64,000 nucleotides of DNA from Parahoeflea alexandrii (lineage in GTDB: Bacteria; Pseudomonadota; Alphaproteobacteria; Rhizobiales; Rhizobiaceae): positions 620,001-684,000 of the forward strand of contig NZ_JAAAML010000001.1 in assembly GCF_024105735.1 (NCBI RefSeq), read 5' to 3'. The position numbers were made by a program, and so were the translations under genes. The notes under the pieces were generated by a model. That model was not told the DNA's origin. It searched no databases and saw only the letters and a program-made list of their open reading frames with translations. Positions 1-64,000 of this stretch are shown here, in pieces (position 1 is the stretch's first letter; each line of letters opens with the position of its first letter).

Positions 1-472
<472 letters not shown>

Positions 473-669
473 TTGGGACCGCCTGTTTTTTCGGCCGCGT
501 CGCTCCGTGCGCAGGATCACGCAAGGGGACGGGGCGCCAACCCGTTTGCCCGCCTTTTAGCGGGGGTTTTGATGATTGCAAGCACACATCGCCAAGCGGT
601 GTAATTTTTCTGTTAAACTTCTCGAGCCGTGACGCGGCGAGGCCACAGCACGACACATCCCCAGGGTTG

Positions 670-1272
670 CTACAGGCCGCGCCACGCAATGTAGTCAGAG
701 AGGGTGCGGGTGGCGATCTGCTCCATCACACTGGCGGGCACGGAGGCCCACGGATCACCAGAGCCGCCCGGGAAGCTCTCCTGCCCCTGGATGCGCGTCA
801 GACGGGTGCCTGAGGGATCGAGAATGTCCCAGACATAGTAGACGGTGGTCTGGCCGTCGAAGCTGTCGGCTGAAAAATACCCTTTGAGCACATGCTCACC
901 GCCCGGATCGGAGGCGCTGAGGATCGCAAGGCCGCGATTGCGGGCCTCGACGGCCAGTTGCCGTGACAGCGGGGTGACCGCATTCACCGGCGCGCCGATG
1001 ACCGGCATGAAACGGATCTGCCCGCGAACCTGGCCGGCGGGGAGGGCTGCCTGTGTGGGGGCCTGTCCTTGCGGGACTGTTGCCTGTGTCGGAGGCGCAG
1101 CCGCGGTTCCAGGTGCGCCGGCAAACGGATCAAAGCCGCCTGGCGATGGCGTATCCGCAACCTGTTGCTGCTCACCGGGAATCGGCTGGAGAGACTGCTC
1201 TGTGACATTGCAGCCCGCCAGTCCCGTCGCCAGTATGGCGATCATGCCGATAAATCTGATGCCTTGCATCAT
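670..1272 (-). CDS. Putative outer-membrane lipoprotein of unknown function
   Basis: 200 residues. The N-terminus is a lipoprotein signal with lipobox LAGC (Cys about residue 21). A Pro/Gln/Ala-rich linker covers roughly residues 30-85 and a compact C-terminal domain follows from about residue 88 (QIRFMPVIGAPVNAVTPL). There is no Asp at +2 after the Cys (Asn instead), which favours the outer membrane by the usual sorting rule, though that rule is weak in alphaproteobacteria. Two adjacent ATG codons (1272 and 1269) are possible starts; GGGAAG is better spaced for the second. It lies between the M24-fold gene and prs on the same strand. I do not recognise the family. Confidence 0.85.
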   Translation of the reverse strand: MMQGIRFIGMIAILATGLAGCNVTEQSLQPIPGEQQQVADTPSPGGFDPFAGAPGTAAAPPTQATVPQGQAPTQAALPAGQVRGQIRFMPVIGAPVNAVTPLSRQLAVEARNRGLAILSASDPGGEHVLKGYFSADSFDGQTTVYYVWDILDPSGTRLTRIQGQESFPGGSGDPWASVPASVMEQIATRTLSDYIAWRGL

Positions 1273-1421
1273 GCTTCCCGCCCGTTTCCCATGCTGTTAT
1301 GAAATCCCGGAGGCAGGCCTGTCAATCTTTGACGAGACGGGTGGGCAGGATGGTGAAGCCCTACACCTTGTCGATGCGGCAGGCTGCAAGACTTCAAAAA
1401 GGCGGATGCCGGCCGGATCGT

Positions 1422-2576
1422 TCAGGCGGCGATGATCAGATCAAGTGGTTTGGCAGACAGGGATTCAGGCTCATCCTGGGTCGTCAGATAGGTCTGGCCG
1501 AGGGTCATCGCGGTCCCGGTTTCCGAATCCATGATGATCATGTGCACGAACAGCGTCATGTCCGGGGCGATCTCCAGCGGGTTGCCGGTGTGGAACATCT
1601 GGTGCTCCATCCAGCTCGGGGTAAACCGCGCGCCGACCGAGTAGCCGCAGGCGTTGAGGCGATGACGCGTCAGGCCGCGCTCGTCCATGACCTCGGAATG
1701 GGCGTCGAACACATCTCCAAAGGTGGTGCCAGGCTTGAGGATGGCGGTGATGGCGTCCAGCGACAGCCTGCAGGCCTCGTAGAGTTCGACGTGGCGGGGT
1801 GTCGGCTCGCCCAGGATCACGGTGCGCATCATCGGGGCATGGTAATGGGCGAAGACACCGGCCCACTCGAGCGTGAGCTGGTCGTTTGCCTCGAGCTGGC
1901 GGCGCCCGGCCTTGTAGCGGCACAAAAGCGCGTCCTCGCCGGAGCCGATGATGAACTCGTTGGCAGGATAGTCCCCGCCGCCGGAGAACACAGCGCCCTG
2001 CATCGCCGCCAGAATGTCGGCCTCGCTGCCGCCGGGCTTGATCAAGGGCATGGCCGCATCGAGCGCCGCGTCGGACAATTCCGCCGCACGCCTGGCATAG
2101 ACGATTTCCGCCGGGCTCTTGATCAACCGCAAGCGACTGACGACGTGGGAGGCGTCAACCAGCTCGGCAAAGCTCTGAAGCTGATTGTCGAGCTTGTGGC
2201 AGTTTGCGCCGGTCAGTCCGTGGGTATCGTACTCGACGCCAATGCGGGCGCCGAGCAGATCGAGGTCGGAGAGCAGGTTCTTCAGGTCCAGCGCGGGATC
2301 GGCGTTGGTCCTGTCGGTCCAGACCATGATCCGCTCGATGTTGGATGTCTGCCGGGCCTGGCGCAAGTCGGCCGAACGCGTCAGCAGGGTCATGTTGCCA
2401 TCGGCCTTGACCACCAGGCACTGGAAGAAGCAGAAACCGAAGGTGTCGTAGCCGGTCAGCCAGTACATGCTTTCCTGGGCGAACAGCAGAATGGCGTCGA
2501 GCTTTTCCTCGCGCATGCTGGCGGTAAGCTTGTCCAGACGGGCGGCGTATTCCTCGCGTTCAAAATGCAGGGCCAT
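1422..2576 (-). CDS. M24-fold (Xaa-Pro peptidase/creatinase superfamily) protein with degenerate metal site
   Basis: 384 residues with the two-domain pita-bread architecture: creatinase N-domain to about residue 140, catalytic-type domain after SPAEIVYARRAAELS. The start at 2576 (MALHFEREEYAARL) has AAGGAGG just upstream; the frame stays open further upstream but that part is low complexity. Aligned by eye to prolidase, four of five metal ligands are replaced and the fifth is conservatively changed: the first Asp is Glu (LEWAG), the second is Pro (APMMRT), the His is Tyr (CGYSVG), one Glu is His (LFVHMI) and the last is Gln or nearby. A metal-independent hydrolase (creatinase or ectoine-hydrolase type) or a pseudoenzyme is more likely than an aminopeptidase. 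It overlaps the end of pgeF by 17 bp, so it is probably cotranscribed. Confidence 0.88.
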   Translation of the reverse strand: MALHFEREEYAARLDKLTASMREEKLDAILLFAQESMYWLTGYDTFGFCFFQCLVVKADGNMTLLTRSADLRQARQTSNIERIMVWTDRTNADPALDLKNLLSDLDLLGARIGVEYDTHGLTGANCHKLDNQLQSFAELVDASHVVSRLRLIKSPAEIVYARRAAELSDAALDAAMPLIKPGGSEADILAAMQGAVFSGGGDYPANEFIIGSGEDALLCRYKAGRRQLEANDQLTLEWAGVFAHYHAPMMRTVILGEPTPRHVELYEACRLSLDAITAILKPGTTFGDVFDAHSEVMDERGLTRHRLNACGYSVGARFTPSWMEHQMFHTGNPLEIAPDMTLFVHMIIMDSETGTAMTLGQTYLTTQDEPESLSAKPLDLIIAA

Positions 2577-3378
2577 GGGCGTCCTCCTTGATGGCGATGG
2601 CGGAGATCTGTCGTCCGTAATCGGGTTCGTTGCGGTGGGTGGAGCGGCGGTAGGAATACCAGGCCTGCTCATCGGCATAGGTGCAATCGGGAAGCATTTC
2701 GGATCTCAGCCCGGCCTTGAGCAACCGGTCGACCGTGTACTGCCGGAGATCGAACAGGGCGTGTCCCGGTCTCGACGAGGCCTTGAAATAGGTGTCATGA
2801 GCAGCATCACGGGCGAGGAAGCGGTCTACGAATTCCGGCCCGACCTCGTAGTTCTCCTGACTGATCGACGGGCCAAGGGTCGCGACGATACGCGCGGGCT
2901 TCGCGCCCAGTTGCTGCATTGCCTCAATGGTGCTTTCGAGCACACCGTCAAAGGCGCCGCGCCAGCCGGCGTGGGCTGCGCCGATGACGCCCGCTTCCGC
3001 ATCGGCAAACAGCACCGGACCGCAATCAGCGGTCAGCACGCCGATCACCAGTCCGGGGGTGCCGGTAACCAGCGCGTCGGCTTCCGGCCGCTCGGCGCGG
3101 TTCCCGGACGTTGCGATATGCACCCGCGGCGAATGCACCTGATGCACGGTGACCAGCCGGTCGAGATCCAGTCCGAACCAGCGGCTGACCCGGGTGCGAT
3201 TTTCGATGATGTCTGCGCGGTCGTCCTTCGAGCCAAGGCCAACGTTCAGGCCGTTGTAAAGTCCCTTGGAGACGCCGCCGGCCCGGTTGAAGAAACCATG
3301 GGCGATGCGGTTGTCCGGGGACAAGCCATCCAGCAGTGCGCTTCGCACCGGGGCTGGTGCGTTGCCCTCAACCGTCAT
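2560..3378 (-). CDS. pgeF: Peptidoglycan editing factor PgeF (YfiH/laccase-domain family)
   Basis: 272 residues, close to the usual family length. Cu-oxidase_4/YfiH-fold enzyme; in E. coli PgeF removes wrongly incorporated amino acids from peptidoglycan precursors, and homologues act on purine nucleosides. Conserved metal-site motifs are seen: HQVHSPRVH, GVLTADCGPVLFAD and GAAHAGWRGAFDG. The ATG at 3378 has GGGAGGAG eight bases upstream, which decides the start over an in-frame TTG at 3486 that would overlap the methyltransferase stop. The third gene of the lgt-led operon; its end overlaps the start of the M24-fold gene. Confidence 0.93.
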   Translation of the reverse strand: MTVEGNAPAPVRSALLDGLSPDNRIAHGFFNRAGGVSKGLYNGLNVGLGSKDDRADIIENRTRVSRWFGLDLDRLVTVHQVHSPRVHIATSGNRAERPEADALVTGTPGLVIGVLTADCGPVLFADAEAGVIGAAHAGWRGAFDGVLESTIEAMQQLGAKPARIVATLGPSISQENYEVGPEFVDRFLARDAAHDTYFKASSRPGHALFDLRQYTVDRLLKAGLRSEMLPDCTYADEQAWYSYRRSTHRNEPDYGRQISAIAIKEDAHGPAF

Positions 3379-3482
3379 GAACTGCTCCTCCCGTAGGGCC
3401 TGTGGGGCGAGTCGAATCCGCCGATCGTGCCTCTCAGCGCGCAGATGGTGGCCATCCGGGCTGCTCCTGTCAATTGACCGGT

Positions 3483-4583
3483 TCAAGCCTGTTGGGGATC
3501 AAAGGGCGCAATGCGGACCTTCCGGCCGCTGACCGCCAGGACCTTGAACAGCGCTCCCATGCGGCCTTCCCCTTCGCCGGCGAGCCGGTTGACCGCGTCG
3601 CCTATGGTCGCCTGAGTCAAACTGTCACGTCCGGCGCCCAAAGCTCCCGCACGCTCGAGGATGCCCAGGCCCAGGAGAAAATCGCCCTGGGTGAGGGGGC
3701 GGTGGACATGGGCGCCGGCGGCCCCCGCGGCCTCGGCCAGGACCTGGAAGTCGACATGGCTGGTCAGGTCGGCCTCGCCCGGGCGGGCCAGCGGTGGGTC
3801 AAATTCATGCTGGTGGACGGCTTGCAATGTGTCGCCGAAACCAGTGACCAGATGGCCATAATCGATGATCAGGGCGGTGCCCCCGTCACGCACGAGTTTC
3901 GCGGCCACGGCCTGCATCACAGCCGCCCGTGCCGGCGAGATCTCGAAAATCTCGCCTTCGCGGACAGCCGCTTCGGGGATGGGCAACAGCGAAGTGTCGA
4001 GACCAGCCGGGCCGAGGCCGAAAGCCAGGGCGCCTGTGTCATCGAGCCCGACCATGCGCTCGGAAAAACCCTGCCGCGTCTTGATGAACTGGCGAATTGG
4101 TATGGCGTCGAACAATTCGTTGGCGACCATCAGGGTAAAGCCCGCCGGGATCTCCTCGAAGGCGTCGTGCCAGCTGATCCTCTGCTTGACCCGGACCAGT
4201 GTCTGGCGCTGCACATTGCGCAGCCGCTCGCTGGTTTCGACCATGTGGATCGTGGCTTGTTCGTAAAGGGCCGGCGCCAGGCGGGAGATTACCCGCAACG
4301 CGTCCGACATCAGCGTTCCGCGTCCCGGTCCGATTTCGATGATCCGGGTGTTTTCAGGCGCGCCCTGGACATGCCATGCCTGGACCAGGAACACGCCGAT
4401 CATCTCGCCAAAAAGCTGCGAGATTTCCGGAGCGGTGATGAAGTCGCCGGACTGGCCGAAGGGCTCGCGGCTCTGATAGTAGCCATGGTCGGGATCGGCC
4501 AGGCAAAGCGAAAAGTAGTCCGAGATCTTCAGCGGTCCGGTTTGCTGGATAAGGTTCCTGATCTTCTCGGCAAGCGGTGTCAT
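3483..4583 (-). CDS. Class I SAM-dependent methyltransferase, NDUFAF7/MidA (DUF185) family
   Basis: 366 residues. The mitochondrial relative NDUFAF7 dimethylates an arginine of complex I subunit NDUFS2; the bacterial target is not established. Visible family motifs are DYFSLCLADPDHGYYQ near the N-terminus, the SAM-binding loop IIEIGPGRGTLMSD near residue 85 and VANELFDAIPIRQF in the middle. I chose ATG 4583 (MTPLAEKIRN). A TTG at 4610 would give a four-base overlap with the lgt stop, so either start is compatible with translational coupling. Sits between lgt and pgeF. Confidence 0.9.
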   Translation of the reverse strand: MTPLAEKIRNLIQQTGPLKISDYFSLCLADPDHGYYQSREPFGQSGDFITAPEISQLFGEMIGVFLVQAWHVQGAPENTRIIEIGPGRGTLMSDALRVISRLAPALYEQATIHMVETSERLRNVQRQTLVRVKQRISWHDAFEEIPAGFTLMVANELFDAIPIRQFIKTRQGFSERMVGLDDTGALAFGLGPAGLDTSLLPIPEAAVREGEIFEISPARAAVMQAVAAKLVRDGGTALIIDYGHLVTGFGDTLQAVHQHEFDPPLARPGEADLTSHVDFQVLAEAAGAAGAHVHRPLTQGDFLLGLGILERAGALGAGRDSLTQATIGDAVNRLAGEGEGRMGALFKVLAVSGRKVRIAPFDPQQA

Positions 4584-4606
4584 CCCTGGGACCTTTCCGG
4601 ACTTGC

Positions 4607-5440
4607 TCAAGCGCGTGATCTGGCGGTCGCGACCGCCCAGATGCCGACCGCCAGCATCGGCAGTGACAGCACCATGCCCATGGTCAGCCAGCCGCCCGCG
4701 AGGTATCCGATCTGGACGTCCGGCTCCCGAAAGAACTCGATGAAAATCCGCGACAGCGCATAGCCGATAACGAAGCAGCCCGCGACCAGCCCGGGTTGGC
4801 TGAGAGCCTTGCGGCGGTAGATCAGCCAGGCCAGGACAGCGAGCAGAAGCAGGCCCTCGAGGGCGGCTTCATAGAGTTGCGTGGGGTGGCGGGGGAACGG
4901 GCCGCCAGTCGGGAAGACGAAAGCCCAGGGCACATCGGTGAGTTTGCCCCAGAGCTCGGAATTGATGAAATTCGCCAGGCGGCCGAAGAACAGGCCCACC
5001 GGGACAACGGCGCAGACGATGTCGAACAGGCTGAAGACCGGGATGCCGCGGCTGCGGGCAAACAGGATCATAGCGACCAGGGTACCCAGAAGGCCGCCAT
5101 GAAAGGACATTCCGCCATTCCAGATTTCCAGCGCGCGCATCGGATTGGCTGCAACGGATGCAAAGTCATAGAACAGAATGTATCCGATGCGCCCGCCGGC
5201 GACGATGCCGACGGTCGCCCAGATCAGGAAGTCATCAATGTCGAGCTGTGTCATGCGCGGACCGGACTGCGGCCAGAGGCTGTCGTTGGCCACAAGCCTG
5301 CGGGCATACTGCCAGCCGAGCAGGATGCCGACCACATAGGCAAGCCCGTACCAGCGCACCTGCACCGGGCCGATGGCAAAGATTACCGGATCAATGTCCG
5401 GAAAGGCCATCAGCGACAACAGTGTTGCGGTGTGCTCCAA
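4607..5440 (-). CDS. lgt: Prolipoprotein diacylglyceryl transferase
   Basis: 277 residues, an integral inner-membrane enzyme with about seven transmembrane segments. It transfers diacylglycerol from phosphatidylglycerol to the lipobox cysteine of prolipoproteins. Visible signatures are [38 protein letters not shown] and the Lgt signature [18 protein letters not shown] place the start at a TTG (5440), because AGGAAGGA lies at good spacing before it, whereas the internal ATG at 5410 has no ribosome binding site. First gene of a four-gene minus-strand run (lgt, methyltransferase, pgeF, M24-fold gene). Confidence 0.96.
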
Positions 5441-5674
5441 CGCGGTGTCCTTCCTGTCTGAGCGGGAGGATGTGGTTCCCGGACAGCATCGTCATTGTTA
5501 CAGGGCAGCCACTCTACCCGTGTTCCGTACAGAATTGATCCTCTGGCATGGCATGCGGGCTTTGCGCAAGCCTTGCGCTGCATGGTTTGGCTTGCAACTC
5601 GGCGCCGGAATGCTTACCTCAGATCCTGACTGCAAAGGCGAAGCCGCCCGAATGAACCCGAAACAGGGATGACG

Positions 5675-5986
5675 ATGATGAACAGCGGATCGAACAGACT
5701 TCTCGACGAACTTGCCAAGGTGATGACCGACGCGGCGGGTGCGGCCCAGGGTGTGCGGCGGGAAATGGAAACCGCCATGCGCAGTCAGCTCGAACGGCTT
5801 CTCAATTCGATGGATCTGGTCAAGCGCGAAGAGTTCGAGGCGGTTCGTGACATGGCGGTCAAGGCGCGTGAAGAGAATGACGCGCTGTCGGCACGGCTCG
5901 ATGCCCTTGAAAAGAAGCCGACTGCGACGGCTTCGCAAGCCGCCAAACGGCCTGTATCCAAGAAGGCTCCTCCGAAGGACGCCTGA
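5675..5986 (+). CDS. UbiK/BMFP (membrane fusogenic) family accessory factor
   Basis: About 103 residues. Short helical protein with the layout of the UbiK/BMFP family (formerly DUF526): an amphipathic N-terminal helix (LLDELAKVMTDAAGAAQG), then a conserved EFEAVRDMAVKAREENDALSARLDALE coiled-coil region (quoted in part: EFEAVRDMAVKAREEN), then a Lys/Ala-rich tail. In gammaproteobacteria UbiK supports ubiquinone synthesis; in Brucella the BMFP protein is trimeric and fusogenic. ATG codons at 5669, 5675 and 5678 are in frame; CAGGG is best spaced for 5675. Divergent from lgt. Confidence 0.85.
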   Translation: MMNSGSNRLLDELAKVMTDAAGAAQGVRREMETAMRSQLERLLNSMDLVKREEFEAVRDMAVKAREENDALSARLDALEKKPTATASQAAKRPVSKKAPPKDA

Positions 5987-6035
5987 GGGTCGATTGTACC
6001 CAATTTTTTTTGCACAGGTTATCCACCGGACCGCG

Positions 6036-6053
6036 AGGCTCAAAAAGCCTTTT
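6036..6053 (+). terminator. Possible terminator after the UbiK-family gene
   Basis: A 5-bp stem AGGCT / AGCCT around an A-rich loop, followed by TTT. Another weak element (GGGT-N7-ACCC followed by eight T) lies just upstream at about 5987-6009. Together they may end the UbiK-family transcript. Confidence 0.4.
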
Positions 6054-6057
6054 GCGT

Positions 6058-6073
6058 GAGTCAGTTATGACTC
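6058..6073. promoter_or_regulatory. Palindrome upstream of the YbjN-domain gene
   Basis: Perfect 6-bp inverted repeat GAGTCA-GTTA-TGACTC, about 250 bp before the YbjN-domain start. It could be an operator for a dimeric regulator; the cognate protein is unknown. Confidence 0.3.
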
Positions 6074-6321
6074 CCGGCGGAATCACTTTCGCAGGTCGGT
6101 CCACAGGCTTCGGCTGACAAAATGCTGCCGGGGGACTGGCGCTCGGACTCTGCATTTATACACTGATTCTAAATGATGATTCGGAACGGGCAGCAAACAG
6201 CCCCGGCAGGAGTCGCAAATGCGTGCGCCCCGGGATGCGGGTGAATCATGCGTGAGAGAATTGGTTGTCCGGATGCCGCAGGAGCGGTTCGCCGGACGCT
6301 TGAAATGAAGCTAGGTGGGGC

Positions 6322-6822
6322 ATGAATCTCAGTAATTTCGAATTCGAACGGCACTCCAATCCGGTAGACATGATCGAATTCGTGGCGGCGTCCAACGACT
6401 GGACGTTCGAACGCTCCGGTGAACACGAGATCGCGATGACGGTCGAGGGGCACTGGACCGATTATCACGTGTCGTTTTCCTGGATGGAGGACTGCGAGGC
6501 GCTGCATATCGCCAGCGCATTCGACATCAAGGTTCCGGACATGCGGGTCACCGAGGTGATGAAGCTTCTCTCCCATGTCAACGGCCAGGTGCTTATGGGG
6601 CATTTCGACCTCTGGCAGCAGGAGCATGTGATCATCTTCCGCCAGTCTCTGCTTCTGGCTGGCGGTGCCGAGCCGACCAACCGCCAGGTCGAGGTGCTGC
6701 TGTCCAACGCGCTTGATTCCTGCGAGGCCTATTTCCAGGCCTTCCAGTTTGTCGTCTGGTCGGGAATGGATGCCAAGTCGGCGATCACGGCCGTGATGTT
6801 CGAAACGCGCGGCGAGGCATGA
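6322..6822 (+). CDS. YbjN-domain protein
   Basis: 166 residues, single domain, no signal peptide. The pattern fits the YbjN family (type III secretion chaperone-like fold): VEGHWTDYHVSFSWMEDCEALHIASAFD (part: YHVSFSWMEDCEALHI) and a central MKLLSHVNGQVLMGHFDLW segment. E. coli YbjN is a general stress/motility modulator; the rhizobial role is unknown. It ends two bases before proC, so the two are cotranscribed and probably translationally coupled. Confidence 0.88.
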   Translation: MNLSNFEFERHSNPVDMIEFVAASNDWTFERSGEHEIAMTVEGHWTDYHVSFSWMEDCEALHIASAFDIKVPDMRVTEVMKLLSHVNGQVLMGHFDLWQQEHVIIFRQSLLLAGGAEPTNRQVEVLLSNALDSCEAYFQAFQFVVWSGMDAKSAITAVMFETRGEA

Positions 6823-6823
6823 G

Positions 6824-7636
6824 ATGATTTCTCCCGGCACTCCCCTGGTTCTGGTCGGCGCCGGCAATATGGGCGGCGCCATGCTCAGCGGCTGGCTGGA
6901 TGCAGGGACTGATCCGGCCGCGATTGTCGTGATCGACCCGAAGCCGCCGGAAGCGATGGTGGAGCGGCTGGCGAATGCCGGTGTGAGATGCGAAGCCTCC
7001 GCGCCTCAGGGCGTGACCGCGGGCATCCTGATGCTGGCGGTCAAGCCGCAGATCATGGATGCTGTGCTGCCCGGCCTGAAAGGCCTCGTCGGTCCGGACA
7101 CGGTCAGCCTGTCGGTCGCTGCCGGCAAGACGATTTCCTATTTTGAAGAGCGGCTTGGCGGCGCGGTGGTCCGGACCATTCCGAACACACCGGCGATGGT
7201 CGGACGCGGCATTACCGGCGCGGTCGCAAATGCGGCCGTGAGTGCAGAAGCGAAAGCCGAGATCGACCGCTTGTTGTCGGTTTGCGGGCCGGTTGAATGG
7301 GTTGAAGACGAAGCGATGATCGATGCGATCACCGCAGTGTCGGGCAGCGGCCCGGCCTATGTCTTCTATCTCGTCGAGTGCATGGCGGAGGCGGGGCGCA
7401 AATGCGGCCTGCCGGCGGACCTTGCCATGCGGCTCGCACGGGAAACCGTCACCGGCGCCGGAGAGTTGATGCACCGGTCCCCGAGCGAGGCTGAGACACT
7501 GAGGCAGAACGTGACCTCGCCGAACGGCACGACGGCGGCGGCTCTGTCGGTGCTGATGGCGGAGGACGGCATCCAGCCGGTGTTCGACAAGGCGCTGAAG
7601 GCTGCCGCCGACCGGTCCCGCGAACTGGCTTCCTGA
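6824..7636 (+). CDS. proC: Pyrroline-5-carboxylate reductase
   Basis: 270 residues, the standard length. Last step of proline synthesis: NAD(P)H-dependent reduction of pyrroline-5-carboxylate. Rossmann motif LVGAGNMGGAML at residues 10-21; the P5CR signature appears as VSGSGPAYVFYLVECMAEAG around residues 171-190. The start overlaps the tail of the YbjN-domain gene region, with GAGG upstream of ATG 6824. Followed after 29 bp by the CsaA-like gene. Confidence 0.97.
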   Translation: MISPGTPLVLVGAGNMGGAMLSGWLDAGTDPAAIVVIDPKPPEAMVERLANAGVRCEASAPQGVTAGILMLAVKPQIMDAVLPGLKGLVGPDTVSLSVAAGKTISYFEERLGGAVVRTIPNTPAMVGRGITGAVANAAVSAEAKAEIDRLLSVCGPVEWVEDEAMIDAITAVSGSGPAYVFYLVECMAEAGRKCGLPADLAMRLARETVTGAGELMHRSPSEAETLRQNVTSPNGTTAAALSVLMAEDGIQPVFDKALKAAADRSRELAS

Positions 7637-7665
7637 GATCCACCCTTTCAAGACATGCGAGGCCG

Positions 7666-8010
7666 ATGATGAGCGCGACGATTGCCTGGGATGATTTCGA
7701 GAAGGTCGATATTCGCACCGGCACCATTGTTGCCGCCGAACAGTTCCCTGAGGCGCGCAAGCCTGCCTTCAAGCTCCGGATCGATTTCGGGCCGGAGATC
7801 GGCGAGAAGAAATCATCGGCACAGATCACCGTGCATTACACGCCCGAAGGTCTCGTTGGACGGCAGGTGATGGCGGTGGTGAATTTTCCCCCGCGCCAGA
7901 TCGGGCCTTTCATGTCGGAAGTGCTGACACTGGGATTTGCCGATGCCAATGGCGATATCGTTCTGGCGGCGGTCGACAAGATGGTTCCGAACGGCGCCCG
8001 GCTGATGTGA
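7666..8010 (+). CDS. csaA: CsaA-like tRNA-binding (EMAPII/OB-fold) protein
   Basis: 114 residues, a single tRNA-binding OB domain: FEKVDIRTGTIVAAEQFPEA, then KSSAQITVHYTPEGLVGRQV and PRQIGPFMSEVLTLGF, matching CsaA rather than the MetG C-terminal domain by its stand-alone length. In Bacillus CsaA has chaperone-like activity linked to protein export; in rhizobia its role is inferred only. Two adjacent ATGs (7666, 7669) are possible. Last gene of the ybjN-like/proC run and convergent with the histidine kinase gene. Confidence 0.92.
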   Translation: MMSATIAWDDFEKVDIRTGTIVAAEQFPEARKPAFKLRIDFGPEIGEKKSSAQITVHYTPEGLVGRQVMAVVNFPPRQIGPFMSEVLTLGFADANGDIVLAAVDKMVPNGARLM

Positions 8011-8066
8011 CCGCGGCGCCTCGGGGTTTCTGAAAAGTCCCTGTTTAGACATTTGTGCCAGCCGTT

Positions 8067-9449
8067 TCAGGCGGGCAGACGCACCGTTGCGCGCAGGCCG
8101 CCCATGGCGCTGTCTGACAGGGTGACGTCGCCGCCATGGCTGCGGGCGATGTCGCGCACGATGGCAAGTCCGAGACCCGTGCCGGTTTCATCCTGGTTGC
8201 GCGCCGCATCAAGACGGTAGAACGGCCGGAACACGTCCTCCCGCGCGTCGGCGGGGATGCCCGGACCGTCATCGTCGATGTTGATGGTGAGCCACCTGCC
8301 GCGGTTGACGGCCTCGATGGAAACCTCGTCGGCATGGCGGCAGGCGTTGGAGACCAGGTTGGTCAGCAGGCGGTCAAATGCGTTGGGCCGGACATTGATC
8401 TCGTCGTCGCCCTGCACCGACACGCTCACGGTGGCGCCGCGCAGCCGTCCGTCTGCCGCAACCTTCTCGACAACGTTGTTCAGGCTTACCGTGCCGACAT
8501 CCTCCTCGGCTTCGCCGCGGGCGAAGGAGAGGTAGCTGTCGAGCATCGACTGCATGTCGTCGATATCCTTGTTCAGGCCGTCGAGCTCCGGTCCATCGCC
8601 GACCAGCGCCAGTTGCAATCGGAACCGGGTGAGGATGGTGCGCAGATCGTGGCTGACGCCGGAAAGCATGGCGGTGCGCTGCTCGAGCTGGCGCTCGATG
8701 CGTTCGCGCATCTTGATGAAGGCGATGCCGGCGCGGCGGACCTCGTCGGCGCCGCGGGGGCGGAAGTCGTCGGGCATGCGCTGGCCCTTGCCGAAGCTTT
8801 CGGCGGCCTGGGTGAGCTTGAGGATCGGCCGGATCTGGCCGCGCAGGAACAGGATGGCGATGACCAGCAGAACCAGCGAGGTGCCGACCATCCACAACAG
8901 GAAGATGTGGGTGTTGGAGGCATAGGCCTGGCTGCGCTTGGCAAAGACCCTGAGGATCTTGTCCTCGAGCTTGATTCGGACCTCGACGATGTTGGAATTG
9001 CCGACGGTGTCGATCCAGAAGGGAAGCCGCACCTGCCTGGTTATCTCCTCGGAGAGGATCTGATCGAGAATCGAGAAGAACGGCTTCGGGCGCGGGGCGG
9101 GCAGGTCGCCTGGCGGCTCGATGGCGATGTTGAGCTCAAGCCGTTCGCGGGCGATACGGATGATCTCGTCGTAGTCTGAATCCTGCGGATAGGTCGACAG
9201 CACGTCGATGATGGCGGCGATGTCGCGCGTGACGGCCATGGACAGCCGCTGGGTGACGGTCTGCCAGTGCCGCTCCATGAAGACAAAGGCGATGACCGAC
9301 TGCAGAAGCACCATGGGGATGATGATGATCAGCAGGGCTCGCGCATAGAGCCGCGTCGGAATGCGTTTGGTGAACCAGCGCGTGAAACGACGGAAGCCGC
9401 TTGGCGGATAACGCTCATATTCCCGTCGAATGGAGTCGATGCTGGCCAT
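8067..9449 (-). CDS. EnvZ-like membrane sensor histidine kinase
   Basis: 460 residues. TM1 about 37-58, periplasmic domain about 59-188, TM2 about 189-212, HAMP about 213-265, phosphoacceptor His267 in GVSHDLRTILTRFRL, then the catalytic domain with DDDGPGIP and GTGLGLAIV boxes. The start is ATG 9449 (MASIDSIRREYERY). No response regulator is adjacent. The nearest candidate is the OmpR-type regulator at 14667-15374, on the same strand about 5.2 kb upstream; I infer they form a split pair. Diverges from the acyl-CoA ligase gene. Confidence 0.94.
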   Translation of the reverse strand: MASIDSIRREYERYPPSGFRRFTRWFTKRIPTRLYARALLIIIIPMVLLQSVIAFVFMERHWQTVTQRLSMAVTRDIAAIIDVLSTYPQDSDYDEIIRIARERLELNIAIEPPGDLPAPRPKPFFSILDQILSEEITRQVRLPFWIDTVGNSNIVEVRIKLEDKILRVFAKRSQAYASNTHIFLLWMVGTSLVLLVIAILFLRGQIRPILKLTQAAESFGKGQRMPDDFRPRGADEVRRAGIAFIKMRERIERQLEQRTAMLSGVSHDLRTILTRFRLQLALVGDGPELDGLNKDIDDMQSMLDSYLSFARGEAEEDVGTVSLNNVVEKVAADGRLRGATVSVSVQGDDEINVRPNAFDRLLTNLVSNACRHADEVSIEAVNRGRWLTINIDDDGPGIPADAREDVFRPFYRLDAARNQDETGTGLGLAIVRDIARSHGGDVTLSDSAMGGLRATVRLPA

Positions 9450-9671
9450 GGCTCCCAAACCTCCCGCCCTGCGCGGTCATTGCTGATTGTTGGTGGTTAT
9501 AAACAAGCTGAGGCGGAATGGGTAGCGACAAGCGGCAGCGCGCCTCCATGTCATGGTGCAGCGGGGCATCGCACGTTGCACCGGGATGGACCTGACTGAC
9601 TTCTGCTGACGTCCTCGATCACAGTGGTACAGGACGGCTTCTGAAACCCTATGAAACTTCTTTCGGACAGT

Positions 9672-9692
9672 CTTTGCAAAAAGCTTGCAAAG
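9672..9692. promoter_or_regulatory. Perfect palindrome upstream of the acyl-CoA ligase
   Basis: CTTTGCAA-AAAGC-TTGCAAAG, 8-bp arms with a 5-bp spacer, 54 bp before the ligase start and in the shared divergent region with the histidine kinase gene. Likely an operator for a dimeric repressor or activator. A GAAAC-N5-GAAAC direct repeat lies just upstream. Confidence 0.5.
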
Positions 9693-9745
9693 CAAGCCAA
9701 CACACCCATCTAATCTGAAATTGTTCTGGGAGGAGCATCACGCAT

Positions 9746-11467
9746 ATGGAACGACCTTGGACTTCTTTTTACGGGCCTTCCGTCCGCGCCGAGATCGATG
9801 AGTTGCCGTTTCGCAATCTCGGTGATCTGGTCAGCCATACTGCCTCGGTCTATGGCGAGGCTGCGGCTTTCACGGTCTGCCTTCCCAATGGCATGAATGG
9901 AACGCTGAGTTTCCGTCAGGTCGACGAGATGTCGACGGCACTCGCCGCCTATCTGCGCGAGGTCGCCGGCCTTCAACAGGGCGACCGGGTGGCCCTGCAG
10001 GCGCCCAATGGGCTACCGTTTCCGGTGGTCGCCTTTGGGGTGTTCAAGGCGGGCTGCGTGCTCGTCAACGTCAATCCGCTTTACACCGCCGAGGAGATGG
10101 CCAAACAGTTTGCCGATTCCAAACCTTCGGCGCTGGTGATCGTCGACATGTTTGCCGACAAGCTGCCCGAAGCGCTCAAGGGCCATCACATCCCGACGGT
10201 GATCGTGACCCGGGTGGCCGAGTTCATGCCTTCCTTGCCGAAAATGATTGTCGGTGCGGTTCAGAAATACTGGGACAAGACCATTCATCCGGTGGATGTC
10301 GCCCATATCCGGCTGCCAGACGCGATTGCGGCAGGCGCGGCGCGGCGGGATGAAGGCAAGATCGGGGCCGGGTCCTATACGGCGTCAGTCGATCCCGATG
10401 ACATCGCCTGTCTGCAATACACCGGCGGCACCACCGGTGTGTCCAAGGGCGCCATGCTGTCGCACCGCAACATCATCATGAACATGGCGCAGACCATGGA
10501 AATGATCAGCGGTGTGAAGAAGGGCGAGGAAGTGGCGCTGACAGCGCTGCCGATGTACCACATCTTTGCCTTCACCGTGAACCTGATCGGGTTCTACTGG
10601 CTTGGCGCGCGCAACATCCTGATCCCCAATCCGCGGCCGCTGTCCAATCTCAAGCGCGCATTCGAGAACTACAAGATCACCTGGATGAGCGGGGTCAACA
10701 CGCTGTTCAATGGTCTCTCAAGCGAGGTCTGGTTTCTCGACACGCCTCCCAAGCATCTCAAATTTGCTTCCGCGGGCGGCATGGCGCTGCAAAAGGCGGT
10801 GGCCGAGCGCTGGGAAGAGATCACCGGAAAGCCGGTTCTCGAGGGGTACGGGCTGACTGAATCCTCGCCGGTGATCACCTTCAACCCGCTTGGCCGGACC
10901 CGCAGCAATTCGATCGGCGTGCCGGTGCCCTCAACCGATGTGGCCTGCCTCGATGCCGGCGGCAAGCCGGTGGCGCAAGGCGAGGCGGGCGAACTGGCTG
11001 CGCGCGGGCCGCAGGTGATGCTGGGCTACTGGAACCGGCCTGAGGAAACGGAAAAAGCCATCAGGGATGGCTGGTTGCTGACCGGCGACATCGCCACCAT
11101 GGATGCGGACGGCTATTTCCGGATCGTCGACCGCAAGAAGGACATGGTCCTGGTCTCGGGCTTCAACGTCTATCCCAACGAGATCGAGGATTGCCTTGCA
11201 GCGCATCCAGGCATTGTCGAATCCGCCGTGATCGGTGTTCCGGACGGAGCATCGGGTGAAGCGGTGAAGGCCTATGTCGTCCGCCGTGACCCGGCGCTGA
11301 CCGTCGAGGACGTCCGCGCCTACTGCAAGCTGCACCTGACCGGCTACAAGGTGCCCAGGCTGGTCGAGTTCCGCGATGACTTGCCCAAGTCCAATGTCGG
11401 CAAGATCCTGCGCAAGGATCTGCGTGCGGAGCAAGAGACCAGGACTTCCGAAGCCGCAAGCGCCTAG
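9746..11467 (+). CDS. Long-chain fatty acid-CoA ligase (AMP-forming)
   Basis: 573 residues, typical FadD length. Activates fatty acids to acyl-CoA through an acyl-adenylate. ANL-superfamily motifs: YTGGTTGVSKGAMLSH (P-loop), EGYGLTESSPVI, and the hinge region GWLLTGDIATMDADGYF with DRKKDMVLVSGFNVYPNEIE. Start ATG 9746 is supported by GGGAGGAG upstream. Followed after 74 bp by the symporter-family gene in the same direction; uptake and activation of an amphipathic acid is a possible joint role but is inference. Confidence 0.94.
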   Translation: MERPWTSFYGPSVRAEIDELPFRNLGDLVSHTASVYGEAAAFTVCLPNGMNGTLSFRQVDEMSTALAAYLREVAGLQQGDRVALQAPNGLPFPVVAFGVFKAGCVLVNVNPLYTAEEMAKQFADSKPSALVIVDMFADKLPEALKGHHIPTVIVTRVAEFMPSLPKMIVGAVQKYWDKTIHPVDVAHIRLPDAIAAGAARRDEGKIGAGSYTASVDPDDIACLQYTGGTTGVSKGAMLSHRNIIMNMAQTMEMISGVKKGEEVALTALPMYHIFAFTVNLIGFYWLGARNILIPNPRPLSNLKRAFENYKITWMSGVNTLFNGLSSEVWFLDTPPKHLKFASAGGMALQKAVAERWEEITGKPVLEGYGLTESSPVITFNPLGRTRSNSIGVPVPSTDVACLDAGGKPVAQGEAGELAARGPQVMLGYWNRPEETEKAIRDGWLLTGDIATMDADGYFRIVDRKKDMVLVSGFNVYPNEIEDCLAAHPGIVESAVIGVPDGASGEAVKAYVVRRDPALTVEDVRAYCKLHLTGYKVPRLVEFRDDLPKSNVGKILRKDLRAEQETRTSEAASA

Positions 11468-11541
11468 GACAAGCATGGCCGACCGGAGCGCTGTGGCGGT
11501 CCGGGAATCGAGTAGAAACGACCGGCTTTCAGGGAGGAACC

Positions 11542-12423
11542 ATGGTCGGACCTTTGGAACAAGCAATTCTGGCTTTGATGATCTTCGTGATCATGCTTGG
11601 CATGGGCGCGTCCCTTACCCCGCGCGATTTCGCGCTGGCGCTGAAGCGGCCCTACGGTCTGTTTATCGGTGTGGCCTCGCAGTATGGTTTCATGCCGTTC
11701 ATTGCCTTCCTGCTGGCAATCAGCCTGCCGGTACCGGACCCGATCAAGATCGGGATCCTGATCATGGGCTGCATGCCCGGCGGCACCACGTCCAATATCT
11801 TTACCTATTTCTCCAAGGGAAATCTGGCGCTGTCGGTGCTCATGACGGTCAACTCGACCGTCTTCGGCGTGGTGTTGATCCCGCTGGTGCTGGTGCTCTA
11901 TGCGGGGGCGCTCGATCTGCAGATCCCGCGCGAGAACATCATCGTGACGCTGGTGCTGCTCCTGGTGCCGGTTGCCATCGGAATGGGCTTGCGCAAGCTC
12001 AATGCCAATGCCGGAGCGGTGACCGAGTTCCTCGGCTCGCTGCTGGCCGTCATTTTCATCCTGTTTCTGATCGTGTCCTGGATTCCGAGGAACTGGGACT
12101 TTCTGACAACGACGACCTGGGCCACCTATTTTGGCGCCATTGGGCTTGGCGTGTTCGGGTTCGCCATCGGCTACGGCTTTGCAACGCTGCTCAAACTGCA
12201 TCCGCGCAATGCCCGCACAATCGCACTGGAAACCGGCATTCAGAACGGACCGCTGGCGATTGCCATCATCGCCTTCACCTTCTCCGGCACCGAGGCCCAG
12301 TCGGTGATGGCGGTACCGGCACTCTATTCGCTGTTTATCGTTATGACATCGACGATGCTGACCTTCTGGTTCCGCCGGATCAATAACGCCGGAGAGCAGA
12401 AATTGCCTGACGGCCTGCTGTAG
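11542..12423 (+). CDS. Bile acid:sodium symporter family (BASS/SBF) transporter
   Basis: 293 residues, about nine to ten hydrophobic segments. Family pattern includes LIMGCMPGGTTSNIFTYFSKGN and ALETGIQNGPLAIAI, the paired motifs around the substrate and sodium sites of BASS proteins. Strong SD AGGGAGGAA before ATG 11542. The substrate is not predictable; in bacteria these carriers move bile acids, pyruvate, pantoate or other organic anions. Probably transcribed with the acyl-CoA ligase. Confidence 0.9.
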   Translation: MVGPLEQAILALMIFVIMLGMGASLTPRDFALALKRPYGLFIGVASQYGFMPFIAFLLAISLPVPDPIKIGILIMGCMPGGTTSNIFTYFSKGNLALSVLMTVNSTVFGVVLIPLVLVLYAGALDLQIPRENIIVTLVLLLVPVAIGMGLRKLNANAGAVTEFLGSLLAVIFILFLIVSWIPRNWDFLTTTTWATYFGAIGLGVFGFAIGYGFATLLKLHPRNARTIALETGIQNGPLAIAIIAFTFSGTEAQSVMAVPALYSLFIVMTSTMLTFWFRRINNAGEQKLPDGLL

Positions 12424-12490
12424 CATTCCAAGGCCGGGCAGCCCCGGTGCGCCCGGTAAGGCAACCTGTGGGCCATCGGACATGAAGAAA

Positions 12491-12518
12491 ACGGCCCGTG
12501 CTTATAAAGCACGGGCCG
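12491..12518. terminator. Strong terminator between convergent symporter and chemoreceptor genes
   Basis: Perfect 12-bp stem CGGCCCGTGCTT / AAGCACGGGCCG around ATA. On the minus strand it is followed by TTTTCTTC, so it best terminates the chemoreceptor gene ending at 12554; it may also act on the plus strand. Confidence 0.85.
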
Positions 12519-12553
12519 CTCATTCTTGTTGGGCCTGCCAGGACTGGGGTCAA

Positions 12554-14410
12554 TCAGGCGGCGCGTTGTGCCCGTGGCGCATGGGCCCGGTTTGAGGAAA
12601 CCTCGAACTGATCGACCATGCCGCTCAGCTTCTGGGCGCTTGCTGCCAGCTTGTGCATGACCGCGGTGGCTTCCTCGACCATGGCGGCGTTCTGCTGCGT
12701 GACCTGGTCCATCTGGTTGACGGCGCTGTTGATCTCGCCAAGGCCGGTGGTCTGCTCGCGGGCGGCTGTTGCGATCGAAGCGATATGATCGTTGATCGCG
12801 GCAACCTGCTCGGAGATGGTGCCGAGCGCATCGCCGGTTTCGTTGACGAGCTGCACACCGCTTGCCACTTCCTCGCCGGACTTGGTGATCAGGCCCTTGA
12901 TGTCCTTGGCCGCGCTTGCCGAGCGCTGTGCGAGTTCGCGAACTTCCTGGGCGACGACGGCGAAGCCCTTTCCGGCTTCACCTGCCCGGGCGGCCTCGAC
13001 GCCGGCGTTAAGCGCCAGCAGGTTGGTCTGAAAGGCAATCTCGTCGATCACGGAGATGATCTTGGAGATTTCGTCCGATGCCGATTCAATGCGCGACATG
13101 GCGTTGACGGCGTTGGAGACGACGCTGCGGGAATTGACCGTGCTGCTCTGTGCCTTCTCGGCCATGTCCCTGGCTTCCTCGGCGCGGGTCGCTGCACTGC
13201 GCACCGTTGCGGTGATCTCGTCGAGCGCGGCAGAAGTTTCCTCGAGCGAGGCTGCCTGCTGTTCGGTGCGCCGCGACAGGTCGTCCGTTGCCGCCTGCAT
13301 TTCGGATGCGCCGGCATTGATCTCGTGGGTTTCTCCGCTGAGCTCGGCCATGGTTTGGCTGAGACGATCGGCGGCATGGTTGAAATCGGTCCGCAGCTTT
13401 TCGAACTCTCCGGTGAAGGCATGATCCAGCCTGACCTTCAGGTTGCCATTGCTGAGTTCGCTCAGGGCTGCGCCCAGTTCGCGAACAGCTGCTTCGGTTT
13501 CCTGGTCACGAGCGGATTTCTCGGCCTCGCGGCGCTGGCGCTCGGCTTCGGTCTCTTCACGGCTGCGGACCGAGTCCGACTCAAGCGCGATCTTTTCGAC
13601 CGCCCCGTCGCGCAGGATCGTCAACGAGCGGGCGAGAGAGCCGATCTCGTTGCGCTGGTCCTGGCCAGGCACGTCGATATCGAGATTGCCTTCGGCGAGC
13701 GCGTTGGCGACGTTGGTAAGCCGCGGGATGCCACCAAGAACCTGCTTTGTGACAAACGCTGCGATGGCGACTGCAGCCAAGAGAACCAGGATTGCAACGA
13801 TGCTGATGGTCCAGGCCATTTCGCTGGCCATGGCATCGATTTCCGCCGAGCGTACACCGGCGTAAAGGATGCCGATCGTTTCGCCTGCCGGCGAGTAGAT
13901 CGGCTCATAGATGGTGTAGTACGGCGTTCCCAGGATCACTGCCTCGCCGCGGAAGGTCTCGCCCTTGGTCAGGACCGGGTAGACCGCGCCCTTCTGACCC
14001 AGCGGGGTTCCGACCGCCCGGTTGCCATCGGGCTTGATGATGTTGGTGGTCTTGCGCCAGAAATCCCTGGTTTCTGCATCCCAGGCGAAAATCGTCGCCG
14101 TCTGGCCGGTCATGCGGCCGATGGTGTCGATCATCTCGTGGCTTTCGAAGCCGGTCGGGATCGATTCCATCTCGATTCGCTGGACGTTGCCGTCGGCTGC
14201 CCATGCGATGGTGGTGCCCGGAAGGTCGCGAGCCACGATGGTCGCCGCCGTCCGCAAGCTTGTGTTCTGGCTTTCGATCGCCTGAGCCTGGATACGTTTA
14301 CTGATATTGGCGGAGACCGCCAGTTCGACCACACCAAGTGCAACCAGAAGAAGAGATACGGTCATCACCGTTACGGTTTTGACTACCCCGAAGCGTGAAA
14401 AAATTGACAT
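12554..14410 (-). CDS. Methyl-accepting chemotaxis protein with a Cache-type sensor domain
   Basis: About 618 residues. One TM near the N-terminus, an extracytoplasmic Cache domain ([38 protein letters not shown]), a second TM, HAMP ([20 protein letters not shown]) and the MCP signalling hairpin with [20 protein letters not shown]. Start ATG 14410 ([12 protein letters not shown]) has a GGGGG element upstream. The C-terminus ends in [11 protein letters not shown] and has no CheR-tethering xWxxF pentapeptide. The upstream region is unusually AT-rich with several TTAA boxes, which may be its promoter. Confidence 0.94.
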
Positions 14411-14666
14411 GCTAACCCCCGTAATTTTGACAGAGATTAGTATTGAATGGTTAAGAAAATTAAACTTAACCCCGACATTTTTAAGGGGTTCAACCCGAGA
14501 TGCTCCGGATTGATACAGGTTTCTTGGGTAGTATATCTCTGTAGCATTCACGCTTGAATTGCTGCAGCAATCTTGCTGTTGGAGGAGTAAGTGGAATCAA
14601 GGCAGCCTCAGCTTTTCCAAGGTAGGGGCTCGGGTACATACTTGGTCTTCCGATGGAGCCGGCGCT

Positions 14667-15374
14667 CTAGACCTTTGTCTCCACACTCAGCCGGTAGCCG
14701 ATGCCACGCACGGTCTGGAGCCAGACCGGATTGGCCGGATCGTCCTCGATCTTGCGGCGCAGGCGGTTGATCTGAACGTCGATGGTACGTTCGCCGACCT
14801 CTATGTCGCCGCCGACGAGTTCATGGCGGGGAACGGTCTCGCCGGCGTTTTCGGCAAAGGCGACCATGATCTCGCGTTCGCGGTCGGTGAGGCGGACGGG
14901 CTCGCCGGATTTCTTCAGTTCGCGGCGGGCGATGACGAAGGTGAACGGACCGAAGACCACCTGTTCGACCTTTGGCGGCGAGGGCTGGCCGCCGCGCTTG
15001 AGGATGTTGTTGATCCTGAGCACCAGTTCGCGCGGATTGAACGGCTTGGCAAGGTAGTCGTCGGCGCCGGCTTCGAGGCCGTCGATCCGGGCCTCGCCTT
15101 CGGCCAGCGCGGTCAGCATTAGGATCGGCACCGTCTTGATCTCGCGCAGCGACCGGGTCAGTGACAGGCCGCTTTCACCGGGCATCATCACGTCGATGAT
15201 CAGCAGGTCGAAATCGAGACCTTCAAGCTTGCGGCGGGCCTCGTCGGCTTCGGCGGCAGTGGTGACACGAAACCCCTGTTCGGTGAGATAGCGTGACAGC
15301 AGGTCACGGATCCGGGTGTCGTCGTCGACGACCAGCAGGTGGGCTGCATCATCTTCCGGCAAGGGGTTTGTCAT
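14667..15374 (-). CDS. OmpR/PhoB-family response regulator
   Basis: 235 residues: receiver domain 10-125 with phosphoacceptor Asp61 (LLIIDVMMPGESGL) and Lys110 (DYLAKPFNPREL), then a winged-helix DNA-binding domain (PVRLTDREREIMVAFAEN, RTIDVQINRLRRKIEDDP). Its ATG overlaps the stop of the upstream marR-like gene in an ATGA, so the two are translationally coupled. The probable partner kinase is the EnvZ-like gene 5.2 kb downstream on the same strand. Confidence 0.95.
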   Translation of the reverse strand: MTNPLPEDDAAHLLVVDDDTRIRDLLSRYLTEQGFRVTTAAEADEARRKLEGLDFDLLIIDVMMPGESGLSLTRSLREIKTVPILMLTALAEGEARIDGLEAGADDYLAKPFNPRELVLRINNILKRGGQPSPPKVEQVVFGPFTFVIARRELKKSGEPVRLTDREREIMVAFAENAGETVPRHELVGGDIEVGERTIDVQINRLRRKIEDDPANPVWLQTVRGIGYRLSVETKV

Positions 15375-15904
15375 TGGTCTCGTCCCTCATTGATCTCGCT
15401 GTGATCCTCTTCCGGCCTGTGCGCACCGGGATTGATCATGCCGGAAAGGAAGGTCGTGACCGCTGTCCGTCCATTCTCATCCATACCTTCCAGTGCATTG
15501 GCGATACGGCGAGACTGTGGCCTTGCCAGTGCCAGCGCCAGTTCGCGCCCCCGGTCGGTGGGGAAGAGACGACGTTGCCTGCGGTCTTCCGGGCCGGCAA
15601 CCTGGGCAATATAGCCTGAATCGATGAGTTGTTTGAGAACCCTCGCCAGCGACTGCTTGGTAATCTTCAGCGTGTCGAGCAGGGCGGCTACCGTCAGTCC
15701 GGGTTCGCGGTTGACGAAATGGACGACACGGTGATGGGCGCGTCCGAACCCGGACGTGTCGAGGATGGCGTCGGGATCGGAAATGAAATCACGGTAGGCG
15801 AAGAACAACAGTTCGATGATCTCGAAGTCGATACCGTCATTGTCCCCCATGGGACGGTCAAGGATCTGGTCGGATTCGGGCTTGATTGCGCCGGCACGGT
15901 TCAT
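15371..15904 (-). CDS. MarR-family transcriptional regulator
   Basis: 177 residues with a winged-helix MarR domain: HHRVVHFVNREPGLTVAALL, ITKQSLARVLKQLIDSGYIA and a wing with DRRQRRLFPTDRGRELA. Start ATG 15904 has AGGAAAAG at good spacing; an upstream TTG at 15922 is less likely. It is coupled to the response regulator by an ATGA overlap. A palindrome in its promoter (15924-15944) suggests autoregulation and possible control of divergent ilvE. No ligand can be inferred. Confidence 0.93.
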   Translation of the reverse strand: MNRAGAIKPESDQILDRPMGDNDGIDFEIIELLFFAYRDFISDPDAILDTSGFGRAHHRVVHFVNREPGLTVAALLDTLKITKQSLARVLKQLIDSGYIAQVAGPEDRRQRRLFPTDRGRELALALARPQSRRIANALEGMDENGRTAVTTFLSGMINPGAHRPEEDHSEINEGRDQ

Positions 15905-15923
15905 GGCGACTTTTCCTTTCAAA

Positions 15924-15944
15924 TATGTCAGCTATGTTGACATA
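15924..15944. promoter_or_regulatory. Probable MarR operator in the marR / ilvE divergent region
   Basis: TATGTCA-GCTATGT-TGACATA, perfect 7-bp arms with a 7-bp spacer, extended imperfectly on both sides. It lies 20 bp before the MarR start codon and includes a plus-strand TTGACA (15937-15942), followed after 17 bp by TAGCTT, which could be an ilvE promoter overlapped by the operator. Confidence 0.6.
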
Positions 15945-16113
15945 ATTTGGCGCAATTGCTAGCTTCGATTTGCGCGCGAGGCAAACTGGCCTTGCCCGCC
16001 GGCTTGCCAATGCCCGTTTGCCTCACGCCTGATTTTGGCGCTTGAGCCACGGTCACCGACACCGGCTTAAAGACAACCATTATCACGGCGGCATACCGCC
16101 TGGAGGAAACGCG

Positions 16114-17004
16114 ATGGCGTCCGTACCTTTTGACCAGCTCGAAGGCGAAATCTGGTTTAACGGCGAGTTCGTGCCGTGGAAAGATGCAAAAATTCATGTC
16201 CTGACCCACGGGCTGCATTATGCCAGCGCCGTTTTCGAAGGTGAACGGGCCTATGGCGGCGAGATCTTCAAGCTGACCGAACACACCGAGCGGCTGCATA
16301 CGTCCGCTGATATTCTCGGCTTCAAGATCCCCTACAGCGTCGCCGAGATCGATCAGGCCTGCGTCGAACTGCTGGCGCGGCAGGGTTTTGAGGATGCCTA
16401 TGTGCGTCCGATCGCTTGGCGCGGATCGGAGATGATGGGCGTGTCGGCCCAGGCCAACCGGATCAACCTGGCCATCGCCATCTGGCAGTGGCCCAGCTAT
16501 TTCAAGCCGGAAGAGCGGATGAAGGGCATCCGGCTCGACATGGCCGAGTACCGGCGTCCGGACCCGCGGACCGCGCCGTCGCGATCCAAGGCCGCCGGGC
16601 TTTACATGATCTGCACGCTGTCCAAGCATCGCGCCGAAGAACGCGGCTATGCCGATGCGCTGATGCTGGACTGGCGCGACCAGGTGGCTGAAGCCACCGG
16701 CGCCAATGTTTTCTTCGTAAAGGACGGCAAGATCCACACGCCGACGCCCGACTGTTTCCTGGACGGCATTACCCGGCGCACCGTGATCGGCCTTGCCAAG
16801 AAGCGCGGCTACGAAGTGATTGAACGGGCGATCCAGCCCGAAGAACTCGAGGGTTTCGAGCAGTGCTTCCTCACCGGGACAGCCGCCGAAGTCACTCCGG
16901 TCTCGGAGATCGGTCCCTACAGCTTCACTGTCGGCGAGATCACGCAGAATCTGGTCAATGACTACATGTCCGAGGTGCAGCCGAAAAAGATTGCCGCCGA
17001 GTAA
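16114..17004 (+). CDS. ilvE: Branched-chain amino acid aminotransferase
   Basis: 296 residues, class IV PLP aminotransferase. Interconverts Val, Leu and Ile with their 2-oxo acids. Motifs include LTHGLHYASAVFEGERAY, a lysine region GLYMICTLSKHRAEE and EATGANVFFVKDG, then FLDGITRRTVIGLAKKRGYE. The start at ATG 16114 is fixed by TGGAGGAAA upstream. Monocistronic: divergent from marR and followed by a strong terminator. Confidence 0.96.
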   Translation: MASVPFDQLEGEIWFNGEFVPWKDAKIHVLTHGLHYASAVFEGERAYGGEIFKLTEHTERLHTSADILGFKIPYSVAEIDQACVELLARQGFEDAYVRPIAWRGSEMMGVSAQANRINLAIAIWQWPSYFKPEERMKGIRLDMAEYRRPDPRTAPSRSKAAGLYMICTLSKHRAEERGYADALMLDWRDQVAEATGANVFFVKDGKIHTPTPDCFLDGITRRTVIGLAKKRGYEVIERAIQPEELEGFEQCFLTGTAAEVTPVSEIGPYSFTVGEITQNLVNDYMSEVQPKKIAAE

Positions 17005-17026
17005 TCCCTGCGACCCATTCAGAACG

Positions 17027-17064
17027 AAAAGGCGGCGCTCCCCAATGGAAGCGCCGCCTTTTTT
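17027..17064. terminator. Bidirectional terminator between ilvE and hppD
   Basis: GGCGGCGCT / AGCGCCGCC stem, flanked by AAAA on the left and TTTTTT on the right, so it works as an intrinsic terminator on both strands for the convergent genes. Confidence 0.92.
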
Positions 17065-17082
17065 GCTGTCGGTGTGGGTGGC

Positions 17083-18192
17083 TTACTCCGCGGCGTCGCC
17101 GATGACGCCGCGGCGGATCTGGTCTTCCTCGATGGATTCGAAGAGCGCACGGAAATTGCCCTCGCCAAAGCCTTCATCGCCCTTGCGCTGGATGAACTCG
17201 AAAAAGATCGGGCCGATTACGGTCTTGGAGAAGATCTGCAGCAGGATCTTGGTCATGCCGCCATCGACCACGCCTTCGCCGTCAATCAGGATCCCGTGTT
17301 TCTTCATCCGGTCGAGCGGCTCGTCGTGGCCGTGAACCCGCTCCTTCGAGAGGCCGTAATAGGTATCGGGCGGACCGGGCATGAATCTGACGCCCTTGTC
17401 GGCAATCCAGTCGGTGCCCGAATAGATGTCATCGGTACCGACCGCGATGTGCTGGATGCCCTCGCCATTGTACTTGCGAAGATATTCCTCGATCTGGCTC
17501 TTGTCGTCGGTGGATTCGTTGAGCGGGATGCGGATACGGCCGCAGGGCGAGGTGATGGCGCGCGACACCAGGCCGGTCAGCTTGCCCTCGATGTCGAAGA
17601 AGTGAATCTGCTTGAAATTGAACAGGTTGCGGTAAAAATCCCACCACTTGTCCATGTTGCCGCGGATGACATTGTGGGTGAGGTGGTCGAGATAGTAGAA
17701 GCCCGCGCCCTTCGGCCTGGGATCGCGTTCGCCGAGCCAGTCGAAATCGGCGTCGTAAGCCGAGCCCTGGTCGCCCCAGGTGTCGACGAAGTAGAGCAAC
17801 GACCCGCCGATGCCGACGATGGCCGGTACGTCGAGTGTCTTGTCGCTGCCCTTGTATTCCTCGGCGCCCTTCGAGACGGCATGGGCAAGCGCCTGTTTTG
17901 CATCGGCAACGCGCCAGGCCATTGACGGTGCACAGGGGCCGTGGATGCCGACGAAGCGGTCGGCGAAGGAGCCTTTCTCGGCATTGAGAATGTAGTTGAT
18001 GTCGCCCTGGCGCCAGACCGTGATCGCCTTGGTCCGGTGGCGGGCAACCGGCTCGTATCCCATGCGGGCGAACAGCGCCTCAAGCACTTCCGGTTCCGGA
18101 TGGGCGAACTCGACAAATTCGAAGCCGTTTGTGCCGGCCGGGTTGTCTTCGGAAATGGTTGCGCGTGGTGCGTCGTGGGGGAACGGACCCAT
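17083..18192 (-). CDS. hppD: 4-hydroxyphenylpyruvate dioxygenase
   Basis: 369 residues. Converts 4-hydroxyphenylpyruvate to homogentisate in tyrosine degradation. Two VOC-fold halves; iron-binding residues are visible in YLDHLTHNV (His), GIQHIAVGTDDI (His) and GPIFFEFIQRKGDEGFGEGNF (Glu; quoted in part FFEFIQRKGDEGFGEGN). The start at ATG 18192 (MGPFPHDAPRAT) is preceded by GAGGAGAG. A divergent Lrp-type gene lies 162 bp away and probably regulates it. The rest of the homogentisate pathway is not in the window. Confidence 0.97.
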   Translation of the reverse strand: MGPFPHDAPRATISEDNPAGTNGFEFVEFAHPEPEVLEALFARMGYEPVARHRTKAITVWRQGDINYILNAEKGSFADRFVGIHGPCAPSMAWRVADAKQALAHAVSKGAEEYKGSDKTLDVPAIVGIGGSLLYFVDTWGDQGSAYDADFDWLGERDPRPKGAGFYYLDHLTHNVIRGNMDKWWDFYRNLFNFKQIHFFDIEGKLTGLVSRAITSPCGRIRIPLNESTDDKSQIEEYLRKYNGEGIQHIAVGTDDIYSGTDWIADKGVRFMPGPPDTYYGLSKERVHGHDEPLDRMKKHGILIDGEGVVDGGMTKILLQIFSKTVIGPIFFEFIQRKGDEGFGEGNFRALFESIEEDQIRRGVIGDAAE

Positions 18193-18280
18193 GGTTTCTC
18201 TCCTCGTTTTGTCCGCGCGGCTCATGATCTCGGCAGCGCTGGTTGACTGTTGCACATGATGCTGCATATTCGGTGCAAGG

Positions 18281-18328
18281 TGCATGCATTCACGACAATC
18301 AACCGATGAATGTTGCGTGAAATGTGCA
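18281..18328. promoter_or_regulatory. Imperfect inverted repeat between hppD and its Lrp-type regulator
   Basis: Arms TGCATGCATTCACG (18281-18294) and CGTGAAATGTGCA (18316-18328) are related by dyad symmetry with one indel. More TGCA words occur toward hppD (18251-18280). Placement fits an Lrp/AsnC operator controlling both genes. Confidence 0.5.
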
Positions 18329-18354
18329 TGGAAATGTGAAATGGAGATCATCTC

Positions 18355-18813
18355 GTGCATCTGGATGAGTTCGATCGCAAGCTGCTCCGCCTGCTGCAGG
18401 CGGACGGCCGCCTGACCAACAACGAGCTGTCGCACAAGGTGAACCTGTCGGCCTCGCAATGCTCACGCCGGCGCACACGGCTGGAGCAGGACGGCTATAT
18501 CAGGGGCTATCGCGCCGACCTTGACCGGGAGAAGCTTGGTGTCGGTATCGTCAATCTGATCACGGTGACACTGGCAACGCACAATCGAGACAATGCCCAG
18601 CGATTCGCCCGACTGATCGGCGGCTTGCCCGAGGTGCTGGAAGCCTATTCGCTGACCGGAGAGATGGATTACATCATCAAGGTGGTCACCCCAGACCTGC
18701 GCAGCCTTTCGGCCTTTGTCAGCGATGTGCTGCTGCCGCATGAATCCGTCCAGCACGTCAAGACCGCGATCGTTCTCGACACCTTGAAAGAGGGCGGCGG
18801 CCTTCCAGTATGA
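18355..18813 (+). CDS. Lrp/AsnC-family regulator, probable hppD regulator
   Basis: 152 residues. N-terminal HTH (DEFDRKLLRLLQADGRLTNN, LSASQCSRRRTRLEQDGYIR) and a C-terminal RAM ligand-binding domain (EAYSLTGEMDYIIKVVTPDL). The start is a GTG at 18355 with GGAG eight bases before it. Its divergent position to hppD and the shared dyad element suggest it controls tyrosine catabolism in response to an aromatic amino acid or 2-oxo acid; this is inferred from context. Confidence 0.93.
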   Translation: MHLDEFDRKLLRLLQADGRLTNNELSHKVNLSASQCSRRRTRLEQDGYIRGYRADLDREKLGVGIVNLITVTLATHNRDNAQRFARLIGGLPEVLEAYSLTGEMDYIIKVVTPDLRSLSAFVSDVLLPHESVQHVKTAIVLDTLKEGGGLPV

Positions 18814-18951
18814 CAAGGAACGGCCACGCTGACGGGCGGCGCGGGTGCGGGCATGTTTTTTTGCCTGCGGATGGAACCAAACCCCTCCGAAAGCGTTCCG
18901 GGTAACGGCGACTTGTGGCGCAACAGTAACAAAAAAGGTGATTGAGACAGA

Positions 18952-19863
18952 ATGGAAGATCTGATGGCGAGTGCATCCGAATCCCAGTTGGGACAATTGC
19001 TGGGCGGCTGGGGCGAGGCATTCAACGGGCTTCAGGTGCTGATCGTCACCTACGCCTTTTCGGTGATCGGCGCGATCCTGATCCTGATTGTCGGGTGGAG
19101 CATTTCGCGCCTGCTGGGGCGCTGGGTGCGAAGCCTGCTCACCAGGTCGCACAGGGTCGATCCAACGGTGGTCGGGTTCTTCTCGGTCTTCGTCCGCTAC
19201 GCCGTTCTGGTGGTGGTCGTCATCATGGTGCTGGGCCAGTTCGGCGTTCAGACAGCATCGATCATCACAGCCTTGGGTGCTGCCGGCCTGGCGATCGGCC
19301 TGGCGTTGCAGGGCACGTTGCAGAACATTGCCGCCGGTATCATGCTCCTGGTGCTGCGGCCGTTCCGTGTGGGCGAATACATCGATGCGGACGGTGTATC
19401 GGGCACGATCCAGGAGATCGGGCTTTTCGCCACCGAACTGAAAACACTCGACGGTCTGTACCGGATGGCGCCGAACTCGCAGCTCTGGAACGTTCCGGTG
19501 ACAAATTACTCGCGTCTGCCCGAGCGCCGGCATGACCTTGTCATCGGGATAGGTTACGAGGACGACATCGAGAAGGCGCAGTCGGTTCTCATGGATCTGG
19601 CGCGTGCGGATAGCCGGGTGCTGTCCGATCCTGAACCCTGGGCCTATGTCTCGGAACTTGGCGACAGCGCGGTTGCCGTGACCTTGCGCTACTGGACAAA
19701 GTCCGCCGACTGGTGGACCACAAGCCGCGAAATGACCAAGGCGGCGAAAATCGCCTTTGACGAGAACGGCATTTCGATCCCATTCCCGCAGGTCACTTAT
19801 TCCGGTTCATTGGACGTCGAACCTCGCGAGCCCGAAAAGACGGCTTCCGAGCAGGCTCAATAA
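18952..19863 (+). CDS. mscS: Small-conductance mechanosensitive channel (MscS family)
   Basis: 303 residues. Three N-terminal transmembrane helices; the pore-lining TM3 reads LGAAGLAIGLALQGTLQNIA, the Gly/Ala-rich pattern of MscS. The beta domain follows (RPFRVGEYIDADGVSGTIQE, then APNSQLWNVPVTNYSR). Acts as an osmotic safety valve in the inner membrane. Length is close to E. coli MscS. Upstream gap of 138 bp from the Lrp-type gene. Confidence 0.95.
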   Translation: MEDLMASASESQLGQLLGGWGEAFNGLQVLIVTYAFSVIGAILILIVGWSISRLLGRWVRSLLTRSHRVDPTVVGFFSVFVRYAVLVVVVIMVLGQFGVQTASIITALGAAGLAIGLALQGTLQNIAAGIMLLVLRPFRVGEYIDADGVSGTIQEIGLFATELKTLDGLYRMAPNSQLWNVPVTNYSRLPERRHDLVIGIGYEDDIEKAQSVLMDLARADSRVLSDPEPWAYVSELGDSAVAVTLRYWTKSADWWTTSREMTKAAKIAFDENGISIPFPQVTYSGSLDVEPREPEKTASEQAQ

Positions 19864-19960
19864 TCCGCATCATGGCGCGAAGCACAGGCATTGGAGGGTG
19901 ACATCCATTGTCTGTGCGTTCATTTTGCGGTCAGCGAGTCGAAGAACAGGAACGTTCAAA

Positions 19961-20608
19961 ATGGGCAATTTGCAAGCCGGCATTATCCCGGTGACACCGT
20001 TTCAGCAGAACTGCACGGTGATGTTCGATCAGGATACCAAGTCAGGGGTGGTGGTTGATCCGGGCGGTGACGTCGACGTGATCCTGCAGACGATCAGCGA
20101 AAACGGACTTACCATCGAGGCGATCTGGCTTACGCATGGGCATATCGATCATGCCGGCGGTGCGGACGAGTTGCGCGAAAAACTTGGGGTCAAGATCATC
20201 GGTCCGCACAAGGACGACCTGCCATTGCTCTCGGGACTTGAGGCGCAAGCCAAGATGTTTGGTCTGGAGATGGATGTGCGCAATGTTGCGCCCGACCAGT
20301 GGCTTGAGGACGGCGACAAGGTGTCGTTTGGCGTGCACGAATTCGAGGTCTTGCACACGCCTGGCCATGCGCCGGGTCACGTGATCTATTTCAACCGGGC
20401 CGAGGGCTTTGCGCATCTTGGCGATGTGTTGTTCGCCGGCTCCATCGGCCGCACTGACCTGCCCGGCGGTGATCATCAGACCCTGCTCAACTCGATCCGT
20501 GACAAGGTGTTTCCACTGGGCGACGAGACGGGCTTTATCTGCGGCCACGGACCTGGCGGCAAGATCGGCGAGGAGCGCCGGACAAACCCGTTCCTCAAGG
20601 GGCTATAG
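19961..20608 (+). CDS. Metallo-beta-lactamase-fold hydrolase (glyoxalase II-like subgroup)
   Basis: 215 residues, short MBL-fold protein. Zinc-binding motif THGHIDHAGG at residues 58-67, later HTPGHAPGHVIYF, LGDVLFAGSIGRTDLPGGDH and terminal GHGPGGKIGEERRTNPF. This matches the YcbL/glyoxalase-II-like single-domain group, often able to hydrolyse thioesters. Start ATG 19961 is supported by CAGGAA; open frame further upstream runs through the end of the channel gene and is not coding. Followed by a terminator. Confidence 0.92.
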   Translation: MGNLQAGIIPVTPFQQNCTVMFDQDTKSGVVVDPGGDVDVILQTISENGLTIEAIWLTHGHIDHAGGADELREKLGVKIIGPHKDDLPLLSGLEAQAKMFGLEMDVRNVAPDQWLEDGDKVSFGVHEFEVLHTPGHAPGHVIYFNRAEGFAHLGDVLFAGSIGRTDLPGGDHQTLLNSIRDKVFPLGDETGFICGHGPGGKIGEERRTNPFLKGL

Positions 20609-20649
20609 CGCTGCTGCGGCGCCAGCCGGATTGCCATAAATCATTAAAA

Positions 20650-20688
20650 AACCGGCCATCGCTGTCAGAGCGAGGCCGGTTCTTTTTT
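20650..20688 (+). terminator. Rho-independent terminator after the MBL-fold gene
   Basis: AACCGGCC-A-TCGCT / AGCGA-GGCCGGTT stem with one bulged A, followed by CTTTTTT. Confidence 0.9.
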
Positions 20689-20747
20689 CGAGCGGGTCGT
20701 ATCAGGGCCTGTGGCAGGCTTCGCTGTGGACGCTCGCCGGTGGCTTT

Positions 20748-21209
20748 CTATCTGACGACGCAGAAATGGTCGCGACCGTCATAGCCCCGGTAGGTGCCTG
20801 TCGAGGCATTGAAGGAGCGGTACTTGTTGGCGCAATAGCGGTACCAGGAACGGCTCCACGGCTCGTAGCTGCCGCCGCTGACGGCCCGCGGGGCTGAACG
20901 CTCCCGGTAGATGACGCGCGGCTGGTTACTGTTGGCAATCGCTCCGCCGATGATGGCTGCCGCACCCAGGCCGATGATGCCGAGCGCGATGGCATCGCTG
21001 TTGTCGTGATGACGGTAGCCGCGATACTTGTGGTGGCGGTAGCTGCGGTTCGGGTTGACCCAGCGTTGCTCGTGAGGCCGGTACAGATGCGGCTGGTTCG
21101 GGTCGAAGAATTCGGCCTCACCGGCGCTGGCGATACCGGTCGTCAGCGGCGCGAAAGCGGTCGCGGCGGTGAGCAGGGTGATGCCAAGCTTTCTTGCAAA
21201 CATGTTCAT
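20748..21209 (-). CDS. BA14K-family (lectin-like) exported protein
   Basis: 153 residues. Signal peptide (MNMFARKLGITLLTAATAFA...ASA), a His/Arg/Tyr-rich segment about 50-75 (YRHHKYRGYRHH), a hydrophobic glycine-rich helix AIALGIIGLGAAAIIGGAIA about 80-100 and the BA14K-type C-terminus with SWYRYCANKYRSFNASTGTY and a final GYDGRDHFCVVR. Brucella BA14K is an immunogenic lectin-like protein; here a cell-envelope role is inferred. Start ATG 21209 with GGAAGGA; ATG 21203 is an alternative. Confidence 0.9.
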   Translation of the reverse strand: MNMFARKLGITLLTAATAFAPLTTGIASAGEAEFFDPNQPHLYRPHEQRWVNPNRSYRHHKYRGYRHHDNSDAIALGIIGLGAAAIIGGAIANSNQPRVIYRERSAPRAVSGGSYEPWSRSWYRYCANKYRSFNASTGTYRGYDGRDHFCVVR

Positions 21210-21354
21210 CGGTGTATCCTTCCCGGTTGGCGTCTCTTTGTGATGACCGGTTTTCCCGGCTTGAATGAACCCTATCCGGCTCAAGCTGAACGCCAGCTGA
21301 ACAGTATCATAACACCGCAGTCAGGCGAAAATCTGACAAGCGTCAATCGGGCGG

Positions 21355-21390
21355 AAACAAAAAAGCCCGGTGATTGCGGCACCGGGCTTT
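21355..21390 (-). terminator. Rho-independent terminator of the cold-shock gene
   Basis: Perfect 11-bp stem AAAGCCCGGTG / CACCGGGCTTT with a 7-base loop; reading on the minus strand it is followed by TTTTGTTT. Confidence 0.93.
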
Positions 21391-21414
21391 CATGGTCTAC
21401 AGGGTCGATGTCAA

Positions 21415-21627
21415 TCAGGCGAGGCGCAGATTAACGGCCTTCGGTCCCTTGCCGCGGCGATCGGGCTCGGTGTCGAAGGCCACCTTCTGGTTTTCCTCAA
21501 GGCCGGTCATTCCCGAAGCCTGGACGGCTGAGATGTGAACGAAGATGTCCGCACCGCCATTGTCAGGCTTGATGAAGCCGAAGCCCTTGTCGACATTGAA
21601 GAATTTTACGGTACCAGTTTCGGCCAT
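21415..21627 (-). CDS. cspA: Cold-shock domain protein (CspA family)
   Basis: 70 residues, a single OB-fold cold-shock domain with RNP1 KGFGFIKP and RNP2 DIFVHISAV. RNA/ssDNA chaperone in the cytoplasm. SD AAGGACC before ATG 21627. A long leader and its own terminator indicate a monocistronic transcript; whether it is cold-induced cannot be seen. Confidence 0.97.
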   Translation of the reverse strand: MAETGTVKFFNVDKGFGFIKPDNGGADIFVHISAVQASGMTGLEENQKVAFDTEPDRRGKGPKAVNLRLA

Positions 21628-21994
21628 GCTGTCAGGTCCTTTGATTGCCTTCCGGTCTCCGCTCGGATTGTCCGGTTGGCGAGCATCATGTCATATCCCG
21701 CATTGGCGCGGGGGTTATGGCAGGCAGTTCTTGAAGTGTGTGGAAAGGTCCTGATTTTAACGGCTTCGCTCCTGCACGCGGTATGGCGTGTGAGTGTGTG
21801 TTGAAGTCGTCCGAAGTTTTTTGTGCGGCTTCGGCGCGCATGTTTCTGGTCTTCCCGTGTTCGCAAATTGCCCGAACATATCAAAGATGATTGTTTTGTT
21901 TGAAATTGGCAAGCAAAAGTTTGGTGACGCTTGCCGGCCGCAAGTCCAGGACCTGGCCGGATCACCACAGGGTGATCCGGCCAGGTGTCTGCGG
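21628..21994 (-). other. Intergenic region: csp leader and DUF1344 3' hairpin
   Basis: 367 bp without a gene. The csp-proximal part is probably a long 5' leader; it contains a CCGAAG / CTTCGG hairpin at 21811-21834. The AT-rich segment about 21870-21925 is the likely promoter zone. The far end carries the perfect 16-bp hairpin at 21951-21986 after the DUF1344 gene. Confidence 0.55.
21951..21986 (-). terminator. Large hairpin after the first DUF1344 gene
   Basis: Perfect 16-bp stem ACCTGGCCGGATCACC / GGTGATCCGGCCAGGT with an ACAG loop, nine bases past the stop codon. No T-run follows on the minus strand, so it is either a Rho-assisted terminator or a 3'-end stabiliser. Confidence 0.7.
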
Positions 21995-22237
21995 TTACTC
22001 GACGATTGCGATCTCGGTGGCTTCGGTGGTGCCGTCGTTGAACATGATCATCACGGTCTTGCCGGCTTCGATGCCTTCCACTTCAACGCCTGCAGCGATG
22101 GTGTAGACTTCACCGGATTCAAGTTCGACGGTGCTCGCAGCAGGGTCAAATGTCTTGACGACGCCTTCGATTTCGCCGGCGAAGGCGGTCGAGAGCATGG
22201 CTGCGGATGCGAAAGCGATTGCAACGATCTTTTTCAT
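21995..22237 (-). CDS. DUF1344 exported small protein (copy 1)
   Basis: 80 residues. Signal peptide MKKIVAIAFASAAMLSTAFA followed by a 60-residue beta-rich domain with GVVKTFDPAASTVELESGE and VMIMFNDGTTEAT. Acidic, probably periplasmic, unknown function. Copy 2 at 22494-22736 has the same length and layout, so this is a tandem duplication that has diverged. Each copy ends in its own strong hairpin. Confidence 0.9.
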   Translation of the reverse strand: MKKIVAIAFASAAMLSTAFAGEIEGVVKTFDPAASTVELESGEVYTIAAGVEVEGIEAGKTVMIMFNDGTTEATEIAIVE

Positions 22238-22452
22238 TGGTCTTTTCCATAGGTTGTTACCCGATCCGCGACCGGCTGGCAGATTTGCCAGACTGGTGTC
22301 GGTTGCGGCGGGGCGGCGCTGATATGCGCCTGAAGAAAACGCCGCGCAAGCGGCAGAAAGATATATTTTTCAAGGCTGAAACCGGCTTAATTTTGCCATG
22401 ATCCAATCAGATCGGTCCGGCTTTTGTGCATGTTTCAGCCCTGAAGACGGCA

Positions 22453-22485
22453 GGTCTGACCGGACGGAAAACGTCCGGCCAGACC
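22453..22485 (-). terminator. Large hairpin after the second DUF1344 gene
   Basis: GGTCTG-A-CCGGACG / CGTCCGG-C-CAGACC with one mismatch and a short A-rich loop, nine bases past the stop codon. As in copy 1, no U-run follows. Confidence 0.65.
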
Positions 22486-22493
22486 GCGACTTG

Positions 22494-22736
22494 TCATTCC
22501 ACCACGGTGACAGCAGTGGCGTCGGTGGTGCCGTCGTCATAGGTGATGACGACCTTGCCGCCCGGCTGGAGCCCGTCGAGCTGGACGCCGTCGGTGATGC
22601 GGAATGCCTCACCGCTTTCCAGCACGATCATCTTGGTGGCCGGGTCGTAGCTGGTGACCACGCCTTCGACTTCCGCGGCAAAGGCAGCGCCTGTCAGGCC
22701 CAGGACAGAAACGGTGGTGATGAAAATCTTCTTCAT
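22494..22736 (-). CDS. DUF1344 exported small protein (copy 2)
   Basis: 80 residues. Signal peptide MKKIFITTVSVLGLTGAAFA, then EVEGVVTSYDPATKMIVLES and VVITYDDGTTDATAVTVVE, clearly paralogous to copy 1. ATG 22736 has GGGAGA upstream. The two genes are separated by about 256 bp with a hairpin between, so each probably has its own promoter. Function unknown. Confidence 0.9.
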   Translation of the reverse strand: MKKIFITTVSVLGLTGAAFAAEVEGVVTSYDPATKMIVLESGEAFRITDGVQLDGLQPGGKVVITYDDGTTDATAVTVVE

Positions 22737-23039
22737 GTGATGTCTCCCTTGTTTTGCATTGCGCACCGTCAGTGGTGCTTGCAGGACCAAACCTGTGGCC
22801 GCGGGAGCCCGGATGCAAATCACTTGGCGTAAATAAAATCAACAATATCAACGACATAATATTGCCGCAATGTGAAATCTCCAAGGCGGCTCCCACCTGC
22901 AGATCAGATCCTTGATGCACGAGAAGGCTGCAAGACAAGCGGTTGAAACTGCCCCGTTTCCGCCCCGATCATGGCAGGTTCTGGACCTGCCTCGACAAGG
23001 TGCGATCACGAACCGCGGCGGATGCCGGAGAAAAAGAAG
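22737..23039 (-). other. Intergenic region upstream of DUF1344 copy 2
   Basis: 303 bp. An AT-rich stretch at about 22825-22865 (AAATAAAATCAACAATATCA) stands out in this GC-rich genome and probably contains the DUF1344 copy 2 promoter. No gene or conserved RNA is recognised. Confidence 0.45.
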
Positions 23040-23924
23040 TCAGGCGGCTGGCCGTGGTCTGAGAACAGGGCCGAGTTCGGCCAGCAGAATGGCCAGGAAG
23101 ATCAGCAGGCCACCGGCATAACCAAGTGCCGGGATCTGCTCGGAAAGAATGACGGCGCCAAAAAGAGCGGCGAACAGCGATTCCGTCGACAGGAAGATCG
23201 CCGCCTGAGGTGCGGTGGTGTAGCGCTGGCCGATAACCTGAAGCGTGAAGGCAAGGCCGGTGGCGATGACGCCGGTGAACAGGATCTCGGGCAGGGTGGC
23301 AATCACCGCGGCAAGGTCGAAGCCTTCGACCGTCAGTCCCAGGCCAAGTCCGAGGATGCCGGCGAGCGAGAACTGCACGAAGGAGAGCGTCAACGGCCGC
23401 CCGCTCGGTCCGACGAAACGGCCGACCAGGATGACCTGGATTGCCCACATCACGGCGCAGCCGATGGTCAGCACGTCCCCTGCATTGAGATCAGCCAGAC
23501 TGCCGCCGGCCAGCATCCAGATCCCGACAAAGGTCATCAGGGTGGCGGGCCAGATCACCGGATGCAGCCGCTGGCGCATGACCATAAGCGTGATGAAGGG
23601 GACAAAGACCACGTAGAGGCCCGTCAGAAAGCCCGAATTGGTCACCGTGGTGATGGTCAGGCCGACCTGCTGGAGCGCCATGCCGGAAAACAGCGCCAGG
23701 CCGGCGAGGGCAAATCCTCCGAGATGGGCCGGTGCGACCGGATGAACGGCCCTGCGGCTTTCCAGCCATGCGAAAGGGGCCAGAACCACGGAGGCAACGA
23801 GAAAGCGCAGGCCGATGAACAGGTAGGGACCGAGATTGTCCATTGCGGTGGATTGCGCGACGAAACCCGCGCCCCATATGGCACCGGCCGAAAGCAACAG
23901 CAGATTGGCGAGATGACGCGGCAT
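23040..23924 (-). CDS. EamA-domain (DMT superfamily) transporter
   Basis: 294 residues with about ten transmembrane helices in two EamA repeats (first GAIWGAGFVAQSTAMDNLGP, second beginning near GCAVMWAIQVILVGRFVG). Inner-membrane carrier for small metabolites or amino acids; substrate unknown. Start ATG 23924. Single gene, separated by 120 bp from the DUF1499 gene upstream. Confidence 0.93.
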   Translation of the reverse strand: MPRHLANLLLLSAGAIWGAGFVAQSTAMDNLGPYLFIGLRFLVASVVLAPFAWLESRRAVHPVAPAHLGGFALAGLALFSGMALQQVGLTITTVTNSGFLTGLYVVFVPFITLMVMRQRLHPVIWPATLMTFVGIWMLAGGSLADLNAGDVLTIGCAVMWAIQVILVGRFVGPSGRPLTLSFVQFSLAGILGLGLGLTVEGFDLAAVIATLPEILFTGVIATGLAFTLQVIGQRYTTAPQAAIFLSTESLFAALFGAVILSEQIPALGYAGGLLIFLAILLAELGPVLRPRPAA

Positions 23925-24044
23925 GGAGTGGTCCGGGCAAGCGAAAATGATGCCGGACGGCTATCAGGTGGATCTGTGAGCGGCAAGGGCCGATGTGACC
24001 GATTCCTGTCACCCGATACCATTCCTGCCGGAGGGTGCGCTGTC

Positions 24045-24536
24045 TCAGCGGCTGAGCAGCAGCGCCTCGAGGCGGGCGCGGTTCTTGCCCATGTCGCTCT
24101 TGCCAAGCTGCGCCCGTGCATAGGCCATGATACCGGTCCGCCCATCAGCCATGGGGGTGGCTTCGAGATGGATCACGTCGGGAAACCGCATCATCGGTGA
24201 GTAGGTGACGAAGCGCGCCCTGGACGGGTTGCTGCGGTCGTCGATCCTGCGGGCCAGCGGATCGGTGTCGAGAAGCCGTTGCGACAGCCGTTCGATGGCG
24301 ATGGGTGGAGCGTCGTCGAACGGGGCGACCTCGAAATCCGGATCTTGGCAAAGGCCCGGACTGCAGGCGAGCGCGTCGTTCGGGGTGGGGCTTCGCTTGT
24401 TGGCGCCGAAATCGCGCTGCCCGCGATCAGGCGAACCTGCCATCAGTTCCCAGCTTCGCTCCCGACCGACGAGCACAAAGGCCGCCACCAATGCGCCGCA
24501 CAGGATTGCGACGCTTAACAGAATGGTCTTGACCAT
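24045..24536 (-). CDS. DUF1499 family protein
   Basis: 163 residues. One N-terminal membrane anchor (TILLSVAILCGALVAAFVLV) followed by the DUF1499 domain: SPTPNDALACSPGLCQDPDF, FVTYSPMMRFPDVIHLEATP and AYARAQLGKSDMGKNRARLE. Function unknown. The start at ATG 24536 (MVKTILLSV) is chosen because the frame before it is Arg-rich noncoding-like sequence. It follows the sugar dehydrogenase gene by 61 bp on the same strand. Confidence 0.9.
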   Translation of the reverse strand: MVKTILLSVAILCGALVAAFVLVGRERSWELMAGSPDRGQRDFGANKRSPTPNDALACSPGLCQDPDFEVAPFDDAPPIAIERLSQRLLDTDPLARRIDDRSNPSRARFVTYSPMMRFPDVIHLEATPMADGRTGIMAYARAQLGKSDMGKNRARLEALLLSR

Positions 24537-24597
24537 GGCGCGACGTGACCTCTCACCTTTGGCCAGGCGGGCACGGCGCGAAACACGTGCTTGCCGG

Positions 24598-25764
24598 CTA
24601 GTTGCTCGATGCCGGTGCCCGCGACAGGCGCAGGATTTCGCCGTTGCCTTCATCGGTCACCATCAGCAGGGCGCCATCGGAAGCCACACGGACATCGCGT
24701 ATGCGTCCGTAATCTCCCTTGAGCAGGCGCTCTTCGGCAAGCACTTCGCCGGTTTCCGGATCAAGGTCAAGCCGCACCAGCATCTGGAACTTGAGTGCGG
24801 TCACCAGAAGGTCGCCGTCCCATTCGGGGAACATGTCGCCGCGATAGACCACCATTCCGCCGGGCGCGATCGAGGGATCCCAGTAATGCAGCGGCTGTTC
24901 GAAGCCTTCGGCCCTGGTGCCGACGCCGATTTCCGCGCCGGAATAGTGGCGGCCGTAGGAGATCTCGGGCCAGCCATAGTTTTGTCCGGGCTTCGGGCGG
25001 TTGACCTCATCGCCGCCGCGGGCGCCGTGTTCCACCGCATACAGCACGCCAGTCTCGGAATCGATGTCGAGGCCTTGCGGGTTGCGGTGTCCCTTCGACC
25101 AGATTTCGGCGGCGGCGCCACCGTCTGCATAGGGGTTGTCGGCAGGGATAGAGCCGTCTGCATTGATCCTGAGAATCGCGCCGGCGTGGTCATCCATGTC
25201 TTGCGCCCGTTCCGCTTCGCCGCGGTCACCGATGGTGAAAAACAGTGTACCGTCATCCGATACCGAAATACGGGAGCCGAAATGACGGCCTGTGCCGGAA
25301 AACCGGTTCATCCGGAAGATCTCCGTCACCTCGGTCAGCCGGCTTCCATCTTCGGACAGGCGGGCGCGGGCAATCGCGGTGCCGAGGCCGTTGTCGCCGC
25401 GGGCCGTGTAGCTCAGGAAGAGGGTCCGGCTGTCGGCGAAGTCACGTGCCAGCGCCACATCGAGCAGGCCGCCCTGGCCCGAGGCGGTGACCGGGGGCAG
25501 GCCTGTTACCGGCGCTGACACCTCACCTCCGCGCACCAGGCGCAAGGCGCCGGAGCGTTCGGTGACCAGCAGCGCTCCATCGGGAAGTTGCTCGATGCCC
25601 CAGGGATGGTCCAGTCCCTTGGCGATCACATCAACCTCGACCCTGACCTCGCTGGTGGGAATGATTTCGCCCGCGAATGCGCTCGTCGCGGCAGCCAGCA
25701 GGAAAGCCGTCGAAGCCGCGACCAGTGATGCGCCTGCCCTTTTCCGTTTGCGGTGATGTGTCAT
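24598..25764 (-). CDS. PQQ-type soluble aldose sugar dehydrogenase
   Basis: 388 residues. Signal peptide (about 1-33, ending SAFA) and a six-bladed beta-propeller of the soluble glucose dehydrogenase (Asd/YliI) family. Motifs: LDHPWGIEQLPDGALLVTER, HFGSRISVSDDGTLFFTIGD, KGHRNPQGLD, HGARGGDEVN and PGQNYGWPEISYG. Periplasmic oxidation of aldoses using PQQ is expected; PQQ synthesis genes are not in this window. ATG 25764 preceded by GAGGT; it is back to back with the PH-like gene. Confidence 0.93.
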   Translation of the reverse strand: MTHHRKRKRAGASLVAASTAFLLAAATSAFAGEIIPTSEVRVEVDVIAKGLDHPWGIEQLPDGALLVTERSGALRLVRGGEVSAPVTGLPPVTASGQGGLLDVALARDFADSRTLFLSYTARGDNGLGTAIARARLSEDGSRLTEVTEIFRMNRFSGTGRHFGSRISVSDDGTLFFTIGDRGEAERAQDMDDHAGAILRINADGSIPADNPYADGGAAAEIWSKGHRNPQGLDIDSETGVLYAVEHGARGGDEVNRPKPGQNYGWPEISYGRHYSGAEIGVGTRAEGFEQPLHYWDPSIAPGGMVVYRGDMFPEWDGDLLVTALKFQMLVRLDLDPETGEVLAEERLLKGDYGRIRDVRVASDGALLMVTDEGNGEILRLSRAPASSN

Positions 25765-25891
25765 GAGTACCTCGTTTGCGATCCGTGTTGGTGCCCCTGA
25801 CCAGATATGGTGCACGAAAGGTGCAGGAAAACCCCTGCGCGCGTGTTGTGTTCCGGTGACGATGCGTAATTTCGAGATAACATCATCAGTC

Positions 25892-26407
25892 ATGGACAGC
25901 GCTGATTCGCCCACCAAACCCTCGCCCTCCGGATCCGGGCGGGAACCCCGCCGCGCCGAGTGGCGGGCAAGCGCCATGGCGCTGTTTCTTCCCGGTCTCG
26001 TCGTGGCTATAGGCTATGCGGCGCTGTGGATTATCCTCTTTGTGAATGGCAGGGGAGGCGGTGCGCTGGCTCGGGTCTGTCTGCTGGTGCTTGTCATCGT
26101 TGTGCCGCTGCTGTTCGCCTATGCCGGGCTCAGGCTGTCGACAACCCGGCTGATGCTTCGCGGCGCCCATCTGGAGGCGCATCCGGGGTTCCCTGCACGC
26201 GACCCGATCGTGGTGAATTATCCCGCGATTGCCGGCCTGTCGCTGCGCCGCGGATTGTCGGGCTGGATCACCGGTGCTGGCTCGCTTGTCATCGAGAGGG
26301 AAAGCGGGTCTCCGGTCATCGTATCCGGCCTGTCCAACCCTGATGCGGCGCTTGCCGATCTTTCGAACCGGTGCAGGACATTCAAGGGGCGGGAATTCGC
26401 GGACTGA
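25892..26407 (+). CDS. Membrane protein with a bacterial PH-like (DUF304-type) domain
   Basis: 171 residues. Pro/Ser-rich start, two adjacent transmembrane helices (about 32-52 and 60-80: ALFLPGLVVAIGYAALWIIL and ARVCLLVLVIVVPLLFAYAG), then a domain that looks like bPH: STTRLMLRGAHLEAHPG, VVNYPAIAGLSLRRGLSGWI, LVIERESGSPVIVSGL. Start uncertain: ATG 25892 or 25862. Unknown role, possibly membrane-stress sensing. Divergent from the sugar dehydrogenase. Confidence 0.75.
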   Translation: MDSADSPTKPSPSGSGREPRRAEWRASAMALFLPGLVVAIGYAALWIILFVNGRGGGALARVCLLVLVIVVPLLFAYAGLRLSTTRLMLRGAHLEAHPGFPARDPIVVNYPAIAGLSLRRGLSGWITGAGSLVIERESGSPVIVSGLSNPDAALADLSNRCRTFKGREFAD

Positions 26408-26630
26408 GATGCCGGGGGCTCGCCGGAACGCCGGATACGGGCAGGTCTGTTGTCTGGTGTCCGGCCCTGATCTGCCGGTCAAACATGGCATCGGGCGCCG
26501 CCCGGGCCTGGAAGACAAGAACCGACAGAAGGATCAGGCATCCAAGCAATGCCATCAGCGCAATGCGCATCGCCGTGACGCTTTCCCGGCGGGCGGGCTT
26601 TGTTGACAGGAAGTCATCGTCCGGAAGCAT
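26382..26630 (-). CDS. Possible small single-pass membrane protein
   Basis: 82 residues with one transmembrane helix (ALMALLGCLILLSVLVFQAR about 24-43) and a hydrophilic tail. GGGGAAA lies before ATG 26630 and third-position GC is high, which supports coding. Its end overlaps the convergent PH-like gene by 26 bp, which argues mildly against it. No family recognised. Confidence 0.4.
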   Translation of the reverse strand: MLPDDDFLSTKPARRESVTAMRIALMALLGCLILLSVLVFQARAAPDAMFDRQIRAGHQTTDLPVSGVPASPRHLSPRIPAP

Positions 26631-26743
26631 CGTGTTTCCCCGTTCTTTGCTGTTCGGGGCGCATCTAAGCGGCTGATCGCGTCGCCAATCGGACCGGATT
26701 GTGGCGGTGCCGGAGTGTTATGATGTCAAGATTGTGTTTCGGG

Positions 26744-27688
26744 TTAACGGGTGCGCTTGCCGAAGGCTGCCGCGCGGCGCGCCAGCGGCGGACGCGGCAC
26801 GAAATCGCTTGTCGGAGCCGCTGGCTGGCTCGGTGCGCGCGGGGCCGGTTCGTAGTAGGGCCGGACCGGATCACCGACCTGCGTCAGCTCGGGTTCGGGG
26901 AAACGGTCGTCAAATGTGCGCGGCACGATTTCCGGGCGCGCAAGCGCATAGCCCTGCATCAGTTGAACACCGATCTTCTGACAGAACTCGATCTGGTGGT
27001 CTTCTTCAAGTCCCTCGAACAGCACCGTAATGCCGCGTTCGATGAATTGCTCCACCATCAGCTTGAGCAATCCCATTCCGGCTGACGTCTCGGTGAAGCG
27101 GCGGACCCAGGCGGCGTCGAACTTCAGCACGTCGGGCTTGAGCTCGGAGACCCGTTTGGAATCGGAATCGTCGGCTCCGAAGTCATCGACCGCGATCTTG
27201 AAAAGTCTCGAGCGCAATCCGTTGACCAACCGGTCGAGGACCCTTTCGTCTCCGCTGCCCTGTTCGGTGATCTCGCAGACAATGCGGCCAGGCCGAAGGC
27301 CGGCGCGCAGTGTTACCTCCACCATCCGGTCGACCTCGGCATCGATATTGGTGACGTTGTCAAACAGGCCGGGATTGAAGTTGATGAACAGCTTTGCCTT
27401 GCGGCGGCCGAGTTTGCCCATGTTGAGGATGTGCAATTCGCGGCAGAGCGTGTCGACGGTGACGGCATCGGCCTTTTCGACCACCGAGAAGAAATGACCG
27501 GGAGAGACCGGCTTGCCGTCCTGCTGGGCGCGGATCAGCGCCTCGAATGCCTCGATGGTCAGGTGGCCCTGATCGTTCTGGCTGAAGATCGGCTGGAACG
27601 CCGAGCGCAGGACGAAAGGCCCGTAGGAGGTTGTGTAAAAACCCCGGTCGTCCTGTAAAAAATGCGGTTCGCGATGCCCGGCCATCAT
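26744..27688 (-). CDS. EAL-domain protein, putative c-di-GMP phosphodiesterase
   Basis: 314 residues, a stand-alone EAL domain with no membrane segment and a Pro/Arg-rich C-terminal tail. Catalytic pattern retained: EALIR (49-53), an Asn in FINFNPGLF, ITE in CEITEQGS, DD in AVDDFGADD, Lys in DVLKFD, Glu in LFEGLEED and Gln in MQGYALARP. Loop 6, normally DFGTGYSS, is DFGADDSDS here, so activity or dimerisation may be altered. Start ATG 27688 or 27685. Divergent from aatA. Confidence 0.92.
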   Translation of the reverse strand: MMAGHREPHFLQDDRGFYTTSYGPFVLRSAFQPIFSQNDQGHLTIEAFEALIRAQQDGKPVSPGHFFSVVEKADAVTVDTLCRELHILNMGKLGRRKAKLFINFNPGLFDNVTNIDAEVDRMVEVTLRAGLRPGRIVCEITEQGSGDERVLDRLVNGLRSRLFKIAVDDFGADDSDSKRVSELKPDVLKFDAAWVRRFTETSAGMGLLKLMVEQFIERGITVLFEGLEEDHQIEFCQKIGVQLMQGYALARPEIVPRTFDDRFPEPELTQVGDPVRPYYEPAPRAPSQPAAPTSDFVPRPPLARRAAAFGKRTR

Positions 27689-27757
27689 GTCCTGGACTCC
27701 GATTTCCGTTGCGTGTCGGCAATAAAGGGTAATCCTCAAAACTTTCGCCAAGGTTAA

Positions 27758-29077
<1,320 letters not shown>

Positions 29078-29113
29078 TCACCTGATCCAGCGCAATCGAC
29101 TGACAAATCCCTG

Positions 29114-29137
29114 CGACCGCCCCGAAAAGGGCGGTCG
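29114..29137 (+). terminator. Hairpin after aatA
   Basis: CGACCGCCC / GGGCGGTCG stem with a CGAAAA loop, followed by TTGTCGTTT, a weak T-run. It sits 36 bp past the aatA stop and just before the convergent DUF2177 gene. Confidence 0.65.
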
Positions 29138-29145
29138 TTGTCGTT

Positions 29146-29550
29146 TCAGACCCAGCGCAACACCCAGTAACCGGTGGCGGATGCCGCCGCAGTCAGCAGG
29201 GTTCCCCAGGCCATGTCGACCAGGCTCATGGTGACGGGCCAGTTCTTCAGTGTCGCCATGTTGGTGATGTCGTAGGTGCCGTAGGCGGCAAAGCCGAGAA
29301 TCGCGCCGAGCAGCAAGGCGTCCTGAAGCGAGCCCGAGCGGAATGCCGGGGCAGAGGCGAGCAGGACCACTACGGCCGAGTACATGATGTAAAAGAGCGC
29401 GGCGATCGAGAGTTTCGGCTGATCGAGCATCAGATCGCCAAGCTGACGGGCGTAGAAGCCCCTTGCGATGAAACCAAGCCAGATTGCATCGATGACCAGG
29501 ATGAACGCCGCCGTTCCGGCCCAGGCCTTGAGAAAACCCGCCGGGATCAC
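29146..29550 (-). CDS. DUF2177 family membrane protein
   Basis: 134 residues, four predicted transmembrane helices. Family pattern: FILVIDAIWLGFIARGFY, IMYSAVVVLLASAPAF, GFAAYGTYDITNMATLKNWP and LVDMAWGTLLTAAASATGYW. Start is a GTG at 29550 with CGGAG eight bases upstream. Inner-membrane protein of unknown function. Confidence 0.9.
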   Translation of the reverse strand: MIPAGFLKAWAGTAAFILVIDAIWLGFIARGFYARQLGDLMLDQPKLSIAALFYIMYSAVVVLLASAPAFRSGSLQDALLLGAILGFAAYGTYDITNMATLKNWPVTMSLVDMAWGTLLTAAASATGYWVLRWV

Positions 29551-29647
29551 AGGCCGGCTCCGGTCTGCCGGTGATAGCAGAAGGCGATTGCGGCAAAAAG
29601 CCGGTGGTTTCTGATCATTGAAGAACCTTTCTTGACGGTGCGCGCAT

Positions 29648-30598
29648 CTAAGCCGACGCCATTTTCAGTGAGGCCGGAGCAGTTCCGGCATTGGCCGCAT
29701 AGGCTTGGGGGACTAGTGCGCGCAAGGCGCCCGGGTGGCAGACACATTCGACTGACTGCTCGAGCTGAATGATCTCGCCGTCAATGGCTGCTTTCGATCC
29801 ACCGCGGAGGTTGGGAAAGTTCAGCGTGACCTTCTGTGCGGTCTCGACATTCATGTCCGGGTCTTCCCGGAGTTTGCCGAAAGCCGCATTCAGCGTCATG
29901 CGAAACACCTTGCCCGGTTCGAGGGCTTTCGCCCGATAGACCCCGAGCACGCCTTCATCGAGCACGGTGGCGTAGGACAGGGGGGTGTTGCCAAACAGGT
30001 TGTTGGATATGGACACGGCCGAGACGATCTGGCGTGTGCGTCCAGACCCGGTGTCGATCTCGACGCCGAAGCGGGGCGGGTGGAGGATCACCCGGCCGAG
30101 CGTCTTGACGGTTGAGCTGATCTTGCGCAGCCGCGTCGATGTGTCGAGCCGCGAGCGCTGATGCACAAGCCGGGCGTGGAGGCCGACGGAAAACTGGTGG
30201 ACATAGGGCCGCCCGTTGGCGGTGGCGATGTCTATCGGCCGCTCATCCGCCGCGGCGAGAGCATCAAGGGCTTCTGCCGGGTCGAGCGGGAGGCCAAGGC
30301 TGCGGGCAAACAGGTTCATGGTGCCCAGGGGGATCACGCCGAGGGTCTTTCCTGACCTGAAACAGGCGCCTGCCGCGGCCGAAATCGTGCCGTCACCGCC
30401 GCCGGCCACAATGGTGCTGGTCTGCGGATCATTGGCAACCTCTTCGAGGGTCCTGATCAGGGTGTCGCCGGAGACCAGGCGGACTTCGCAATCGCCGCCG
30501 CGCCCGGCCAGTCTGGCACACGCCATGTCGCCGAACTCGCGGGCATCCATTCCCCGAATGGTACCGCCGTCCTGATTTAATATCATGGTAATACGCAT
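29648..30598 (-). CDS. Diacylglycerol/lipid kinase (DagK_cat, YegS-like)
   Basis: 316 residues. N-terminal catalytic domain with the nucleotide-binding motif VAGGGDGTISAAAG and GVIPLGTMNLFARSLGLP, then the C-terminal beta domain. Expected to phosphorylate diacylglycerol or a sphingoid-like lipid at the membrane. ATG 30598 (MRITMILNQDGG) matches the usual family start. Between a DUF2177 gene and a LysR gene; no clear operon. Confidence 0.93.
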   Translation of the reverse strand: MRITMILNQDGGTIRGMDAREFGDMACARLAGRGGDCEVRLVSGDTLIRTLEEVANDPQTSTIVAGGGDGTISAAAGACFRSGKTLGVIPLGTMNLFARSLGLPLDPAEALDALAAADERPIDIATANGRPYVHQFSVGLHARLVHQRSRLDTSTRLRKISSTVKTLGRVILHPPRFGVEIDTGSGRTRQIVSAVSISNNLFGNTPLSYATVLDEGVLGVYRAKALEPGKVFRMTLNAAFGKLREDPDMNVETAQKVTLNFPNLRGGSKAAIDGEIIQLEQSVECVCHPGALRALVPQAYAANAGTAPASLKMASA

Positions 30599-30752
30599 TT
30601 CAGACCCCGTGTGCGTGGAACGACGCAAGTCAACAATACTGGGGCGGCAAAGTTCCATCACGTCTTCCACTGTAAAGGGATACGGGCGCTGGCTGGCTGT
30701 GGATCACCGGCAGCTGTCCAGGCCGCTGGGCAGGCCCCGGATTGTCGCGCCT

Positions 30753-31658
30753 TCAGCCCGCGTCCGCCAGGCAGGTGGTGCGGTAGGCGAGAAGGCCTTC
30801 GGCGAGGGCGTCGAAAGCGACCCGGCAGCGGGGCACTGTCTTCAGGTTCTCGTGCATGACCAGGTATGTCATCAACTCGAGCTTCAACTGACCGGGCAGC
30901 AATTCCACCAGATCCGGATCGCGGGCGGCGATGCCGACCTGGCTCATGCCGATGCCGGCTCCGGCCCTTATCATTGCGAGCTGGGCGACATTGCTGTCGC
31001 TGCGGAAAGCAAAGCGGGTGTCCGGAAAATAGGGAATGCTCTTCAGCATCTCGCGCACATAGGCCAGTTCACGGTCAAAGCCGATGAAGCGGTGGGCGGC
31101 GAGATCTTCAAAGCTGTTCGGCGTTCCGTGACGGTCAAGATAGCTGCGGTGCGCGTAGACCCCGATCGGGATGCCGCCGATCTTGCGGCTGATCAACGCT
31201 CCCTGGGTTGGCTTGACCATGCGCACGGCAATGTCGGCCTGCTGCTTGAGCAGGTCCTCGACGGCATCGGAGAGTGACAGCTCTATGGACAGCCGAGGAT
31301 GGCGTTCCTGGAGGATTGCCAGGATCGGAGGCAACACTTCCAGCCCGATCACCTCGCTGGCGGTGATGCGCACCGAACCCTCGGGGGTTTCGCTGTCTGC
31401 CGAAGCAGCCCGCGCAAGCGCGGCTGCACTGGCGGCCATGGTTTCGGCATAGCTGCGCATGCTCAGCGCGGTCTCGGTGGGGAGCAGCCCCTGGTAGGAG
31501 CGCAGGAACAGCGGCTTGCCCGCCGCGAATTCCAGCGCATCGAGATGGCGCGCGACGGTTGGCTGGGTCAGGCCCAGCGCCCGCGCCGCTCCCGATTGCG
31601 AGCCTTCTTCCAGGATGGCGAGGAAGGTCCGATAATGATCCCAGTCGAGCAGATTCAT
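30753..31658 (-). CDS. LysR-family regulator of the divergent NAD(P)-binding protein
   Basis: About 301 residues. N-terminal HTH (DHYRTFLAILEEGSQSGAAR, LGLTQPTVARHLDALE) and a substrate-binding domain with DLLKQQADIAVRMVKPTQGA. ATG 31658 and 31664 are both possible and neither has a strong SD. The start region carries a palindrome that overlaps the upstream ATG. Head-to-head with the epimerase-like gene 31758-32801, its likely target. Confidence 0.92.
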   Translation of the reverse strand: MNLLDWDHYRTFLAILEEGSQSGAARALGLTQPTVARHLDALEFAAGKPLFLRSYQGLLPTETALSMRSYAETMAASAAALARAASADSETPEGSVRITASEVIGLEVLPPILAILQERHPRLSIELSLSDAVEDLLKQQADIAVRMVKPTQGALISRKIGGIPIGVYAHRSYLDRHGTPNSFEDLAAHRFIGFDRELAYVREMLKSIPYFPDTRFAFRSDSNVAQLAMIRAGAGIGMSQVGIAARDPDLVELLPGQLKLELMTYLVMHENLKTVPRCRVAFDALAEGLLAYRTTCLADAG

Positions 31659-31662
31659 AGGC

Positions 31663-31676
31663 ATACAAAAATGTAT
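31663..31676. promoter_or_regulatory. Palindrome at the LysR start region
   Basis: ATACA-AAAA-TGTAT, a perfect dyad overlapping the alternative LysR start codon at 31664 and located between the two divergent genes. Possible LysR operator or autoregulatory site. Confidence 0.45.
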
Positions 31677-31757
31677 AGCATATCCATGGAATTCCGCAAT
31701 TCCGGTTAGGGCCGGGTGTTGCGATGATGCGGTCATCACAACCAAAGGAGATCTGTG

Positions 31758-32801
31758 ATGACTGAAACTCAGGAAAACTCGGTAGCAATGACCGCCAGGC
31801 CGGTGGCGCTTGTACTGGGCGCCACCGGAGGCATCGGCGGCGCGGTTGCGGCAAAGCTTCTGGCGAAGGGCTATACCGTGCGGGCGATGCACCGCAATGC
31901 CGGGGCGCAGGCAGCAAAAACGCCGCAATATGAATGGATCGCCGGTGACGCGATCAATCGCGCCGATGTGATGGCAGCAGCCAAGGGGGCAGAACTGATC
32001 GTGCATGCGGTCAACCCGCCCGGTTACCGCAACTGGGGTACACTGGTGCTGCCGATGATCGACAACACCATTGCGGCCGCAGAGGCAGCGGGCGCGCTCA
32101 TCCTGATGCCGGGAACGGTCTATAATTTCGGGCCTGAGACGTTCGACGCCATTACCGAGGACAGCCCGCAAAGGCCGGTCACGGTGAAGGGAAAGATCCG
32201 CGTCGAGCTTGAACAGCGGCTCGAGGCCGCAACCCGCCGCGGTACACGCGTGATCATCGTGCGGGCCGGTGATTTCTTCGGTCCGGGCGCAGGCAACAAC
32301 TGGTTTGCCCAGGCCGTGGTCAAGCCAGGCCGGCCCGTCAAGGCAATCACCATCCCGTCCGACACCGGTGTCGGGCATCAATGGGCCTATCTGCCGGATG
32401 TCGCTGAGACCATGATGCAACTGGTGGCCCGGGCCGGAGAACTGCCGGCGTTCGCGCGGTTTCACATGGAAGGGGTCTGGGACCATGACGGCGAACAGCT
32501 GGCAAGCGCGATCCGCCGCGTCACCGGCCGGACGGAGCTGCGGGCGAAGCGGTTTGCCTGGTGGCTGCTGCGCCTTGCAAGGCCGGTCATGCCGCTTGCG
32601 CGCGAACTTCTGGAGATGCGCTACCTGTGGCAGAGAGAGTTGCATATGCGGAATGACAGGCTGGTGGCATTTCTCGGCGCCGAGCCGCACACGCCCATCG
32701 ACCAGGCCGTGAGGGATACGTTGAGCAGCATGGGCTGTCTGGGGCAGGATCCGCGCAATGCTCCGGTTATTGGGTCTGTCTCCCGCGGCAAGCCCGTCTG
32801 A
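31758..32801 (+). CDS. NAD(P)-dependent epimerase/dehydratase-like (extended or atypical SDR) protein
   Basis: 347 residues. Rossmann nucleotide-binding motif LGATGGIGGAVAAKLLAKGY near residues 22-41; a GTVYNFGPETFDAITEDSPQ segment replaces the classical YxxxK region of short-chain dehydrogenases. Substrate unknown. Start ATG 31758 with a perfect AAGGAG at 7 bases; the GTG three bases upstream is unlikely. Divergent from the LysR gene. Confidence 0.9.
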   Translation: MTETQENSVAMTARPVALVLGATGGIGGAVAAKLLAKGYTVRAMHRNAGAQAAKTPQYEWIAGDAINRADVMAAAKGAELIVHAVNPPGYRNWGTLVLPMIDNTIAAAEAAGALILMPGTVYNFGPETFDAITEDSPQRPVTVKGKIRVELEQRLEAATRRGTRVIIVRAGDFFGPGAGNNWFAQAVVKPGRPVKAITIPSDTGVGHQWAYLPDVAETMMQLVARAGELPAFARFHMEGVWDHDGEQLASAIRRVTGRTELRAKRFAWWLLRLARPVMPLARELLEMRYLWQRELHMRNDRLVAFLGAEPHTPIDQAVRDTLSSMGCLGQDPRNAPVIGSVSRGKPV

Positions 32802-32904
32802 GCTCGAAGCATCCGGTCATTGGCGGCCTGGGCGCCGCCAATTGTCGGCCAGCGCCGCACCGGCCTGAATCCGCCGAGCGGCTTGCCCGGACAAGGCAAG
32901 GGCC

Positions 32905-32938
32905 AAAAAAAATGGGCCGCGAGATTGCTCTCGGGCCC
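32905..32938 (-). terminator. Rho-independent terminator of the sRNA
   Basis: On the minus strand GGGCC-CGAGA / TCTCG-(bulge)-GGCCC stem with a 4-base loop, followed by eight T. Confidence 0.9.
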
Positions 32939-33027
32939 AATAGGTATGAAGGTCAAAAAACCTCCAGAGGGGAACAGCTCATGCGGCGGCACTGGGAGGA
33001 GTAGGCCGCCAAAGGTGCATCAGCTGT
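32905..33027 (-). ncRNA. abcR: AbcR-like (alpha-r15 family) trans-acting small RNA
   Basis: About 120 nt, minus strand. Stem-loop 1 is formed by 33017-33026 with 32975-32984 and, inside it, GGCGGC/GCCGCC (33005-33010 with 32985-32990). Its loop displays the anti-SD word CTCCTCCC (32994-33001 on the complement). A second pyrimidine stretch, TTCCCCTC (32967-32974), follows. It ends with a GGGCCCGAGA-type hairpin (32914-32938) and eight T. Promoter-like TTGCCT-N17-CATATC lies directly upstream (-10 at 33032-33037). It sits directly downstream of lsrB, as AbcR1/2 do in Agrobacterium. AbcR RNAs repress ABC-transporter mRNAs with Hfq. Only one copy is seen; 5' end is estimated. Confidence 0.75.
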
Positions 33028-33079
33028 AATCGATATGGTGCTTATTTATGCAATAGGCAAGGGAATGATGCGCATGTCA

Positions 33080-33100
33080 GCCATGCGAATACTGCATGGC
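33080..33100. promoter_or_regulatory. Perfect palindrome upstream of the sRNA promoter
   Basis: GCCATGC-GAATACT-GCATGGC, 7-bp arms and 7-bp spacer, centred about 55 bp before the putative -10 box of the sRNA. Further CATG words flank it. Position and geometry fit a LysR-type activator site, plausibly LsrB/VtlR encoded next door. Confidence 0.6.
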
Positions 33101-33194
33101 TACTTGCATGTCCAAAAAACAGGCAGAATTGGAAATGCAAAAATCGTGTTCAGTACTGTTCAGTCCGGAAATGCGAGCGTGCACGCCGTTCTGA

Positions 33195-34091
33195 TCAGAA
33201 ATTCCAGTTGCGCGCCTTCGAGATCAGGAAATCCCGGAAGGCTTTGAGTTTGGCCGCGTTTTTCATTTCCTCGGCATAGCAGAAATAGGTGTCGAAGGTC
33301 GGGATGTCTGCCGGAAGGTTGAGCTGGACCAACGCGAGGTCGCGGTTGATCATGTAATCTGGCAGCAGTGAAATGCCGGCGCCGTTGAGTGTGGCCCGCC
33401 GGATGGCCGGCAGATTGTTGATCTGCAGTTGCGCCTGGCGGCGGTTTTCGGGCGTGCGGCCGGCTGTTTCCAGCCAGTTTACATCGGTCAGATAACCTGG
33501 CGCGGGTTCGCCGAAGGTGATGATTCGGTGGTTGTCGAGGTCCTCGATGGTCTTGGGCTCACCGTGGCGCGCCAGATAGGTCGGCGAGGCGTAGACGTGC
33601 AGGTGCACCGTGAACAGTCGCCGCTGGATCAGGTCGGGTTGCTGCGGCTGGCGCAGGCGGATGGCGCAATCGGCCTGGCGCATGTTGACGTCGAGTTCCT
33701 CGTTGTCGAGCAGCAACTGCACCTGGACGTCGGGATACAGGCCCTGGAACTCCTGAACCTTCTCTGTCAGCCAACCCTGGCCGAAGCCGACCGTGGTCGT
33801 CACCCGCAGCTTGCCGGACGGGCGCTCGCGGGTTTCGGTCAGACGGTTTCTGACCGATTCGAGCTTCATCAGCACTTCGTGAGCGGTCTGGTAGAGGATC
33901 TCACCCTGTTCCGACAGGATCAGGCCCCGGGCATGGCGGTGAAACAGCTTGGCGCCAATGTCCATCTCAAGTGCTGAGACCTGCCGCGAGATGGCCGATT
34001 GCGACAGATGCAGCTTTTCGGCGGCATGGGTGAAGGAGCCGGCTTCCGCGGCAGCATGAAAAATGCGCAGTTTGTCCCAATCGAGTGGCAC
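33195..34091 (-). CDS. lsrB: LsrB/VtlR-type LysR-family regulator
   Basis: About 298 residues. HTH in VPLDWDKLRIFHAAAEAGSF and LSQSAISRQVSALE, then the LysR effector domain (DCAIRLRQPQQPDLIQRRLF). The N-terminus and the position beside trxB and lrp match LsrB of Sinorhizobium (redox and LPS control, symbiosis) and VtlR of Brucella/Agrobacterium (activates AbcR sRNA). The start is a GTG at 34091, or a TTG at 34094, preceded by AAGGGGAAGAG. The sRNA directly downstream fits the VtlR-AbcR connection. Confidence 0.9.
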   Translation of the reverse strand: MPLDWDKLRIFHAAAEAGSFTHAAEKLHLSQSAISRQVSALEMDIGAKLFHRHARGLILSEQGEILYQTAHEVLMKLESVRNRLTETRERPSGKLRVTTTVGFGQGWLTEKVQEFQGLYPDVQVQLLLDNEELDVNMRQADCAIRLRQPQQPDLIQRRLFTVHLHVYASPTYLARHGEPKTIEDLDNHRIITFGEPAPGYLTDVNWLETAGRTPENRRQAQLQINNLPAIRRATLNGAGISLLPDYMINRDLALVQLNLPADIPTFDTYFCYAEEMKNAAKLKAFRDFLISKARNWNF

Positions 34092-34145
34092 CAAGCTCTC
34101 TTCCCCTTGGCCCGTTGATCGAGCCTCTATCCGGCGCTCATGCGC

Positions 34146-35120
34146 CTATTCTGCAGCTTCGGCGTGCCTGACATGTCCCGCCAGATAGCGCTCGGCCTCC
34201 AAGGCCGCCATGCACCCCATGCCGGCCGCAGTCACGGCCTGACGGTAGATATCGTCGGTGACGTCCCCGGCAGCGAAAACGCCCGGTACATCCGTGGCAG
34301 TCGAATCCGGCGCTGTCCACAAATAACCGTTCGGCTTGTGCTTGAGCTTGTCCTTGAAGAGGCTGACGGCGGGGGCGTGTCCGATGGCGACGAAGACACC
34401 GTCGATCGGCATGTCGGTGCTCACGCCGGTCTTGCGGTTCTTCAGCCTGACACCGTTGACCGAGGCGGGCATCGGCGGGATGGCCGGCGCGCCCAGATAC
34501 TCGACCACTTCGGTATCCCAGATAACGTCGATGTTGTCCTTGTCGAACAGCCGCTGCTGCAGGATCTTTTCGGCGCGGAACGAGTCACGGCGATGGATCA
34601 CGGTCACGCGTGCGGCGAGATTGGAAAGATACAGCGCCTCCTCGACCGCGGAGTTGCCGCCACCGACCACGACGACGTTCTTGCCGCGATAGAAGAAGCC
34701 GTCACAGGTGGCGCAAGCCGAAACGCCAAAGCCCATGAATTCCTTCTCGGTCGGAATGCCAAGCCACTTGGCCTGGGCGCCGGTGGCGATGATCAGCGCG
34801 TCGCAAGTCCACACGGCGCCGGAATCGGTCTTGACCGTGAAGGGGCGGTCGGTCATCTCGACTTCGGTGACGAGGTCGTTGACGATTTCGGCGCCGACAT
34901 GCTCGGCCTGCTTGAGCATCTGCTCCATCATCCAGGGGCCCTGCACCGGATCGGCATAGCCCGGGTAGTTCTCGACGTCGGTGGTGATCATCAACTGCCC
35001 ACCCTGTTCCATCCCGGCAATCAGCACCGGCTTGAGCATCGCGCGCGCTGCATAGATCGCGGCCGTGTAGCCTGCGGGACCGGAGCCGATGATGAGAACG
35101 GGGACGTGGCGGTTGGACAT
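34146..35120 (-). CDS. trxB: Thioredoxin-disulfide reductase
   Basis: 324 residues. FAD-binding GSGPAGYTAAIYAARA near the N-terminus, redox-active Cys136-Ala-Thr-Cys139 in SACATCDGFF, NADPH-binding VVVVGGGNSAVEEALYLS and FAD signature VFAAGDVTDD. Reduces thioredoxin with NADPH. ATG 35120 with CAGGAT at 8 bases. Upstream of lsrB on the same strand (54 bp gap) and divergent from lrp. Confidence 0.97.
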   Translation of the reverse strand: MSNRHVPVLIIGSGPAGYTAAIYAARAMLKPVLIAGMEQGGQLMITTDVENYPGYADPVQGPWMMEQMLKQAEHVGAEIVNDLVTEVEMTDRPFTVKTDSGAVWTCDALIIATGAQAKWLGIPTEKEFMGFGVSACATCDGFFYRGKNVVVVGGGNSAVEEALYLSNLAARVTVIHRRDSFRAEKILQQRLFDKDNIDVIWDTEVVEYLGAPAIPPMPASVNGVRLKNRKTGVSTDMPIDGVFVAIGHAPAVSLFKDKLKHKPNGYLWTAPDSTATDVPGVFAAGDVTDDIYRQAVTAAGMGCMAALEAERYLAGHVRHAEAAE

Positions 35121-35405
35121 GGAACAATCCTGAAACAAGTGGTGAGACTGCCATCTTGCGGCATCCCCGGTGACCCATCAATGACGAAAGCCAAGAATTT
35201 GGCGACCGGCGCGATGATGAGGTGTGACTTGCCACCATTTAGGTGCGACCAAGCCGGTGTTTCAAGCTTGCAGGCAAAGTTACGCACAGAACTTCGCGTC
35301 AACTAGGCCGTCGAGGCTTTACAGATGCTGCGCACTGACGCAATAAAGTTTCGCGCACGCCGGAGCCGGAAGCCGGACGGAGCCGCTCATGACAGGGAAG
35401 ACTTC

Positions 35406-35876
35406 ATGGCAATCAAGGCCGAACTCGATGCGATAGACCTCAAGATCCTGCGCGAACTGCAGAAGGATGGGCGGATGACAAATGTCGACCTGTCCGAGCG
35501 CGTCGGGATCTCGGCACCGCCCTGCCTGAGGCGTGTGCGCAAGCTCGAGCAGGCCGGCATCATCCAGGGCTACCGGGCGCAGCTGAATGCTCCCAGTCTT
35601 GGGTTTGATCTGGTCGCGTTCTGCATGGTCGGCCTCAAGCACCAGAGCGATGCCAACCTGAAGGCATTTGCCGCCAGGACCAATGAATGGCCGATCGTGC
35701 GGGAAACCTGGATGGTCTCGGGCGAAAGCGATTTCCTCTTGCATTGCGTGGCCCGCAACCTGAGCCATTTCCAGGACTTCGTCATCGAGGAGCTGACGGC
35801 GGCCGATAACGTCGACACGGTCCGGACCATGCTGACGATCCGCAAGGTCAAGAACGAAGGTCTGGTGGCGCTGTAG
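35406..35876 (+). CDS. lrp: Lrp/AsnC-family global regulator
   Basis: 156 residues. HTH in LDAIDLKILRELQKDGRMTN and ISAPPCLRRVRKLEQAGIIQ, RAM domain with ETWMVSGESDFLLHCVARNL. The order trxB / lrp / lpsC matches Sinorhizobium meliloti. ATG 35406 has AGGGAAGA upstream. Target genes are unknown, but it sits between redox and LPS genes. Confidence 0.93.
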   Translation: MAIKAELDAIDLKILRELQKDGRMTNVDLSERVGISAPPCLRRVRKLEQAGIIQGYRAQLNAPSLGFDLVAFCMVGLKHQSDANLKAFAARTNEWPIVRETWMVSGESDFLLHCVARNLSHFQDFVIEELTAADNVDTVRTMLTIRKVKNEGLVAL

Positions 35877-35966
35877 TGGCCGCCCCGGCGAGTAGCTTCA
35901 GGCCAGGCGACAGGGCTTATGGTCCTTCTTCATCCAGGCGGCTCAGATAATGATGGAAGCAGATGC

Positions 35967-36731
35967 ATGAGCCCGACGATCAGCGCCGTCATCATTACCC
36001 GCAACGAAGCAGAGATGCTTCCAGGTCTTCTGGAAAGCCTGCATTTCTGCGACGAGATCGTCGTCGTCGACAGCCACAGCCAGGACGCCACCCGCGAGAT
36101 CGCTGCAAGCTTCAATGCCCGTGTGATCGAGCGCGATTTCAACGGGTTCGGCGATCAGAAGGAATTTGCCCGGACCCAGGCAAACGGTGACTGGATTCTC
36201 TCGATCGATGCGGACGAGCGGGTTCCGGCCGCGCTGGCCGACGAGATTGTCGCCACCGTGGCCGCGCCCGGTCATGACGCCTACCTGGTGCCGCGCCTGT
36301 CCTATTTTCTCGGCAAGCCGTTCCGCCATTCCGGATGGTGGCCGGATGCTCCGCTCAGGCTGTTTCGCCGGGATGCGGCGCGCTTCAACTCGAAAATGGT
36401 GCATGAATTCGCCGAGACCGACCGGCCGACTGGCCGACTGTCGCATCATCTCGACCATTACACCGTGCGCTCTCTGAAGCAGGCGCTTGCCAAGGCGCAT
36501 CACTACTCGGTTCTCGGTGCCGAGCAGTTGAAGAAGACCGGAAAGCGGGTTTCGCTGGCCAGCCCCTTCACCCATGCGCTTGGGGCCTTCATCAAGACCT
36601 ACCTGATCAAGCGCGGTTTTCTGGGCGGGGTCGAAGGCTTCGTGAATGCCTGGATCCATGGCCAGACGGTGTTCTGGAAATACATGATCGCCCATCTTGA
36701 CCGCCGCACCGGACAACGCCGGCAGAGCTAG
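35967..36731 (+). CDS. lpsC: Family 2 glycosyltransferase, lipopolysaccharide core (LpsC/WaaE-like)
   Basis: 254 residues, GT-A fold: ISAVIITRNEAEMLPGLLES, EIVVVDSHSQDATREIA and the DXD-like LSIDADERVP. Similar to KdtX/WaaE core glycosyltransferases. Cytoplasmic face of the inner membrane. ATG 35967 with GGAAG. Follows lrp and ends 14 bp from the convergent lpsD end, so the lps locus is split between two strands. Confidence 0.9.
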   Translation: MSPTISAVIITRNEAEMLPGLLESLHFCDEIVVVDSHSQDATREIAASFNARVIERDFNGFGDQKEFARTQANGDWILSIDADERVPAALADEIVATVAAPGHDAYLVPRLSYFLGKPFRHSGWWPDAPLRLFRRDAARFNSKMVHEFAETDRPTGRLSHHLDHYTVRSLKQALAKAHHYSVLGAEQLKKTGKRVSLASPFTHALGAFIKTYLIKRGFLGGVEGFVNAWIHGQTVFWKYMIAHLDRRTGQRRQS

Positions 36732-36745
36732 CCGGCCGGAATGCC

Positions 36746-37789
36746 TCAGCTGTCGAGCAGGCGCCGGTAGAGGTCGACATGCCGGGCGTTGAAGGTCTCA
36801 AGGGAAAAGAGGCCGCGGGCGCGCCGGGTTGCGGCTTCACCGAAATCTCGGCGCATCGCCGGGTCCCGGCACAGAGTGGCGAGGTTTTGTGCCAGCGCTT
36901 CGGAGTCCCCCGGCGGGCTCAAGAGCCCGGTCTGCCTGTCGCTGACGGCTTCGCCGATGCCTCCGGCGGCGGTTGCAGCCACCGGCCTGCCGGCCCATTG
37001 CGCGGTGCAGAGGCTGGAGCCAAGGCCTTCTTCGCGCGAGGCAAGGGTGACAATGTCAGCGCCCTTGATCAGCGAAGCGACGTCATCTCGCCAGCCGAGA
37101 AAGGTCACGCGCGCCAGACCCTCGGCCTGCCGCCGCATCAGGGCAAGCTGCGGGCCGTCACCGGCCAGCACCAGCTGCGCGGTTGGCGTGGTCTTCTGCA
37201 CCGTTTCCCAGGCTCTGAGCAGGGTTGCATGATCCTTTTCCGCCGTGAAGGCGGCAACACACAGGACGATCTGGACCTCGTCACCCAGGCCCAGGCGCTC
37301 GGGTCGTGCTGCGGCAAGTGCCGCCTCGTCCACCGCGTCGTGAATGATCTCGATCCGGTCGCCGGCAACGCCGCCTTCGCGCAGGGCCTGGTAGCCGGCC
37401 TTTGAAACCGTGATGAACTGATCCACGGCGCGATAGGCGAATCCGCCGCGGCATTTGAAGGCGTTGCGTCGCGAAACGACCAGGCGCTGCCGGCCCCCAA
37501 GCTTTGCCGCGACCGCGGTCTTGTGGGCGCGGTTGGAATGGGTGTGAATCAGATCGATTTTCTCTGCGCCGAGCAGGCTTTTGATCCGGGCGACCGAAGC
37601 CAGATCGAACAGCCCGCGGCACCGGACCGGAAGTCTCGCCGCATCCGCGGGAAGGGCGCTGTAAAGTTTGGAGCCCGGAGGAATGCCGTACCATTCCGAC
37701 ATGTCGGGTCGTGGCTGGCGAGCCAGCAGAACCAGCTGGTGTTCGCCACCGCGCAGTCCCTTTTCGCTGGACAGGTGCAGCAGGTTCAT
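36746..37789 (-). CDS. lpsD: Family 4 glycosyltransferase, LPS core (LpsD-like by position)
   Basis: 347 residues, GT-B fold. Acceptor-side start LLHLSSEKGLRGGEHQLVLL; donor-binding half with LCVAAFTAEKDHATLLRAWE, QLVLAGDGPQLALMRRQAEG and the EX7E-like SREEGLGSSLCTAQWAGRPV. ATG 37789 overlaps the upstream gene stop in ATGA. The lpsD name rests on gene order in S. meliloti. Confidence 0.88.
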   Translation of the reverse strand: MNLLHLSSEKGLRGGEHQLVLLARQPRPDMSEWYGIPPGSKLYSALPADAARLPVRCRGLFDLASVARIKSLLGAEKIDLIHTHSNRAHKTAVAAKLGGRQRLVVSRRNAFKCRGGFAYRAVDQFITVSKAGYQALREGGVAGDRIEIIHDAVDEAALAAARPERLGLGDEVQIVLCVAAFTAEKDHATLLRAWETVQKTTPTAQLVLAGDGPQLALMRRQAEGLARVTFLGWRDDVASLIKGADIVTLASREEGLGSSLCTAQWAGRPVAATAAGGIGEAVSDRQTGLLSPPGDSEALAQNLATLCRDPAMRRDFGEAATRRARGLFSLETFNARHVDLYRRLLDS

Positions 37790-38733
37790 CGCCCGGCGCT
37801 GCCCAGCAGCTCCCTCAGCCGCTCGGCAAAGCCGCTGCGAATGGCATCGAAACCGGCTCTTGCGTGCGCGCCCATCGCTGCCTTTTCTTCGGCGTCCATG
37901 GCCATCACTCTGGTGATCGCGGCCTCGAGTGCCGACTGGTCGACCTGAAAACAGGTGCCGAGATGACGCGGTGTGCTCGATGCGACCTCGACCAGCATCC
38001 CGGATTGCGCATCCACGAGTTCATTCATCGGCGCAGCGTCGGTGGTGATCACCACGGCGTTCGTCGACATCGCCTCGACGATGTAGTGCCCCCAGCCCTC
38101 GGCCTGCGAGGGACAGAGATGGATGCCGCAGGCGTTCTGCAGGGCGCGCATCTCCTCGTCGCCGAGATATTCGCTGATCAGCCTGACATTGCCAGGCACC
38201 GAAGCGGGGGCAAGGCGCGCGTTCATTACCAGCGTCAGCTCCGGCCATTCCGGGTGCGCCTGCCAGGCCGCGAGAACGGCTTCGGTGCCTTTGAGGGTGC
38301 TGGCTCCAGCGATATGCACAAACCGGTCGCGGTCCTTGGAAGCTGAGGCAGCCGCCCTGTCTTCCGAGGTGAAACCCAGACGAAACGTCTTGGCGCCTTC
38401 CCTTGAAAACACTTCGGCCGCATGGCGGCTCTTGCACAGGACCAGATCTATGTGGTGCAACCGGCCCAGCTGACGGCGTGGAAAACGCTCTTGGTTGGGC
38501 AGCAGGTAATGGATGTCGGCTGCCGAATACCAGGCCGGGTAGACCCGCTCGATATGAATGGCGATGCGTGCCCGCCTGGTCCTGAAGAGCCGCTCCGCGA
38601 ACGATCTCGACTTGTGATCGGCATGGCCGATGACGTGGGGAAGGCCGGCTGCGCGAACGGCTTCCTCGAGCAACTGGCTGTCCTTGGTCAGGCCGTATTT
38701 GGAGTCCTTGCCGATGATCAGGATATCAAGCAT
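37786..38733 (-). CDS. lpsE: Glycosyltransferase, LPS core (LpsE-like by position)
   Basis: 315 residues, GT-B fold. N-terminus MLDILIIGKDSKYGLTKDSQ; C-terminal half with HIAGASTLKGTEAVLAAWQA and CPSQAEGWGHYIVEAMSTNA, the donor-sugar motif. Overlaps lpsB by 8 bp upstream and lpsD by 4 bp downstream, so the three are translationally coupled. An open frame extends upstream through lpsB but is antisense-style noise. Sugar specificity cannot be read. Confidence 0.87.
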   Translation of the reverse strand: MLDILIIGKDSKYGLTKDSQLLEEAVRAAGLPHVIGHADHKSRSFAERLFRTRRARIAIHIERVYPAWYSAADIHYLLPNQERFPRRQLGRLHHIDLVLCKSRHAAEVFSREGAKTFRLGFTSEDRAAASASKDRDRFVHIAGASTLKGTEAVLAAWQAHPEWPELTLVMNARLAPASVPGNVRLISEYLGDEEMRALQNACGIHLCPSQAEGWGHYIVEAMSTNAVVITTDAAPMNELVDAQSGMLVEVASSTPRHLGTCFQVDQSALEAAITRVMAMDAEEKAAMGAHARAGFDAIRSGFAERLRELLGSAGR

Positions 38734-39796
38734 GGGCGTTTTGCCAGACCTCGTCATAGGTTTCGGAAAGGCGTTTGGCCTCGCCTTCGATGGTGAAGTT
38801 GGCCAGCACATGCGGCCTCGCCCTCGCGGCGGCGGCATCGCGCCGGGCATCATCGTCCATGAAATCTGCTGCTGCTGCGGCAAGCGCTTCGAGACTGTCC
38901 TTTTCAACCACCACACCGGTTTCGGCAGTGCCCCGGGCGATGATTTCATCAAAGGCGCCGACATCGGATGCGACCACCGGCACGCCGGAGGCCTGGGCTT
39001 CGAGCGGGGTGAGGCCGAAGCCTTCCCAGCGTTGGGGGGCGACAAACAGGTCGAGGGCGCGGTACCAGGCGTTGATATCTGTGTGCTCGCCGACGAACAG
39101 GATCCGGTCTTCGAGGCCGGCTCTTGCGACACGGGCCTTGAGCTCGCTGAGAAAGGACGCATGGCTGGCCGTGGCACGCCCGGCAACGATGGCACTCCAG
39201 CCCGGCCGGTCAGGCAACAGCCGGATCATCGCGTCGACAAAAAGATCGGTGCCTTTCTGGCGGCGGATGCGGCCGAAACAGCCGGCAATCTTCTGTGCCT
39301 CGGGCAGCGACAGCGTGCGCCGCACCTCCGCCCGGTCGGCCGGGGGCGAAAACCGTTCGGCGTTGATGCCGTGCAGGCTGACCCGGTGCGGCACCTTCAG
39401 ATAGGAGGCGGTCTTGTGGCTGGTGGCGATGATGCCATCCATGCGCGAGATCAAAAACCGGGTCCATCCGGTGTGCACCCGTTGCGAGGCGGAGGTGAAG
39501 ACCAGCCTGAGCGGCATGCGCAGGATGTCGCGCATGACCAGGCCCATCAGCATCTCGACATTGCGCCGCGCGTGCCAGATCCGCGCTGGCCGCTCTTGTG
39601 GTGCGCGCCAGAGTCTCACAAGGTCGCGGTAGCGCAGCCTGGGAAGATGGTCGGGCAGGCCGGGGCCGAAAACGGCGATCTCCTGCCCCAGCCGGTTCTG
39701 CACCGGGACAAGCTGGATGATCGACGTCGTCACTCCGGACAGGCGCCGCTTGAGATTGGGAGCGATGACGAGGGTCGAGGATGGATCGGCAAGCAT
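38726..39796 (-). CDS. lpsB: LPS core mannosyltransferase LpsB
   Basis: 356 residues, GT4 family. N-terminus APNLKRRLSGVTTSIIQLVP is characteristic of rhizobial LpsB. Donor-binding half: GCFGRIRRQKGTDLFVDAM and APQRWEGFGLTPLEAQASGV. In S. meliloti LpsB is a broad-specificity mannosyl/glucosyl core transferase needed for effective symbiosis. First gene of the lpsB-E-D run, 38 bp downstream of greA. Confidence 0.92.
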   Translation of the reverse strand: MLADPSSTLVIAPNLKRRLSGVTTSIIQLVPVQNRLGQEIAVFGPGLPDHLPRLRYRDLVRLWRAPQERPARIWHARRNVEMLMGLVMRDILRMPLRLVFTSASQRVHTGWTRFLISRMDGIIATSHKTASYLKVPHRVSLHGINAERFSPPADRAEVRRTLSLPEAQKIAGCFGRIRRQKGTDLFVDAMIRLLPDRPGWSAIVAGRATASHASFLSELKARVARAGLEDRILFVGEHTDINAWYRALDLFVAPQRWEGFGLTPLEAQASGVPVVASDVGAFDEIIARGTAETGVVVEKDSLEALAAAAADFMDDDARRDAAAARARPHVLANFTIEGEAKRLSETYDEVWQNAHA

Positions 39797-39834
39797 GGAA
39801 CCTCAGACCTGAACCTGTTTGCGGAAGCCCGGGA

Positions 39835-40311
39835 TCAGCCCCACTTCACCGCGAGGATCTCGTAGGCCTTGGAGCCGCCGGGTGCCACAACCTCGATGGA
39901 ATCACCCACCGACTTGCCGATGAGCGCGCGCGAGATCGGCGAGGAAATGGAAATCCGGCCCGCCTTCACATCAGCTTCCTGGTCGCCGACGATCTGGTAG
40001 GTCTTTTCCTCTTCCGTGTCCTCGTCGACCAGCTTGACGGTGGCGCCGAACTTCACGGTGTCGCCGGACATCTTGGAGACGTCGATGATCTCGGCGCGCG
40101 AGGTGTAATCCTCAAGCTCGCCGATGCGGCCTTCATTGTGGCTCTGGGCCTCCTTGGCGGCGTGATACTCGGCGTTTTCCGAGAGATCGCCATGGGCGCG
40201 GGCTTCGGAAATCGCCTCAATGATCCGCGGCCGTTCGGATTGCTGACGCCAACGCAGTTCTTCCTGCAGCTTGGCGTAGCCTCCTTGCGTCATCGGAACC
40301 TTCTCAACCAT
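39835..40311 (-). CDS. greA: Transcription elongation factor GreA
   Basis: 158 residues, exactly the usual length. Coiled-coil N-domain ([20 protein letters not shown], with acidic tip [13 protein letters not shown]) and FKBP-like C-domain ([18 protein letters not shown]). Rescues backtracked RNA polymerase. ATG 40311 with AGGAAGAG. Precedes lpsB by 38 bp, so greA and the lps genes are probably cotranscribed. A terminator-like hairpin lies in its leader. Confidence 0.97.
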
Positions 40312-40366
40312 CAGTCTCTTCCTTGTTCACATCGCCCCGACGCCAGTTTCACCAGCGGCAGGGCAC

Positions 40367-40402
40367 AAAAATAAAACGCGCCCCGAAGCGCACACTTCGG
40401 AG
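40367..40402 (-). terminator. Terminator-like hairpin in the greA leader
   Basis: On the minus strand CTCCGAAG / CTTCGGGG (one G-U) with a 6-base loop, followed by CGCG and TTTTATTTTT. It lies 55 bp upstream of the greA start with no complete gene upstream on that strand, which suggests attenuation or a leader-derived small RNA. Confidence 0.7.
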
Positions 40403-40571
40403 CCGTTCCAGAGTCCTTTTTTCAGGCTTATCAAATCTGACATGAAAATTCACGTGAAAAAAGAGGTGAAGAACGTGCTGCAGAACGTACTCACGGGCGG
40501 GCGCATTTGGACCCTCTCCAGTTTGGTGCCATGATGGGACTTTGCAAGTGTTGCCCGTCCGGAGAGCCTCC

Positions 40572-41609
40572 ATGACAAGCGTGAAAGTTGCAACGTTCAA
40601 TCTCTATCACTTCGCGGCGCCGGGCATTTTCTGGCACGAACGCAAATCCACGGCGACCTATTCACCGGCGCAATGGGCCGAGAAGAAAGACTGGATCGCA
40701 GAGCTCGTCAGAGAGATGGATGCCGACGTGATCGGGTTCCAGGAAGTGGTCTCGCACGAGGAGCTCAAGGCCTTGATGGCGGCCAGCGGCTATCCGCATT
40801 TCTTCTGCACGGGCCACCCGATGTTCGATCCGGACGATCCGGCGGTCTATGTCAATGCCACGGTGGCGATCGCCTCGCGTCATCCCTTTGTCAGTGTCCA
40901 CCCGCTTTCGGGCGTCGGCGGCCTGCCTGCCGACACGGTGATCGACGATGATTTCAATTTCTCCCGCACCCCGGTCGATGCGGTGATCGACCTGCCGGGG
41001 ATCGGCGAAACACGGATTTTCGTCTGCCATTTCAAGTCGCAGGGCGCCTTCGTCGATGACGACGAGATCGATGCGCTTGCGGACTGGGGCGCCAAGATCC
41101 GCACCACCTACATGGAGCGCGCCATGGCAGGCGTGAACCAGGTGGCAAAGCGCGCGGCGGAAGCGGGCGCGATCTACCGCATGTTCCGGCAGACGATCGA
41201 CGCCGATCCGGATGCGCCGGTGATCCTGCTCGGTGATCTCAACGAGGCGCCCGGCTCGCACATGCTCTCGATCCTCACCCAGGCCTACCGGGTCTGGTCA
41301 TGGGGCAGCGTCCCCGCCAATGGCATCCCGGAGCCCTACGCCTATCTCAAGCATGTCTACAAGCTCTACGATGCCTTCAATCTGGTGGTGATGCAGGGGC
41401 TCAGCCGGCCCAATACCCATGGCGGGATCATCTCCGGCTCCGTGCTGGACTATTGCGTTGTTTCCAACGGGCTCAATCCGAAGAACCCGCGCCGGCGCGG
41501 CACGGTCACCAAGGTCGAGGTCTTTGATACGCATTTCGAGATTGGTCCGCCGAAAGACCGTTCGTCGGACCACGCGCCGGTGGTGACGACAATCGAGGGG
41601 ACGGCCTGA
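40572..41609 (+). CDS. Endonuclease/exonuclease/phosphatase (EEP) family hydrolase
   Basis: 345 residues. EEP fold: KVATFNLYHFAAPGIFW, Mg-binding Glu in DVIGFQEVVSHEEL, catalytic CHFKSQGAF, GDLNEAPGSHML and the C-terminal SSDHAPVVTT. Substrate unknown: nuclease, sphingomyelinase-like or inositol phosphatase-like are all possible. ATG 40572 with GGAGAG. Divergent from greA. Confidence 0.9.
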   Translation: MTSVKVATFNLYHFAAPGIFWHERKSTATYSPAQWAEKKDWIAELVREMDADVIGFQEVVSHEELKALMAASGYPHFFCTGHPMFDPDDPAVYVNATVAIASRHPFVSVHPLSGVGGLPADTVIDDDFNFSRTPVDAVIDLPGIGETRIFVCHFKSQGAFVDDDEIDALADWGAKIRTTYMERAMAGVNQVAKRAAEAGAIYRMFRQTIDADPDAPVILLGDLNEAPGSHMLSILTQAYRVWSWGSVPANGIPEPYAYLKHVYKLYDAFNLVVMQGLSRPNTHGGIISGSVLDYCVVSNGLNPKNPRRRGTVTKVEVFDTHFEIGPPKDRSSDHAPVVTTIEGTA

Positions 41610-41710
41610 CCGATCCGGTTCTGGCCATGTGGCGCGCTTGCTTTTGGACCGGGCCGGCATCAAGATCGGGACCAGCCATTCAGCGTTTCCATTCTTGTCG
41701 TGGAGTTTTC

Positions 41711-43072
41711 ATGTCTGCGCGCTCTGCCGCCCCCATCACCACGGCTTCTCCCGTCAGCTTTTCCGATCCTCTGCCGTCCGGGGTCGATGTGGTCATTGTC
41801 GGCGCCGGCGTGATCGGGATGATGAGCGCGCTCTATCTCAGGCGGGCCGGACTGTCGGTGTTTGTGGTCGAGAAGGGCCGGGTGGCGGGTGAGCAGTCCT
41901 CGCGCAACTGGGGCTGGATCCGCCAGCTCGGCCGCGACGAGGCGGAACTGCCGATCATGATGGAAGCCTCGCGGCTGTGGGAGCAGATCGATGGCGATAC
42001 CGGCAATCGAACCGGCTTCCGCCGCACCGGGATCATGTATCTCGCAAGTACCGACAAGGAGATGGAAGAGCGGGCGAAGTGGCTCGATGTGGCCCGCCGG
42101 CACCAGCTCGACGTGCGTGCCATCGATGGTGACGCGGTTGCCGGCCGGATCGACACCGGGGCCGGCGGCAAGCGGTGGGCCGGTGCGGTCTGGTCACCCA
42201 CCGATGCCCGGGGCGAGCCTTGGGTTGCGGTGCCTGCGGTGGCTCATCTGGCGCACAGCGAAGGTGTGGGCATTCGCGAGGATTGCGCGATCCGGACAAT
42301 CGAAACCGAAGCCGGGAAACTGTCCGGCGTCCATACCGAGCACGGTTTCATTGCGGCTTCCCAGGTGGTGGTGGCGGGCGGCGCCTGGACGTCGTTGCTG
42401 TTGCGCAACTGCGGTGTATCGCTGCCGCAGCTCTCGGTGCGCTCGACGGTAATGCGCACCGCGCCGATGCCGGAGGTCTATGACGGGGCGGCGCTCGACG
42501 AGGAACTGGCGTTGCGGCGCCGCGAGGACGGCAGCTACACGGTCTCGGCGCTGGATGCGCATGACTTGCTGATCGGGCCGGATTCCTTCAGGCACCTGCG
42601 CACCTGGCTGCCGACAGCGGCGAAGGTGCTGGGGCAAACCCGCTTCCTGCCTGCCGCGCCGAAGCATTATCCCGACGCGTGGGGCACGGCGCGGCGCTGG
42701 GGCGCGGGCGACGAGACCCCGTTCGAGCGCTGCCGGGTGCTTGATCCCAACCCCAACGAGAACCGGATGGGTGTGCTCAAGCGGCGCTTCGCCGCCCGCT
42801 TTCCCTCGCTCGGCGAGCCGGAGATCACCCATGCCTGGGCCGGCATGATCGACGCCATGCCGGATGTGGTTCCGGTGGTCGACCGGGTGCCGGAGCTCGA
42901 GGGGCTGATCGTCGCCACCGGCATGAGCGGTCATGGTTTCGGCATCGGGCCGGGCTTCGGCAAGGTGGTTGCCAATATCGCCACCGGCCGGCCCACGGGC
43001 CACGACATCTCGCGCTTCCGCTTTTCGCGCTTTACCGACGGCAGCAAGCTCATCCCCGGCCCGGCACTGTAA
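41711..43072 (+). CDS. FAD-dependent amino acid oxidoreductase (DAO family)
   Basis: 453 residues. FAD-binding GxGxxG in DVVIVGAGVIGMMSALYLRR near residues 27-46, then EQSSRNWGWIRQLGRDEAEL, a flavin-binding region and C-terminal GLIVATGMSGHGFGIGPGFG. Resembles rhizobial DAO oxidoreductases for amines such as opines or glycine-type substrates; substrate not inferable. ATG 41711 with GGAG. Possibly transcribed with the EEP gene (101 bp gap). Confidence 0.92.
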   Translation: MSARSAAPITTASPVSFSDPLPSGVDVVIVGAGVIGMMSALYLRRAGLSVFVVEKGRVAGEQSSRNWGWIRQLGRDEAELPIMMEASRLWEQIDGDTGNRTGFRRTGIMYLASTDKEMEERAKWLDVARRHQLDVRAIDGDAVAGRIDTGAGGKRWAGAVWSPTDARGEPWVAVPAVAHLAHSEGVGIREDCAIRTIETEAGKLSGVHTEHGFIAASQVVVAGGAWTSLLLRNCGVSLPQLSVRSTVMRTAPMPEVYDGAALDEELALRRREDGSYTVSALDAHDLLIGPDSFRHLRTWLPTAAKVLGQTRFLPAAPKHYPDAWGTARRWGAGDETPFERCRVLDPNPNENRMGVLKRRFAARFPSLGEPEITHAWAGMIDAMPDVVPVVDRVPELEGLIVATGMSGHGFGIGPGFGKVVANIATGRPTGHDISRFRFSRFTDGSKLIPGPAL

Positions 43073-43122
43073 GGCGCCGCGCGGAGGCACCGAGCCGCAA
43101 GCGTCAATCCGTCGGATCCCGA

Positions 43123-43173
43123 TGGAAAGACCGGGTCAGGCAGGAGGGTGGAAAGGCCGGGTCAGGCAGAAGG
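43123..43173. repeat. Two-copy 26-bp tandem repeat
   Basis: Unit beginning TGGAAAGNCCGGGTCAGGCA (25 bases per copy compared), at 43123-43147 and 43149-43173, 23 of 25 bases identical. Located between convergent genes, 51 bp past the FAD oxidoreductase stop. Confidence 0.85.
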
Positions 43174-43191
43174 CGTCACCACGGCTCAGGT

Positions 43192-44412
43192 CTAGGGTTT
43201 CGGGCGTGTCTTCACCACCTGGTAGGTTTTCGGCAGGTTCGGCGGACTGTAGTCCTCGCGCTTGTTGATCCGCTCGATCACCGCTTCATGCAGTTTCGCG
43301 CCCTCGGGCACGCGGCGGTAGTCGAAGACCGGGAAATAGACCTTGCCGATCTGCAATTGCCGGTAAAACGAGGTCTTCGGCACCTTGCGCGGCAGGAATT
43401 CGACGAAGCCCCAGGCGAAGTTCATCGAATTGTTGCTGTCGGCCAGCGGGTCGGGGGCGCCGTAGCGCTTCTTGTCCTTTTCCGCCTCGTCGCGGGCCTC
43501 GCCGGAGATGACCGGTGCATGGTCTTTGCCATGGGTGAGGAGGTTGAACACTCTTTCATCGCCCTCGACGCCGGCGGCAACCGCCTCGCGGTAGAGCCAT
43601 TCCAGCGGGATTTTCGCAAGGCCGCTTTTCTTGTCCGGGTAACCGCCGCCGACATCGCCGTGGCAGCCGGCAAACCAGACCTCCTCGAAATCCTGCGGCC
43701 GCTTCTCGTAGGAGCGGGTCTTTTGCGACCATTCCTCGTAGTCCTGCCCCGGTTCCCACAGCGATGGCTGGAAATAGGTCCGGCGTTCGTCGATGGCCAC
43801 CGCATGGCGGACGATCTTCACCCGGTCATTCTGGTTGGTATAGGCCTTCTGGGTGATGGTGAGCCAGGGAAAGCCGGCCTTCGCATCGAACACCGAGGCC
43901 ACCGTGTCCCACAGGCCCATGAATTCGATGCGGATGCCCTTGCCATCCAGCACCTTCTGGAAGTGGCCGATTTCGGCGGAGAAATCCTTCGATCCCGGCT
44001 GGCCGAGCCGCGCATAGGCGCGCCAGGCATAGCGCACCAGCTGCAACTGTTCTTCGCGCACCAGCCCGAAAATGCGGATGAAGCCGGCCAGCAGCCGGGC
44101 AGTGTAGGATCCGCGGGAAAAGCCGAAAACATAGATCCGGTCGCCATATTCATGGTTCCTGACCAGGAACTCGTAGGCCTGCATGACATTGTCGGCAATG
44201 CCCGCGCCGGTGGCGAGCCCGAGCACGATGCGGGTCTTGGATTTGAGCTGCTGCCACCAGCCATTGAGCCCGAAGGTGCCGACGCCGGGCTGGTAGAACA
44301 CCAGCTGGCTCCTCGACCGCTCAAGGCTGCCATAGAGTCTCAACACATTGGTGCGGTCGCCGGAAATCTGGTTCGACGTGCCGTCCAGCAGGATGACGAT
44401 GTTCTTGGCCAT
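43192..44412 (-). CDS. DUF2235 (alpha/beta-hydrolase-like) protein
   Basis: 406 residues. DUF2235 pattern: KNIVILLDGTSNQISGDRTN at the N-terminus, nucleophile elbow YVFGFSRGSYTARLLAGF near residue 95, and EEVWFAGCHGDVGGGYPD with conserved His and Asp. Members of this family occur as T6SS phospholipase effectors and as housekeeping proteins; no T6SS gene is nearby. ATG 44412 with GGAGGG. Function uncertain. Confidence 0.9.
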   Translation of the reverse strand: MAKNIVILLDGTSNQISGDRTNVLRLYGSLERSRSQLVFYQPGVGTFGLNGWWQQLKSKTRIVLGLATGAGIADNVMQAYEFLVRNHEYGDRIYVFGFSRGSYTARLLAGFIRIFGLVREEQLQLVRYAWRAYARLGQPGSKDFSAEIGHFQKVLDGKGIRIEFMGLWDTVASVFDAKAGFPWLTITQKAYTNQNDRVKIVRHAVAIDERRTYFQPSLWEPGQDYEEWSQKTRSYEKRPQDFEEVWFAGCHGDVGGGYPDKKSGLAKIPLEWLYREAVAAGVEGDERVFNLLTHGKDHAPVISGEARDEAEKDKKRYGAPDPLADSNNSMNFAWGFVEFLPRKVPKTSFYRQLQIGKVYFPVFDYRRVPEGAKLHEAVIERINKREDYSPPNLPKTYQVVKTRPKP

Positions 44413-44637
44413 GGTCAGGCCCTCCACCATAAAGAGGATACGCGAAACGGCGGGGTTCAGCAATCAGAGGGGGTGTTTCGTTTACTTGAACCTACCCTTC
44501 AATCTGGTGTTGAATGGGGAATGGTGGTTTCATGCAGGCGGCGAATTGCACGAGGTCCGGCTGTGCGCATCGTCACGTGATCGGCATGTTCCGGTCATCC
44601 ATTGCCGCTGGCATGCAACAGAGACTTGAGGGGCCTG

Positions 44638-45066
44638 ATGGAGACGCTCGACAAAATCCTGCCAAGAGCGCTGCTGATCGTTTCGGCCGGTCTGTTGTGC
44701 TGGGGCGCTCTGGGGCTTCTGGAATATGTGTTTCCGGTCTTGGCACTCGGTCTGCAGAACGGGAATTTTCCAGCCGGGCTCCAGTTTCTGCATTTCCTTG
44801 CGATCGCACTCACCGGGACAATCTTTGTCTTTGGCTACCTTGGCCGTTGGCCCCATACACCCCATGCGACGATCACAATGTATGCCGTTCTGGCAACACT
44901 CTGCTTCGTCGAGACAATTGATTTCGGCGCATTCGGAGGCGGGGCGACGGGCGTGGCGATCATGCTCGTTGAATTTACCGTCTATATCGGGCTTTCCACC
45001 TATCTGATCCGTTCTCCTGTCATACGCCAGCGTTTTGCAGAGACGTTGCCCGCAAACAGGGCATAG
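44638..45066 (+). CDS. Four-helix membrane protein of unknown function
   Basis: 142 residues with about four transmembrane helices (LLIVSAGLLCWGALGLLEYV, LHFLAIALTGTIFVFGYLG, ITMYAVLATLCFVETIDF, IMLVEFTVYIGLSTYLI). ATG 44638 with GAGGGG close upstream. No recognised family; no operon partners, convergent with carB. Confidence 0.8.
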   Translation: METLDKILPRALLIVSAGLLCWGALGLLEYVFPVLALGLQNGNFPAGLQFLHFLAIALTGTIFVFGYLGRWPHTPHATITMYAVLATLCFVETIDFGAFGGGATGVAIMLVEFTVYIGLSTYLIRSPVIRQRFAETLPANRA

Positions 45067-45247
45067 GTTCTCTGCCGGGCTATCCTGCGCGCCGGGAGAC
45101 TTTGGTTGCGGGTTGCGAAGAAACACTCACCGCGCTGACCCGCCGTGGCTGTCCCCCGAGGCTCCGACGTCGCTTCGCTTGTCCGGCTCAAGGCCGGTGG
45201 GATGGATGCCGGGTCATCATGCCCTCATCCGATCCCCGGCTCCGCCC

Positions 45248-48730
<3,483 letters not shown>

Positions 48731-49372
48731 GGTCCGGGTCCCTGTTGTACGGGCTTCGCGCAAAAAGTCCCCCGTCGGAGATCGACCATCCGGGAGACGC
48801 CATGCGCAAAATCTGAGGCTAGACGCGGCTTATAGGGAAATGTTGGCCGGGGCGAAACCCCAAAACGGGCTTTGTGCAGGGGAAAGTGAGCGGGACCGGG
48901 CAGTTGGCCGAGGCAGCGGAACAGCTGCAAGAGGGCCGAAACGGGGGAAGTGCCGCCAGACGGCAAACCTGCCGAAGGTCTGAAGCCGGTCCGGCGCTGT
49001 TTTTCCGCGACGATCCGGCGGTTTCTCGCTGCTTAAGGCCTGCATCGAGGTGGCTGGTGATCGATTGCGCGTGAGCTGTTTTCAGTCCGTGCAACGACGT
49101 CCGGCGAAATCTTTGTCCGCGCACGCTGAAATTGCAAATCCCGAAATTTGGTAACACTTTCTTAGGAGGTTAGCGTCAGGCTTGAATACAACTTAAAGTA
49201 CATTTGCTGGTGATATTATGTTTTTCCTCCTGGGCCTATCGGCTTCCCGGTGTCGCGGATTTGTGCGCCCGGACTTCCCTATTTCTGCTGATTTTGCTGT
49301 CATCGACTTGATGGAAAGCGTCCGGCCTCCGGTCACTGACCGCGGCTGCGGCACTGCCGAGGAGAAGAGCTG
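48731..49372. other. Long intergenic region between carB and the PAP2-like gene
   Basis: 642 bp. No credible gene: the minus-strand frame about 48819-49157 and a 51-codon plus frame ending TGATG at the next gene lack ribosome sites and family features. The 49140-49230 segment is AT-rich with AGGAGG at 49163-49168 not followed by a start, and probably holds the promoter of the PAP2-like gene. The carB promoter is expected near 48740-48900. Confidence 0.5.
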
Positions 49373-50458
49373 ATGACGGCTCAAGTCTCTGCGCGGCCTT
49401 ATGATGTGCTTTTGTCCAATACCCGCGACAGGCTTCTGGGCGACGCTTGGTTCTACTACGCGGTCTTCTTCTATACGGCTTTCGGCCTTGTCTTCGTCTA
49501 CCTTCTCGGAGGGACCGGTGAAACCGCTCATGCCGCGTACGCCGAACCCTTGTTCAAGGTGTTCGGGCTCTTCATGCCGGTCATTGCCCTGGGCTTTGAC
49601 GCCATTCGGGTGATCGTGCGACTTGATCATCGCCGACCGCTTGCGTTCCGCATGGTGTTTTCCTCCGAACGCATGGCGAGCATGATGGCGGGCATGATCA
49701 TGATGGCGGGGATTGTCCTGTTCATGGGGACCTTCACTACCATCAAGATATCCTTGCCGCTGTTGTTCGACGGTTTTCCCCATGACCGCCTGCATGCCGA
49801 TATTGACCGGATGCTGCATTTCGGCGTCGACCCCTGGCGCTGGCTGCACGGTGTTGCCGGCAGTGAAATCGTTCGGAGCATGCTTGAGTTCAATTACGGT
49901 ACGATCTGGTTCATCCTGTGTTTCGGGGGAGTGTTCTTCGTCGCCACCTCGCCCAAGGCCGATACGATCCGGATCCGTTACCTGGTCATGTTCATGGTGT
50001 GCTGGATGGTCGTGGGGAATGTTCTTGCGGGCGCTTTCCTGTCGGCGGGCCCGGCGTTTTACGGCGAGGTAACGGGCGATCACGGACGTTTTGCCGATCT
50101 GCTGGCCTTGCTTTCCCAGAATCCCGACACGGCATCGCCCTACGGATATCAGCGCTATCTGTGGGCGCTCTACCAAAATGACATCAAGGCTTTCGGCGCG
50201 GGTATCTCTGCCTTTCCCAGCGTGCACGTGGCTCTCATCACCATGAATGCGCTTTTCGTTGCCGAGCGTTCGCGTCTTCTTGGGGGGCTGGCTTTTGTTT
50301 ATGTGGCGTTGATTGTTTTGAGCTCGGTGTATCTGGGATGGCATTACGCGATCGACGGCTACATTTCGATCGCCCTTGTCGTGTCCGGCCATTTCCTGGT
50401 CAGGCGGATGTTTCGGACCGGTGATGCCGGGAGGCACGTCTTCGCAAAGGGCGGCTGA
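49373..50458 (+). CDS. PAP2/AUR1-like membrane phosphatase or inositolphosphotransferase-like protein
   Basis: 361 residues with about eight transmembrane helices. PAP2-type motifs in the AUR1 style: ISAFPSVHVALITMNALF (usual C2) and YLGWHYAIDGYISIAL (C3). AUR1-type enzymes make inositol phosphorylceramide in eukaryotes; some bacteria use related enzymes on sphingolipid- or PI-like substrates. The lipid substrate here is unknown. ATG 49373 with GAGGAGAAGAG. Confidence 0.85.
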   Translation: MTAQVSARPYDVLLSNTRDRLLGDAWFYYAVFFYTAFGLVFVYLLGGTGETAHAAYAEPLFKVFGLFMPVIALGFDAIRVIVRLDHRRPLAFRMVFSSERMASMMAGMIMMAGIVLFMGTFTTIKISLPLLFDGFPHDRLHADIDRMLHFGVDPWRWLHGVAGSEIVRSMLEFNYGTIWFILCFGGVFFVATSPKADTIRIRYLVMFMVCWMVVGNVLAGAFLSAGPAFYGEVTGDHGRFADLLALLSQNPDTASPYGYQRYLWALYQNDIKAFGAGISAFPSVHVALITMNALFVAERSRLLGGLAFVYVALIVLSSVYLGWHYAIDGYISIALVVSGHFLVRRMFRTGDAGRHVFAKGG

Positions 50459-50462
50459 GCGG

Positions 50463-50780
50463 CTATTTCTGCCGCTTCTGCAGGTCCAGCAACCACTCCA
50501 CAACGTCGGCCTTTTCGTGATCGAACAGGCGGAAGGTGGTCATCGGGAAATGGTCAGCCTCGAGGAAGGCTTCGAACCAGGCGCGGTCGCGGCCCTCGAT
50601 GCTGACGATCATCGAGTAGGGCGGGGCCATATCGGCGGTGAGTTTTGCGCCCTCGCGGACATGGCAGTCACGGCACCATTCGTCGACGACTTTCTGGCCA
50701 CGCTTGACCGCCGCCCTGTCGGCCAGTGCGGGGCTTGCTGCAAGCGGCATCAGCAAGGCCGCCAGAATGAGGGCGCGCAT
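50463..50780 (-). CDS. Small exported c-type cytochrome
   Basis: 105 residues from the chosen ATG 50780 (MRALILAALLMPLAA, a signal peptide). One heme-binding CRDCH and a downstream FPMTTF whose Met may be the distal ligand. In-frame ATGs at 50804 and 50834 give longer forms. The TTG-frame overlaps the LytTR stop, so it is cotranscribed with that gene. Periplasmic electron carrier; partner unknown. Confidence 0.85.
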   Translation of the reverse strand: MRALILAALLMPLAASPALADRAAVKRGQKVVDEWCRDCHVREGAKLTADMAPPYSMIVSIEGRDRAWFEAFLEADHFPMTTFRLFDHEKADVVEWLLDLQKRQK

Positions 50781-50923
50781 GGTGGGAACCGCGCTCGGCG
50801 CCATGGTGCTGCGTGATGATTGTCTCGGTGTCATCGCTTCTGCCCGCTGCTTGCGTCTGTTGCTCCGGATCGCCCGGTTTGGTTCACGGTGAACCCTGCA
50901 CTTCGCCACCGCAATGATCGGGA

Positions 50924-51826
50924 TCAAGCGCCATCCATGCGGTCTGCCCAGCGGGCGCGCACCTCGGCGAGCTGGCTGCGGCTGACCGGCAGGGTCTGGC
51001 CGTCAACGGTTTCGACCGCAAGCCGCGGGTTCTTGCCACCCTGCCGGATGATCTTGCGGACGCCGGCATCGGAGACCCAGTGCGACCGGTGGATCTGCTG
51101 TCCAGTGTCGTTGCCGGTCTCGTTGATCGCGTCGCCAAGCCGCATCAGCAGCAGATCCGTGCCCCTGCTGGTTACCGCCAGCACGTAATGGTCCTGCACC
51201 TCGAGCCGGATCAGCGTGCCGCGCTTGTTCGCCGGCAACCGGTCGAGCAGGGCCGGGCGATCGGGCAGGTCGGGGCGGCCTGTTCCGGCTTCACGAGCCT
51301 GTGCGGCAGGCGCATCAGCAATGGAAGCGGCCCTGGCCCCGTCCAGGGCAGGTGGTTCTGCGGTGCCGGGTGCTGCTTCCGGGTCAGCCTGATCGCTGCC
51401 ACTCAGGCTGAGCCAGGTCAGCAGGCAGAAGGCGATCGAGATCGGCAGCGAGACGAGAGCATTCTCCACAATGCGTTCCAGATTCAGCGGCCGCATCAGC
51501 AGCGCAAAATTGATCACTGTAATGGCAAGTCCGACGGGCAGTGCGGCGAAAGCGGCGCCCACCAGCATGCGGCTCATGCGCGATGGGAGGCGCTTGCCCA
51601 GCGCGGCGTCGAAAAACGAGATGCTCGTGAGCGCGCAGGCCCAGGTGACCGCATGTAACACCAGCCAGTAGCCAAGCCGGGTGGGGAAGGCGAGGCGCTC
51701 ATAGGTGCCGAACGGACCGGTGAGCACAAACAGGCCGACGACCAGTGCAAAGACCAGCCACAGCCGCGGGCGCAGGAGCAGCGCGCGCAGTTCACGAAGC
51801 GTGGATTGCAGCAACGTGTCGCTCAC
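50924..51826 (-). CDS. Membrane-bound LytTR-domain transcriptional regulator
   Basis: 300 residues. Four transmembrane helices in the first 150 residues (LWLVFALVVGLFVLTGPFG and others), an Ala/Pro-rich linker about 150-195, then a LytTR DNA-binding domain (GTLIRLEVQDHYVLAVTSRG, QQIHRSHWVSDAGVRKIIRQ). Start is a GTG at 51826 with CGGAGAA. Sensor and DNA-binding domain are in one membrane protein, without a kinase. Its downstream gene encodes a cytochrome c. Confidence 0.92.
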   Translation of the reverse strand: MSDTLLQSTLRELRALLLRPRLWLVFALVVGLFVLTGPFGTYERLAFPTRLGYWLVLHAVTWACALTSISFFDAALGKRLPSRMSRMLVGAAFAALPVGLAITVINFALLMRPLNLERIVENALVSLPISIAFCLLTWLSLSGSDQADPEAAPGTAEPPALDGARAASIADAPAAQAREAGTGRPDLPDRPALLDRLPANKRGTLIRLEVQDHYVLAVTSRGTDLLLMRLGDAINETGNDTGQQIHRSHWVSDAGVRKIIRQGGKNPRLAVETVDGQTLPVSRSQLAEVRARWADRMDGA

Positions 51827-51961
51827 GAAGTTCTCCGGGTCACAGGCGCATCAGGCGTTGAGGATCGGCGGCGACCATGGCCGATGGGCGCAGATTTGGC
51901 AATCGGACCGCCAGCCTTTCGGAGTTTCCTGGGTTGCGGTCCACAACAACGGATAGTTTCC

Positions 51962-52870
51962 ATGACCCTCGAACCGCTGCTTACCGCCAGCCCTGCCATT
52001 CAGTTTCATGTCGCAACGGTCGTGCCCGCGGCGCTGATCGGCGGCATCATGCTGCTGATGCGCAAGGGCACCTCTCTGCACCGCATGGCCGGCAGGCTGT
52101 GGATCGCGCTGATGGTGCTGACAGCATTGTCGAGTTTCTTCATCCACGAGATCAAGCTCATCGGCGGCTTCTCGCCGATCCACATTCTTTCGGTGGTGGT
52201 TCTGGTGAGCGCCGCCGAAGTGATCCGCTCGGCGCGGCGGCGCGATTTCGTCCGTCACCAAAGGGTGGTCAAATCGCTCTATTTCGGCGCCATCGGCATT
52301 GCCGGGCTGTTCACCCTGCTGCCGGGGCGGATCATGCACGAGGTGGTTTTCGCCCCGGGGCGGGGCGATGGAGCGCCGGTCTGGGTCTGGCCGCTGCTGG
52401 TGGCGCTGGTCGCGCTCGGGATCAGCCGCATGCGCGACCGTGAGATGCCGGTCTGGCGGCTGTTGCTGCTGCCCGCGTTCCTGGTCTCGGTGTCGGTGCT
52501 CACGGTTTTCTTCGGCGGGCTGAATGCAGCGGCACTGCTGGCGCTGACCGCGGGTATGGTGCTGGGGGCAATGGCCGGCTGGTGGACGATGCGCGATGTC
52601 GAGGTGCACCGGCTTGCCGGCAACCGGGTCAGGGTCAGCGGTGAGTTTGTCTCGCTGATGGCCATACTGGTGATCTTCGCCAGCCGCTTTGCCGCCGGCA
52701 TGCTTGAGGCGACCGGTTCCTCTCTTCAAGAACTTCCAGGCGTGGCGGAACTTTTCGTGCTGATCCCGGTTTTGTTTGCGGCGCTGATGGCGGCGCGCGC
52801 GCTGGCGCAAGCCGGGTTCAATCCGCTCCGCTTCAAGGGCCGGCAGTTGACCAGCGAGACGCAGTGTTGA
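51962..52870 (+). CDS. Eight-to-ten-helix membrane protein, DUF2306-like N-terminal half
   Basis: 302 residues. N-terminal half resembles DUF2306 (KGTSLHRMAGRLWIALMVLT, VRHQRVVKSLYFGAIGIAGL); C-terminal half is a second membrane unit (GLNAAALLALTAGMVLGAMA, ILVIFASRFAAGMLEATG). ATG 51962; SD is weak. Divergent from the LytTR gene, so it may be its target. Function unknown. Confidence 0.82.
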   Translation: MTLEPLLTASPAIQFHVATVVPAALIGGIMLLMRKGTSLHRMAGRLWIALMVLTALSSFFIHEIKLIGGFSPIHILSVVVLVSAAEVIRSARRRDFVRHQRVVKSLYFGAIGIAGLFTLLPGRIMHEVVFAPGRGDGAPVWVWPLLVALVALGISRMRDREMPVWRLLLLPAFLVSVSVLTVFFGGLNAAALLALTAGMVLGAMAGWWTMRDVEVHRLAGNRVRVSGEFVSLMAILVIFASRFAAGMLEATGSSLQELPGVAELFVLIPVLFAALMAARALAQAGFNPLRFKGRQLTSETQC

Positions 52871-52937
52871 AACTGGTTGCGGCGGCCCGTACAAACGCTG
52901 CATAAGCAAAGGCTGAAGCCGCCGGGGAGTTGCAAGC

Positions 52938-53852
52938 ATGGATTGGAAGGGCCGTCGCCAGAGCGACAATATCGAGGACCGCCGCGGCACCTCATCGCGT
53001 GGCGGCAATCCGTTCGGGCGCGGCGGCATGCGATTGCCCAGCGGCGGTATCCGCCGCTCGGGACTGAGCTTCAAGACCATCCTGATCATCGGCGTCATCT
53101 ATCTGGTGCTCAAGTTCATGGGCATCGATCCGCTGCAGATGCTGGGTGGCGATCCCGGCACGGTGATCACCGGGCAGCCTTCGGGGCCGGGCAGCCAGAT
53201 CTCGGAAACCCGCAAGGACGAGATGACGCAATTCGTCGCCACCGTGCTGGCGGAGACCGAGGATGTCTGGAACGGCATCATGAAATCTCAGGGCTTCGAC
53301 TATCCCGAGCCGACGCTGGTGCTGTTTTCCGGCGCGGTGGCTTCGGCCTGCGGCAATGCCAGCTCTGCGTCCGGACCGTTCTACTGCCCGGGCGACCAGA
53401 AGGTCTATATCGACCTCGCGTTCTTCGACGAACTGGCGCAGCGCTTCAAGGCATCGGGCGATTTCGCCCAGGCCTATGTGCTGGCCCACGAGGTCGGCCA
53501 TCACGTGCAGAACCTGATCGGCGTTCTGCCCGAGTTCAACCGGATGCGCCGGTCGATGAGCCAGTCCGAGCAGAACCAGATGTCGATCCGGGTCGAGTTG
53601 CAAGCCGATTGCTTCGCCGGTATCTGGGGCCACTACACCGCGCAGAAGGGCCTGCTTGAGCGCGGCGACCTGGAAGAGGCGCTCAATGCCGCCGAGCAGA
53701 TCGGCGATGACACGCTGCAGCGCCGGACGCAGGGTTACGTGGTGCCCGAAAGCTTCAATCATGGCACCTCGGCGCAACGGCAGGAGTGGTTTGCCCGCGG
53801 CTTCGAAACCGGCCGCCTGGATGCCTGCGACACGTTCAACAATCCTGTATGA
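52938..53852 (+). CDS. YpfJ-type neutral zinc metallopeptidase
   Basis: 304 residues. A Gly/Arg-rich cytoplasmic start, one transmembrane anchor (TILIIGVIYLVLKFMGI about 48-64), then the Zn_peptidase domain with AYVLAHEVGHHVQNLIGV (HExxH near residue 185) and downstream QADCFAGIWGHYTAQ. Single-pass membrane or envelope protease of the KPN_02809/YpfJ family; substrate unknown. ATG 52938 with GGGGAG. Confidence 0.94.
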   Translation: MDWKGRRQSDNIEDRRGTSSRGGNPFGRGGMRLPSGGIRRSGLSFKTILIIGVIYLVLKFMGIDPLQMLGGDPGTVITGQPSGPGSQISETRKDEMTQFVATVLAETEDVWNGIMKSQGFDYPEPTLVLFSGAVASACGNASSASGPFYCPGDQKVYIDLAFFDELAQRFKASGDFAQAYVLAHEVGHHVQNLIGVLPEFNRMRRSMSQSEQNQMSIRVELQADCFAGIWGHYTAQKGLLERGDLEEALNAAEQIGDDTLQRRTQGYVVPESFNHGTSAQRQEWFARGFETGRLDACDTFNNPV

Positions 53853-54035
53853 AATCTCGCATGCGAATTGTAGCCAGTAACTAGTTTAGGTCTTGCTTAA
53901 CTGTTCATTGAGATGCCCCGTAGGATTTTATGGGAACCGCTGGCGGGTATTGCATTGCCCACGTCCGGCAAAGGCATGAAGCCTGTTTTCGGGGCCGATG
54001 AACGGTCCCCGCTCCCAAATCCAGGCAGGTAGCCC

Positions 54036-56291
54036 ATGACCCTCAGAACCCGTATTTTCCTTCTGGCTCCGCTTGCCATTCTCGGCATGCTGCTCGTCGG
54101 ATCGATTTTCTATTTTGGCGAAAGGGTTGAGCAGACCTACCGCACCGATCTCGACAAGATCCAGGACCTTTACATTCTCGACCAGGATCTCGAAATGTCG
54201 ATGCTGCAAGCGCGCAGGGCCGAGAAGGATTTCCTGCTGCGCAAACGGGAAACCGATGTCAGCCGTCATGCCGAAGTCGCCGCGGCGGCCGAGGCGCAGA
54301 TCCAGCGGATGCAAACACTTGCCTCTCAGGGCTTCGCCTCGGAAATGGATCAGCGGGTGGCGGCGCTGGATACCGGTTTCGAGCGCTATGTCGCCATTTT
54401 CGGCCAACTGGCCGAGAAAGTCCGGATGCTTGGCCTCGACGAGGAGACCGGCCTGCAGGGTTCCCTGCGCGATGCCGTGAAGCAGGCAGAAAGCGTGCTG
54501 GAAACGGTGGGTCAGCCGGAACTGACGGTCAAGATGCTGATGATGCGGCGTCATGAGAAGGATTTCATCATGCGCGTCGACGAAAAATACGTCGGCCGAC
54601 TCAATGACCGCGTGGCCGAGTTCAAGCAGTTTCCGACAGCGCTGTTCGATTCCGCCAGCAAACGGGATGAAGTGTTTTCGCTGATTGACAGCTATCAGTC
54701 CGATTTCCAGAAATTTGCCTCGGCAACGCTGGAAGAACGCGAACTGCGGTCGCAACTGTCGGCCAGTTACGCGGAAATCGAGCCTGTGCTGGCGGAAATC
54801 CGGACATTCCTGACCGAGCGCCGCGATGCCACCGCCAGGGAACTGGCCGCCACCAAGGCCAGTATCGGCCAGCTGGTGATCATTGTGACCGGCCTTGCGA
54901 TGCTGATCATCGGCGCCGTGGCCATCCTGGTTGCGCGGTCGGTGGGCAAGCCGCTGGCGGCAACCGTTGAGGCACTGCAGGCGCTTGCGCGCGGTGAAAC
55001 CGGCGTTGTCATCGAAGGCCGTGACCGCAAGGACGAGATCGGCGGCATTGCCGTCGCCTTCGAGGCCTGCCAGGCGCTGGCCGTTGAAAAGGCCCGCCGC
55101 GAACAGGAAGAGGCCAATGCACGTGATGCCGCGGACCGGCAGCGCCGGGAAGAGACCGCGCGTCAGGACGAAGAGCGCAAGCGCAATCTGGAGACAGCCA
55201 TCGGGGCGCTCGACAATGCGCTCGGCAGGCTCGCCGATGGCGACCTGACTGCGCATATCTCCCAGCCCTTCGTCGGCGAACTCGACAGTCTGCGCACCTC
55301 GTTCAACAGCTCCGTCGAGAAGCTCAGCGAGACACTCATCGAGATCACGCACAATACCGACAGCATCTTCGGGCATTCGCAGGAAATGCGCAGCGCGGTC
55401 GATGATCTGTCGAAACGGACCGAACAGCAGGCTGCAGCCCTCGAAGAGAGCTCTGCGGCGCTCGAGCAGATCAGTTCGACCGTCAAAAGCTCTGCAGACC
55501 GATCACAGGACGCCAATCTGAAGGTGTCGGAAGCCAAGACCGCAAGCGATGCCTCGACCAGGGTTGTCGCGGATGCGGTGCAAGCGATGGGCAACATCAA
55601 GGGCGCGTCGGAAGAAATCTCCAAGATCATCGGCGTGATCGACGAAATCGCCTTCCAGACCAACCTGCTCGCACTCAATGCCGGGGTGGAAGCGGCGCGG
55701 GCCGGCGAGGCCGGAAAGGGCTTTGCCGTGGTCGCCCAGGAGGTGCGCGAACTGGCGCAACGCTCGGCAACGGCTGCCAAGGAGATCAAGACCCTGATCG
55801 GCAAATCATCCGAAGCGGTGGACAGCGGTGTCGATCTGGTCAAGGAGACAGGTACGGCTCTGGGGACCATCGCGGGACTGGTCAGCGAGATCAACGAGCA
55901 TATCCATTCGATCGCGACGGCCGCCAGGGAGCAGTCGACCGGCTTGCAGGAAGTCAGCTCGGCGGTCAGCCAGATGGATCAGGTGACGCAGCGGAACGCG
56001 GCAATGGTCGAGGAAACCACAGCGGTAACACACCGGCTGTCTGACGAGGCAACTGGTTTGACGTCGCTCGTCAAAAGGTTCCAGCTTGCGGAAGCGGGAT
56101 CAGCACCTGCGCACGTTTCCGCATCGGCCCGCGGATCGGCACAGGCCAGCCGCAGGATTTCCGGTCCGGCGGCTGCCGCCCCGGCTTCGGTTGCGCGGCC
56201 TTCTCCGGCCCACAAGATGGTCAACCAGGTCAGGCAGGCGTTCTCATCCGGCGGCTCCGCGGCAGCCGAACAGGAATGGTCGGAGTTCTGA
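54036..56291 (+). CDS. Methyl-accepting chemotaxis protein with helical bimodular (HBM) sensor
   Basis: 751 residues. TM1 about 8-26, an HBM sensor domain about 30-275, TM2, HAMP ([20 protein letters not shown]), then the MCP signalling hairpin with [20 protein letters not shown]. Two internal motifs, [11 protein letters not shown] and [11 protein letters not shown], mark the two helical bundles of HBM. It ends in EWSEF, matching the xWxxF CheR-tethering pentapeptide. Relatives such as McpS sense TCA-cycle acids. ATG 54036 with AGGTAG. Confidence 0.93.
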
Positions 56292-56323
56292 TCTTCTGGG
56301 CATCATCGTGTTTTCAGGAACTT

Positions 56324-56353
56324 GCCGGGGACCTCAGGGTTCCCGGCTTTTTT
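56324..56353 (+). terminator. Rho-independent terminator after the HBM chemoreceptor
   Basis: GCCGGGGACC / GGTTCCCGGC with a G-U pair and TCAG loop, followed by six T. Confidence 0.92.
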
Positions 56354-56420
56354 GAAACAGGTGGGGGCTGATGCCCTGATTGTCCCGGGCCTGCAGGGCT
56401 GAGCAAAGCCGCTGGCGTTC

Positions 56421-57743
56421 TCAGTCCGCCTCCGGCGCATCGCGGCTGACCACCTCCACCGGCGAACGCATGATGATCTCGCGGTGCGGGAAGGGGATGT
56501 TGACGCCGTTTTCCTTGAAGATGTCCCAGAGCGCGATCAGCACCTTGCCGCGGACATTGGTCAGGCCCGCCTGCGGGTCGGAGATCCAGAAACGCAGTTT
56601 GAAATCCAGCGACGAGGCGCCGAACTGCGTCATCCAGCAGACCGGTGGCCGCGTGGAGAGCACCCGGTCAACCGAAGTTGCTGCGCTGATTGCAAGACGG
56701 GTGACCTCGTGCGGATCGCTGTCATAGGATACGCCGAAATCCACATCGAGGCGCACAAGCTTGTCGGAGAACGACCAGTTGACCACCTGCTGGGTGATGA
56801 AATCCTCGTTCGGTATGAGATATTCGCGGCCATCGCGGGTGATCACCGAAACGAAACGGGCGCGCAGTTCCCGGATCCAGCCGAAGGTCTCACCGAGCGC
56901 GATGGTGTCGCCGGGCTTGATCGACCGGTCCATGAGAATGATGACCCCGGAAATGAAGTTGGACACGACTTTCTGGAGGCCGAAGCCGAGGCCGACGCCG
57001 ACGGCACCTGAAAAGACCGTCAGCGCGGTCAGGTCGATACCGGTGGAGGAAAGCGCCATCATGCCGGCGACGATGATGAGGCCGATCTTGACCACCTTGC
57101 CGGCCAGAACCCTGAAGGAGGGTGAGAGATCCTCCACCTGGCTGATGCGGCTTTCGAAGAAATTGCCAAGCAGGTTGGCAACCCAGAGGAAGCCCGCGGT
57201 GATGATCACCGTGCGCAACACGAACAGCACGGAAATCCGCAAATCGCCCAGCTGCAGTGCCAGTTGATCCAGAAAATCGGCGGTTTCGGTGCGCAGTTCG
57301 AGGATGCCGAGCGCCACATAGACAAAGATCGCAAAGGCCACCAGACGGGCGATGGTCCTGTTCTGGATGATCCGGCTCGACACCGATATGGCAAGCCAGG
57401 CAGACCCAAGCGCCAGCGCCAATGCCATGAGATAGGTGCGGGACGGCCAGGTCAGCTCCAGCGTGACCAGCCGGGCGCCGGCCAGGAATAGCAAGAAGAA
57501 GATCCAGTTGGTCCGGCGCATGACGGCAATGAGAAGGCGCAGCAGCCCGGGTTTGCCCTTGATCGTGCGCGCCCAGTCCTCAAGCCAGGGTTCAACCCTG
57601 CGCGAGACAAGCCATCCCGCGAAGTAGCAGCCCCCGATGATCAGGATCTGGTAGTAGGTCCAGGGCAGGCCGAAATAGGCCTTCGCGGTCTGGGCGAAGG
57701 CGAGCACGGCGTCAAGCAAGGCGGGAAGGTCGATGGTCTGCAT
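56421..57743 (-). CDS. Large MscS-family mechanosensitive channel
   Basis: 440 residues. Several extra N-terminal helices, then MscS TM3 TVFSGAVGVGLGFGLQKVVS and the beta domain (SIKPGDTIALGETFGWIREL, EYLIPNEDFITQQVVNWSFS). Longer than the MscS at 18952, resembling YbdG/YnaI-type channels. ATG 57743. Located between the HBM chemoreceptor and the MATE gene with no obvious operon. Confidence 0.94.
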   Translation of the reverse strand: MQTIDLPALLDAVLAFAQTAKAYFGLPWTYYQILIIGGCYFAGWLVSRRVEPWLEDWARTIKGKPGLLRLLIAVMRRTNWIFFLLFLAGARLVTLELTWPSRTYLMALALALGSAWLAISVSSRIIQNRTIARLVAFAIFVYVALGILELRTETADFLDQLALQLGDLRISVLFVLRTVIITAGFLWVANLLGNFFESRISQVEDLSPSFRVLAGKVVKIGLIIVAGMMALSSTGIDLTALTVFSGAVGVGLGFGLQKVVSNFISGVIILMDRSIKPGDTIALGETFGWIRELRARFVSVITRDGREYLIPNEDFITQQVVNWSFSDKLVRLDVDFGVSYDSDPHEVTRLAISAATSVDRVLSTRPPVCWMTQFGASSLDFKLRFWISDPQAGLTNVRGKVLIALWDIFKENGVNIPFPHREIIMRSPVEVVSRDAPEAD

Positions 57744-57943
57744 GGCCCCATTATGAGAGCGATCGGCGTGTATGAGAAGCGTCGAGTTCATACCGGCCCC
57801 GCCGGGTGGGATTGCCGGGCCGTTCGCTGGTCGCTTTCCCGGGCCTCACCGCCGCGTTTTCGTCAGGGGTGTTTCGGGCGCTTGCCCGCTTGCCAAGACG
57901 ACATCCGCCGACCATAAGCAGGTCTTTGATTTGGGAGTTTTTC

Positions 57944-59332
57944 ATGACCGCATTATCGCCGGACATGCGGAAAGAGCAGCGCTGGAGCGCTCATATCTGG
58001 GCGACACTGGCGCTCGGAGTGCCGCTGGTCGGCACCCAGATCGCCCAGATCGCGATTGCCACCACCGATGTGGTGATGCTCGGCTGGTACGGCACCGAGG
58101 AACTGGCCGCCACCGTGCTTGGCTCGCAGGCCTTCTTCGTCGTCTACATTTTCGGTGCCGGCTTTGCCAGCGCGATCCTGCCGCTGGCGGCGCAGGCCGA
58201 GGGCCGAAATGATCCCACCCATGTGCGCCGCTCGGTGCGGATGGGGATGTGGATCCTGCTCCTCTACGCGGTCCTGGTGATGCCGTTCCTGTGGTTTCTC
58301 GAGCCGGCGCTGATCGGCCTTGGCCAGAAGCCCGAACTGGCCGCACTTGCCAGCGATTACATCCGGATCGCGCAATGGGCCATGTTCCCGGCGCTGATGA
58401 TGATGGCGCTGCGCTCGTTCTTTGCAGCACGCTCGCGGGCGGGCATCGTGTTGTGGTCGGCGCTGATCGGCACACTGGTCAACGGCGTTCTCAACTATGC
58501 GCTGATCTTCGGCCATTTCGGCGCACCCGAGATGGGCGTGCGCGGAGCGGCGGTGGCATCGGTGGTCAGCTCGACGGTGATCTTCCTGATCATGGCGGGC
58601 TGGGCGGTGCTGCATCCCAAGCATCTCGAGTACCGGCTGTTCCAGCGGTTCTGGCGGCCGGAGTGGCCGGCCTTCTTCGAGGTCTTCCGGCTCGGACTGC
58701 CTATCGGCTTCACCATCCTGGCCGAGGTCGGGCTGTTCATGGCGGCCTCGGTGATGATGGGCTGGCTCGGCACCGTGCCGCTTGCCGCCCACGGCATTGC
58801 CATTCAGCTTGCCTCGATCAGCTTCATGGTGCCGCTGGGGCTGTCGCATGCCGCAACCGTACGCATCGGCCAGGCCTATGGCCGCGGCGACATGGAAGGC
58901 CTGGCGCGCGCGGCGCACACGGTGATGGGTCTGTCGGTGGTCATCGCGCTTGCCTCCGGCGCGCTGTTCTGGGTTTTCCCGGAGGCGCTGGTCAGCCTGT
59001 TCCTCGACGAGGCCAATGCCGATGCGGCGGAACTGCTGAAAGTCGCGGTGCCGCTGGTGCTGGTGGCGGCGGCGTTCCAGCTGGTCGACGCGGTCCAGGC
59101 GATTGCCGCGGGTCAGCTGCGCGGCATCAAGGACACCCGCACGCCGATGATAATCGCGGTGATCAGCTACTGGCCGATAGGCCTGTCGGCGGCCTACGGG
59201 CTCGGCTTCGGCCTAGGCTATGGCGGTCCCGGCATCTGGGCGGGGTTGGCGATCGGGCTCGGCGTGGCGGCGGTGCTGCTCAATCTCAGGTTCGTCAACC
59301 GGGACCGATATCTGGATGTGGCGAAGGTGTGA
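57944..59332 (+). CDS. MATE-family multidrug efflux transporter (NorM-like)
   Basis: 462 residues, twelve transmembrane helices in two bundles. Motifs: GVPLVGTQIAQIAIATTDVV, MLGWYGTEELAATVLGSQAF and in the second half GLSHAATVRIGQAYGRGDME with LQLVDAVQAIAAGQLRG-like core (seen as FQLVDAVQAIAAGQLRGIKD). Exports cationic drugs or metabolites by Na+ or H+ exchange. Start ATG 57944 with GGGAG; the longer frame upstream is unsupported. Confidence 0.94.
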   Translation: MTALSPDMRKEQRWSAHIWATLALGVPLVGTQIAQIAIATTDVVMLGWYGTEELAATVLGSQAFFVVYIFGAGFASAILPLAAQAEGRNDPTHVRRSVRMGMWILLLYAVLVMPFLWFLEPALIGLGQKPELAALASDYIRIAQWAMFPALMMMALRSFFAARSRAGIVLWSALIGTLVNGVLNYALIFGHFGAPEMGVRGAAVASVVSSTVIFLIMAGWAVLHPKHLEYRLFQRFWRPEWPAFFEVFRLGLPIGFTILAEVGLFMAASVMMGWLGTVPLAAHGIAIQLASISFMVPLGLSHAATVRIGQAYGRGDMEGLARAAHTVMGLSVVIALASGALFWVFPEALVSLFLDEANADAAELLKVAVPLVLVAAAFQLVDAVQAIAAGQLRGIKDTRTPMIIAVISYWPIGLSAAYGLGFGLGYGGPGIWAGLAIGLGVAAVLLNLRFVNRDRYLDVAKV

Positions 59333-59339
59333 CCAGTCG

Positions 59340-60131
59340 TCATGCCATCGGGTTTCGGCTCATGTCCCGGGCCAGCGCCACGACGATGTCCCGTGTCGCT
59401 TCATCGGCGGGAAACAGGTGCTCGATCTTCCAGTCGGCGAGCGCGATGTCCTCGGCGGTGGAGAACTGGCTGATGGTCGAGAAGAAGGACAGCGTTACCT
59501 CTCCCAGCCTGTAGCGTGTCGGGATGACGGCCTCGCTGCCGACGCCCGGTCCGGGTACCGCGGTGTCAATGCGGCCGGCGAGCTTGTCTGCCATCTCCCC
59601 GAGCCAGGCGTCGCCGCCGAGATGGGCTGCTTCGGCGCGCAGGCGGTGGACCAGATGATGGGCCACCTCCTGCCAGTTCTCGATCAGCGCCGGCAGCCCG
59701 GTCTCGTCCATCAGTGCCTCCACCAGGTTCGCGTCGACGGAAAGCCCCATCTGCCCGAGCATCATCGTCGCCATGGTATTGGCCCGGACGATGGTCCAGC
59801 GGCGGTCGAGCACCATGGCCGGGTAGGGCATGTGCCGGTCCAGCATCCAGCCGAGCGCCGCGGTGATCGGGCCCATTTCGGCCTCGTCCATCGCCCTTGT
59901 GCGATAGTTCGGCGCAAATCCGGCTGCATGCAGCAAGGCGTTGCGGGAGCCGCGCGGCACGTCGAGCACGCCGCCGAGATTGAGCACCATGCCGCGGCTG
60001 GGGCGGGCGCGGCCGGTTTCGAGAAAGGAAATGTGCCGGGCCGAGACATTGGCGTTCAGACCGAGGTCAAGCTGGCTCAGCTTTCGCGCCTCACGCCAGT
60101 GCCTGAGCAGATCACCGAATTGCGTGGTCAT
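59340..60131 (-). CDS. XRE/HTH regulator with MmyB-like ligand domain
   Basis: 263 residues. N-terminal helix-turn-helix (LLRHWREARKLSQLDLGLNA, VSARHISFLETGRARPSRGM) and a C-terminal MmyB-type PAS-like ligand-binding domain (MPYPAMVLDRRWTIVRANTM, VALARDMSRNP). AAGGAGG before ATG 60131. Divergent from the small membrane gene at 60285, a plausible target. Confidence 0.93.
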   Translation of the reverse strand: MTTQFGDLLRHWREARKLSQLDLGLNANVSARHISFLETGRARPSRGMVLNLGGVLDVPRGSRNALLHAAGFAPNYRTRAMDEAEMGPITAALGWMLDRHMPYPAMVLDRRWTIVRANTMATMMLGQMGLSVDANLVEALMDETGLPALIENWQEVAHHLVHRLRAEAAHLGGDAWLGEMADKLAGRIDTAVPGPGVGSEAVIPTRYRLGEVTLSFFSTISQFSTAEDIALADWKIEHLFPADEATRDIVVALARDMSRNPMA

Positions 60132-60284
60132 TGCCGCCTCCTTCGCCACCCGGCCCGGCGCTTGTTCAGGCGCCCGACCGTGATCCATCATAGACCGGCG
60201 GCAAGGCCTGTCACTTACCTTCAAGGTAATTGCGCAGCGTCAGCCGTAAAGCTCTCATGGGATGGTCAACAAGGGAGTTTCGAC

Positions 60285-60710
60285 ATGGAAATCGCATATA
60301 CGCAATCCTGGCTCAAGGCGGCAGCCGGTATCGTCATCGGCGTCGGGCTGCTTCTGGCAGCCGGGGCCTTGCCGCCGCTGGCCGCGCCGGTGGTGTTCCT
60401 CGCCGACCTGATCATCTGGCCGCTCGACGGATTGCAAACGCTTGGAGCACCGGAGACTCGCGTCTTCATGGCGATTTCCGGCGGTGTCATGGTCGGCTGG
60501 GGCGTAACGCTGTGGAAACTGGCGGAGCATCTGATGGCCGAGCATCCGGCCGCCGTCCGATCGATCACCATGACCGGGCTCTACTCCTGGTTCGTGGTGG
60601 ATTCGATCGGGTCGATTGCAGCTGGCGTGCCGCTCAACGCGGTTGCGAATGTCAGTTTCGTGGTTCTGTTCCTGCTGGTGTTCCGCCGCCCGCGGCAGGC
60701 TCACGCCTGA
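60285..60710 (+). CDS. Four-helix membrane protein of unknown function
   Basis: 141 residues with about four transmembrane helices (AAAGIVIGVGLLLAAGALPP, VFMAISGGVMVGWGVTLWKL, GLYSWFVVDSIGSIAAGVPL, VSFVVLFLLVF). SD AAGGGAG before ATG 60285. Divergent from the XRE regulator; possibly regulated by it. Confidence 0.85.
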   Translation: MEIAYTQSWLKAAAGIVIGVGLLLAAGALPPLAAPVVFLADLIIWPLDGLQTLGAPETRVFMAISGGVMVGWGVTLWKLAEHLMAEHPAAVRSITMTGLYSWFVVDSIGSIAAGVPLNAVANVSFVVLFLLVFRRPRQAHA

Positions 60711-60803
60711 GCGTTGCAGGTTCCGGCCAATCGTCGCGGCGGGTCTCACCTGTCGCGGCGGTGTCTGTCGGCATCGGGCCAATCGGCTGATTGACGGCAG
60801 CCG

Positions 60804-61220
60804 TCAGTCCGGCCGTCCGGGCTCGTCACGGCTGCTGCAGTACAATGCGATCTTGTTGCCCTGGGGATCGCGGAGATAGCCGACATAGAAATGCGCGCTG
60901 TAGGCGGCCCGAAAACCGGGCGCGCCTTCGTTTCGCCCGCCGGAAGCAAGGGCTGCCGCGTGAAGCTTGCGGACCATCGCCTGGGTCGGCACCTCGAAAG
61001 CCACCATGGCGCCGTTGCCGGTGGATGCGGGCTGCCCGTCAAAGGGTGGTTTGACGTAGAAATCGGGCGGTTGATACCCTTGGTCAGGGGTGACGGCGAT
61101 CGAATAGCTCAGGCCTTCAGAGGAGACGTCGAGACTGTAGCCAAGACCCGGCAGGAATGCCGAATAGAAGCTTTCGGCAAGCGCGAGATCATCAACACCG
61201 ACCGTGACGTAGCCAATCAT
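60804..61220 (-). CDS. VOC-superfamily (glyoxalase/dioxygenase fold) protein
   Basis: 138 residues, single VOC module. Start IGYVTVGVDDLALAESFYSA, C-terminal VGYLRDPQGNKIALYC with the usual metal-side Glu replaced by an Ala/Leu context (KIALYC). Function unknown: glyoxalase-like or resistance-type protein. ATG 61220 with CGGAGAAG. Between the small membrane gene and carA. Confidence 0.88.
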   Translation of the reverse strand: MIGYVTVGVDDLALAESFYSAFLPGLGYSLDVSSEGLSYSIAVTPDQGYQPPDFYVKPPFDGQPASTGNGAMVAFEVPTQAMVRKLHAAALASGGRNEGAPGFRAAYSAHFYVGYLRDPQGNKIALYCSSRDEPGRPD

Positions 61221-61330
61221 CGCGCTTCTCCGTGTATCATGACCGCCGGGGCCGGTTTCACTCCATCATCCCGACCTTGCCGGGACCGGGAATTTGCATG
61301 CCGCTCCAGCCAGATGCCGGCCTTCAGGTT

Positions 61331-62527
<1,197 letters not shown>

Positions 62528-62831
62528 GTCAACTCCGTTCACAGCTGAGAAGCCGGTGTCACACCGGGCTGGGGCCCCTTGATCTCTGGTCGGGGCATCG
62601 CCATTTAAGACATCCGGAAGCCACCAGCGGTCAGCAGTTCTCGCGATGGATGGATCTTGGTCCGGTCTTTCAAGTGCCGGTAAATAGAGAAGGTGCAGGC
62701 TGCGGTCAATCAGGACAGTCCTGTGTCCTTGTCAATAAATCGCTTGAACAGGATGCAGCCAAAGGGGTAATCCTCTGCTCCTGCATATGCAGCCCCGAAA
62801 GGGTCGAGAAGGAACTGCCGGAGATAGTTAG
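62528..62831. other. Divergent promoter region between carA and the YqeY gene
   Basis: 304 bp without a gene. It holds the promoters for carA (minus) and the YqeY-family gene (plus); AT-rich words near 62735-62745 (TTGTCAATAAAT) may belong to the latter. No terminator or recognised leader RNA seen. Confidence 0.45.
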
Positions 62832-63284
62832 ATGATGCGTGAACGTTTTAGCGAAACGCTCAAGGATGCCATCCGCGCCAAGAATTCGCGCCGCATGTCG
62901 ACATTGCGGCTGATTCAGGCTGCCATAAAGGATCGTGACATCGCCAATCGCGGTGCCGGCAAGGATCCCGTCAGTGACGATGATATCCTTCAGATCCTGA
63001 CCAAGATGATCAAGCAGCGCGAGGAATCGGCTGCGATCTACGAAGAAAATGCACGTCTCGAGCTTGCCCAGCAGGAGCGGGACGAAATTGCCATCATCCG
63101 TCAGTTCCTGCCGCAGCAGCTGCCGGAGGAGGAAGTGCGCGAGTTGTGCAAGTCCGTGGTTTCGGAAACCGGAGCCTCGGGCCTGCGCGACATGGGCAAG
63201 TGCATGAACGTGCTGAAAGAGCGCTATCCGGGCCAGATGGATTTTTCCAAGGCCTGCGGTATGGTCAAGGGTCTTCTGCAGTAG
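62832..63284 (+). CDS. GatB/YqeY-domain protein
   Basis: 150 residues, all-helical YqeY fold: LKDAIRAKNSRRMSTLRLIQ, IKQREESAAIYEENARLELA, IIRQFLPQQLPEEEVRELCK and KERYPGQMDFSKACGMVKGL. Related to the tail domain of the GatB amidotransferase subunit and often linked to tRNA or DNA primase genes. GGAG before adjacent ATGs 62832 and 62835. Cytoplasmic, role uncertain. Confidence 0.93.
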   Translation: MMRERFSETLKDAIRAKNSRRMSTLRLIQAAIKDRDIANRGAGKDPVSDDDILQILTKMIKQREESAAIYEENARLELAQQERDEIAIIRQFLPQQLPEEEVRELCKSVVSETGASGLRDMGKCMNVLKERYPGQMDFSKACGMVKGLLQ

Positions 63285-63576
63285 CTTGTCGGGAGTTCGC
63301 CCGGGAATGCAGTGCGCTGCGGCCGGGCGGAGCCGCGGGCCACTGGAATCAGGCACCGGGTTGCAAGTGAAAAGTATCTCTTGCGTGTCCGGGTGGGCAC
63401 CCTAATCTGCGGTGGTATCATCGGCGACCGGGCGTCGGGTACACAACCATTTCGCGGTGGTCTAATACCCTAAATTCTGGGAGTATCCCAACGCAACCCT
63501 CGCCTGTAACCGATGAGATACGGCGGTGAGATGATTCGCGCTAAAGCGCGGATTCGATCCGCGGATAGGACAACTC

Positions 63577-64000
63577 ATGATGCTCAATACCGCCTCCCAA
63601 ATTCATTTCGACCAGGTTCATCGCCGGTTTCCGGAACAGTGCTGGGAGCACGTCGGCGTCACCAGCGGCGAAGTTGTGGATCTGCTTGGTTCCATTGTGC
63701 CTTTGGGGATCTGGCGGCTGGATATCGCGACGGGGCTGGTGTTCTGGTCCGAGGATGCGGCGCGTATCCATGGCATGGAGGCCACCAACGGGTCGGTCAG
63801 CCTGGCAAAGATACTGACCTGCTATCATCCGGAGGATGTGGCAGTGATTGAGGCATTGCTGGAATCGGCGACAACCCGGCGCAACGGCTTCCGATTCGTC
63901 ATGAGGGTGAAGGGGGGCTCCGGATCTTATCGACTGATTGCCGTAGCGGGCCGATACAGGGCTGACAATGACGGCGAATTGATCGGATACTGCCATGAGT
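63577..64000 (+). CDS. PAS-domain protein, N-terminal part (cut by window edge)
   Basis: The first 141 codons are present. After about 30 residues a PAS domain begins: DLLGSIVPLGIWRLDIATGL, VFWSEDAARIHGMEATNGSV, then IAVAGRYRADNDGELIGY. AGGA before ATG 63577 (a second ATG follows). The output domain is outside the window (kinase, GGDEF or LuxR are all possible). It occupies the place where many rhizobia have dnaG after the YqeY gene. Confidence 0.8.
   Translation, partial: MMLNTASQIHFDQVHRRFPEQCWEHVGVTSGEVVDLLGSIVPLGIWRLDIATGLVFWSEDAARIHGMEATNGSVSLAKILTCYHPEDVAVIEALLESATTRRNGFRFVMRVKGGSGSYRLIAVAGRYRADNDGELIGYCHE

Follow-up and report, generated by a model that had tools for sequence, protein, structure and literature searches.

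A single predicted AbcR1-type small RNA gene behind lsrB in a probable Hoeflea species

Introduction

Does the intergenic region behind the LysR-type regulator gene lsrB of a probable Hoeflea species encode an AbcR small RNA (sRNA) and, if so, of which known type and in how many copies? An initial annotation of a 64,000-nt stretch of DNA (the whole of which is called the window here), made from the letters alone, had proposed such an RNA on the minus strand. In Sinorhizobium meliloti, abcR1 carries an LsrB box, GCAT-N3-TG-N3-T, at -61 to -49; LsrB binds this promoter, and removal of the box lowers its activity more than 22-fold, whereas abcR2 has an RpoH1 promoter (PMC8844928). In Agrobacterium tumefaciens, VtlR binds the abcR1 promoter and not that of abcR2; the same source reports that LsrB does not affect AbcR1/2 of S. 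meliloti (PMC7486931), which conflicts with PMC8844928. Members of this family, ar15, were described as "always" present in multiple copies in Rhizobiaceae and Brucellaceae (PMC3712013). Our literature search on Hoeflea and AbcR found no report, which is weak evidence, as most subscription papers lay outside that search.

Results

An ar15 family member behind lsrB

A covariance search with the ar15/AbcR model (RF02345) gave a match that covers model positions 1-112 of 112 and scores 94.9 bits, where the gathering score is 40, with an E value of 1.7e-18 for the window; it was recovered again with a 1 kb query. The AbcR-like RNA proposed for the minus strand therefore passed this search with much to spare. 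Its suggested length of about 120 nt also agreed with the match (33025-32908, from the predicted 5' end at 33025) and the U tract that extends to 32905. The claim that the gene has no open frame needs a minor amendment, as a mechanical frame of 123 aa (32621-32992, minus strand) overlaps the RNA. The features of the locus are listed in Table 1.

Table 1. Predicted features of the sRNA locus, in window coordinates
Feature	Position	Strand	Basis
AbcR1-type ar15 sRNA gene	32905..33025	-	RF02345 match, fold z -5.79, pair counts
Stem-loop 1, loop presents most of aSD1	32976..33025	-	predicted fold
aSD1 CUCCUCCC, first pairing seed	32994..33001	-	equals S. meliloti aSD1 (PMC8844928)
aSD2 UUCCCCUC, second seed, between stem-loops 1 and 2	32967..32974	-	equals S. 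meliloti aSD2
Stem-loop 2	32947..32966	-	predicted fold
Stem-loop 3 + U8 tract, intrinsic terminator	32905..32939	-	predicted fold
Sigma-70-like core CTTGCC / CATATC	33032..33061	-	sequence, conservation
LsrB/VtlR box GCATGGCTGACAT (GCAT-N3-TG-N3-T)	33074..33086	-	published consensus and position (PMC7486931, PMC8844928)
Extended site TGC-N7-GCATGGCTGACATGC, T-N11-A at -71/-59	33072..33096	-	sole exact genome match
lsrB/vtlR, LysR-type regulator of 299 aa, starting at TTG or at the GTG of codon 2	33195..34094	-	similarity, place
trxB, thioredoxin reductase, upstream of lsrB	34146..35138	-	TIGR01292 394.6 bits, over cut-off

The RNA was said to lie directly downstream of an LsrB/VtlR gene, and a gap of 169 nt indeed separates the end of the regulator gene from the predicted sRNA start, both on one strand. 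The regulator is 75.5-97% identical to 17 aligned relatives (about 76% for the Sinorhizobium and Agrobacterium rows, 86-97% for the six rows from Hoeflea or near-Hoeflea). The neighbour was taken as LsrB/VtlR because of these identities and because it sits next to ar15, the arrangement described for S. meliloti; among the 25 NCBIfam models listed of 55 matched, none reached its cut-off for this protein. Nearest relatives by LsrB protein were mostly Hoeflea, and the host was accordingly taken as a Hoeflea. In all 80 named lsrB loci that were kept (the best 80 of 274 relatives), ar15 was found downstream of lsrB, with 132 copies in total.

Promoter and LsrB box

The promoter-like TTGCCT-N17-CATATC of the initial annotation was located at 33060-33032 on the minus strand, although generic sigma-70 and terminator scans of 32700-33400 returned 0 sites, the terminator included. 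Among the 80 lsrB-proximal named copies, the TTG at -35 to -33 is invariant, as are four of the six bases of CATATC. Upstream of this core, the LsrB box GCATGGCTGACAT is exact and lies at -61 to -49, counted from the predicted start at 33025. A box with at most one mismatch was present at exactly -61 in all 80 lsrB-proximal named copies (53 exact, 27 with one mismatch) and in all 30 Hoeflea copies (23 exact, 7 with one mismatch), whereas elsewhere in the same upstream DNA such matches occupied only 0.12% (named) and 0.54% (Hoeflea) of positions. The 52 further named copies comprised 13 with the box at -61 and 39 with at least three mismatches there; one of these 39, the second copy of a locus (L080), carries an exact box displaced to -62, and in several Agrobacterium second copies a match with one mismatch lies at -41.

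Across the 80 lsrB-proximal copies, the base profile further shows a TGC at -71 to -69 and, without variation, another at -49 to -47. With the former, T and A form a T-N11-A pair from -71 to -59. Only at abcR does the 4.9 Mb genome contain the extended site GCATNGCTGNCATGC (reversed control, 0). When up to two mismatches were allowed in these 25 bases, 11 genome matches were obtained (reversed control, 0). The other 10 were rejected as further strong LsrB sites: all have two mismatches and lie inside mechanical open frames that are 80 codons or longer, unlike the abcR site, which is covered by no such frame.

The conservation of this promoter bears on the most durable alternative, namely that the RNA arises solely by processing, from the 3' end of a transcript that reads through trxB and lsrB, with no promoter of its own. 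The position on the lsrB strand, 169 nt behind the stop codon, would suit such an origin, and the short folds of the gap between lsrB and the sRNA include no clear intrinsic terminator. However, an invariant TTG, a conserved CATATC and a box held at -61 in every lsrB-proximal copy argue for a promoter dedicated to the sRNA, and S. meliloti AbcR1 and AbcR2 are described as independent units with mapped starts (PMC3712013, PMC7143759). A purely processed origin thus appears unlikely.

An even less probable alternative is that this copy is an AbcR2-type gene (RpoH1-driven and stress-induced) or a decayed relic. As it is the single copy, its type has to be read from its promoter alone, and the sigma-70 and RpoH1 consensus sequences are similar. 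The 39 box-less later named copies illustrate the difficulty: 10 are nearer the printed sigma-70 consensus, 9 are nearer the RpoH1 one and 20 are ties, although the only two copies with a one-mismatch RpoH1 promoter are both among them. Given this near-even split, the sigma-70/RpoH1 consensus score separates the AbcR types poorly and is a weak marker; the two patterns are also unequal, that of RpoH1 containing one extra fixed base. Against an AbcR2-type or relic gene, the promoter here has two mismatches to the sigma-70 consensus but four to the RpoH1 one (CTTGAA-N16-CCTATAT), the exact LsrB box is in place, both pairing seeds are intact and the family model was matched over its full length. 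With a sigma-70-like promoter and an LsrB box exactly where Sinorhizobium abcR1 is reported to have it (-61 to -49), the copy in the window is by sequence of the LsrB-box, AbcR1 type.

In these respects, the predicted RNA is like S. meliloti AbcR1 (ar15, SmelC412), which also lies beside lsrB with a box at -61 to -49 and a sigma-70-like core, and which has the same aSD1, CUCCUCCC (PMC8844928), the same aSD2, UUCCCCUC, and three stem-loops. With the VtlR-activated AbcR1 of A. tumefaciens it shares the family, the neighbour gene and the box.

Fold and pairing seeds

The fold predicted for 32905-33025 consists of three stem-loop domains (-51.7 kcal/mol), the last being an intrinsic terminator, as is characteristic of ar15. 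The U8 terminator that had been pointed out corresponds to stem-loop 3 followed by T8 at 32912-32905. None of 200 dinucleotide shuffles equalled the fold energy (z -5.79), but folds at least as strong as that of the sRNA were obtained for 61 of 599 stretches of 121 nt drawn at random from the window. Consequently, fold energy is not decisive and alone would not reveal an sRNA gene in this window.

Pair counts were obtained from an alignment of 20 lsrB-proximal copies (chosen by the author; 19 distinct), in which 91.9% of cells pair, and sliding the partners reduced pairing to 35-54%. Two-sided changes occurred in 11 of 36 pairs, compared with 5.4 in shuffles, and no shuffle of 500 was as high; the observed number of further pair types was reached by 16 of 500. 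These controls lean in favour of the structure, which was taken from the window's own fold, and the aligned rows are related. By domain, both sides had changed at four of the six pairs of the stem-loop 1 inner helix and at five of the 11 pairs of stem-loop 3, whereas stem-loop 2 had 96.1% of its cells paired and six of eight pairs invariant. The 3-pair helix adjoining the loop of stem-loop 1 was unsupported by the counts in these relatives.

This weak helix also qualifies the proposal that a hairpin loop presents CTCCTCCC (33001-32994, minus strand): the minimum-energy fold places six of its eight bases in the loop and pairs the first two in the helix, whereas the Rfam consensus leaves the entire stretch unpaired. 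The second pyrimidine stretch was correctly recognized and corresponds to aSD2, which is wholly unpaired in the predicted fold. Thus, as expected for ar15, two seeds lie in unpaired regions, aSD2 completely and aSD1 for six of eight bases by the fold.

Although isolated motifs do recur in the window (CTCCTCCC once on the plus and twice on the minus strand, and TTG-N20-CATATC twice on the minus strand) and other stretches fold as strongly, the idea that G+C-rich intergenic DNA mimics an sRNA by chance, through its hairpins and motifs, is so improbable that we consider it refuted by the covariance match and the conserved place of ar15 behind lsrB, and the full-length match together with the two-sided pair changes places the sRNA above chance.

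The two seeds differ in their conservation. All 162 copies, 30 from Hoeflea and 132 named, contain the exact aSD2 sequence TTCCCCTC, and the strict aSD1 sequence CTCCTCCC was found in 28 of 30 Hoeflea, 18 of 80 lsrB-proximal named and 13 of 52 later named copies; many of the remaining copies read TTCCTCCC in the alignment of lsrB-proximal copies. An inverted repeat, ttggcggc-ctgggc-gccgccaa, was also observed at 32819-32841, between the sRNA terminator and a convergent frame ending at 32801, with no T run after it.

Copy number in the genome, genus and family

The initial annotation had noted one visible copy, and the genome-wide search agreed: a single ar15 match exceeded the cut-off. A hidden AbcR2 was sought up to E 10 and rejected: the next-best match, at 23.0 bits (E 0.038), falls short of the 40-bit cut-off, and matches of this strength were likewise obtained in 12 of 14 control genomes, none of them above it. 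The other member of the clan (CL00108) in this genome is mmgR (Rfam suhB, RF00519; L193 1501-1572, minus strand, 61.5 bits, over its own cut-off), which resembles ar15 in its CCTCCC stretch and U-rich terminator but is a separate gene elsewhere in the genome. It was rejected as a second ar15 gene, since no ar15 match fell at mmgR among the matches listed to E 10. As read from its sequence, a frame near mmgR is inositol-monophosphatase-like. The genome therefore differs from that of S. meliloti, with its tandem RpoH1-driven AbcR2, and from the Agrobacterium-titled loci listed, all 13 of which have two copies, the second lacking the box at -61.

A single copy is common in the genus. In the same-genus survey of 18 genomes, 17 contained one to four ar15 copies: one in nine genomes, two in four, three in three and four in one, and the genome with 0 copies was 77% complete. 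One copy was recovered for H. olei and two for H. halophila. The 80 named loci gave one copy in 33, two in 43, three in three and four in one; these counts are lower bounds, because each locus extends no more than 2.5 kb past lsrB, and the two sets are not separate, with loci L031-L039 overlapping nine same-genus genomes. In a wider-family sample with stricter filters, 151 of 199 genomes had matches at E 0.001 and 132 passed the cut-off; genomes with matches had one to six each, and many listed one. The "always" multiple copies of PMC3712013 are hence not seen here, and we did not treat multiplicity as family-defining. One family-sample genome (G031) exceeded every same-genus genome, its ar15 matches at E 0.001 numbering six; those listed lie on three contigs.

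On the lsrB tree, genomes with two, three and four copies were scattered among one-copy ones, and copies within one genome reach 99% identity (G002). Together, these observations suggest repeated duplication of the whole promoter-RNA unit in Hoeflea, on a tree that does not tell gains from losses; four of its 20 inner branches are open, the rows of G004 and G015 are shifted (the end of another frame was taken for lsrB) and G008, which gave no match, is absent. One copy (L002) in a genome with 9% contamination (G011) is only 59% identical to the other copy there and may be foreign.

A possible single regulatory input in Hoeflea

Measured against the printed consensus sequences, 20 of the 30 Hoeflea promoters were nearer sigma-70, one was nearer RpoH1 and nine were ties. 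Hoeflea thus seems, from its promoters, to multiply the LsrB-driven unit rather than to keep an LsrB/RpoH1 pair. Considering the box in all 30 copies (17 genomes), this promoter split and the scattered multi-copy genomes, Hoeflea AbcR might have one input only, with the RpoH1 stress branch absent and the unit of LsrB box, promoter and sRNA repeatedly multiplied to two, three or four, which would act as a gene-dosage dial on one regulator. We hold this reading about as readily as we doubt it; its weak point is that the RpoH1 score fails to mark the box-less copies of other genera cleanly.

Candidate targets

An hfq gene is present in the genome (111.1 bits). We compared the pairing of the seeds with the start regions of 36 substrate-binding-protein genes (18 of 19 over-cut-off PF13458 matches, L123 having failed a frame check, 11 of 11 PF00496 and seven of seven PF00497; the under-cut-off PF13458 matches L130 and L131 were excluded) and of 29 short-chain dehydrogenase genes (from 63 PF00106 matches, 30 of which were fetched and L164 dropped, its 555-aa frame having the same length as the adjacent L156). 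The former paired better (one-sided p 0.0018 by minimum energy and 4.6e-5 against shuffled seeds), a difference that is confounded by the generally stronger Shine-Dalgarno sites of substrate-binding-protein genes (p 0.006). The motif GGGAGGA preceded the start codon in nine of 36 versus 0 of 29 genes (one-sided p 0.003); seven motifs were compared, and this one gave the strongest difference. The nine genes with the motif are L111, L116, L117, L119, L121, L126, L128, L136 and L141. Because of these stronger sites, the seeds themselves being anti-Shine-Dalgarno sequences, and start codons picked by the author's own rule, some of which are probably wrong, the result is support, not proof, for transporter targets.

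Discussion

Our results indicate that the RNA behind lsrB is very probably a single AbcR1-type (ar15) trans-acting sRNA of a Hoeflea species, its activation, Hfq-dependent pairing and repression being carried over from orthologues. By analogy with these, LsrB from the neighbour gene would bind the box and activate transcription, and the RNA of about 120 nt would, together with Hfq, pair through aSD1 and/or aSD2 with the ribosome-binding sites of mRNAs. The latter would encode substrate-binding proteins of ABC transporters and products of other metabolic genes, whose translation would be lowered. Without a second copy, all AbcR output would depend on one promoter.

Judged by its sequence, the RNA looks like a genuine but ordinary member of the known ar15/AbcR family in the known LsrB circuit. 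What is added is modest: all Hoeflea copies found carry the LsrB box, this genome having one of them and sister species as many as four. The LsrB-AbcR1 circuit, which has been studied in symbionts and pathogens, would thereby be extended to Hoeflea, and the printed statement on multiple copies of ar15 (PMC3712013) is now qualified. In addition, a one-copy species beside sisters with two, three and four copies under the same box offers a natural series for the effects of sRNA copy number.

Finally, the regulator itself shows a difference between groups. Cysteines 143 and 272 of LsrB are kept in 18 of 18 aligned proteins. At column 235, cysteine occurs in nine of 18 (the Sinorhizobium, Ensifer, Agrobacterium, Rhizobium, Shinella and Ferirhizobium rows), and threonine occurs in the window's protein and in seven Hoeflea, near-Hoeflea or Pseudohoeflea rows. 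Since the activity of LsrB is reported to depend on the oxidation of cysteines (PMC7486931, PMC8844928), LsrB sensing may differ here.
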